A DNA stretch of 32,159 nucleotides from a virus. The notes under the pieces are model-generated. The model did no database searches. It saw only the letters and a list, made by a program, of their open reading frames with translations, and was not told the DNA's origin. How positions within the stretch are numbered: the stretch's first letter is position 1; the number at the start of each line of letters is the position of its first letter. The stretch lies in IMG/VR virus record IMGVR_UViG_3300036835_000026, positions 1-32,159 of that record. One strand, given 5' to 3'. This document shows, piece after piece, positions 1 through 32,159 of the stretch. Both the position numbers and the translations under genes were made by a program.

Positions 1-8
1 GTGCTCAT
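1..8 (-). CDS. Start of a leftward gene, cut by the window edge
   Basis: On the minus strand an ATG lies at 8-6, preceded by a perfect GGAGG (complement of 16-20) with a 7-base spacer. Only the first two codons (Met-Ser) are inside the window, so no product can be named. The ribosome-binding context GGAGGCGACA is the same as that of the leftward gene starting at 14633. This supports a real start and suggests a second leftward operon to the left of the window. Confidence 0.45.
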
Positions 9-41
9 GGTGTCGCCTCCGTGAGAAGTAGGGGAGACGAC

Positions 42-50
42 ACTGTAGCA
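42..50 (-). promoter_or_regulatory. Possible extended -10 promoter for the left-edge gene
   Basis: Read leftward, the sequence is TGCTACAGT, fitting the extended -10 pattern TGnTAnnnT. It lies about 34 bases upstream of the ATG at 8, giving a short leader with the GGAGG in it. No convincing -35 box is visible. The same TTGCTA core recurs upstream of the leftward gene at 14633. The call is by eye only. Confidence 0.3.
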
Positions 51-167
51 AGTTTGCGCGTTTACGTGGGCGCGAGAGGTCGCACCTGCTGTAAAAGCGC
101 AAGGCTTGGCGGGCTGCTCGAGGGGCGTCGTGGCTGTCAACCAACGCCACCCCGGGCGAGCGCTGAG

Positions 168-183
168 GCGGCTCTAGAGCCGC
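168..183. repeat. 16-bp perfect palindrome centred on CTAG
   Basis: The sequence gcggctctagagccgc equals its own reverse complement, with no loop. CTAG is scarce in this window, and this perfect 16-bp site lies in non-coding DNA, which fits an operator better than a terminator. A weaker CTAG-centred near-palindrome lies in the other divergent region at 14776-14789. Confidence 0.55.
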
Positions 184-327
184 GCGACGGGCGTCCGGCC
201 CGACAGAAGCCGACGGGTCTTGCGTGCGCTCTTCCCGTCGACGGAGCCTCGGCAGGCAGGGGACTCGGCGCAGACGTGCTCCTGCCCGCCCGTCGCGAAG
301 ACCACGTCAACGAGCAAGGAGGCCCGC

Positions 328-675
328 TTGCGTGCCCGCCTGCTACGTGGCGTGCTCGTCGTGCTGCTCACGCTCAGCGTGAGCGCGGCGACCACGCGAG
401 CAAACTCGAGGGGGGACGCCGACTGGCTCATGCGCGCGTTCCTCTGCATCCACTCGCACGAGGCGTCGTGGGACGACCCCGGCTCGCCGTACTACGGCGG
501 GCTACAGATGGACACGACGTTCATGCGCACCTACGCGCCCGAGTACCTGCGGGCGTTCGGGACGGCCGATCACTGGCCCCCCGCCTTGCAGATCGCAGTC
601 GCGATCCGCGCCTATCTGAGCGGCCGGGGCTTCTACCCCTGGCCGAACACCGCCCGCGCCTGCGGGCTGCTCTGA
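328..675 (+). CDS. Secreted transglycosylase-like (Rpf/lysozyme-fold) protein
   Basis: This is a 115-aa protein with an N-terminal signal segment (arginines, then a hydrophobic stretch LLRGVLVVLLTLSVSA, residues about 5-20). A compact domain follows with FLCIHSHEASW, YYGGLQMD, TADHWP and GRGFYPWPNTARACGL. These are the signatures of the small transglycosylase-like/resuscitation-promoting-factor family common in Thermoleophilia. The glutamate of HSHEASW is the expected catalytic acid. The family cleaves peptidoglycan outside the membrane. The TTG start at 328 is chosen because AAGGAGG at 316-322 precedes it by 5 bases and the signal peptide begins there; the upstream in-frame ATG at 220 has no such site. 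It may serve lysis or wall remodelling, or be a host gene carried by the phage. Confidence 0.7.
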   Translation: MRARLLRGVLVVLLTLSVSAATTRANSRGDADWLMRAFLCIHSHEASWDDPGSPYYGGLQMDTTFMRTYAPEYLRAFGTADHWPPALQIAVAIRAYLSGRGFYPWPNTARACGLL

Positions 676-688
676 GAGCGGGCAGCCA

Positions 689-991
689 GTGAAGGCGATC
701 CGCGTGCGCAAGCGCTCGCGCAGCGGCGGTGTCTGCTTCCACTGGCTGCTCGATCCCGATCGCACGCTCTGCGGACGTGTCGTCTCGACGCTCGACGTCG
801 ACGCGACGCTCGAGCTTGAGCGTCTGCCCGGGATCGAAGCGTGCCGAGGCTGCGAGCGCGCCCTAGACGGCTGGGCGAAGCCGATCGTCGAGCGTGACGC
901 GCGGCAGATCGCGCCGCCGTCGCACGGGAAGCTCCGCACGTCCGGCCCGCTCTCGCACGGCACCCGACCACGAACAGGGAGATGGCTATGA
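689..991 (+). CDS. Small putative zinc-binding protein
   Basis: This 100-aa protein has a GTG start 13 bases after the previous stop. Visible candidate metal ligands are C16, H18, C28 (in TLCGRV) and the pair C52-x2-C55 (CRGC). This pattern recurs in small actinophage proteins of unknown function. The tail from about residue 70 is basic and low in complexity. The stop overlaps the ATG of the next gene (ATGA at 988-991), so it begins the translationally coupled early operon. Function not recognised. Confidence 0.6.
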   Translation: MKAIRVRKRSRSGGVCFHWLLDPDRTLCGRVVSTLDVDATLELERLPGIEACRGCERALDGWAKPIVERDARQIAPPSHGKLRTSGPLSHGTRPRTGRWL

Positions 992-1320
992 GCGAGATCG
1001 ACCCTCGGCTCGCGTGCGACGCGCTCGCGGTCGAGCCGGGTGAGCTTGCCGACGTGCTGCGTCTGCACGGGGCACGGCTGCTGCGCCACGCAGCCGAAGC
1101 GCTCGAGAACGGGATCAGCGACGAGCGCGTCGACGACTCGATCGCGAGCGCGCGGACGTGGCTCGAGAAGGCTGACGCCCTCGAGTTCGCCTGGGCGCTG
1201 GCGAACCCCGACGACGTCAAAAGCGACGACGCGAGATCGGGCGTCACGGAGGCGACTCCCCGACGCACCGATCTCGCTGTCGTCGCTGAGCAGGAGTTTA
1301 CCCGCTCGGAGAGCGCTTGA
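988..1320 (+). CDS. Hypothetical protein, helical and acidic
   Basis: This is a 110-aa protein. The ATG at 988 is preferred over the ATG at 982 because AGGGAG (976-981) sits 6 bases upstream of it and touches the other, and because it overlaps the previous stop as ATGA. The sequence is mostly helical (ELADVLRLHGARLLRHAAEAL) with an acidic, disordered C-terminus. The length and charge resemble small actinophage accessory proteins. Next to a nuclease gene it might be an accessory factor, but nothing in the sequence shows this. Confidence 0.6.
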   Translation: MSEIDPRLACDALAVEPGELADVLRLHGARLLRHAAEALENGISDERVDDSIASARTWLEKADALEFAWALANPDDVKSDDARSGVTEATPRRTDLAVVAEQEFTRSESA

Positions 1321-1736
1321 CCGCGCAGTTTGCGAACGAGCGCGAGTTCACGCGCTGGGCGCTCAAGGAGGCGCGCAAGCGCGGCTGGCTCGCCGGTCAC
1401 TTGTCGAACATGACCGTCGTCAGGCGCAGGGACGGGCAGACGATGGCCGTCCCCGACAAGAACGCCGACGGCTTCCCTGATCTCGTGCTCGTCCACGACG
1501 AGCACGGGCTGGTCTTCGCGGAGTTGAAGATGCCCGGGCGCAAGCCCGACGAGGCGCAACTGCGCTGGCTGATCGCGCTGCGCTTGCGGGGCGAGGACGT
1601 CTACGTCTGGACGCCCGACGACGTCGACGAGATCGTCGACGTGCTCGAGGGCAGGCCGTCGTCGGCGCGGCTGTTCCCGAACACGATCGAGGCTGCTGTC
1701 GTCGCTCGGACAGCGATGCGCGAGGCGCTGCCGTGA
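1317..1736 (+). CDS. VRR-NUC-like PD-(D/E)XK nuclease
   Basis: This is a 139-aa protein. The core reads GFPDLVLVH, then VFAELKMPGRKPDEAQLRWL. D55, E69-x-K71 and Q81 match the D...(D/E)xK...Q active-site order of VRR-NUC nucleases (PD-(D/E)XK superfamily). These act on branched or structured DNA and occur as stand-alone phage proteins of about this length. The TTG start at 1317 overlaps the previous stop (TTGA), with GGAGAG just upstream. It overlaps the methyltransferase gene by 4 bases, so nuclease and methyltransferase are made together. A role in recombination or replication-intermediate processing is most likely. A restriction-like pair with the next gene is possible but unproven. Confidence 0.8.
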   Translation: MTAQFANEREFTRWALKEARKRGWLAGHLSNMTVVRRRDGQTMAVPDKNADGFPDLVLVHDEHGLVFAELKMPGRKPDEAQLRWLIALRLRGEDVYVWTPDDVDEIVDVLEGRPSSARLFPNTIEAAVVARTAMREALP

Positions 1737-2266
1737 GGCTCGCGTACGCCGACCCGCCCTACCCGGGGATGAGCGACTTCTACGTCGAGCACCCCGACTA
1801 CGGCGGCGAGATCGACCACGGCGAGTTGATCGACCGGCTGCTCAGCGAGTACGACGGCTTCTGCCTGCACACCGCGAGCGTGACGCTCGACGTCGTGCTC
1901 GCGAGCTTCCCCGGCCCGCTGCGCGATCTCGACTGCCGCGTCTGCGCGTGGGTCAAGCCGTTCGCGTCGTTCAAGAAAAACGTCACCCTCGCGTACGCCT
2001 GGGAGCCGGTCATCATCCGGCCCGCGCGCAAGGCAGTCGTCTCGCACCGCACCGTCTCGCGCGACTGGATCGCCGTCCCGATCACGATGCAACGCGGGCT
2101 GGTCGGCGCGAAGCCCGACGGCGTCTGCCGCTGGCTATTCGAGGTCATCGGGGCGCACCCGGACGACTCGCTCGACGATCTCTACCCGGGCACGGGCGCT
2201 GTCGCTCGAGCGTGGGAGGCGTGGCGGCAGCAGCCCTCGCTCTTCGACACGGAGGTCAACGCATGA
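1733..2266 (+). CDS. Small DPPY-type DNA methyltransferase-like protein
   Basis: This is a 177-aa protein with a GTG start coupled to the previous stop (GTGA). The catalytic motif IV is DPPY (residues 7-10, in YADPPYPG). The SAM-binding motif I comes last: DLYPGTG, residues 150-155. Motif IV before motif I is the permuted beta-class order of N4-cytosine/N6-adenine methyltransferases. At 177 aa it is shorter than typical restriction-modification methyltransferases and has little room for a target-recognition domain. It ends just after motif I, so it may need a partner for specificity. Similar compact proteins occur in actinophages, where they probably modify phage DNA against host restriction. 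Confidence 0.75.
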   Translation: MRLAYADPPYPGMSDFYVEHPDYGGEIDHGELIDRLLSEYDGFCLHTASVTLDVVLASFPGPLRDLDCRVCAWVKPFASFKKNVTLAYAWEPVIIRPARKAVVSHRTVSRDWIAVPITMQRGLVGAKPDGVCRWLFEVIGAHPDDSLDDLYPGTGAVARAWEAWRQQPSLFDTEVNA

Positions 2267-3123
2267 GCGCGACAGCGCAGAAACAGCAGCAGCAGGCGGG
2301 GACGGAGCTCCTCGAGCTTTGGTCGGTGACAGAGCTTCTCAAGGCGGTCGGCGCGTCCCGGCCGATCGTCGAGTGGCACTGCGAGCAGACAGCGATCGCG
2401 TCGCTCGAGTCGCGCACGGTGATCGACGCGATGCTCAAGGACGGCGACTCGCGCGACGAGGTCGTCAAGTGGATCAAGGGCAAGCGCTGGTCGGTCAGCG
2501 AGCGCCACAAGATCAGAGGGACGGTCGTGCACAAGGCGGCAGAGGCGATGGCTCTCGGCCGTGACCCCGGCGTGATCGACGAGCAGTACCGGCCGTACGT
2601 CGAGCAACTCGCACGCTGGCTCGACACGTGGCAGCCCGTCTTCGAGATGAGCGAAGCGCCGGTCTTCAACCGCACCGAAGGCTATGCGGGGACGCTCGAC
2701 GGGATCATGGCGCTCGTCGACTCGCTGGGCGAGACGCGACGTCTGATCTTCGACTACAAGACGACCCCGAAGGGGCCAGAGGCGAAGTCGCGCCCGCCGT
2801 ACGGCGAAGTCTCGCTGCAACTCGCCGCGTACGCGCACGCCGAAGAGGTCGATCTGGTGCGCGCCGCCGAAGCGTCACGCGACGAAGACGAGTGGAAGCG
2901 GCGGTACTACACGTACGACCCGACGCGCACGTACGAGCCGATGCCCCAGGTCGACGGCGGCATCTGCATCGTCGTCAGCCCCGTCGACTGCTTCGCGCAG
3001 TACGTCTCGGTCGGGGACGTCCCCTACCGCTCGTTCCTGCACGCGCGCGACTTCGTCTTCTGGAACGAGAAGCTCTGGCGCAACGCCTTCGGGCAGAAGC
3101 TCGTCGCGAAGGCGGCGACGTGA
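2263..3123 (+). CDS. RecB/Cas4-like PD-(D/E)XK exonuclease
   Basis: This is a 286-aa protein. The ATG at 2263 overlaps the previous stop (ATGA) and has GGAGG at 2251-2255. The active-site pattern is clear: a histidine-containing GTVVHKAAEAMA helix (about residues 86-97), GTLDG with D146, FDYK with D164 and K166, and the QLAAYAHA helix with Q186. This is the RecB-family/Cas4-like layout used by phage recombination exonucleases. It probably resects DNA during replication-linked recombination. No RecT-type annealase was recognised in the window. The four cysteines of a Cas4 Fe-S cluster are not evident, so 'RecB-like' is safer than Cas4. Confidence 0.75.
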   Translation: MSATAQKQQQQAGTELLELWSVTELLKAVGASRPIVEWHCEQTAIASLESRTVIDAMLKDGDSRDEVVKWIKGKRWSVSERHKIRGTVVHKAAEAMALGRDPGVIDEQYRPYVEQLARWLDTWQPVFEMSEAPVFNRTEGYAGTLDGIMALVDSLGETRRLIFDYKTTPKGPEAKSRPPYGEVSLQLAAYAHAEEVDLVRAAEASRDEDEWKRRYYTYDPTRTYEPMPQVDGGICIVVSPVDCFAQYVSVGDVPYRSFLHARDFVFWNEKLWRNAFGQKLVAKAAT

Positions 3124-3194
3124 CGACAGCGATGCAAGCCTTCGTCGCGCTGCTCGCGCTGATCTGGCTCGCGACCCCGACGTGGCGGCGATGA
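3120..3194 (+). CDS. Tiny single-span membrane peptide (24 aa)
   Basis: A GTG at 3120 overlaps the preceding stop (GTGA). The frame reads MTTAMQAFVALLALIWLATP and then four basic or aromatic residues before TGA. Its stop overlaps the ATG of the next gene at 3191, so it is coupled on both sides. The whole peptide is one hydrophobic span with a C-terminal positive patch. It could be a regulator, a holin-like peptide, or a coupling ORF that only re-initiates ribosomes. Confidence 0.45.
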   Translation: MTTAMQAFVALLALIWLATPTWRR

Positions 3195-3676
3195 GACAGC
3201 GCGTGCCGCCGACAGTGTCGCGCGGGGCCGGTGCGGGGTCGCGTCCCGCTTCGCCGGTTGCGCCGGACGGCCCCGCTCGCGTCTGGGACGGCCCGATCCC
3301 GGGCACGCACGAGCAGGGCTTCGTCGAGCAGCCGATCGTCGAGATGCCCGTGCCCGACTACGTGCGCCGCGCCGTGCACGGCGACGCGCTCGATCTCGAG
3401 TTGCACGTCTGCCGGATGGGCGACTGCGCGCTGATCCTCGGCCACGAGCCGGGAGGCGTGCACTTCGAGAAGCGCTGGCACTTGACGATCTCCTGCCGGG
3501 ATCGACACCCGACCTGGGACGAGATCAAGACGGCCCGGTATCGGCTGCTGGGGCCGGACATGCCGTGCGCGATCTTCCTCCCGCCCGTCGAGCGATACGT
3601 GAACGTGCCGACGCAGGATCACGTCTTCCACGTCTGGGAGATCGACGACCCGGCGCGACCCTGGGAGACGGGGTGA
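3191..3676 (+). CDS. DUF7694-like hypothetical protein
   Basis: This is a 161-aa protein. The ATG at 3191 is chosen because it overlaps the previous stop (ATGA); a GTG three codons earlier is possible. A disordered proline-rich N-terminus precedes a compact C-terminal domain (about residues 95-155) with HLTISCRDRHPTWDEIK, then LPPVERYVNV and HVFHVWE. The W-D-E motif followed by PP..YVN and HxW recalls the DUF7694 family seen in phages, whose biochemical role is not known to me. It sits inside the coupled early operon and overlaps the next gene by 4 bases. Confidence 0.65.
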   Translation: MRQRVPPTVSRGAGAGSRPASPVAPDGPARVWDGPIPGTHEQGFVEQPIVEMPVPDYVRRAVHGDALDLELHVCRMGDCALILGHEPGGVHFEKRWHLTISCRDRHPTWDEIKTARYRLLGPDMPCAIFLPPVERYVNVPTQDHVFHVWEIDDPARPWETG

Positions 3677-3924
3677 TCGTGGCGCGCTGTCGCTCGTGCG
3701 GTGCGGCCGTGCGCTGGGTCAAGACCGAGCACGGCAAGCGGATGCCGCTCGACGCTGCGCCAGCAGCTCCCGACGCGCGCGGCCTGTTCGTGATCCGCGA
3801 CGACACCGCGATCGCCGTCCCCGCGCTCGCGTTCCCCGACGAGCCGAACTACGTGTCGCACTTCGCGACATGCCCCGACGCCGACGAGTGGCGTCACCCA
3901 ACCGAAGGAGGTACGGCAGCATGA
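3673..3924 (+). CDS. Small zinc-ribbon protein
   Basis: This is an 83-aa protein with a GTG start coupled as GTGA. Ligand pattern: C6-x2-C9 (CRSC) near the start and H63-x3-C67 (HFATC) near the end, with TEHGKRMPLD between them. This signature recurs in small actinophage proteins usually adjoining replication genes. It probably folds around one zinc ion. Whether it binds DNA or a protein partner cannot be told. Its end carries AAGGAGG (3905-3911), the ribosome-binding site of the next gene. Confidence 0.7.
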   Translation: MIVARCRSCGAAVRWVKTEHGKRMPLDAAPAAPDARGLFVIRDDTAIAVPALAFPDEPNYVSHFATCPDADEWRHPTEGGTAA

Positions 3925-4268
3925 GCAGCGCAGCGATCCCGCTCGCGAACGGCCCCGCAGGACAGGACGTCGAGCGCGGCAAGCTCTTCGACGTCCCCCG
4001 CGTCGGCATCGTCGTCGACGAGGCAGACCCGACCGTCGTCAAGCTCGCGTTCAGCGGCGGCGTCGAGCTTGACCGCACCGACGCGAAGCACGTCGAGTTC
4101 TACAACAAGCTCCGCGCCGGGGAGTCGTGCGAAGTCGTCGTCACGGTGCACGTAGCCGGGGCGAAGATGCGCCACCGCCGCGACAGCGAGGGCGACGTCG
4201 ACGCGGTCGTGCAGACGAAGTCGCTCGTCGTGAGCGACGTCTACTTCGAGCACGCGCCCGATGCCTGA
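3921..4268 (+). CDS. Hypothetical beta-rich protein
   Basis: This is a 115-aa protein. The ATG at 3921 overlaps the previous stop and has AAGGAGG 9 bases upstream, one of the best ribosome-binding sites of the early region, so it is probably abundant. The sequence alternates hydrophobic residues as in beta strands (VGIVVD, VVKLAFSGGVEL, CEVVVTVHVAG). It could be a single-stranded-DNA or nucleotide-binding beta barrel, but no diagnostic motif is visible. Confidence 0.65.
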   Translation: MSSAAIPLANGPAGQDVERGKLFDVPRVGIVVDEADPTVVKLAFSGGVELDRTDAKHVEFYNKLRAGESCEVVVTVHVAGAKMRHRRDSEGDVDAVVQTKSLVVSDVYFEHAPDA

Positions 4269-4500
4269 CGGGTACGGCTTCAACCATCTAGGCAGCGCCG
4301 ACCCCGAAGTGCGCTGTATCGACTGCTTGACAGGCGGGCCGCTCTGGAAGTGGCCCGTCCGTCTGCGAGCGGCGCACTGGCGCGTCCACGAGCGCGAGCG
4401 CGTACGCGAGCAGCAGCGGGCGCAGCAGATCAGGCAGCGCGAGGCGACGAGGCGGCTGCGCGCGCTCAACCGGCTACGCAGGGAGACGACGCGAGCCTGA
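4261..4500 (+). CDS. Small C2H2-like zinc-finger protein with basic helix
   Basis: This is a 79-aa protein starting at an ATG 8 bases inside the previous gene's end. C19-x2-C22 and H39-x3-H43 form a C2H2-type ligand set. From about residue 44 onward it is an arginine/glutamine-rich helix, probably a nucleic-acid-binding tail. The ribosome-binding site is weak, so expression likely depends on coupling. Function unknown; a DNA- or RNA-binding accessory role fits. Confidence 0.6.
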   Translation: MPDGYGFNHLGSADPEVRCIDCLTGGPLWKWPVRLRAAHWRVHERERVREQQRAQQIRQREATRRLRALNRLRRETTRA

Positions 4501-4501
4501 C

Positions 4502-5002
4502 GTGAGAGCGCCGCCCTTCTACCCGTGGTACTCGATCCCCGATCTCGAGTGGGACGAACTCGCGGCGATCGCGGCGGCGCGCGACGAGAAGACGGCGGTC
4601 GCGTCGAACACCCGCTACTGGCGCAGCGACACGAACCTCCCCGGCCTCTGCGGGGAGTGGGCGTACGCCTGCGTCAGCGAGCAGCCGATGAACAAGACGA
4701 CCGAGATATGGGGGCAGTCGAGCGACGACTTCCCCGGCGTCGACGTGAAGGCGTCGACGCGCGCGCGGCATCTCGGCCTCGCCATCTACGGCAGGCCGAA
4801 GTCGCGGCTCTACTTCCTCGTCGACGTCGATCTCGAACGTCGCCTCGTGCAGCCGCTCAGCTACGCGACGGCCGCGATGCTCGAGAGCGGCGAGCGACGC
4901 GACTACGGCAACGGCGAGCGGCTCTACGTCCCGGCGCATGAACTCGTGAGCGCCGACGTGCTGCTCGCCCGGTTGCTCAGACACCAGAACGGAGGCGACT
5001 AG
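4502..5002 (+). CDS. Putative PD-(D/E)XK nuclease-like protein
   Basis: This is a 166-aa protein with a GTG start 2 bases after the previous stop. The central part reads LCGEWAYACV, then DDFPGVDVKAST, then a beta strand LYFLVDVDLERR. E52, D81 and K83 (D-V-K) reproduce the E...DxK spacing of compact PD-(D/E)XK enzymes, several of which are phage or restriction endonucleases. Its position after two other nucleases and before the RDF-like gene suggests DNA processing. The fold assignment rests on the motif alone. Confidence 0.55.
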   Translation: MRAPPFYPWYSIPDLEWDELAAIAAARDEKTAVASNTRYWRSDTNLPGLCGEWAYACVSEQPMNKTTEIWGQSSDDFPGVDVKASTRARHLGLAIYGRPKSRLYFLVDVDLERRLVQPLSYATAAMLESGERRDYGNGERLYVPAHELVSADVLLARLLRHQNGGD

Positions 5003-6271
5003 ATGCCAGTCCCGCTGATCGAACTACAGCGACGCCTCTCCCTCGTCGGCGCGATCCGCGCCGGGGGCGAGAAGACGAACCCGAAGCGCCCCGGCGCGAA
5101 GCTCGAGTCGTGGCGGATCACGTCACCACGGAAAGCGCTCGTGCAGCAGGCGGCGCAACTCTACGGCGGCGCAGTGACGAAGTGGAAGTCGCCCGTCGGG
5201 GACGAGTGGCAGTGCTACACCGAAACCCCTGAGCTCCCGGTGCTGCTCATGCCGTCGTACTCGCTCAGGCAGACCTACGAGTTGTGGGAGGGAGCGACGA
5301 AGCGGATGCGCCTCTGCGACGGCGTCGACGAAGAGATCAGCGGCGGGCCGTGCATCTGCAACCAGACCGGCGAGGACAAGTGCGATCTCTACACGCGCCT
5401 CGTCGTCGCGCTCCCAGAGCTTGACACGCTGCTCGGCTGGCGCGTCATCACCCGGGGCGTCAACGCCGCGCACGAGCTTCCGACGATGATCGACGCCGCC
5501 CGCGCGACGAGCGAGCGGCCCTTCGTCCCGGCCCGCCTGCGGCTCGAGCAGCGCAGAGGCGTCGTCGACGGCACCGTCGCGCGCTTCGTCGTGCCTACTC
5601 TCGACTTGGGCGTCGGCTACGCCGCGCTCGCAGCGGCAGCGGTCGACGGCTCGACGCTGGCGCTCCCGAGCGGCGAGGGCACCACGGCCGCAGCGGTGCT
5701 CCCGGCTGACGAGCCAGGGCCGACGCCCGAGACACCCGACGCCGCCCTGCCCTCCCCGCCTGACACCCCCGGGGCAGAGGCGGCGTCGTCAGCAGACGAC
5801 GGCCCCGTCGACGAGCATCGCGGCCATATGGCGAGCGACGAGCAGAAGACGAAGCTCAACATCATGGTGGCGAAGCTCACCGGGGACGGCCGCGCGACGA
5901 AGGACGGCCTCTACGACGCGATCGCGCAGAAGTTCCGGGGCACGGCGGGCCTCGATCTCGCGATGACGACACCCGACCTCGTCAAGCCCGACGGCACGAT
6001 CGTCAAGGCGATCGACGAAGAGGGCGTCTGCCACTGGTCGCCGCTACGCGAGACGCTGACCGCGCAGGAAGCCCATCAGTTGATCGAGTGGCTCACCGTG
6101 GTCGAGCGTCGCCCGATCCCCGGAAGCGGCGCAGGCGACGAGCCAGCAGCGCAGGCGACGTCTTCCGAGGGCACCCCGGCCCCGACGCCGACGCCCGACG
6201 ACCCCGGCCCCGACGCTGAGCCGTCGAAGCCGCCGCCCGTCCCCTACAACGAGTTCCCAGAGGGCTACTAG
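5003..6271 (+). CDS. Gp3-like recombination directionality factor with C-terminal extension
   Basis: This is a 422-aa protein with GGAGG at 4991-4995 before the ATG. Residues 1 to about 205 show the Gp3-like pattern: VPLIELQRRL, WRITSPRKALVQQAAQLYGG, ETPELPVLLMP, YELWEGA, a cysteine set (LCDGV, GPCICNQ, DKCDL), then PARLRLEQRR and FVVPTLDL. This family includes the phiC31 directionality factor, which turns a serine integrase from integration to excision. Many phages carry homologues without a known integrase. An alanine/proline linker (about 210-265) joins a second helical domain (about 270-375, MASDEQKTKLNIMVAKL ... LTAQEAHQLIEWL) resembling C-terminal domains of actinophage recombination proteins. 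No integrase gene is in this window. Confidence 0.75.
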   Translation: MPVPLIELQRRLSLVGAIRAGGEKTNPKRPGAKLESWRITSPRKALVQQAAQLYGGAVTKWKSPVGDEWQCYTETPELPVLLMPSYSLRQTYELWEGATKRMRLCDGVDEEISGGPCICNQTGEDKCDLYTRLVVALPELDTLLGWRVITRGVNAAHELPTMIDAARATSERPFVPARLRLEQRRGVVDGTVARFVVPTLDLGVGYAALAAAAVDGSTLALPSGEGTTAAAVLPADEPGPTPETPDAALPSPPDTPGAEAASSADDGPVDEHRGHMASDEQKTKLNIMVAKLTGDGRATKDGLYDAIAQKFRGTAGLDLAMTTPDLVKPDGTIVKAIDEEGVCHWSPLRETLTAQEAHQLIEWLTVVERRPIPGSGAGDEPAAQATSSEGTPAPTPTPDDPGPDAEPSKPPPVPYNEFPEGY

Positions 6272-6282
6272 AGCCGCCGCGC

Positions 6283-8259
6283 GTGCTCGCAGACGACCTG
6301 ATCGCCGCCGTCGAGCGTCACTCTGGACGCCCGGGGCGGCGCGTAGGCCACAACACGCGCCTGCTCTGCCCCGCCCACGACGACCACAACCCCTCACTCG
6401 ACATAGCCGCCGCCCCCGACGGGCGCGCGCTCGTGATCTGCCGCTCGCACGGCTGCACCTACGAAGCGATCCTCGAGGCGCTCGGCATCGAAGAGCAGAA
6501 CCCGAACGGGGCCGAGACATGGACGCCGCACGGCGACGCGATCGTCACCTACCCCTACGTCGACGCCGACAACACGCTCGTCTACGAAGTCTGCAAGACG
6601 GCCGACAAGCAGTACCCGCAGCGACGGCCCGACCCCGGCTCGAAAACCGGGTGGCGCTGGAAGCTCGACGGTGTCGAGCGCGTGCTGTACCACCTGCCCG
6701 ACGTGCTCGAGGCCGTCGCCCGGGGCAAGACGATCCACGTCGTCGAAGGCGAGAAGGACGTCGACCGGCTCAGACGTCTCGGCCTCGTCGCGACGTGCAA
6801 CCCCGGCGGGGCCGGGAAGTGGCGCGACACGTACTCGCAAGTGCTCGCCGGGGCGCACGTGATCGTCATCGCAGACCACGACGACGCCGGGATCGCGCAC
6901 GCAGCCGACGTCTTCCACTCGCTCGTCAGGCACGGGGCCACCGTGGAGCTCCTGCGACCGCCCGTCGAAGGGCACGACGTCTCCGATCACCTGTCGGCGG
7001 GCGGCTCACTCGAGACGCTCGAGCCGCTCGAGGGCGAGCACGTCCCCGCCGTCGAGATCATCTTCGAGCCGCTCCGCGACTTCCTCAAGCGCGACCTGCC
7101 GCCCAGCGTCTCGCTCGTCGGCGCAGCCCGCGACGCGACGAACCTGCTGCCGCAGTACGGCTGGGTGATGCCGTGGGGCCGCGCCGGATCAGGCAAGACG
7201 TCGATCCTCGTCGATCTGCTCTTCCACGCAGCAGCAGGGATCGCATGGCTCGGCTACCCGATCGCGCGCCCGCTCCGCATCGTCGCGATCGTCAACGAGG
7301 GCATCCCGGGCGGGCTACAAGACAAGCTCGCGCAGAAGCTCGAGCGCTGGGGCCACGACCCCGCGCCCGTGCTCGACAACCTCTTCCTCTACGCCTCCCC
7401 CTGGGGCGAGTTCACCTTCGCGAGCGAGCGGATGGTCGACCACGCCCGCGCCTACGCGCTCGACGTCGACGCCGACTACGTCGCGCTCGACCCGCTCCAC
7501 ACCTTCGGCACGAGCGGCTCAGGCGCACCCGACGAGACAGAGCAGTTCAAGCACCGGCTACGCGACTTCGGCCTCTGGGCCGATCTCGGCATCATCACGT
7601 CGCACCACGCGAACAAGGCCGGGATGGTGTCGGGCGACTGGATGCGACACCCCGACACCGTCTTCCACGTCGAGAAGGACGGCAAGAACCCTGCGACGCG
7701 CTACACGCTCGAGAAGGCACGGCCCGCCGACCCCGCCGAGCTTGGCGTCCCGCAGCTCCTGCACTGGCTCGTCGAGACGTACGGGTACGAGCGCGAGACG
7801 CTCGACGTGACACCGACCTTCGACGAAGCAGAAGCGCTCGCGAGCGTGCTCGACGCGCTCTCACGGGCCGATGGGCCGATGGGGAAGCAGGCGCTCGCAG
7901 AGGCCGTCGGCGGCACGAACGCGCGCGTGCTCGAGGTCATCGCGCACGCGATCAAGAGCGGCGAGATCGTCGATCTGACGCCCGAAAAGCGCTCTTTCAA
8001 GCTCGTCCTGCCCGGTTCCTTCGAGTACGAGCCGAAGCAGCCCGAAGCAACACTCTTCGACGAGGCGCAAAAGGGCATGGTTGAGCCATCCAGTTCCTTC
8101 GACGACGCCCCGAAGGAACCAGAAGCAGCCGAAGCGGCACCCGAAGACCGCTCAGTTCCTTCGGCTTCGGCCCCCTCTTTAGAGGGGGACGAAGTAGCCG
8201 AAGTAACGAACGGGGCCGAAGCAGACGACGACGACAACCCCTTCCCGGTGCTGCGATGA
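6283..8259 (+). CDS. Primase-helicase fusion: zinc finger, TOPRIM and RecA-like ATPase
   Basis: This is a 658-aa protein with a GTG start and a weak ribosome-binding site. Residues 29-58 form a zinc-finger-like C29-x2-H32...C53-x4-C58 (CPAHDDHNPS, CRSHGC), as in CHC2 primases. The TOPRIM domain has VVEGEKD (E155) and ADHDDAG (D198, D200). A RecA/RepA-like ATPase follows: Walker A GRAGSGKT (K305) and Walker B YVALDPLHTFG (D403), then SHHANKAG. A winged-helix-like stretch (about 520-575) and an acidic, disordered C-terminus complete it. The protein should prime replication and unwind DNA. The RepA-like ATPase type rather than DnaB is common in phage and plasmid fusions. Confidence 0.85.
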   Translation: MLADDLIAAVERHSGRPGRRVGHNTRLLCPAHDDHNPSLDIAAAPDGRALVICRSHGCTYEAILEALGIEEQNPNGAETWTPHGDAIVTYPYVDADNTLVYEVCKTADKQYPQRRPDPGSKTGWRWKLDGVERVLYHLPDVLEAVARGKTIHVVEGEKDVDRLRRLGLVATCNPGGAGKWRDTYSQVLAGAHVIVIADHDDAGIAHAADVFHSLVRHGATVELLRPPVEGHDVSDHLSAGGSLETLEPLEGEHVPAVEIIFEPLRDFLKRDLPPSVSLVGAARDATNLLPQYGWVMPWGRAGSGKTSILVDLLFHAAAGIAWLGYPIARPLRIVAIVNEGIPGGLQDKLAQKLERWGHDPAPVLDNLFLYASPWGEFTFASERMVDHARAYALDVDADYVALDPLHTFGTSGSGAPDETEQFKHRLRDFGLWADLGIITSHHANKAGMVSGDWMRHPDTVFHVEKDGKNPATRYTLEKARPADPAELGVPQLLHWLVETYGYERETLDVTPTFDEAEALASVLDALSRADGPMGKQALAEAVGGTNARVLEVIAHAIKSGEIVDLTPEKRSFKLVLPGSFEYEPKQPEATLFDEAQKGMVEPSSSFDDAPKEPEAAEAAPEDRSVPSASAPSLEGDEVAEVTNGAEADDDDNPFPVLR

Positions 8260-8390
8260 CCGCGCAGCCGCCTCGCGCACGCTTCGCGTCTAGACTCCCG
8301 ACCAGGCGACTCCCGACCCCTCTCGATCGTCGCGACGTCGCCGCTGACCGAGCCGTCAACGACGAAAGGATCGAGACATGGCAACCGTAG
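8256..8390 (+). CDS. Possible small basic ORF (44 aa)
   Basis: An ATG at 8256 overlaps the primase-helicase stop (ATGA). A 44-codon arginine/proline-rich frame runs to a stop 13 bases inside the next gene. The coupling matches other junctions here, and otherwise the 118 bases before 8378 would be an unusual gap. Against it, the translation is low in complexity and the segment holds a direct repeat that could be regulatory. Roughly even odds. Confidence 0.35.
   Translation: MTAQPPRARFASRLPTRRLPTPLDRRDVAADRAVNDERIETWQP
8293..8318 (+). repeat. Two 11-bp direct repeats, period 15
   Basis: The unit gactcccgacc occurs at 8293-8303 and again at 8308-8318, separated by 4 bases. The first copy is preceded by tcta, making a TCTAGA site. 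The pair lies in the only sizeable gap between genes of the early operon. It may be a protein-binding site for control of the 8378 gene, or chance duplication inside a small ORF. Confidence 0.5.
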
Positions 8391-9841
8391 GCACCCCGAC
8401 GCAGCGACCAGCCTCGAAGGGGCTGCTCGCGCTCTCGCGTCGCTTCAAGCAGGGCTACAAGCTCGAGCGAGGCGCTGGCGGGCACTGGCGCGTCCGCGAC
8501 CGCGAGGGACGTTTCGTCGAGCACGACGGACGCCCGATCACGACGTCGGGCAACCCGACCGGGGGCGTCCTCAAGGCGCTCGAACGCCAACTCGAAGAGG
8601 CGCACGTCCTCCAGGGGACGAGGGTGCGCGTCAGCGACGAAGGGAAGCAGCACCGCAACGCGGGGCTGCGCAAGCTCACCGCCGAGCGGCAGAAGCGACG
8701 CCAAGACGCAGCGAACGCGCTGCGCTCGCGCTACGCGGACGTCTTCGCGCGGATGGGTGGCCTCAACGTCCCCGGCCTCGCAGGAGACGTCGGGCGCGTC
8801 GGCGCGATCGTGCTGCGCGACATGCCGACGCAGAACGGCAAGCGGCTCAAGACGCCCGACCTGCTCACCGGGAGCGCTCACCGGATGCTGCACGGCGCAT
8901 GGGTCGAGCCAGAGTACGCCGAAGTCTGGGAGCGGCTGATCGACCATCTCGAGCACGCGGGCGACCCCGTCGGGGAGTGGTACACGCTCGTCCGTGAAGC
9001 GCGCGGCCTGCCCGCCGACAGCGTCGAAGTGCGACTGCGGAAAGACGCGCTCGACGAGTGGCCGTTCCGTGTCGAGCTTCTGCCGCTCGACGCGCTGCTC
9101 GTCGACCACGCGCACTACCAGCGGCCCGTCGGCTGGGCGTTCGTCAGACGCGAAGCAGCACGCTTCGACCCGTCGCTCGTCGGCACGATCGACGTCGCGC
9201 AGCGATCACCCTCGAGCTTCGCAGTGCTCGACGGGCAGCAGCGCGCCGAGATCGTGCGTCTCGTCGGCAAGCAGTCGATCTGGTGCTCGATCTACGTCGG
9301 CCTCGACGTCGCGAGCGAAGCCCGGTTCTTCCTGCGCAAGAACCGCGACCGCAAGACGATGCACCCCTACTACACCTTCCGCGCCGCGCTCGTGTCGGGC
9401 GACAGCGACACCGTCGCCATCAACGAGATCGTCGAGCGGCACGGGTACAAGCTCGCGATCGGAGCGCCACGAGCAGGCCGCGTCGAGAACATCGCCGCGA
9501 TCGCCGCCGTGACGACCGCGTTCGCGCGCAAGCTCCCGAACGGAACCGACACGCTCGACCCGACGCTCGACGCGCTCAAGCAGTCGACGCTCGGACGCGA
9601 GCACGGGCAAGACTCGATGCTGATCCGGGGCGTATCGGCTGCGCTCATGCAGCGCCCCGACCTCGAGCAGCCTGAGCCGTTCAAGACGCTCGTCGAGACG
9701 CTGCTGCAACTCGGCCCCGATCTGATCCTCGGCCGCGCCCGCGATCTGCGCTCGCACGGCGTCAACGGCGAGGCCGCAGTCGTGCGCGTGCTGCTCAGCG
9801 AGATCGACAAGCGCAGCCGCGCCGCGAAGAGGGCCGCGTGA
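8378..9841 (+). CDS. HicA-like N-terminus fused to ParB/DUF6551-like protein
   Basis: This is a 487-aa protein; GAAAGGA lies just upstream of the ATG. Residues about 18-75 (GYKLERGAGGHWRVRDREG ... SGNPTGG, then a helix) resemble the small HicA-type double-stranded-RNA-binding-like fold found in actinophage proteins. The central region (about 225-345) has LLVDHAHYQRP, a segment SFAVLDGQQRAEIVRLVG typical of ParB/sulfiredoxin-like proteins of the DUF6551 type, then ARFFLRKNRDRK. The family is seen on phages and plasmids; a nuclease or NTP-binding role is suspected from the ParB similarity. The C-terminus is helical. Which nucleic acid it acts on cannot be told. Confidence 0.6.
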   Translation: MATVGTPTQRPASKGLLALSRRFKQGYKLERGAGGHWRVRDREGRFVEHDGRPITTSGNPTGGVLKALERQLEEAHVLQGTRVRVSDEGKQHRNAGLRKLTAERQKRRQDAANALRSRYADVFARMGGLNVPGLAGDVGRVGAIVLRDMPTQNGKRLKTPDLLTGSAHRMLHGAWVEPEYAEVWERLIDHLEHAGDPVGEWYTLVREARGLPADSVEVRLRKDALDEWPFRVELLPLDALLVDHAHYQRPVGWAFVRREAARFDPSLVGTIDVAQRSPSSFAVLDGQQRAEIVRLVGKQSIWCSIYVGLDVASEARFFLRKNRDRKTMHPYYTFRAALVSGDSDTVAINEIVERHGYKLAIGAPRAGRVENIAAIAAVTTAFARKLPNGTDTLDPTLDALKQSTLGREHGQDSMLIRGVSAALMQRPDLEQPEPFKTLVETLLQLGPDLILGRARDLRSHGVNGEAAVVRVLLSEIDKRSRAAKRAA

Positions 9842-10023
9842 TGATGCTCTGGAAGTGGCGCTACGTCTACGCGCGCCCGCTCTGGCGACGCACCGACGTC
9901 GCCCGCTACGCGCAGCTCCACGAGCAGGGCGCAGACCGCTACGCGGGCCGCGTGCTCGCGCAGTCGATGCAGTGGCGACCGTACTGGCGACGGCGCGACG
10001 GCTCGCTGAGGCTGACCCGATGA
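9838..10023 (+). CDS. Small Trp/Arg-rich hypothetical protein
   Basis: This is a 61-aa protein starting at a GTG coupled to the previous stop (GTGA); the two ATGs that follow are equally possible. AAGAGGG lies 5 bases upstream. It is unusually rich in tryptophan, tyrosine and arginine (WKWRYVYARPLWRR, WRPYWRRR). No hydrophobic span is seen, so it is probably a soluble, strongly basic protein. It might bind DNA or RNA. Not recognised. Confidence 0.55.
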   Translation: MMMLWKWRYVYARPLWRRTDVARYAQLHEQGADRYAGRVLAQSMQWRPYWRRRDGSLRLTR

Positions 10024-10280
10024 GCGTCGAAGACAGCGTGCAGCAGGCGCGCGCGCTCGTCGCGATCGACGCCTCGAGGCTCGACGTCGACACGTCAGCC
10101 AACCCCGGACGCTTCGCGCACGTCGAAGCGCTGCTCGTCTTCGACCGCACGTCGCAGCGCTTCTGGATCGTCGGGCACGACGACGTCAAGCGGCTCGACG
10201 AAGCCCTCTGGGAAGCGTTCCACGTCGACCCCGACGACGAGATCATCGGCCGCGTCCGCGTCACGCTCGAGGCGACGTGA
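10020..10280 (+). CDS. Small acidic hypothetical protein
   Basis: This is an 86-aa protein whose ATG overlaps the previous stop (ATGA). The middle reads VEALLVFDRTSQRFWIVGHDDVKRLDEALWEAF, an alternating strand-helix pattern. It is acidic and contrasts with the very basic protein before it, so the two could form a complex. It is one of seven consecutive tiny genes between the ParB-like gene and the PLP enzyme, all coupled. Not recognised. Confidence 0.55.
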   Translation: MSVEDSVQQARALVAIDASRLDVDTSANPGRFAHVEALLVFDRTSQRFWIVGHDDVKRLDEALWEAFHVDPDDEIIGRVRVTLEAT

Positions 10281-10489
10281 TGCTCGTCGCCGTCGACAGC
10301 GAGAACCGCAAGCTCATCATCGGGCTACACGCCGAGAACGTGCGTCGTCTGCTCAACGACATGCCGATCGAACGCAGGCTCAGCGACACGCCCGGGATCG
10401 TCGAAAACGTGCCTGATCTCGCAGGCTGGACGCTGTACGTCCTCGGCCCCGAAGACCTCGAGCGCTTCGTCGCGGCGGTGAGCCGATGA
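10277..10489 (+). CDS. Small hypothetical protein
   Basis: This is a 70-aa protein with a GTG coupled to the previous stop; the ATG one codon later is also possible. It begins with a strand-like MLVAVDSENRKLIIGLHAENVRRLLNDMP and ends in LGPEDLERFVAAVS. A small alpha/beta fold is likely. Overlaps of 4 bases on both sides support it as a true member of the operon. Function unknown. Confidence 0.55.
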   Translation: MMLVAVDSENRKLIIGLHAENVRRLLNDMPIERRLSDTPGIVENVPDLAGWTLYVLGPEDLERFVAAVSR

Positions 10490-10755
10490 GCCGCAACGAG
10501 CCGATCCCGACGACGTACGCCTACGTCGCCGCCGTGCTGCGAGAGATGGCGGCGTGCGTCGAAGCAGGCGACTCGTTCGAGGGGTCGATCGAGTACCTGC
10601 TGCCCGACGTGCCCGATCACGTGATGCGCGGCGAGCCGAAGCCCGACGACTACGAAGAGGTCGAAGTGCTCATGCGCTGCGCCTACCGGGTCGGCAACTC
10701 GATGGGGCAGGGCGGGATGCGGATCTTCGGCTCGATCAACGTGGAGACGTCGTGA
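10486..10755 (+). CDS. Small acidic helical hypothetical protein
   Basis: This is an 89-aa protein; the ATG overlaps the previous stop. Mostly acidic helices (AYVAAVLREMAACVEAGDSFEGSIEYLLPDVPD) are followed by a short glycine-rich stretch (NSMGQGGMRIFGSINV). The negative charge and small size would suit a DNA mimic or inhibitor protein, but this is only a guess from composition. Confidence 0.55.
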   Translation: MSRNEPIPTTYAYVAAVLREMAACVEAGDSFEGSIEYLLPDVPDHVMRGEPKPDDYEEVEVLMRCAYRVGNSMGQGGMRIFGSINVETS

Positions 10756-10979
10756 GGCTCTCAGGCGACGACCCGCTCGACGTGCGCCCGCGTCTCGTCT
10801 TGCAGACCCGCTGGCGCATCGTCAGCGTCCCGCATCTGCCGAACACGCTCGACGTGCTCGTCGTCGTCGACACGACTGCCCGCCCCATCATCACCGCGAT
10901 CGAAGACGCAGCGACCCGGGCCGGGATCGTGCTCGAGCGCGTCAGCGCCCTCGAGACGAGGGACGACGAGCACGAGTGA
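10752..10979 (+). CDS. Small hypothetical protein
   Basis: This is a 75-aa protein, GTG start coupled as GTGA. Two strand-like stretches (LVLQTRWRIVSVP and LDVLVVVDTTARPIITAI) are followed by a helix. It ends in a charged tail (ETRDDEHE). No family recognised. It is kept as a gene because both ends overlap neighbours by 4 bases and because the codon pattern matches. Confidence 0.5.
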   Translation: MRLSGDDPLDVRPRLVLQTRWRIVSVPHLPNTLDVLVVVDTTARPIITAIEDAATRAGIVLERVSALETRDDEHE

Positions 10980-11113
10980 GCACGCTCGCATGGCTCGGCG
11001 TGGTGCTCTTCGCGCTGATCGTCGGCGTGCTCGTCGGCTCGCGCACGACAGCCCGCCGTTACCAGCGCACCCTCGCCCGACTACGGCGCGAAGCTCGCGA
11101 GCGGCTCTGGTGA
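10976..11113 (+). CDS. Small single-pass membrane protein (45 aa)
   Basis: GTG at 10976 overlaps the previous stop. The frame gives one clear transmembrane helix at residues 3-21 (LAWLGVVLFALIVGVLVGS) followed by a basic amphipathic tail (RTTARRYQRTLARLRREARERLW). N-out or N-in topology cannot be fixed, but the positive tail predicts a cytoplasmic C-terminus. Such an arrangement occurs in small holin-like or spanin-like proteins and in phage membrane anchors. Both gene ends overlap neighbours by 4 bases. Confidence 0.55.
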   Translation: MSTLAWLGVVLFALIVGVLVGSRTTARRYQRTLARLRREARERLW

Positions 11114-11418
11114 GCGGTAGCCTCGCAGTCGTGGGCGTCGAAGACCCGCCCCGCCTGCTCGCCCGTCGCAGCGAGATCGGCTACGTCGACCGCGTCGACC
11201 TCGCCCTGCCCGACGAACCCGAAGCAGTCCCGTTCGACTACCAGGCCCGCCTCGCACGCGAAGCCCGCAGCCGCGACCGCGACACCTTCGTCGAGCAGCG
11301 CGACACGATCAAAGCCGCGCTCGATCTGCTCGACGGGGCTGGGTTCGCCCCGATCTCGAACGACGTCCGGCTCATGCGCCGCACGCTCGAGCGGATGGAC
11401 AGGAAGCTCGTCGCATGA
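11110..11418 (+). CDS. Hypothetical protein with charged helical C-terminus
   Basis: This is a 102-aa protein; GTG coupled to the previous stop (GTGA). After a short non-polar start, most of the chain is charged and helical (YQARLAREARSRDRDTFVEQRDTIKAALDLLDG ... LMRRTLERMDRKLVA), consistent with a coiled coil or helical hairpin. It ends with an ATGA overlap into the PLP-enzyme gene. No family recognised. Confidence 0.55.
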   Translation: MSGSLAVVGVEDPPRLLARRSEIGYVDRVDLALPDEPEAVPFDYQARLAREARSRDRDTFVEQRDTIKAALDLLDGAGFAPISNDVRLMRRTLERMDRKLVA

Positions 11419-12326
11419 GCGGCATGTCGCTCCGCTACCCGCTCGAGTTCTGGCAGGCCGTCGACGCGCGCCTCGTGCGTGACGCCGACGCGCTCACCCC
11501 CATGGAGCTCCACGGCGGGCGCTGGTACAAGCGCGACGACCTGTTCATGCCGTACGACGACGTCCCGCTCTCAGGCGGCAAAGTGCGGCAAGCGATCGCG
11601 CTGCTCGTGCACGAGCGCGAGCGCATCGTCAGCGACTACGGCGGCGTCGTCTTGACAGCGACGAGCGTGCACAGCCCGCAAGGACTCATCATCGCCCGCG
11701 TCGCACACTCGCTCGCGCTCGACTGCGTCATCTTCGTCGGCGCGACGACCGTCGGCGGCGCGCTCAAGCGGCACGCGATGCTCAGGCGCGCGACCCTCTG
11801 CGGCGCGACGCTCGACGCGCGTGCCCGCGTCGGCTACGAACCCGCGCTCATGGGCGCGGCGAAGCAGTGGCAAGCCGAGCACGACGGGCACGGCTACCTC
11901 GTCAAGTTCGGGATTAACCTCGAGCAGCATCCCGACGCGATCATCGGCACCACCGCCGCCCAGGTCGCGAACCTCCCGCACGTCGTCAAGACGATCGTCG
12001 TCCCCGTCGGCGCAGGCATCACCGCAGCCGGGATCATCCTCGGAGCTGCTCGCTTCCGGCCCGACGTGCGCGTCGTCTGCGTGCAGATCAGCGGCTATGA
12101 CCGACGCGACACGATCGACCGCATAGTCGACGGCCTCGAGTACGACTGGCACGTGATCGACGACGTGCCCTACTCGAGGCTCGTCAAGCGCGCAGTCGAC
12201 CGCGATCTCACGCTCGACCCCATCTACGAGGCGAAGGCGTACGACTGGATGCTCGAGCGGCCAGAGCTTCGCGGCGAGCACGTCTGCTTCTGGGTAGTCG
12301 GGGACAGCCGACACGTACGCGCCTAA
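11415..12326 (+). CDS. PLP-dependent fold-type-II enzyme (ACC deaminase/D-cysteine desulfhydrase-like)
   Basis: This is a 303-aa protein; the ATG overlaps the previous stop, and a second ATG three codons on is possible. KRDDLF then SGGKVRQA gives the Schiff-base lysine K56 in the position used by ACC deaminase and D-cysteine desulfhydrase. The segment LTATSVHSPQGLIIARVAHSL matches the SxxxQ substrate/cofactor loop. IVVPVGAGITAAGIILGA is the glycine-rich phosphate-binding region. The length is close to the 320-340 usual for the family, with a shortened C-terminus. The enzyme would remove ammonia or H2S from an amino acid or act on a modified-base side chain. It is the last gene of the early operon, just before a terminator. 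The substrate is unknown. Confidence 0.75.
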   Translation: MSGMSLRYPLEFWQAVDARLVRDADALTPMELHGGRWYKRDDLFMPYDDVPLSGGKVRQAIALLVHERERIVSDYGGVVLTATSVHSPQGLIIARVAHSLALDCVIFVGATTVGGALKRHAMLRRATLCGATLDARARVGYEPALMGAAKQWQAEHDGHGYLVKFGINLEQHPDAIIGTTAAQVANLPHVVKTIVVPVGAGITAAGIILGAARFRPDVRVVCVQISGYDRRDTIDRIVDGLEYDWHVIDDVPYSRLVKRAVDRDLTLDPIYEAKAYDWMLERPELRGEHVCFWVVGDSRHVRA

Positions 12327-12331
12327 GCCCC

Positions 12332-12360
12332 CGAAGGGCCGAGATCGCCCCGGCCCTTCG
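12332..12360. terminator. Bidirectional hairpin between convergent operons
   Basis: Arms cgaagggccg (12332-12341) and cggcccttcg (12351-12360) pair perfectly over 10 bp around a 9-base loop. It begins 6 bases after the PLP-enzyme stop and lies 40 bases beyond the last leftward gene's stop, exactly where transcription from both sides meets. There is no U-run, as is common for GC-rich actinobacterial terminators. The remaining bases up to 12400 show nothing else. Confidence 0.8.
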
Positions 12361-12399
12361 AGTGGAGGTCGCCTGCCGCCACGACAGGCTGGCGCGAGC

Positions 12400-12732
12400 T
12401 TACTCGAGCGTGCCGTCCTCGAGCCACGCCTGATACATGCGGTACGCGCGCGCCTTCGCGTCACGGCGCAGATCGTGCAGCGAGCGCGACCCGTCACGGA
12501 TACGCCACTGCGTCGCCTTGCCCGACCGCGACCCCGGGCCGTACGGCTCATAGACGCACGACTCGAAGCGCCCGTCGCCCGGGTCGCTCGGATCGCGGGT
12601 GTGGATGCGCTCCGTGTTGTAGACGAACATCGGGCCGCGCCCCTTCTGCCAGTACGCGAAGCGCGCCTCGCGCGGCATGAGACGACGCAGACGCTCGAGC
12701 ACGTCGGGGCTGATCTCGTGAGGCTCGCTCAC
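12400..12732 (-). CDS. Hypothetical protein, last gene of the leftward operon
   Basis: This is a 110-aa protein. The GTG at 12732 overlaps the upstream gene's stop (GTGA), so the 13 further in-frame codons upstream are not used. The sequence is basic and aromatic (ARFAYWQKGRGPMFVYNTERIHTR, then YEPYGPGSRSGKATQWRIRDG) with a C-terminal helix DLRRDAKARAYRMYQAWLEDG. It may be a small nucleic-acid-binding protein. Not recognised. Confidence 0.55.
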   Translation of the reverse strand: MSEPHEISPDVLERLRRLMPREARFAYWQKGRGPMFVYNTERIHTRDPSDPGDGRFESCVYEPYGPGSRSGKATQWRIRDGSRSLHDLRRDAKARAYRMYQAWLEDGTLE

Positions 12733-13109
12733 TGCGATCGCCTCACTGCGCGCCCCGTCAGCACGTACCACGCCGCGTAGTGGCTCTGCGGGAAAGCCGC
12801 GTACAGCGCGATCCAGTCGCTCTCGCGCGCTGGCTCACGCCGAGGCGTCTTGCCGCGACGACGGTGCTCTTCGATCTCGGCCTCGATCCGCGCGCGCCAC
12901 GACGCGGGATACGCCCTCGGCGCATCATCGGGCCGCACCCAGCAGCCGAAGGCGTCACGCTCAGCACGACCCGACGCGCGCAGACGCTCGAGCGCGACAC
13001 GCGCGTCGTCGACGCTGATCCCGGCGAGCTTCGCGATCGTGCGCGCCTGACGCGGGACGTCCTGACGCTCGAGCACGACTTCGACGAGCACGACGTCGGC
13101 GGCGCTCAC
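12729..13109 (-). CDS. Winged-helix-like small protein
   Basis: This is a 126-aa protein; GTG at 13109 coupled to the HTH gene's stop. The N-terminal half (about residues 15-60) reads QARTIAKLAGISVDDARVALERLRASGRAER followed by CWVRP. This is the helix-helix-recognition helix-wing order of a winged HTH. The C-terminus (ESDWIALYAAFPQSHYAAWYVL) is aromatic and could mediate dimerisation. Together with the neighbouring 58-aa HTH protein it makes the leftward operon look regulatory. Confidence 0.55.
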   Translation of the reverse strand: MSAADVVLVEVVLERQDVPRQARTIAKLAGISVDDARVALERLRASGRAERDAFGCWVRPDDAPRAYPASWRARIEAEIEEHRRRGKTPRREPARESDWIALYAAFPQSHYAAWYVLTGRAVRRSQ

Positions 13110-13282
13110 GACGCCGCCTTGAGGATGCGCCGCACCGTCTCGACACCGAGGCCGGTCGCAGACGCGATCTCGCGCAGCGACAGACCGAGATCAGACGCCG
13201 CACGGATCGCAGCGTCACGCCCCATACGCGCAGCGTCGAGCTTCCGCTGCGCGCGCTTGAGATCACTCGACGGGGCGCTCAC
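13106..13282 (-). CDS. Small helix-turn-helix DNA-binding protein (58 aa)
   Basis: On the minus strand a GTG at 13282 overlaps the upstream stop, and its own stop overlaps the next GTG. A basic helix (LKRAQRKLDAARMGRDAAIRAA) is followed by the HTH LSLREIASATGLGVETVRRIL. This is the pattern of small actinobacterial and actinophage HTH proteins related to resolvase or sigma-region-4 helices. It is a good candidate for the repressor or activator acting at the inverted repeats at 14704-14750, upstream of its own operon. Confidence 0.75.
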   Translation of the reverse strand: MSAPSSDLKRAQRKLDAARMGRDAAIRAASDLGLSLREIASATGLGVETVRRILKAAS

Positions 13283-13695
13283 GACTCGTTCCCCGGGCCG
13301 CTCTCGTTCACGCGATCAGCGCCCCACTGGTCGGGGTACGTGAAGCCCGACTCGCGCTCGAGCATGTCTTCGTAGTGCACTTCGTACTCGAGCTTGCCGT
13401 GCCGCTCCGCGAGCGCCTCGACTTCGTGCGTCAGCGCGTCACGCCACAGTTCGCGACCCGTCTCGTCGTCGACGTCGGGCCGATCGTCGATCGTCGTCGG
13501 ATGCCAGAGCACGATCGTCACCGCGTCACGCTGCTCGTCACGCGCAGGCGCGACGTGACGCACAGGCGGCGGATCGAAGATCGCGGCGAGTTGCGTCTGC
13601 GCGAGCTTGACGCCATGCTCGACGTTGTCGAAGGCGAGCGCGCGCGTCAGCGCGTCGATCGCGACGAGGATGCTGCCCTTCTCGTGATCGCGCAT
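13279..13695 (-). CDS. Hypothetical acidic protein
   Basis: This is a 138-aa protein. The ATG at 13695 lies 2 bases after the upstream stop and is preferred over an in-frame ATG 8 codons earlier that would overlap that gene. It starts with a helical segment (SILVAIDALTRALAFDNVEHGVKLAQTQLAAIFD), continues with a strand VTIVLWHPT, and has an acidic second half ending ESGPGNES. No family recognised. Confidence 0.55.
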   Translation of the reverse strand: MRDHEKGSILVAIDALTRALAFDNVEHGVKLAQTQLAAIFDPPPVRHVAPARDEQRDAVTIVLWHPTTIDDRPDVDDETGRELWRDALTHEVEALAERHGKLEYEVHYEDMLERESGFTYPDQWGADRVNESGPGNES

Positions 13696-13697
13696 CG

Positions 13698-14633
13698 TCA
13701 GATCACCACGTGGCCGCACGCGAGCTTGTAAGCAGCGGTCGGGTCGGCAGGGTTCACGGTGAAGCGCTCGACGACGCGCTGCTCAGTGCCGCACGTGTCG
13801 CACGTGAAGCGCTCGATCGGCACGAGCATCGGTTCGCACGGGCCGCTCTCAGCGTTGCCGTCGAAGGCCTCGAAGCCGTCGGGCACGGGATCGCCCGGGT
13901 GCCAGTCGGGCGCGTAGTCGTGCGCGACGGGCCGGACGTGCAAGTTCGTGTTCGAGAAGGTCGCGTCGATCGCGCCGTGCCCGTCGTCGTACCACAGGCG
14001 CGAGTCAGGCTCGAGGCCGTTGGGGTCGAGGCCGTCTTCGGGGTAGCGCGCGATCTCGACGACGTCCATGTAGGCGTTCAGCGCGTCGAGCGGGCGCGCA
14101 GCGAGCGTCTCGAAGACGATCTCGCCCGTCGCGTCGTCGACGATCTCGTACTCGACGAGCGTGACGAGCGCGTCGGGATGCACGACGTCGGGCCGACCCT
14201 TCGCGTCGGCAAGCTCGAAGTCGAGCGCGTCACGCTCACGATCACGCTCGACGAGCAGACGCTTCGCGTAGACGATGACGGCGGCGGGGCCACCGTCGCG
14301 CACGACCTCGCGAAGCTCGTCGTCGCTCATCGCGTCGAGCACGTCACGACGCACGAAGGGGTCGTCGTCGAGCGCACGCGCGCGAGCGATCGACGCCTCG
14401 AGCGGGTTGTCGCTGTTCGCGTCGAGCAGGGGCAGCGCGACGGGCGTCTGCGCACGCTCGACGTCGCGCAGAAGCTCGCGCAGCGACGCGACGCGATGCT
14501 CAGCGGCGCTGATCTCCTGCCCGATGCGGTACTCGAGCACGCTCAGGTATTCGGGGTCACGCGGGACGTGCGTCATCGGGACGCGCAGATGCTTCGCGCG
14601 CGTCTCGATGCTCTCGATGGTGCTGGCGTTCAT
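13698..14633 (-). CDS. Hypothetical protein with C-terminal zinc ribbon
   Basis: This is a 311-aa protein and the first gene of the leftward operon. The start is supported by GGAGG four bases before the ATG. A helical N-terminus (about 30-130) includes SAAEHRVASLRELLRDVER. A middle segment reads LVTLVEYEIVDDATGEIVFETLAARPLDALNAYMDVVE. A C-terminal zinc ribbon has C278-x2-C281 (CDTC) and C306-x-H308 (CGH). The acidic, aspartate-rich composition resembles other phage hypothetical proteins. Cluster position suggests it is made together with the HTH proteins. Confidence 0.6.
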   Translation of the reverse strand: MNASTIESIETRAKHLRVPMTHVPRDPEYLSVLEYRIGQEISAAEHRVASLRELLRDVERAQTPVALPLLDANSDNPLEASIARARALDDDPFVRRDVLDAMSDDELREVVRDGGPAAVIVYAKRLLVERDRERDALDFELADAKGRPDVVHPDALVTLVEYEIVDDATGEIVFETLAARPLDALNAYMDVVEIARYPEDGLDPNGLEPDSRLWYDDGHGAIDATFSNTNLHVRPVAHDYAPDWHPGDPVPDGFEAFDGNAESGPCEPMLVPIERFTCDTCGTEQRVVERFTVNPADPTAAYKLACGHVVI

Positions 14634-14690
14634 GTCGCCTCCGATCTGCGCTCGCGTCGAGCGAGCGCGTAAGGGTTAGTTCGTGCACGC

Positions 14691-14701
14691 ACAAGATAGC
14701 A
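14691..14701 (-). promoter_or_regulatory. Possible leftward extended -10 promoter
   Basis: Read leftward the sequence is TGCTATCTTGT, with TG-C-TATCTT as an extended -10. It lies about 60 bases before the ATG at 14633. It shares TTGCTA with the left-edge promoter candidate at 42-50. No clear -35 is seen because the inverted repeats occupy that position, as expected if a protein bound there controls it. Confidence 0.35.
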
Positions 14702-14703
14702 AG

Positions 14704-14726
14704 GAGCGTCTCACTTTGAGACGCTC
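14704..14726. repeat. Perfect 10-bp inverted repeat, operator or hairpin
   Basis: gagcgtctca (14704-14713) and tgagacgctc (14717-14726) are exact reverse complements separated by 3 bases. It sits directly upstream of the leftward promoter candidate and next to further GAGACG copies. An operator is more likely than a terminator because no gene ends nearby, though an RNA hairpin is possible. Confidence 0.65.
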
Positions 14727-14737
14727 GAGACGTCTCG
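14726..14737. repeat. 12-bp palindrome with GAGACG half-sites
   Basis: cgagacgtctcg is its own reverse complement and follows the longer inverted repeat without a gap. Another CGAGACG follows at 14741-14747. In all, five GAGACG/CGTCTC copies fall within about 45 bases, a density suggesting cooperative binding of one regulator. Confidence 0.55.
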
Positions 14738-14750
14738 CGACGAGACGCGC

Positions 14751-14780
14751 TTGACCACGCCGGGAGCTGCGCGGTAGCCT
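14751..14780 (+). promoter_or_regulatory. Possible rightward sigma-70-type promoter
   Basis: TTGACC (14751-14756) and TAGCCT (14775-14780) are 18 bases apart. The -35 is near consensus and the -10 is weak. It would give a leader of about 75 bases to the gene at 14864. A CTAG-centred near-palindrome (14776-14789) overlaps the -10. Confidence 0.35.
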
Positions 14781-14863
14781 CTAGGGGCTGCCCGTGTCGG
14801 GGGCCGACCTCATACAAGTCGGAGCGCAAGCGCAGTACCCGAGGTGCGCCCAAAAACAGCCCT

Positions 14864-15067
14864 ATGCCGACGAGAAACGCGACTACCGGCACCGGCTACC
14901 ACACTCACCGGGGACGCAAGTTGGTCTACCCGCCGAGCCACTTGCGGCGTCAGGAGTCACCCCGACTGCTTGAGCAGCAGCTAGCGACACGATCAGGCGT
15001 CAAGCTCTTCCCAGGCGGGCGCATCGTGGGCGACGACGCCGATCGCTGGCTTCGTCAGCACCCCTAA
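14864..15067 (+). CDS. Small hypothetical protein
   Basis: This is a 67-aa protein. The ATG at 14864 has no strong ribosome-binding site, so it may be translated from an early ribosome load on a structured leader or be dispensable. The sequence is basic (HTHRGRKLVYPPSHLRRQ), ending GRIVGDDADRWLRQHP. It is the first gene after the divergent control region. Not recognised. Confidence 0.5.
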   Translation: MPTRNATTGTGYHTHRGRKLVYPPSHLRRQESPRLLEQQLATRSGVKLFPGGRIVGDDADRWLRQHP

Positions 15068-15084
15068 CCCGGAGGCTCGATCTC

Positions 15085-15333
15085 ATGGCTCTCACCGCGA
15101 AGCAGCGGGCGAAGCTCCCCCCGTCTGCGTTCGTCTACCCGTCGACCCGCAAGTACCCCGTCCCGACCAAAGCGCAAGCGCAGAAGGCCGGGATCAGCGA
15201 GAAGCAGCGCATCGCGACCCACCGCGCAGCGAAGGCGTACGTCGCCCGCAAGTCGACGTCAGGCACCCCCGCCAAGGTCAACGCCCTCGTCCACAAACGC
15301 GGCCCGCTCAAGCCCACAGGCAGACGCAAGTGA
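15085..15333 (+). CDS. DUF6582-like small basic protein
   Basis: This is an 82-aa protein with GGAGG 10 bases before the ATG. The start (LTAKQRAKLPPSAFVYPSTRKYPVPTKAQA) and the following helix match the short DUF6582-like module common in actinophage genomes, where it often occurs alone or fused to capsid-maturation proteins. The protein is lysine/arginine-rich throughout. The biochemical role is unknown; a structural or DNA-binding role in virion assembly is a guess from position. Confidence 0.6.
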   Translation: MALTAKQRAKLPPSAFVYPSTRKYPVPTKAQAQKAGISEKQRIATHRAAKAYVARKSTSGTPAKVNALVHKRGPLKPTGRRK

Positions 15334-15419
15334 ACTTCCGCACCGTCAGCGTCGGGGAGATCGCCTGGGTCGTGATCGCGATCTTCGTCGTGCTCGCCTA
15401 CTTCAACGGCTGGGGCTGA
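15330..15419 (+). CDS. Tiny membrane peptide (29 aa)
   Basis: GTG at 15330 overlaps the previous stop (GTGA). The 29 codons give a short polar start, one hydrophobic helix (EIAWVVIAIFVVLAYF) and NGWG at the end. It lies immediately before a second tiny membrane ORF. Paired tiny membrane proteins of this sort can be holin-like. No family can be assigned. Confidence 0.5.
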   Translation: MNFRTVSVGEIAWVVIAIFVVLAYFNGWG

Positions 15420-15493
15420 GCAGCACGACGTACGTGCTCGTGGCGTTCGCCGTCACGATCGTCGTCCTCGCCTGGGCATCGACCCGACGATGA
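15416..15493 (+). CDS. Second tiny membrane peptide (19-25 aa)
   Basis: The open frame runs from a CTG overlapping the previous stop (CTGA at 15416) or, more conventionally, from GTG at 15434. It ends overlapping the HNH gene's ATG (ATGA at 15490). It encodes a single hydrophobic stretch YVLVAFAVTIVVLAWA followed by STRR. The start is uncertain because CTG starts are rare. The downstream overlap is the main support. Confidence 0.35.
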   Translation: MSSTTYVLVAFAVTIVVLAWASTRR

Positions 15494-15786
15494 GGGCACG
15501 CACCCTCTGCGCCGTCTGGGGATGCCCTGATCTCGCAGTCGACGGCTCACGCTGCGACAAGCACCGCAGACGCAGCCCGCAAGCATGGCGAACCAACGCT
15601 GAGATCGTGATCGACAGGGCAGGCGGGCACTGCGAGCGATGCAGTGCGCAAGCACCGCTCAGCGCCCATCACGTACGCGCCTTCGTCATCACTGGCCGAG
15701 AAGTCGTCGACTGCTTCGAGCTCCTCGCCCTCTGCCCCGCCTGCCAGCGACACGAGCAGCCAGCAACCCGCAGGGCCAGCAGATGA
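15490..15786 (+). CDS. HNH endonuclease-like protein
   Basis: This is a 98-aa protein; the ATG is coupled to the previous stop. An N-terminal zinc-binding set C7, C12, C22, H25 precedes an HNH-like core: C48-x2-C51, the histidine pair H60-H61 (SAHHV), and C82-x2-C85 with H88. The central asparagine usual in HNH is not obvious. Small HNH proteins near the terminase are known to support DNA cleavage and packaging in cos-type HK97-like phages. This one lies about 2 kb upstream of the terminase genes and just before a hairpin-rich stretch, which fits that role. Confidence 0.65.
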   Translation: MRARTLCAVWGCPDLAVDGSRCDKHRRRSPQAWRTNAEIVIDRAGGHCERCSAQAPLSAHHVRAFVITGREVVDCFELLALCPACQRHEQPATRRASR

Positions 15787-15923
15787 GCCAGCCCGACGAG
15801 CACGAGCACGACGACGACCTCGAGGTCGAAGCAGTCGATCTGCTCGAGCGCATCGCGATCGCCCTCGAGCGCATCGCAGCCGCGCTCGAGCACGAGCACG
15901 CAGACAGACGTCGACGCGGCTAG
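15783..15923 (+). CDS. Small coiled-coil protein
   Basis: This is a 46-aa protein; the ATG overlaps the HNH stop. A histidine/aspartate-rich start (EHEHDDD) is followed by heptads of leucine and isoleucine (VDLLERIAIALERIAAALEHEH) typical of a short coiled coil or leucine zipper. It probably oligomerises. Function unknown. Confidence 0.5.
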   Translation: MSQPDEHEHDDDLEVEAVDLLERIAIALERIAAALEHEHADRRRRG

Positions 15924-15933
15924 GGTCAAGCAG

Positions 15934-15951
15934 CGGACGAGACGTCGTCCG
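15934..15951. repeat. 7-bp-stem hairpin
   Basis: cggacga (15934-15940) pairs perfectly with tcgtccg (15945-15951) across a GACG loop. It is the first of the structured elements in the candidate packaging region. Confidence 0.6.
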
Positions 15952-15958
15952 TGTAGGG

Positions 15959-16010
15959 GCGGGCGGCAGGGGGGTGCCGCAGCCTCGCGCCGCCCGCCCG
16001 CCTGCCGCCC
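15959..16010. repeat. Nested, mutually exclusive GC-rich inverted repeats
   Basis: gggcggcagg (15961-15970) pairs with cctgccgccc (16001-16010). The overlapping gcgggcggc (15959-15967) can instead pair with gccgcccgc (15989-15997). The two structures compete for the same left arm. Such alternatives are seen in attenuators and in protein-bound DNA sites. Confidence 0.6.
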
Positions 16011-16117
16011 TCGAGGGGTGGGATGGCACCTGCGACGCGCGACACTGCCGACGCCCCGCATGTTTTCGCGAGAAAGACCGGGCGAAACCGGGAAGCGGCC
16101 ACGAGCACGGAAAAGCC

Positions 16118-17545
16118 ATGAGCGCGATCCCCGACACCCTCGAAGCGCTGCGCGTGCCGATCGACTCGGTGCGCCCGTACGCGCGCAACCCGCGTCGCGG
16201 CTCGACGGCGCTGATCCGCGAGAGCCTCGAGACGCACGGCCAGTACCGGCCGCTCGTCGTCAACCGCCGCACGAGCGAAGTCCTCGCCGGGAACCACACC
16301 TGGCAGGCCGCGCGCGATCTCGGCTGGGCTGAGATCGCCGTCACCTACGTCGACGTCGACGATCAGACAGCGGCGCGCATCGTGCTCGTCGACAACCGCT
16401 CGAGCGATCTCGCGACGTATGACGATCGCGAGCTTGCCGATCTGCTCGCGTCGCTCGACGACTTCGACGGCACGGGCTACGTCGACGACGACCTCGCGGC
16501 GCTGCTCGAGTCGCTGCGTGACCCCGACGAGAGCGGCGACGACGACGGCGAAGAGGGCGAAGAGCGTCAGCGCTACACCTTCGACGTCTTCTCGCGCGAC
16601 GAGATCGTCGAGCGGGCGATCGCGGGGCTGCGTCAGACGGGCTTCCCGTATCGCACCGTGCCGCAGCACGTCGCGATGACCGAGATCAACGCGCTCGCGG
16701 CTCTGCCCGACGACAAGCTCGGTCACTCGAAGATCGGCTACACCGTCGCGGACACGTACCACCCGCAGCGCTTCGCCGCCCGGGTCGGCTCGCAGCGCAA
16801 CGCGATCGAGAACTTCGAGAGCGACGCGAAGCTCCGTGTCGCGCTCGAGCATCTCTTCGCGGAGTCGATGGGCTGGGGGATGCTCTGCAACCTGCTGTCG
16901 CTGACGCACGGCGCGCAGGTGCCCTTCAACTTCCGTCCCGGCTTCGCGCTGCTGCTGCTCCGTCGCTTCGCCCCGCCGGGAGCTGCGGTGCTCGACACGT
17001 CAGCCGGGTACGGCGGCAGGCTCGTCGGGTTCTTCGCGTCGCACTGCTCGTCGTATCTCGGCGTCGACCCTGCGACCGTCACGCAGGACGCGAACGCGCG
17101 CCTGATCGCTGACCTCTGCCCCGCGTCGAAGCAGGCCGACTTGATCCGCGCCCCGGCCGAAGACGTCGACGATAGGCCGCTGCGCGAGCGCTTCGACGTC
17201 GCGATCACGTCGCCGCCGTACTTCTCGAAGGAGCGCTACAGCGACGAGCCGACGCAGTCGTGGAAGCGCTACCCGACCCCGAACGAGTGGCGCGCGGGCT
17301 TCCTGCATCCGATGCTCGCCTTGCAGTACGCCGCGCTCAAGCCCGGATGCGTCTCGGCCGTGAACGTGACCGACGTCAAGATCAAGGGCAAGACGCTCCC
17401 GCTCGTCGACTGGACGCTCGAGGCGGCTGTCGCTGCTGGCTTCGCGGTCGAAGGCGTCGAAGAGATGCCCTTCAACCATCGCTGGGGGTCTGAGATGCAG
17501 GGCGAGATCGTGACCGAGCCGCTGCTGGTGCTGCGCAAGCGATGA
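16118..17545 (+). CDS. ParB-domain/DNA methyltransferase fusion
   Basis: This is a 475-aa protein; the ATG at 16118 follows GGAAAA. Residues about 10-95 are ParB/sulfiredoxin-like (VPIDSVRPYARNPR ... LAGNHTWQAARDLGW, with G58-N-H60). An acidic linker (about 120-150) leads to a segment (150-260) with HVAMTEINALAALP and SKIGYTVADTYHP that I do not recognise. A class-I methyltransferase follows: motif I DTSAGYGG (293-300), then YLGVDP, and catalytic SPPY (365-368), as in N4-cytosine/N6-adenine enzymes. ParB-methyltransferase fusions are common in phages and prophages and are thought to modify DNA. The order I before IV differs from the permuted enzyme at 1733. It ends overlapping the small terminase start (ATGA). 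Confidence 0.8.
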   Translation: MSAIPDTLEALRVPIDSVRPYARNPRRGSTALIRESLETHGQYRPLVVNRRTSEVLAGNHTWQAARDLGWAEIAVTYVDVDDQTAARIVLVDNRSSDLATYDDRELADLLASLDDFDGTGYVDDDLAALLESLRDPDESGDDDGEEGEERQRYTFDVFSRDEIVERAIAGLRQTGFPYRTVPQHVAMTEINALAALPDDKLGHSKIGYTVADTYHPQRFAARVGSQRNAIENFESDAKLRVALEHLFAESMGWGMLCNLLSLTHGAQVPFNFRPGFALLLLRRFAPPGAAVLDTSAGYGGRLVGFFASHCSSYLGVDPATVTQDANARLIADLCPASKQADLIRAPAEDVDDRPLRERFDVAITSPPYFSKERYSDEPTQSWKRYPTPNEWRAGFLHPMLALQYAALKPGCVSAVNVTDVKIKGKTLPLVDWTLEAAVAAGFAVEGVEEMPFNHRWGSEMQGEIVTEPLLVLRKR

Positions 17546-18072
17546 GCGTGCGCTGCTCGCAGCAGACAGCGAAGGGCGAGCCGTGCCGCGCGTACGTCGT
17601 GCGCGGCTCTGATCGCTGCTCAGCGCATCTCGGCCGCGTCGGGCGTCCGACGCTGCTCGACGACAGCGTCGCAGCGAACGTCGTCACGATGCTCCGCGCC
17701 GGGAACTACTTGAACGTCGCGACGCGCGCGGCCGGGATCGGGATGCAGACCTTCCGCGACTGGCTCAAGCGCGGCGAGTCGTCGAAGCCCGCCGACGCCC
17801 CGTACCGCGACTTCCGCGCTCGCGTCGAGCGCGCCCGCGCAGAGGGCGAGGCGCGCATGGTCGGCGTGATCGCGCGCGCAGCGCAGGAAGGCGACTGGCG
17901 CGCAGCGCTCGCGCTGCTCGAGCGCGAGTTCCCCGACAGATGGGGGCCGGTCAGCGTGCGCGTGCGCGAGATCGAGCCGCCGCCCGAGCCTGATCTGCCC
18001 GTCGAAGACGAAGACGACCCGTTCCGCGAAGTGATCGACCTTGCGTCACGACGGCGAGCACGGGTCGGGTGA
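17542..18072 (+). CDS. terS: Terminase small subunit
   Basis: This is a 176-aa protein; the ATG overlaps the previous stop. An N-terminal zinc-binding set (C5, C15, C26, H29) precedes a helix-turn-helix-like segment (VVTMLRAGNYLNVATRAAGIGMQTFRDWL, about residues 47-75). A helical oligomerisation region follows (FRARVERARAEGEARMVGVIARAAQEGDW), then the LLEREFPDRWG signature. This is the usual small terminase layout: it recognises the packaging site and loads the large subunit. The added zinc module might help DNA binding. It overlaps the large subunit gene by 32 bases. Confidence 0.8.
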   Translation: MSVRCSQQTAKGEPCRAYVVRGSDRCSAHLGRVGRPTLLDDSVAANVVTMLRAGNYLNVATRAAGIGMQTFRDWLKRGESSKPADAPYRDFRARVERARAEGEARMVGVIARAAQEGDWRAALALLEREFPDRWGPVSVRVREIEPPPEPDLPVEDEDDPFREVIDLASRRRARVG

Positions 18073-19480
18073 GCTTGGCACTTTCGCGCGCTTCTGCCTC
18101 GGCTTGCCGCTCGAGGTCGGATCGCCGCTCGTGCTCGAGAGCTTCCAGCACGACATGCTCGTCGACTACTTCGACGGCGTCGTCGAGACGCTGATCCTGC
18201 TCCCGAAAAAGAACGGGAAGACCACCCTCTTAGCGGCGCTCGCGCTGTACCACGTGATCGTCACGTCAGACGCCGAGTGTGTGATCGGCGCAGCGTCGCG
18301 CGATCAAGCGTCGATCCTCTACGAGCAAGCGGTCGGCTTCGTCAAGCGCTCGAGCTACTTGCAGCGGCTCGTCGTCGCGAAGCGCGGCTACCGCGAGATC
18401 AGAGCACGAGAGGGCGGCGGGCGTATCCGCGTGCTCGCCGCAGACGTCGACACGGCCGACGGGATCATCCCGACGCTCGCGCTCGTCGACGAGTTGCATC
18501 GCCACAAGTCGGCGGGGCTGTACGGCATCTTCCGCGACGGCCTCGGCCCGCGTCACGGGCAGATGGTGACGATCTCGACGGCCGGGGATCACGAGCGCAG
18601 CGTGCTCGGTCAGATGCGCGCAGCAGCGCGCAAGCTTCCCGGCCTCGAGCAGCACGGCAAGTACCTGCACGTGCGCACCGTCGACGGCTCCTTCGCGATG
18701 CACGAGTGGGCGCTTGAGCGCGACGACGACGTCGAGAACCTCGCGCTCGTCAAGCAGGCGAACCCGGCCTCGTGGCAGACGATCGAGCAGTTGGCGAAGC
18801 GGCTCAAGTCGCCGTCGACGCTGCCGTGGCAGTGGGCGCGCTTCGCGTGCGGCATCTGGACGGGCGCGGAGATGTGGTGGGTGCGGCCCGAAGACTGGGA
18901 CGCGACGTCGAACCTCAACGGCCTCGCGCACGGCGATCTCGTGACGCTCGGCTTTGACGGCTCACGCTACGGCGACTCGACGGCGCTCGTCGCGTGCCGC
19001 CACGACGACGGCTACGTGCAGCTCCTGGGCGTTTGGGAGTCGCCCCGTGGGATACGCGAGTGGGAAGTCCCGGCCGGGGAAGTCGACGCAGCAGTCGCGC
19101 GGGCGTTCGAGACGTACCGCGTCTCGCGCATGTACGCCGACCCTCCGCTCTGGCAGACCGAGATCGACTCGTGGGCGCGCGACTTCGGCCAGGACGTCGT
19201 CGTGCGCTACCCGACGAACCGCTCGCGCTTTATGGGCGCGCTCGAGCGCTTCCGCACCGACGTCGCGTCGGGGATCGTCCCGCACGACGACGACGAGCGG
19301 CTGACCCGACACGTCTTGAGCGCGCAGACGCGCGAAGTGCGCGGCGGCTACTGGCTCGAGAAGGCGACAGCCGCAGACAACATCGACGCCGCAGTCGCGA
19401 GCGTGCTCGCGTACGAAGCCCGAAGCGACGTGCTCGCGTCGGGCTGGCGTCCCCGATCGAAAGTGCCGGTGAGCTTCTGA
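18041..19480 (+). CDS. terL: Terminase large subunit
   Basis: This is a 479-aa protein. The TTG at 18041 is the first possible start in frame and lies inside the small-subunit gene. The ATPase has Walker A LLPKKNGKT (K60) and Walker B ALVDELH (D150, catalytic E151). The nuclease domain has the aspartates D306 (GFDGSRYGD), D367 (MYADPP) and D446/D449 (DNIDAA). It is the packaging motor that cuts and translocates DNA into the prohead. A rare TTA leucine codon at 18230, just after Walker A, is the only TTA codon I noticed in the window's genes. Confidence 0.9.
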   Translation: MRHDGEHGSGELGTFARFCLGLPLEVGSPLVLESFQHDMLVDYFDGVVETLILLPKKNGKTTLLAALALYHVIVTSDAECVIGAASRDQASILYEQAVGFVKRSSYLQRLVVAKRGYREIRAREGGGRIRVLAADVDTADGIIPTLALVDELHRHKSAGLYGIFRDGLGPRHGQMVTISTAGDHERSVLGQMRAAARKLPGLEQHGKYLHVRTVDGSFAMHEWALERDDDVENLALVKQANPASWQTIEQLAKRLKSPSTLPWQWARFACGIWTGAEMWWVRPEDWDATSNLNGLAHGDLVTLGFDGSRYGDSTALVACRHDDGYVQLLGVWESPRGIREWEVPAGEVDAAVARAFETYRVSRMYADPPLWQTEIDSWARDFGQDVVVRYPTNRSRFMGALERFRTDVASGIVPHDDDERLTRHVLSAQTREVRGGYWLEKATAADNIDAAVASVLAYEARSDVLASGWRPRSKVPVSF

Positions 19481-19481
19481 C

Positions 19482-20948
19482 ATGAGCACAGCCGAAACCG
19501 AGTCGCTGTCGATCGTCGAGCAGTGGCGCGACAAGATGCTCGCCGCGCTTAGCGCGCGCATGGCGGCGCTCAAGACGTTCGACGACTACTACCGGGGCGA
19601 GCACCGTCTGCTCTTCGCGACCGTCAAGTTCCGCGAGACGTTCGGCACGCTCTTCTCGAGCTTCGCGGACAACTGGTGCGATCTCGTCGTCGACGCGAGC
19701 GCTGAGCGGCTCAAAGTCGAAGGCTTCCGCTTCGGGGACGACGAGAAGGCCGACGGCGACGCCTGGGATATCTGGCAGCGCAACGGCCTCGACGCTGAGA
19801 GCGAGCTTGCCCACACCGAAGCGATCAAGCTCGGCTGCGCGTACGCGCTCGTCGGCCCCGACGACGGCGGCGAGCCGCTGATCCAGATCGAGCCGCCGAC
19901 GAACGCGATCGTCGCTGTCGACCCCGCGCTCGGACGTCGCCGCCTCGCAGGGCTGCGCCTCTGGGTCGACGAGTGGGGCGCGACGCACTGCGTCCTCTAC
20001 CTGCCCGACGAGATCGTCTGGTGGCGGCAAGAGGGCAAGTCGAAGACGTGGGAGCTTGACGACGTCTCGAGCGGCACGAACACGCTGGGACTCGTGCCGC
20101 TCGTGCCGCTCGCGAACATGCCGACGCTGCGCGAGCGGCAGGGCCGCTCAGACGTCGAGCGGGTGATCCCTTTGCAGGACGCGGTCAACAAGCTCTGCGC
20201 CGACATGATCGTCGCCAGCGAGTACGCCGCCTATCCGCAGCGCTGGGCGACGGGCGTCGATATCCCGAAGTACCCCGACGGGCATCCGAACGCGGGCCAG
20301 CCGTTGCCGTCGATCGTGAGCTTCCTCGGCGGGGCCGACAAAGTGATGGCGGTCGAAGACGCGCAAGCGGCGTTCGGGAGCTTCGCCGCGAGCGATCTCG
20401 GCATCTACGTCAAGGCGATCGAGATGCTGATCCAGCACGTCGCCGCGCAGACGCGCACGCCGCCGCACTATCTGCTCGGCTCGAGCGGCAACTTCCCGTC
20501 GGGCGAGTCGCTCAAGGCGACCGAGACGGGGCTGGTCGCGAAGGTGCGACGCAAGCAACTCTCGTTCGGGGAGGGCTGGGAAGAGGCGATCCGGCTCGCG
20601 TTCGCGATCACGGGCGACAGCGCTCGAGCAGAAGCGACCGACGTCGAGACGATCTGGCACGACCCGGAGTCGCGCTCGACGGCCGAAGTCGTCGACGCAG
20701 CGACGAAGCTCTCGTCGATCGGCGTCCCGCGCCCCGCCCTCTGGGAGTACGTCGGCGCGACGCCGCAGCAGATCGAGCAGTGGATCGCGATGGGCGCGGA
20801 GACGGAGGGGCCCGCCGTGACAGCGCGCGAGACGATCACCGCGACACCGGGCGAAGCGGCAGCGGTCGTGCCAGGGTCAGCGACCCCGGCCGCGCCGACG
20901 ACAGCGACGACAAGAGTGACACCGACACCGGGAGGCACGAGTGGCTGA
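19482..20948 (+). CDS. Portal protein (SPP1 Gp6-like)
   Basis: This is a 488-aa protein beginning 1 base after the terminase stop. The N-terminus (IVEQWRDKMLAAL ... FDDYYRGEHRLLFA) and the later SFADNWCDLVVDASAERLKVEGF are typical of Gp6-like portals. VNKLCADMIVASEYAAYPQRW and TPPHYLLGSSGNFPSGESLKATETGL match the stem and clip region. The threonine/proline-rich end is disordered. It forms the dodecameric DNA gate at one capsid vertex. Its place between the terminase and the scaffold supports the call. Confidence 0.9.
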   Translation: MSTAETESLSIVEQWRDKMLAALSARMAALKTFDDYYRGEHRLLFATVKFRETFGTLFSSFADNWCDLVVDASAERLKVEGFRFGDDEKADGDAWDIWQRNGLDAESELAHTEAIKLGCAYALVGPDDGGEPLIQIEPPTNAIVAVDPALGRRRLAGLRLWVDEWGATHCVLYLPDEIVWWRQEGKSKTWELDDVSSGTNTLGLVPLVPLANMPTLRERQGRSDVERVIPLQDAVNKLCADMIVASEYAAYPQRWATGVDIPKYPDGHPNAGQPLPSIVSFLGGADKVMAVEDAQAAFGSFAASDLGIYVKAIEMLIQHVAAQTRTPPHYLLGSSGNFPSGESLKATETGLVAKVRRKQLSFGEGWEEAIRLAFAITGDSARAEATDVETIWHDPESRSTAEVVDAATKLSSIGVPRPALWEYVGATPQQIEQWIAMGAETEGPAVTARETITATPGEAAAVVPGSATPAAPTTATTRVTPTPGGTSG

Positions 20949-21528
20949 CCAGACACCGGCCGACGCGGGCGCGACGCCCGCCGATGGCCCGACCTCAGAG
21001 GGCGCGACGCCCGACGAGCAGCAGGGAGCGGCCGTGCAGCGCGACGCGGCGGCGGCTCAAGACGACGTCACAAGACTCCGCGAGCAGGGCAGGGAAGCTC
21101 TCGCGAAGGAGCGCGACTCGAGGCGCGAAGCCGAGAAGCGTGCTGCTGACGCAGAGCGTCGCCTGCACGAGATCGAGGACGCGGGCAAGAGCGAGATCGA
21201 GCGAGCGATCGCACGCCTTGACCGTCAGGGGGCCGAACTCGAGAGCGAGCGCAAGAGGCGCATCGAACTCGAGCAAGAGATCGCGCGACGCGACGTGCTC
21301 GAGTTGAAGCGCAGCATCGCGCTCGAGCTTGGCATCCCCCTCGATGCGGCACACCGTCTACAAGGCGACGACGCGCGCTCGCTGCGCGCCGATGCTCAGC
21401 GCTACCTCGAAGAGCGAGGCGCTCGACAAGAGGGGAGCATCGGGGTCGGCCGAGGCGGGGCCGCAAGCGGACGTCGGACGGGCGTCGACATGAACCGTCT
21501 GATCCGCGAGGCGTCGGGGCGCGGGTAG
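20941..21528 (+). CDS. Capsid scaffolding protein
   Basis: This is a 195-aa protein with a GTG start overlapping the portal end. A disordered Ala/Pro/Thr-rich N-terminus is followed by a long coiled coil (about 40-125, VTRLREQGREALAKERDSRREAEKR ...), a short region with ALELGIPLDAAHRLQGDD, and a C-terminal tail ending MNRLIREASGRG. That end is characteristic of actinophage scaffolds, where it docks on the major capsid protein. It should guide prohead assembly and then leave. Confidence 0.85.
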   Translation: MADQTPADAGATPADGPTSEGATPDEQQGAAVQRDAAAAQDDVTRLREQGREALAKERDSRREAEKRAADAERRLHEIEDAGKSEIERAIARLDRQGAELESERKRRIELEQEIARRDVLELKRSIALELGIPLDAAHRLQGDDARSLRADAQRYLEERGARQEGSIGVGRGGAASGRRTGVDMNRLIREASGRG

Positions 21529-21575
21529 CGCTCACGCTCCGACGTCGCGCTCGCCGCTAGGAGGCGGCGCGAACG

Positions 21576-22520
21576 ATGCCTACTTACAACAACACGATCA
21601 GCCGCACCGAAGCGGCTGCACTGATCCCCGAAGAGGTATCAGCGGAGATCGTGCAGCACCTCCCTTCCGAGTCGGCCGCGCTGTCGCTGTTCCGAAGCGT
21701 CCCGATGGGGCGCGCGCAGCAGCGCATCCCGGCCGAGTCCGCACTGGCGGTCGCCTACTGGGTAAACGGTGACACCGGCCTCAAGCAGACGACCGAGTCG
21801 AACTGGACGAACCTCTACCTCAACGCGGAGGAGCTCGCCGCCATCGTCACGATCGCGGAGGCGGTGCTCGACGACGTCGACTACGACCTCTGGGCGGCGA
21901 TCAGGCCGCAACTCGTCGAGGCGATCGGGCGCGCGCTCGACGCTGCGATCTTCCTCGGCACGAACAAGCCCGCGTCGTGGCCCGCAGCGATCGCGCCCGC
22001 AGCGATCGCGGCCGGGAACACCGCGACGGAGGGGCTGACGCCCGACAAGGGCGGGATCGTGGGCGATCTCTCGGCCGTCTTCGCGACCGTCGAGGCTGAC
22101 GGCTTCGACGTCAACGGGGTGATCGCGAACCGCACGGTCAAGGGCAAGCTCCGCAACGCTCGCGCGACGACAGGCGAGCAGTTGGCGAACGCCCCGTCAG
22201 CAGACGGGACAGAGGTCTACGGCGTGCCCGTGTCGTATCCGCTTCGTGGCCTCTGGCCGACGGGCGCGGCTGCTGTCGAAGCGATCGCGGGCGACTTCTC
22301 GCAGGGGCTTCTCGGCGTGCGTCAAGACATCACGTTCAAGATCCTCGACCAGGCGATCATCCAAGACGGCGCGGGCGCGATCCAGTTCAACCTCGCGCAG
22401 CAGGACATGGTCGCGATCAGGGTCGTCGCACGCTTCGCCTTCCAGGTGCCGAACCCGATCACCTACGACCAGCCGAACGCAGCGTCGCGCTACCCGTTCG
22501 GCGTCCTCTCGACCCCGTAG
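21576..22520 (+). CDS. Major capsid protein (HK97 fold)
   Basis: This is a 314-aa protein. AGGAGG at 21559-21564 lies 11 bases before the ATG after a 47-base gap that shows no other feature. The N-terminus (ISRTEAAALIPEEVSAEIVQHLPSES) leads into the E-loop region (QRIPAESALAVAYWVNGDTGLKQT) and the peripheral domain (LVEAIGRALDAAIFLG, GIVGDLSAVFATVEADGFD, ANRTVKGKLRNAR). Then come YGVPVSYPLRGLWP and the C-terminal FKILDQAIIQDG ... IRVVARFAFQVPNP. This is the pattern of HK97-type capsid proteins that have a separate scaffold. Confidence 0.9.
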   Translation: MPTYNNTISRTEAAALIPEEVSAEIVQHLPSESAALSLFRSVPMGRAQQRIPAESALAVAYWVNGDTGLKQTTESNWTNLYLNAEELAAIVTIAEAVLDDVDYDLWAAIRPQLVEAIGRALDAAIFLGTNKPASWPAAIAPAAIAAGNTATEGLTPDKGGIVGDLSAVFATVEADGFDVNGVIANRTVKGKLRNARATTGEQLANAPSADGTEVYGVPVSYPLRGLWPTGAAAVEAIAGDFSQGLLGVRQDITFKILDQAIIQDGAGAIQFNLAQQDMVAIRVVARFAFQVPNPITYDQPNAASRYPFGVLSTP

Positions 22521-22524
22521 CCCG

Positions 22525-22848
22525 ATGACGGCCTACAGCGACGCGGTCGCGGCGGGCAAGTGGCAGTTCGGCCTCGGCACACCGGGCGGCGCACCCGTCG
22601 CGGCGTTCACCGTCACCCCGCCCACTGGCCCCGCAGCGTCGACGGTGTTCGCGTTCGACGCTGGCGGCTCGACACCGGGCGGCGACCCGCTCCGATACCT
22701 CTGGGACTTCGGGGACACCGGGCCGCTGATCGAAGGCCGCACGATGACCCACGCCTACACCGTCCCTGGGACGTACAACGTGCGGCTCTACGTGCAGGAC
22801 AACTTCGGCAAGGGCGCGAGCAAGACGACGGCGGTCGTCGTGACATGA
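22525..22848 (+). CDS. PKD-domain capsid decoration protein
   Basis: This is a 107-aa protein starting 4 bases after the capsid stop. Residues about 25-107 form a single PKD/Ig-like beta-sandwich: LRYLWDFGDTGPL, HAYTVPGTYNVRLYVQDN and a closing TTAVVVT strand. Phages often display such domains on the capsid surface to stabilise it or bind cell-surface glycans. The position directly after the capsid gene supports decoration rather than a tail fibre. The first 25 residues probably bind the capsid. Confidence 0.8.
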   Translation: MTAYSDAVAAGKWQFGLGTPGGAPVAAFTVTPPTGPAASTVFAFDAGGSTPGGDPLRYLWDFGDTGPLIEGRTMTHAYTVPGTYNVRLYVQDNFGKGASKTTAVVVT

Positions 22849-22864
22849 CCGACAGGGAGGCAGC

Positions 22865-23134
22865 ATGAGCGAGACGAGCAGCGAGACGACGACGAAGTCG
22901 AAGCGCTCGAGCACGAAGAGCGCGTCGACAGCGGCGACGTCGTACGAAGAGGCGCTCGAGCAGGGCTACTTCGGTGGCCCCGCCGACGACACCGACTACA
23001 CCGTCGCAGGCGTGATCGCAGCGCCCGACATAACCGAGACGAGCGTCACGCACGAGCTTGTCCCGGCGAAGGCGGCGGAGCTGCAAGACGCCGTCGCGAC
23101 GGCGTACGACCCGAACAAGGCGACGTCAGCCTGA
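22865..23134 (+). CDS. Small head protein, hypothetical
   Basis: This is an 89-aa protein; GGGAGG lies 4 bases before the ATG. It has a serine/threonine/lysine-rich disordered N-terminus (about 30 residues) and then an acidic segment with YEEALEQGYFGG and TDYTVAGVIAA. In this position phages encode small capsid or head-tail proteins. A recognised family is lacking. Confidence 0.6.
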   Translation: MSETSSETTTKSKRSSTKSASTAATSYEEALEQGYFGGPADDTDYTVAGVIAAPDITETSVTHELVPAKAAELQDAVATAYDPNKATSA

Positions 23135-23135
23135 G

Positions 23136-23333
23136 ATGAGCAGCACCGAGGAAGAGCGGGCGGCGCTCTGGCGTCAGCAGACAGCGAACCGGATCGCGTT
23201 CAAGACGGCGCTCTGGACGACAGGTCTGCGAGCGCCGCCCGAACCTCGGCAAGCCGTGCTCGACGGGCAGACGCCGCTACTGCTCGCCGCGCTCGAGGCG
23301 CAGAACCCCACCGACCCGAAGGACGACCCGTGA
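23136..23333 (+). CDS. Small hypothetical protein
   Basis: This is a 65-aa protein with an ATG 1 base after the previous stop and a GTGA overlap with the next gene. It is mainly helical (EEERAALWRQQTANRIAFKTALW) with a proline-rich end (NPTDPKDDP). Probably a minor head or connector accessory. Not recognised. Confidence 0.55.
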   Translation: MSSTEEERAALWRQQTANRIAFKTALWTTGLRAPPEPRQAVLDGQTPLLLAALEAQNPTDPKDDP

Positions 23334-23845
23334 GCACACCCGACGACACGCCTGTCGATCCGCTGACCGTCCCGTGGCGTCCGACCGTCGACGACGTCGC
23401 AGCGCTCATCCGTGCACGCACGAAGGACGCGAGCGGCAACGAGATCGGCACCTTCACCGACCAGACACGACCGACCGACGTCGAAGTCGAGATGCTCATC
23501 ACCAACGGCTGCGCGAAGATCGCGTCGCTCGTCGGCTGGGAGTTCCCCGCAGACGCGAACGCAGAAGCGCAGCACTTGGCCGCGATCGTCGCGGCGTGCG
23601 AAGTCGAACTCTCGTACTTCCCAGAGCAGATACGCACCGACCGCAGCGCCTACGCGAACCTCTGGGCGATCTTCCAAGACGACCGGCAGGCGTTCATCGA
23701 CTACGTCGCCGCGATCACGCCCGCAGGCACGAGCAGCATCGCGTCGAAGATCGGCACGCTCGACGTCGCGTCGGGGACGGTCGTCTGGGCGTACCAGTAC
23801 GGCTACGGCGGCGTCCCGATGCTCAGCGATCTCGTCAACGTATGA
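23330..23845 (+). CDS. Head-tail adaptor (connector) protein
   Basis: This is a 171-aa protein; GTG coupled to the previous stop. The helical pattern RPTVDDVAALIRARTKD, VEVEMLITNGCAKIASLVG, AAIVAACEVELSYFPEQI is typical of head-tail connectors of the HK97 gp6/SPP1 gp15 group, which sit under the portal. It is followed in the expected order by a completion protein, tail terminator and sheath. The family call rests on helix spacing and gene order. Confidence 0.7.
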   Translation: MSTPDDTPVDPLTVPWRPTVDDVAALIRARTKDASGNEIGTFTDQTRPTDVEVEMLITNGCAKIASLVGWEFPADANAEAQHLAAIVAACEVELSYFPEQIRTDRSAYANLWAIFQDDRQAFIDYVAAITPAGTSSIASKIGTLDVASGTVVWAYQYGYGGVPMLSDLVNV

Positions 23846-24285
23846 GCACCGAAGGCGGCGTCGAAGTGCGGGGACTCGCGCACGCGCTGCGCACGATCAA
23901 CTCGATGGGGGAGCGCGCGAAGGACATACGCCCGACGAAAGACCGCGTCCGCAGCATCTACCTCGAGTCGAACCGTCGGCACTTGTCGTCGCCCGGATGG
24001 GCACCGCTCAGCGACGAGACGATCGAGCGCAAGCAGCGACAGGGACTCGACTCGCAGCCTGAGCGGGCGACGGGCGCGCTGTACCGCTCGCTCACCGAGC
24101 AGCGCGCGAAGGGCCAGCGCACGAACGTCAGCCGCTCGAGGCTGCGCTTCGGCTCGAGGCTCTTCTACGCCCCGTGGCAGCAGGGCACGAAGAGCCAGCC
24201 GACCCGCGACCAGATCAGCCTCACCACGAGCGAGCGTGAGCATATGGCCCGCATCTTGAGCCGCTACGTCTCGAGGGACGAGTGA
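23842..24285 (+). CDS. Tail completion / virion morphogenesis protein
   Basis: This is a 147-aa protein; ATGA overlap with the previous gene. The sequence shows WAPLSDETIERKQRQG, GALYRSLT, then LRFGSRLFYAPWQQGTK and a C-terminal MARILSRYV. This matches the virion morphogenesis (gpG/HK97 gp10-like) pattern in which a polar loop with YAPWQQ-like residues precedes the last helix. It should help join the tail to the head. Confidence 0.75.
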   Translation: MSTEGGVEVRGLAHALRTINSMGERAKDIRPTKDRVRSIYLESNRRHLSSPGWAPLSDETIERKQRQGLDSQPERATGALYRSLTEQRAKGQRTNVSRSRLRFGSRLFYAPWQQGTKSQPTRDQISLTTSEREHMARILSRYVSRDE

Positions 24286-24935
24286 GCCTCGTCGAGCAGG
24301 AGACGCTCTTCGGGCGCGGCGTCAGCGGCGGCGATCTCGAGCAGTGGGTCGTCGACGTGCTCAAGCGCTGGTCGTCGACGTACCTCTCAGAAGTCGAGCG
24401 GCAGCACGGCCTCGCGTCGTGCACGTACCCGCGCGTGCGCGGCTGGTCGCTCGGCGTGAGCTTCGACACGTGGCCCGAAGACCAAGTCCCCGGCGTGCTC
24501 GTCATCTGCCCCGGCCTCGTGCCGCCCCCCGTGAAGGGCGGCGACGGCGTCTACCGCGCACGCTGGAACGTGCAGATCGGCTGCTGCTGCTCAGCGCGCA
24601 CGCAACTCGAGTCGCACACGATGGCGCAGCACTTCGTCGAGGCGCACCGCTGGATCATGTTGCAGAAGCAGTCGCTCGAGGGCTGGGCGCTCGCCGTCGA
24701 CTGGCTCGACGAGTCGTACGACCCGATCACGTACGACGACTCGCGCTCGCTGTACGCCGGGTACGCCACCTTCGCGATCGAAGTCGACGACGTCGGCACG
24801 ACGCTCGCAGGGCCGACCGGCGACCCGCAGCCCGACCCGTGCGACCCGTGGCCGCTCGCGCCGATCGTCGAGACGCACGAAGAGCAAGTCGTGCACTACC
24901 CACCGCCGCAACCACTACCCGAACAGGAGGGATGA
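24282..24935 (+). CDS. Tail terminator-like protein
   Basis: This is a 217-aa protein; GTG coupled to the previous stop. A conserved-looking core covers about 40-185: HGLASCTYPRVRGWSLGVSF, VPGVLVICPGL, YRARWNVQIGCCC and SLYAGYATFAIEVDD. The tail is proline/glutamate-rich. Gene order (completion, terminator, sheath) and a strand-rich fold with a long insertion suggest the terminator that caps the tail tube. The cysteine triplet GCCC is unusual and could bind a metal or form disulfides. Confidence 0.65.
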   Translation: MSLVEQETLFGRGVSGGDLEQWVVDVLKRWSSTYLSEVERQHGLASCTYPRVRGWSLGVSFDTWPEDQVPGVLVICPGLVPPPVKGGDGVYRARWNVQIGCCCSARTQLESHTMAQHFVEAHRWIMLQKQSLEGWALAVDWLDESYDPITYDDSRSLYAGYATFAIEVDDVGTTLAGPTGDPQPDPCDPWPLAPIVETHEEQVVHYPPPQPLPEQEG

Positions 24936-26254
24936 TGAGGCCAGGAGTTGACGTCATCTCGAGGGCGCTCCCGCCGCCCCGATCAGCCCCGACCGATACC
25001 GGGGTCTGCTTTATCGTCGGCGCGACGACGACGACCGACGTCGCGTACGACGAAGTCCACTCGCTGACCGAGTACGTCGCCGTCTTCGGGGACAGAGGCA
25101 CGGCAGCGCCAGAGCAAGCGACGTACGACGCCGCCGACGCCTACTTCCGCGAGGGCGGCTCGAAGCTCATCGTCGCCCCGACTACCTACGCTGGCACGTT
25201 CACGTTCGTCGAGCCGACGAAGCCCGACGACGACACGCTCGAGAAGATGAGCCGCGCGGAGCTCGACGCGCTCGCCGTCGAGTTCGGTCTTGACCCGACC
25301 GCGTACGCGACGAAGAGCGACGTCGTCGACGCGATCAAGAGCGCGCCCGGGGTGCGGCTCGCAGACCCCGGCATCGTGACAGCGCTCGCGGCGCTGACAG
25401 CCGATCTCGGCCCCGGGCAGATCCTCATCGCTGACGCGACGCTCGCCGCCGTCGTCGACAACCAGTCCGCGCTACTCGCGCACGCCGCGAATACGAACCG
25501 CGTCGCGCTGCTCTCGTGCGCCGACGGCGACGCCGCGACGCTGCAAGCGGCAGGGCAGGCGTTGCAGACGGACGCGAACGCACGCTACGGCGCGCTCTTC
25601 GCCCCGTCAGCGATCCTCCCCGGCGTCGTCGCAGGCACGACGCGGATCATCCCCTACAGCGCAGTCGAAGCCGGGATCATCGCCCGCAACGACGTCGCGT
25701 ACACACCGAACCAGCCCGCAGCCGGGGTGCTCGGACAGACCGTCTACACGCTCGACGTCAACGGGCGCTACAGCGATCTCGACTACCAGAACCTCAACGA
25801 AGCCGGGGTCAACATGGCGCGCGTCATCTACGGCGGCGTGCGCACGTACGGCTACCGCTCGTGCGTCGACCCGGACGCGACCCCGCAGTGGCTCGACTTC
25901 GGCTGGTGCCGCCTCAACATGGGGATCGTCGCTGAGGCCGACGCGATCGGGGAGTCGTACGTCTTCGCGCAACTCGACGGCAAGCGCCGCACGATCGGGC
26001 AGTTCGGCGGCGAGCTTAGCGCGATGCTGTCGCCCTTCTACGACGCCGGGGCGCTGTACGGGCCGACCCCGCAAGACGCCTTCGACGTCGACGTCGGCAC
26101 CCAGGTCAACACCGAAGAGACGATCGCGAACGGCGAGCTTCACGCCCTCATCTCCGTCTGCATGAGCGGCATGGCCGAGTGGGTCGTGATCGAGATCGTC
26201 AAGGTCGCGACGAACCAGACGCTCCCGGCGACCGCGCTCGCCGTCGCAGCGTGA
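24935..26254 (+). CDS. Contractile tail sheath protein with SAP/HeH-like insertion
   Basis: This is a 439-aa protein. Of two adjacent ATGs the second (24935) is preferred, 4 bases after AGGAGGG. The N-terminus (RPGVDVISRALPP ... GVCFIVGATTT) and C-terminal third (LNMGIVAEADAIGESYVF, TIGQFGGELSAMLSPFYDAGALYG, VGTQVNTEETIANGEL, MAEWVVIEIVKVATNQ) match phage tail sheaths. Residues about 100-137 (LEKMSRAELDALAVEFGLDP ... KSDVVDAIK) look like an inserted SAP/HeH-type helical module. The sheath contracts around the tube to drive it through the cell wall. This gene establishes the myovirus tail type. Confidence 0.9.
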   Translation: MRPGVDVISRALPPPRSAPTDTGVCFIVGATTTTDVAYDEVHSLTEYVAVFGDRGTAAPEQATYDAADAYFREGGSKLIVAPTTYAGTFTFVEPTKPDDDTLEKMSRAELDALAVEFGLDPTAYATKSDVVDAIKSAPGVRLADPGIVTALAALTADLGPGQILIADATLAAVVDNQSALLAHAANTNRVALLSCADGDAATLQAAGQALQTDANARYGALFAPSAILPGVVAGTTRIIPYSAVEAGIIARNDVAYTPNQPAAGVLGQTVYTLDVNGRYSDLDYQNLNEAGVNMARVIYGGVRTYGYRSCVDPDATPQWLDFGWCRLNMGIVAEADAIGESYVFAQLDGKRRTIGQFGGELSAMLSPFYDAGALYGPTPQDAFDVDVGTQVNTEETIANGELHALISVCMSGMAEWVVIEIVKVATNQTLPATALAVAA

Positions 26255-26270
26255 GCGAAGGAGGTACACG

Positions 26271-26693
26271 ATGGCGATCCAAGGCACGAGGAAAGACCAG
26301 TACGACGTCAAGCTCATCGTCGACGGCACCAACCTCGGCACCTTCGACACCCTCACCGGGGGCGAAGTCGACAGCGACGAGTTGAAGTACAAGCCCGGAG
26401 GGATGGCCCCGTCGATCTCGCTGGGCGGCTCGACGACGATCGGGCAAGTCGTGCTCGGACGCAACTACCGGCTACAGCGCGACCATCTCGCCGTGCACCG
26501 GCTGCTCGCGCGCGTCGGCAAGGCCGCAGCAGTCGTCGTCAAGCAGCCGCTCGACGCTGACGGCAACGCCTACGGCAAGCCGCTCAACTACCGGGGCGTG
26601 CTCAAGCGCGTCCTGCCGCCCGAAGTCGACTCCATGTCGACAGACCCGGCCATCCTTGAGATCGAGATCACGCCCGAAGGGAACGTGACGTGA
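26271..26693 (+). CDS. Tail tube protein
   Basis: This is a 140-aa protein; AAGGAGG before the ATG is nearly ideal, as expected for an abundant structural protein. Strand-rich with DQYDVKLIVDGTNLGTFDTLTGGEVDSD, SISLGGSTTIGQVVLGRNYRL and a C-terminal ILEIEITPEGNV, it fits the tube proteins of contractile-tailed actinophages. Its place after the sheath is the usual one. It forms the hexameric rings inside the sheath. Confidence 0.8.
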   Translation: MAIQGTRKDQYDVKLIVDGTNLGTFDTLTGGEVDSDELKYKPGGMAPSISLGGSTTIGQVVLGRNYRLQRDHLAVHRLLARVGKAAAVVVKQPLDADGNAYGKPLNYRGVLKRVLPPEVDSMSTDPAILEIEITPEGNVT

Positions 26694-27241
26694 GCGATCT
26701 CGAAGCGACGCAGGTGCTCGAGCCGTACGACGACGACGACGAGCCGTCAGCAGCTCCCGGCCCGCCGAACGCAGCGAGCGCGAACGTGCTCGAGGCGCTC
26801 AAGGCTCATCGGGCGCGCGTCAGCGAAGAGCAGACGTACGACCTCGTCGTCCCCGGCTGGCACGAGCTTCTCGTGCTCAGGCTCGGCTCGATCACCGCTG
26901 AGCAGCAGCAGCGTCTCGTCGAGCGGGCGCAGCGTCGCAGGGTGTCGTCGTCAGCCGACGCCGACTTCCTGATCGCCGCGTTCCGTGAGGCGCTCGGACG
27001 GGCGACGCCGACGGGCGAGCTTGGCGTGCTCGTCGACAGCGACGGCGACCCTGTCGGCCTCGACGAGCGCCTCGCAGGGCTTCTCGATCTCGGCCCCGTG
27101 CGCAGCGCCCGAGACGTCGTCGACGCGCTCTTCTCGCAGGCGAACTCGCCGTCGCTCGCGCTCGCGTCTTCGATGATGGAGTGGCTCGAGTGGGCGCGCG
27201 GAGCGAACGAAGAGATCGACGAGGCGTTCCTGGGGGAATAG
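26690..27241 (+). CDS. Tail assembly chaperone, zero-frame product
   Basis: This is a 183-aa protein; GTG coupled to the tube gene stop. It has an acidic disordered N-terminus, then a strand-and-helix core (QTYDLVVPGWHELLVLRLGSITAEQQQRLVERAQRR, ADADFLIAAFREALG, LLDLGPVRSARDVVDALF). The length and position between tube and tape measure fit the first of two chaperone reading frames. It ends FLGE-stop at a slippery GGGGGAA, so a longer product is likely made from it by -1 frameshifting. The acidic N-terminus is unusual. Confidence 0.75.
   Translation: MSDLEATQVLEPYDDDDEPSAAPGPPNAASANVLEALKAHRARVSEEQTYDLVVPGWHELLVLRLGSITAEQQQRLVERAQRRRVSSSADADFLIAAFREALGRATPTGELGVLVDSDGDPVGLDERLAGLLDLGPVRSARDVVDALFSQANSPSLALASSMMEWLEWARGANEEIDEAFLGE
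27232..27238 (+). promoter_or_regulatory. Probable -1 ribosomal frameshift site GGGGGAA
   Basis: The zero frame reads CTG GGG GAA TAG. The G GGG GAA run allows the P-site tRNA to re-pair at GGG, with partial A-site re-pairing at GGA. Slipping back one base avoids the TAG at 27239-27241 and continues as ATA GTG GGC into the next frame, which stays open to 27438. The fused product would be about 249 aa. Tail assembly chaperone genes commonly use such a shift. Confidence 0.6.
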
Positions 27242-27438
27242 TGGGCGGCGACTCGATCGCAGTCGCCGCCGCGCTCGCCGTGCTCGGACTGCCCGCCGAG
27301 AGGTTCCTGCTTGCCGCAGATCACGAAGAGCGGCTCGTGCTCGGCGCTGTCGCGACGAAGGCGTGGAAGCTCGTCGACTCGATGCAGCGCAACCAGGCGA
27401 TCCACATCGCGAACGCGATGGTGAAGGCGAAGCTCTGA
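27241..27438 (+). CDS. Tail assembly chaperone, -1 frame extension
   Basis: The 65 codons from GTG 27241 are in the -1 frame relative to the preceding gene. VAAALAVLGLPAERFLLAAD and LVLGAVATKAWKLVDSMQRNQAIHIANAM match the short second part of phage tail chaperones. It may be translated only as a fusion, since the GTG has just GGGGGA three bases before it. It ends 1 base before the tape measure start, as chaperone extensions usually do. Confidence 0.7.
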   Translation: MGGDSIAVAAALAVLGLPAERFLLAADHEERLVLGAVATKAWKLVDSMQRNQAIHIANAMVKAKL

Positions 27439-27439
27439 G

Positions 27440-29206
27440 ATGGCTGACCTCGTCGAGATCATCCTTGCGCTCAAGAACGTCCGCCAGTTCGTCGCCGGGG
27501 CCGATCAAGCGTCGGGCGCGATGGGCAAGGTCGGAGACACGAGCGAGAAGGCCGGGAAGCAGGCCGGGATCGGCTGGAAGGGCGTCGCGAAGTGGGCCGG
27601 TGGCGCAGCAGCGATCTACGGCGCGACGAAGTTCGTCAAAGGGGCCGTCAGCGCGACCGAAGACCTCGCGAAGTCGACGATCACGCTGCAACGCACGACG
27701 GGGCTGGACACGCAGACCGCGAGCGAGTGGGCGGCGCTCACGAAAGAGCGCGGCATCGCGACGAAGCAGTTCCAGGTCGGCCTCGTGAAGCTCTCGAAGA
27801 CGATGGAGACAGCCCGCACGGGCACCGCGAAGCAAGCGACGACGATCGCGGGGCTGCGCCAGCAGATCGACGACGTCGCAGCAGCGGGCGGCAAGAAAGC
27901 CCCGGCGCAGATCGACAAGCTCTCGAAGGCGATCGTCCGCGCGCAGCAGGCCGGGGAGAAGTCGCGCGCGACGCTCGCGCAACTCGGCGTCCCGCTCTCC
28001 GAGTTGCAGAAGGGCGACACCGGGGACGTGCTCAACCACGTCGCAGACGCGATGCAGAAGATGACGAACCCGGCGCAGCGCGCCGCGCTCGCGCAGCAAC
28101 TCTTCGGCCGATCGGGGCAAGCGCTCGTCCCGATCCTGATGAAAGGCTCGCAGGGGGTGCAAGAGCTTCTCGACGAGCAGAAGCGAGCGGGCAACTACAT
28201 ATCGGGCAAGGGCATCAACGACACCAAGAAGCTCGTGCAGGAGCAGCGCGCGCTCGAGACGTCGATAAGCGGCCTCAAAGTGCAGATGGGACAAGCGTTG
28301 CTCCCCGTGATGGTCAGCGTCGGCAAGATCCTCGTCCGGCTCGCGCAGTTCGTCCGGCCGATCACGAGCAACGCGACCGCGCTCAAGCTCGTCCTCGCGG
28401 GCGTCACCGCCGCGCTGATCGCGCTCAAGGTCGCGACGATCGCAGCAGCAGCCGCAGAGGGCGAGATCACGATGGCGACGAAGCTCTGGACGGCCGCGCA
28501 GTGGCTCTTGAACGCCGCGATGGAAGGCAACCCGATCGTCCTCGTGACGACAGCGATCATCGCTCTCGGCGTCGCGCTGTTCATCGCGTACAAGAAGGTC
28601 GGCTGGTTCCACGACGCAGTCGACGCGACCTTCCACGCGATCGTGCGCGCGGGCCAGTGGCTCTACGGCTGGTTCAAGGCGAACTGGCCGCTGCTCGTCG
28701 GCATCCTCGGCGGGCCGTTCGCGCTCGCAGCCGTGCTGATCTTCAAGCACTTCGGCCAGATCAAGCAGTACGTCAGCGGCGCAGTCGACGCGGTCAAGCA
28801 GACGATCAACGGCCTCGTCTCGTGGGTCAGCAGCGTCCCCGGGAAGATCACGGCCGCGTTCAAGACCGCGTTCGACGACCTCGTGCACTACATCGAGTCG
28901 ATCCCCGCGAAGATCGGCGGCGTCGCGAAGCACATACCCGGCTACGGGATCGCCAAGAAGGTGCTCGGCTTTATGGCCGCAGGCGGCTACGTCGCGCAGA
29001 CCGGCCCGTACGTCGTCGGGGAACGCGGCCCCGAAGTCGTCTCGATCCCGCGCGGCGCGGTCGTGCAACCGATCGTCGCGCAAGCAGCCGTCGCCGGGAG
29101 ATCAGGGGGCGGGCCGCTCGAGATCACGATCCCCGTGATGCTCGACGGGCGCGAGATCGCACGCTCGACAGCGCGCGTCACCGCCGACCGACTCGCACGG
29201 AGGTAG
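27440..29206 (+). CDS. Tape measure protein
   Basis: This is a 588-aa protein. Helical throughout, it has a Gly/Ala-rich start (FVAGADQASGAMGKVGD), coiled segments (TIAGLRQQIDDVAAAGGKK), and three hydrophobic stretches near residues 315-340, 363-390 and 415-435. The C-terminal GGYVAQTGPYVVGERGPEVVSIPRGAVV is the signature found in many tape measure proteins. The tape sets tail length and may form a channel in the host membrane. At about 1.5 angstrom per residue it predicts a tail near 90 nm. Confidence 0.9.
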   Translation: MADLVEIILALKNVRQFVAGADQASGAMGKVGDTSEKAGKQAGIGWKGVAKWAGGAAAIYGATKFVKGAVSATEDLAKSTITLQRTTGLDTQTASEWAALTKERGIATKQFQVGLVKLSKTMETARTGTAKQATTIAGLRQQIDDVAAAGGKKAPAQIDKLSKAIVRAQQAGEKSRATLAQLGVPLSELQKGDTGDVLNHVADAMQKMTNPAQRAALAQQLFGRSGQALVPILMKGSQGVQELLDEQKRAGNYISGKGINDTKKLVQEQRALETSISGLKVQMGQALLPVMVSVGKILVRLAQFVRPITSNATALKLVLAGVTAALIALKVATIAAAAAEGEITMATKLWTAAQWLLNAAMEGNPIVLVTTAIIALGVALFIAYKKVGWFHDAVDATFHAIVRAGQWLYGWFKANWPLLVGILGGPFALAAVLIFKHFGQIKQYVSGAVDAVKQTINGLVSWVSSVPGKITAAFKTAFDDLVHYIESIPAKIGGVAKHIPGYGIAKKVLGFMAAGGYVAQTGPYVVGERGPEVVSIPRGAVVQPIVAQAAVAGRSGGGPLEITIPVMLDGREIARSTARVTADRLARR

Positions 29207-29209
29207 CAC

Positions 29210-29944
29210 GTGGCAGCAGCCCCGCCGATCGGCTTCGTGCAGATCAGATCGACCGACCCGCCCGTCACCTTGCAGGCGCGCTTGAGCGGCGACCGGCCGA
29301 ACGTCGACGCCGGGTACGGCGGCTGGGCCGAAGTGACACGGCCGCGACGCCGCCCGCTCTCGGTCTGGGTCGGCTCGCCGTCGCTGCGCCTGTCGCTGCC
29401 GATCCTCTTCGACGGCTTCCGCAGCGGGCAGTCCGTCGAGCGTCAGATCGCCGCGCTCGAGCGTCTCGCGACGCCGACAGCGAGCGACGGGTCGCCGCCC
29501 CGGGTTCGCTTCGTCGCCCGGGGCGGTGCAGTGCCGCACCAGCAGACGGCCTGGGTGATCGACTCGCTCACGTGGGGCGACGCCGAGATGAACGCCGACG
29601 GCAACCGCACCCGCCAGCAGGTGACGATCGCGCTGCTCGAGTGGATCGCAGACGTGCGCGTACGCGAGAAGTCGCCCGCGAAGCGTCAGCGCGCGAAGGC
29701 GAAGAGCGGCAAGACGAAGGGCGGGGCCGCGAACAAGCGCGTCGTCGCGTCGAAGGGGCGCGCGAAGGTCGCGCACAAGAGCGGGCGCGCGGCCGCGTCG
29801 ACGACGTTCGGGGACGGCGACGATCTGCTCTCGATCGCGGCGCGCGAGCTTGGCGACGCCGACCGCTGGGTCGAGATCGCGCAACTCAACGGGCTACGCG
29901 ACCCGCGCGCGATCAAGTTCGGGCAGGTGCTCAGACTGCCGTGA
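29210..29944 (+). CDS. LysM-containing baseplate/tail protein
   Basis: This is a 244-aa protein; the GTG follows GGAGG by 5 bases. The N-terminal strand-rich region (VTLQARLSGDRPNVDAGYGGW ... RLSLPILFDGF) resembles gp53-like baseplate proteins. A lysine/alanine-rich linker (about 150-195) leads to a C-terminal LysM domain: DDLLSIAARELGDADRWVEIAQLNGL and IKFGQVLRLP. LysM binds N-acetylglucosamine in the wall, though in phage baseplates it often has an assembly role. It lies between the tape measure and the hub, as in other contractile phages. Confidence 0.85.
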   Translation: MAAAPPIGFVQIRSTDPPVTLQARLSGDRPNVDAGYGGWAEVTRPRRRPLSVWVGSPSLRLSLPILFDGFRSGQSVERQIAALERLATPTASDGSPPRVRFVARGGAVPHQQTAWVIDSLTWGDAEMNADGNRTRQQVTIALLEWIADVRVREKSPAKRQRAKAKSGKTKGGAANKRVVASKGRAKVAHKSGRAAASTTFGDGDDLLSIAARELGDADRWVEIAQLNGLRDPRAIKFGQVLRLP

Positions 29945-31863
29945 GCAGCCTCGCGCTCGCGCCGCACAAGAGCAGCGACGTCGACGTCGGCGCGCTCGTC
30001 TTGCAGTTCACGGGGACGAAGCGCGCGCACGACGGCACCCGCGTCGACCAGCGCGTCACCGGGGGCACGATCGAGCACACCATGACCGGCGCGTCGAGCC
30101 TGACGATCACGCTCGACGACACCGACCGGGCGCTGACCGACTCCGACCTGTTCACGAAGCAGATCGACGTCAAGCTCGACGGCCTCTGGTGGCGGCTCGT
30201 GAAGGTGTCGAAGTCGGGCGACTCGCTCACGCTCACGTTCGAGGATCGAGCCGTGTCGCTGCTGCGCAAGGTGACGACCCCGCGCAAGGCGGCACGCTCG
30301 AAGATGACCCGCGCCGAGTTCGCGCTGTCGCTCGTGCGCGAGATCAAGACGGGCGGCGGCATCCCGTTCTACTGCCCCGACCTGCACGCGAAGCAGAAGA
30401 TCGCGACGTCGACCGACAAGCTCACCCCGGCGAAGCGCACCGCGACGGTCAGCCCCGGCCTCGCGAAGAGCGCGAGCTTGACGATCAGAGGCTCGAAGGC
30501 GACGTCGACGCAGATCGCGAACGCCGAACGGGTGCTCGACGTCGCGAACTCGCTCAGCGCGTCGCCGCGCGCCATGCTCGCGCTCATGGAAGCCGTGATC
30601 GTCGAGTCGAACGTGCAGAACCTCCCGGGCGGCGACGCCGACTCGCGCGGCATCTTGCAAGTGCGCGACTCGACAGCGGGGCCGATGGGGATCAACAACC
30701 GCGACGTCGAGCAGTGCTGCAACGCCTTCCTGACCCGGGGCTTCACCGGCAGGGGCGGCGCGATCACGCTCGCAGCGAAGTACCCGTCGTGGACGTCGGG
30801 GCAGATCGCGCAAGGCGTGCAAGGCTCGGCGTACCCGACGCGCTACGACCAGGCGCACGCAGAAGCGCAAGCGTTCATCGGCTCCTACACGGGTGGAGCT
30901 CCAGGGGGCACGCTCGACGCGACGCAGATCAAGAAGCTCCCGTTCCAGTTCCAGCGCGGCGGCACCGACGGCACGAAGGAAGACTCGTGGACGTGCTTGC
31001 AGCGCCTCGCGAGCGAAGTGCAGTGGGCGTGCTTTATGAGCGACGGGACGTGCTACTTCGTCAGCGAGGCGACGCTGCTCAAGCAGAAGCCGCGCGCGAC
31101 GCTCAGCGAGTTCGACACCGGGGTCGACTCGATCGACTTCGACGTCGACAACGGCAAGGCGACGAGCGACGCGACCGTCACGGCGCGCGTCACGCGACAC
31201 GGTCTGCCGCCCGGGTCGGTCGTCGTGCTCGAGGGCGTCGGCCCCGCGAACGGCCGCTGGCTCGTCTCCGATCTGACGCGCGGCATCTTCGACGCAGCCG
31301 CGACGGTGACGCTCAAGCGGGCGACGCAGCCGCTTCCCGAACCGGCTGCGGAGACGACGACCGTGACGACGACGAGCGCCGGGGGCGCGTCAGCGTTCGA
31401 CGCGCTCGACGCGGGCACCGGCGGCGAAGTGAGCGGCGACGTCGCGAGCGCGTACGCGGCGGCGCAGGCGATGAACGCGAAGCGCTACCCGTACGTCTGG
31501 GGCGGCGGGCACGCGCACTGCGGCACACCCGACCGGGGCACCGGGAAAGACCCCGGCATCGGCTTCGACTGCTCAGGCTCGACGTGCGCGATCCTCGCCG
31601 CCGCAGGGATGGGCTACACGCTCGGCGGGCCTGCCGACGTGTCGGGCACGATGGCCGCACGCTGGGGCGAGCCGGGTGAGGGCAACGGCCTCACCGTCTG
31701 GGCGAACTCGATCCACGTCTGGATGGAGTTCAAGACGTCGAAGGGCGGCCAGCACTTCGGCACCGGGGACTGGGGAAGCGCGACCGGGACGGGCGGGCCT
31801 GCCTTCCAGTCGCGGATGCACACCAAGGACGGCTTCACGCCGCGCCACTGGCCGGGGACATGA
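29941..31863 (+). CDS. Baseplate hub with lytic transglycosylase-like and NlpC/P60 domains
   Basis: This is a 640-aa protein; GTG coupled to the previous stop. The N-terminal region (1 to about 160) has hub-like strands (LTITLDDTDRAL, IDVKLDGLWWRLVKV, LTLTFEDRAVSLL). Residues about 195-320 form a transglycosylase-like domain: VIVESNVQNLPGGDADSRGILQVR with E222 as the probable catalytic acid. Hub strands resume (330-470: FQFQRGG, TCYFVSEATLL, GLPPGSVVVLEG). An NlpC/P60-like domain ends the protein: YPYVWGGG, GFDCSGSTCAI with C544, and SIHVWMEF with H592. The hub punctures the wall during injection, so two hydrolases give cuts in both glycan and peptide. Confidence 0.8.
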   Translation: MSSLALAPHKSSDVDVGALVLQFTGTKRAHDGTRVDQRVTGGTIEHTMTGASSLTITLDDTDRALTDSDLFTKQIDVKLDGLWWRLVKVSKSGDSLTLTFEDRAVSLLRKVTTPRKAARSKMTRAEFALSLVREIKTGGGIPFYCPDLHAKQKIATSTDKLTPAKRTATVSPGLAKSASLTIRGSKATSTQIANAERVLDVANSLSASPRAMLALMEAVIVESNVQNLPGGDADSRGILQVRDSTAGPMGINNRDVEQCCNAFLTRGFTGRGGAITLAAKYPSWTSGQIAQGVQGSAYPTRYDQAHAEAQAFIGSYTGGAPGGTLDATQIKKLPFQFQRGGTDGTKEDSWTCLQRLASEVQWACFMSDGTCYFVSEATLLKQKPRATLSEFDTGVDSIDFDVDNGKATSDATVTARVTRHGLPPGSVVVLEGVGPANGRWLVSDLTRGIFDAAATVTLKRATQPLPEPAAETTTVTTTSAGGASAFDALDAGTGGEVSGDVASAYAAAQAMNAKRYPYVWGGGHAHCGTPDRGTGKDPGIGFDCSGSTCAILAAAGMGYTLGGPADVSGTMAARWGEPGEGNGLTVWANSIHVWMEFKTSKGGQHFGTGDWGSATGTGGPAFQSRMHTKDGFTPRHWPGT

Positions 31864-32159
31864 GGGAACTCGATCAACTCTTCGCAGACGCGAGCACGAA
31901 GCCGCCCGTCTCGGCGGTGCGCGGCGTGATCGCGAACTCGCCCGCGTCGATCGACGACGACCTCTACGTCGTCGTGCAGGCGTTCGACGGCAAGCGTCAG
32001 CAGTGGGGGCCGTGCGCGTGGGTGCCGTCGAACGGGCTGCCCGCGCAGGGCGACGACTGCCTGCTCGTCATCACCGAAGACGACCGCACCCCGTGGGCGC
32101 TGACGACAGCGCCCGTCTACGCAGAGGGCGAGCCGGGGCCACCCGGCCCCGAAGGGCCA
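31860..32159 (+). CDS. Baseplate protein with collagen-like region, cut by window end
   Basis: The ATG overlaps the hub stop (ATGA). The 100 codons visible stay open to the last base. The first about 85 residues (VSAVRGVIANSPASIDDDLYVVVQAFDG, WGPCAWVPSNGLPAQGDDCLLVITED) look like an OB-fold baseplate module such as those of gpV/gp45-like spikes. The last residues EPGPPGPEGP begin a Gly-X-Y collagen-like repeat. The complete protein is likely a receptor-binding or spike component. Its full length is unknown. Confidence 0.65.
   Translation, partial: MRELDQLFADASTKPPVSAVRGVIANSPASIDDDLYVVVQAFDGKRQQWGPCAWVPSNGLPAQGDDCLLVITEDDRTPWALTTAPVYAEGEPGPPGPEGP

Follow-up and report, generated by a model that had tools for sequence, protein, structure and literature searches.

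The window, that is the whole stretch of DNA analysed here, is a linear virus record of 32,159 bases with a GC content of about 69%, possibly a fragment. Its PLP gene (Table 1) is a single intact ORF with an ATG start codon that shares bases with the stop codon of the ORF before it (ATGA). The predicted protein scored 50.9 bits with Pfam PALP (cut-off 35) and matched phrog_3650 (E=2e-36) and phrog_7093 (E=2e-15). The GC content by codon position was 0.71/0.44/0.90, full-length relatives from three viral loci (L023-L025) shared 65-67% identity with the protein, and a simple, crude Nei-Gojobori count against these relatives gave a dN/dS of about 0.4-0.48. Together with an AlphaFold2 model of pLDDT 91.4, these observations indicate that the gene is not a chance ORF. 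The motifs quoted in an earlier note on this DNA, namely SGGKVRQ with K56, SVHSPQG (residues 84-90) and VPVGAGITAAG (residues 196-206), are all present, and the assignment to the fold-type-II PLP enzymes is borne out by the PALP score and by a Z score of 23.9 between the model and 1j0a. PADLOC returned no match for the protein, a plasmid search gave no near match, and a single-sequence phmmer search of the PDB found nothing; a profile search did give matches.

Table 1. Positions of the features in the window.
Feature	Position	Strand	Basis or remark
Short methyltransferase-like protein	1733..2266	+	DPPY and C-terminal DLYPGTGAV motif; no Pfam or PHROGs match
Second ParB-like protein, DUF6551 family	8378..9841	+	39.4 bits, cut-off 26.8
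Fold-type-II PLP enzyme, 303 aa	11415..12326	+	Class III phage DNA-modification PLP family; catalytic K56
ORFs of 311, 146, 126 and 123 aa between the PLP and ParB–methyltransferase genes	12400..14633	-	Two of them tested: no PHROG or Pfam match
HNH-like small ORF, directly upstream of the ParB–methyltransferase gene	15490..15786	+	Sequence inspection
ParB-CTPase-like domain fused to N4/N6-type DNA methyltransferase; predicted functional partner	16118..17545	+	Pfam ParB_N; phrog_723/498
Probable terminase small subunit, which follows the ParB–methyltransferase gene both here and in L024/L025	17542..18072	+	Order, homology; no Pfam hit
Terminase large subunit	18041..19480	+	Matches annotated actinophage terminases

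In fold, the PLP model comes closest to the ACC deaminase homologue 1j0a and to Salmonella D-cysteine desulfhydrase (Z ~23.5). In a profile of 51 relatives, K56, S87, Y271 and E272 of the window protein correspond to the catalytic lysine, S78, Y294 and E295 of ACC deaminase. Residues K56, S87, P88, Q89, Q183, G199 and G210 are invariant in these relatives, and the alignment of K56 with the ACC deaminase lysine marks it as the Schiff-base lysine. The shared fold (Z 22-24) and most of the catalytic residues are what would be expected of an auxiliary metabolic enzyme that acts on ACC or D-cysteine, as the earlier note had considered, and alters host metabolism. However, the identity to both enzymes is 17-22%, and the scores lie far under the curated NCBIfam cut-offs: 11.3 versus 392 bits for ACC deaminase (TIGR01274), and 35.8 versus 289.4 (TIGR01275) and 15 versus 469 (PRK03910) for D-cysteine desulfhydrase. 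The asparagine of the ACC deaminase SNQ loop (N79 equivalent) is replaced by the invariant Pro88, and the protein does not qualify as an ACC deaminase equivalog. As no metabolic gene context was seen in any locus examined and the gene has a DNA-modification context instead, a metabolic role appears very improbable and is not supported.

Both matching PHROG families contain PLP enzymes of phages with hypermodified thymidines. Orf00226 of ViI belongs to phrog_3650 (E=2.5e-241) and gp052 of M6 to phrog_7093 (2.2e-159), and profile alignment of the window PLP family gave probabilities of 100% with the ViI-type proteins and 98.8% with M6 gp052. Homology to these two proteins and linkage to DNA-modification genes, described below, place the window protein in the hypermodification PLP family. 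Known PLP-using phage hypermodifications start from 5-hydroxymethyluracil and need several enzymes. For ViI and M6, PLP decarboxylation steps leading to an amine were reportedly proposed by Lee et al. 2018/2022; decarboxylation by a fold-type-II PLP enzyme would be unusual. The DNA of M6 contains 5-NedU and that of ViI 5-NeOmdU (PMC6449724), and the PP35 'PLP enzyme' ORF169 was named among the 5-hmdU transformation genes (PMC6336734); its annotation in PP35 is putative threonine ammonia lyase. The Ackermannviridae PLP proteins of the 5-NeOmdU pathway, represented by ViI orf00226 (phrog_3650), are homologous to the window protein over 268 columns (26% identity, E=7e-56) and have the catalytic lysine, the SPQ loop and the YE.K motif in common with it. 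In M6, the 5-NedU pathway includes gp052 and the radical SAM protein gp053. Gp052 is homologous to the window protein but carries SKA in place of the SPQ signature, M6 has a thymidylate synthase, and, unlike M6, the window has no radical SAM partner. PLP enzymes of this fold had been called uncommon in phage genomes, which needs qualifying, as the Ackermannviridae-type member matches 346 phage records and relatives were found in 260 virus contigs.

These 260 relatives came from an alignment-based scan of viral contigs; 80 were kept and named phages were added. Single-protein scans of viral contigs with the PLP proteins of the window and of Vincenzo gave no new relatives, and a profile scan of genome contigs with a four-sequence alignment found no prophage relative. 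Mycobacterium smegmatis is the host of the PLP-carrying phages Vincenzo and AlanGrant, and Pseudanabaena that of Pam4. With HMMs built from neighbouring genes, the 80 metagenomic-virus loci and the named phages fell into three nearly exclusive partner classes. In class I, a radical SAM protein homologous to M6 gp053 is encoded about 1 kb upstream, small ParB genes are frequent, and the PLP gene and the terminase follow. In class II, the PLP gene is accompanied by genes for a P-loop kinase and an amino acid:DNA transferase (Pfam ADDT), and in many cases also for a Tet_JBP (TET-like) oxygenase. Class III, to which the window belongs, is defined by a ParB–N4/N6-type DNA methyltransferase, or its methyltransferase part, adjoining the PLP protein or fused with it. 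ParB genes were found in classes I and III and in part of class II. Asp268 marks class III (18/19), whereas His occupies this position in classes I and II and in the Ackermannviridae; the aligned ACC deaminase also has Asp.

Of the 45 non-duplicate loci flanked by 2.5 kb or more on each side, 43 have a modification partner. As for the remaining two, L023 lies on a contig that ends 3.5 kb after the PLP gene, and L022 is a phage whose PLP protein groups with the Ackermannviridae and whose modification genes are scattered in its genome. Together with the homology to the ViI and M6 proteins, this linkage indicates that the earlier idea of an amino-acid-derived DNA base was largely right, and a DNA-modification role of the window PLP enzyme is well supported. 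On a maximum-likelihood tree of the PLP proteins (63 rows), the five labels need 5 changes compared with a shuffled mean of 29.9, a contrast inflated by near-copies. Vincenzo, which carries the class III gene pair, sits inside class II, indicating that pairing of a PLP enzyme with a ParB–methyltransferase arose at least twice. The tree gives no settled branching order among the window clade, class I and the Pam4 clade; thus, we do not claim separate origins for the window and Pam4 class III clades, and Vincenzo is the only clearly separate class III lineage.

The class III partner in the window combines methyltransferase motif I (VLDTSAGYGGR) with motif IV (TSPPY, which fits the pattern [TS][SC]PPY), the motifs of an amino-group (N4/N6) methyltransferase. 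It gave no Pfam methyltransferase match, and its C-terminal part shares 28% identity with a Vibrio phage protein annotated as N-4 cytosine DNA methylase. The two methyltransferases and two ParB-like proteins listed for this genome in the earlier note are present, but one of each turned out to be domains of this single protein. In L024 and L025, whose PLP proteins are 65-66% identical to that of the window, an orthologue of the ParB–methyltransferase (55-57% identity) directly follows the PLP gene, and the two consecutive genes are followed by terminase and portal genes as in the window. An ORF similar to the HNH-like ORF lies downstream of the PLP gene in L023. Elsewhere the two proteins are fused. 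In Pam4, L071, L088, L090 and L097, the PLP domain is inserted into the methyltransferase between motifs I and IV, while L072 and L073 show the order PLP–ParB–methyltransferase; among the fusions, both the domain arrangement and the methyltransferase type thus exist in two versions. A structure prediction of the Pam4-type fusion of L090 from four sequences was of low confidence (pLDDT 65, pTM 0.41), and the domain geometry is not readable from it. The PLP lineage is therefore tied to ParB–N4/N6-type methyltransferases by adjacency in the nearest relatives of the window and by gene fusion in others. Against a pairing in the window itself stands the distance of 3.8 kb between the two genes, filled with mostly minus-strand ORFs of unknown function. 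In the class III members checked (L019, L020, L071, L073 and L090), the methyltransferases of the Vincenzo/Pam4 type carry a variant SAM motif, DPFAGGS (DPFAGGP in Vincenzo), compared with the usual DPFxGxG.

Modification cassettes occupy a slot beside the terminase, which in the window is marked by the large subunit gene. In cluster B mycobacteriophages, the stretch from the ParB gene to the terminase is a modular modification slot: Rinkes and West99 have PreQ0/dpdA (deazaguanine) genes there, and Vincenzo has the PLP gene. An annotated adenylate kinase gene precedes the terminase in cluster B (L019 2559-3152; L102 4892-5506) whether the slot has PLP or PreQ0 genes; in Vincenzo, Pfam identifies the protein as Ploopntkinase3. 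Such modularity would also accommodate two independent protective modifications that merely share a slot, a simple N4/N6 methylation and an unrelated PLP step using genes outside the window. ParB–methyltransferases without a PLP gene are common, so the methyltransferase may simply methylate while the PLP enzyme acts elsewhere, and since the window is only part of a genome (32 kb), further partners could be encoded beyond its ends. We nevertheless consider this explanation improbable, as fusions have formed in two arrangements with two methyltransferase types and no other partner was detectable in the complete genomes of Vincenzo and Pam4. The frequency of ParB–methyltransferases without PLP indicates that the PLP enzyme is an addition to an existing system.

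For the usual donor genes, Vincenzo and Pam4 offer complete genomes, the window and most of the contigs being incomplete. ViI-type phages have genes for hmU formation and an amino acid:DNA transferase. HMUDK_hel and thymidylate synthase were confined to Montesquieu and L091 among 26 records. The Pfam ADDT model PF18724 was insensitive and missed Montesquieu, and a transferase model (A5) was rebuilt from 10 sequences. It finds Montesquieu, L059 and Vibrio phage 207E48.1; it gave no hit in the window, in Vincenzo and Pam4 or in any other class III record, where TET, radical SAM and CmoA proteins did not turn up either. The complete genomes of Vincenzo and Pam4 yielded no HMUDK_hel, thymidylate synthase, transferase (A5), TET, radical SAM or CmoA protein, and no dUMP hydroxymethylase, 5-hmdU kinase or amino acid:DNA transferase was found in these genomes or in the window, a fragment of 32,159 bases. 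As refinements of the original idea, the predicted partner of the PLP enzyme is specifically the ParB–methyltransferase, and the thymidine machinery was detected neither in the window fragment nor in the two complete class III genomes. With none of the usual donor genes in the complete genomes, SAM is the only donor implied by the module itself.

Taken together, we regard it as likely that the window PLP enzyme acts in DNA hypermodification together with the ParB–methyltransferase. As to the exact chemistry, we infer a series of steps in which the ParB domain would load or clock the enzyme on DNA and the methyltransferase fold would alkylate an exocyclic amine with a SAM-derived group. The probable target is N4 of cytosine, because the TSPPY/SCPPY motif is typical of N4-cytosine enzymes. 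The PLP enzyme would then convert the amino-acid moiety that has been attached, most likely decarboxylating it to an amine in line with the proposals for ViI and M6, and the product would protect the phage DNA from host restriction. The simplest specific version, which we regard as rather unlikely, is a minimal two-protein system in which the 3-amino-3-carboxypropyl group of SAM is attached to the base and then decarboxylated, or in which SAM itself undergoes decarboxylation beforehand. Either order would yield an N-(3-aminopropyl) base, aminopropyl-cytosine or -adenine, without a hydroxymethyl handle, kinase or amino acid:DNA transferase.

The roles of the domains could also be distributed differently. 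The ParB-like domain might be a serine kinase like SbnI/SerK that produces O-phosphoserine. The PLP enzyme, acting upstream, would use this product for a beta-replacement in which a base bound by the methyltransferase-fold domain contributes its exocyclic amine, a reaction as catalysed by SbnA with glutamate. The structural neighbours of the model include SbnA (Z 19.9), which is of fold type II and catalyses beta-replacement, and this explanation would fit the distribution of ParB genes over the three classes. Moreover, SerK has the ParB fold, and fusions with ParB, such as those of the DUF6551 family, bind CTP or ATP (PMC12704722). Yet ACC deaminase and D-cysteine desulfhydrase (Z ~24), not synthases, are structurally closest, motif I of the methyltransferase appears usable for SAM, and class II presumably relies on a separate transferase to place the amino acid. 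This distribution of roles is thus improbable, and alkylation from SAM followed by PLP-dependent conversion remains our preferred sequence of events.

There are precedents for single elements of this proposal. Methyltransferase folds of phages are able to attach an enlarged SAM group that serves as a handle for hypermodification, frequently together with a ParB protein, although no N4 or N6 candidates were reported (PMC12783734). The CmoA–CmoX–CmoY carboxymethylcytosine system described there resembles our proposal in combining a methyltransferase fold with an enlarged SAM group as handle. CmoX, however, is a C5 enzyme using carboxy-SAM, whereas class III has an N4/N6-type methyltransferase with a PLP partner, and no CmoA was found in class III records. 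The domain pairing of the window ParB–methyltransferase is the same as in the phage ParB–N6_N4 methyltransferase fusions surveyed recently, in a text without mention of a PLP or pyridoxal partner (PMC12704722). Thus, the PLP family was already known from ViI and M6 and the ParB–methyltransferase fusions from that survey, while no description of the pair was found in the literature searched, with subscription literature outside reach. The pairing suggests a type of DNA modification that is as yet uncharacterised. If our interpretation is true, the combination of a PLP enzyme with a ParB–N4/N6 methyltransferase, as a pair or as one fused protein, would represent a different and much shorter route than those starting from 5-hydroxymethyluracil, possibly to a new base, and would suggest a catalytic role for ParB–methyltransferase fusions left unexplained in recent surveys. 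This is directly testable, as the Pam4-type fusions join the PLP enzyme and the methyltransferase in one polypeptide.

A ParB(s)–radical SAM–PLP–terminase cassette, with an M6 gp053-like radical SAM protein, is conserved in L012 (8250-10675), L014, L016, L017 and some 26 further loci. Five of these contigs (49-65 kb) were tested and gave no thymidylate synthase, HMUDK or transferase; the cassette is possibly another route to a modified base. In L055-L059, L065, L070, L075, L080, L082, L085 and L089, the PLP gene lies in operons with an amino acid:DNA transferase, a P-loop kinase and a Tet_JBP-like oxygenase; six such records tested contained no thymidylate synthase. This composition suggests amino-acid hypermodification of a hydroxymethyl base made by the TET enzyme, perhaps from cytosine.
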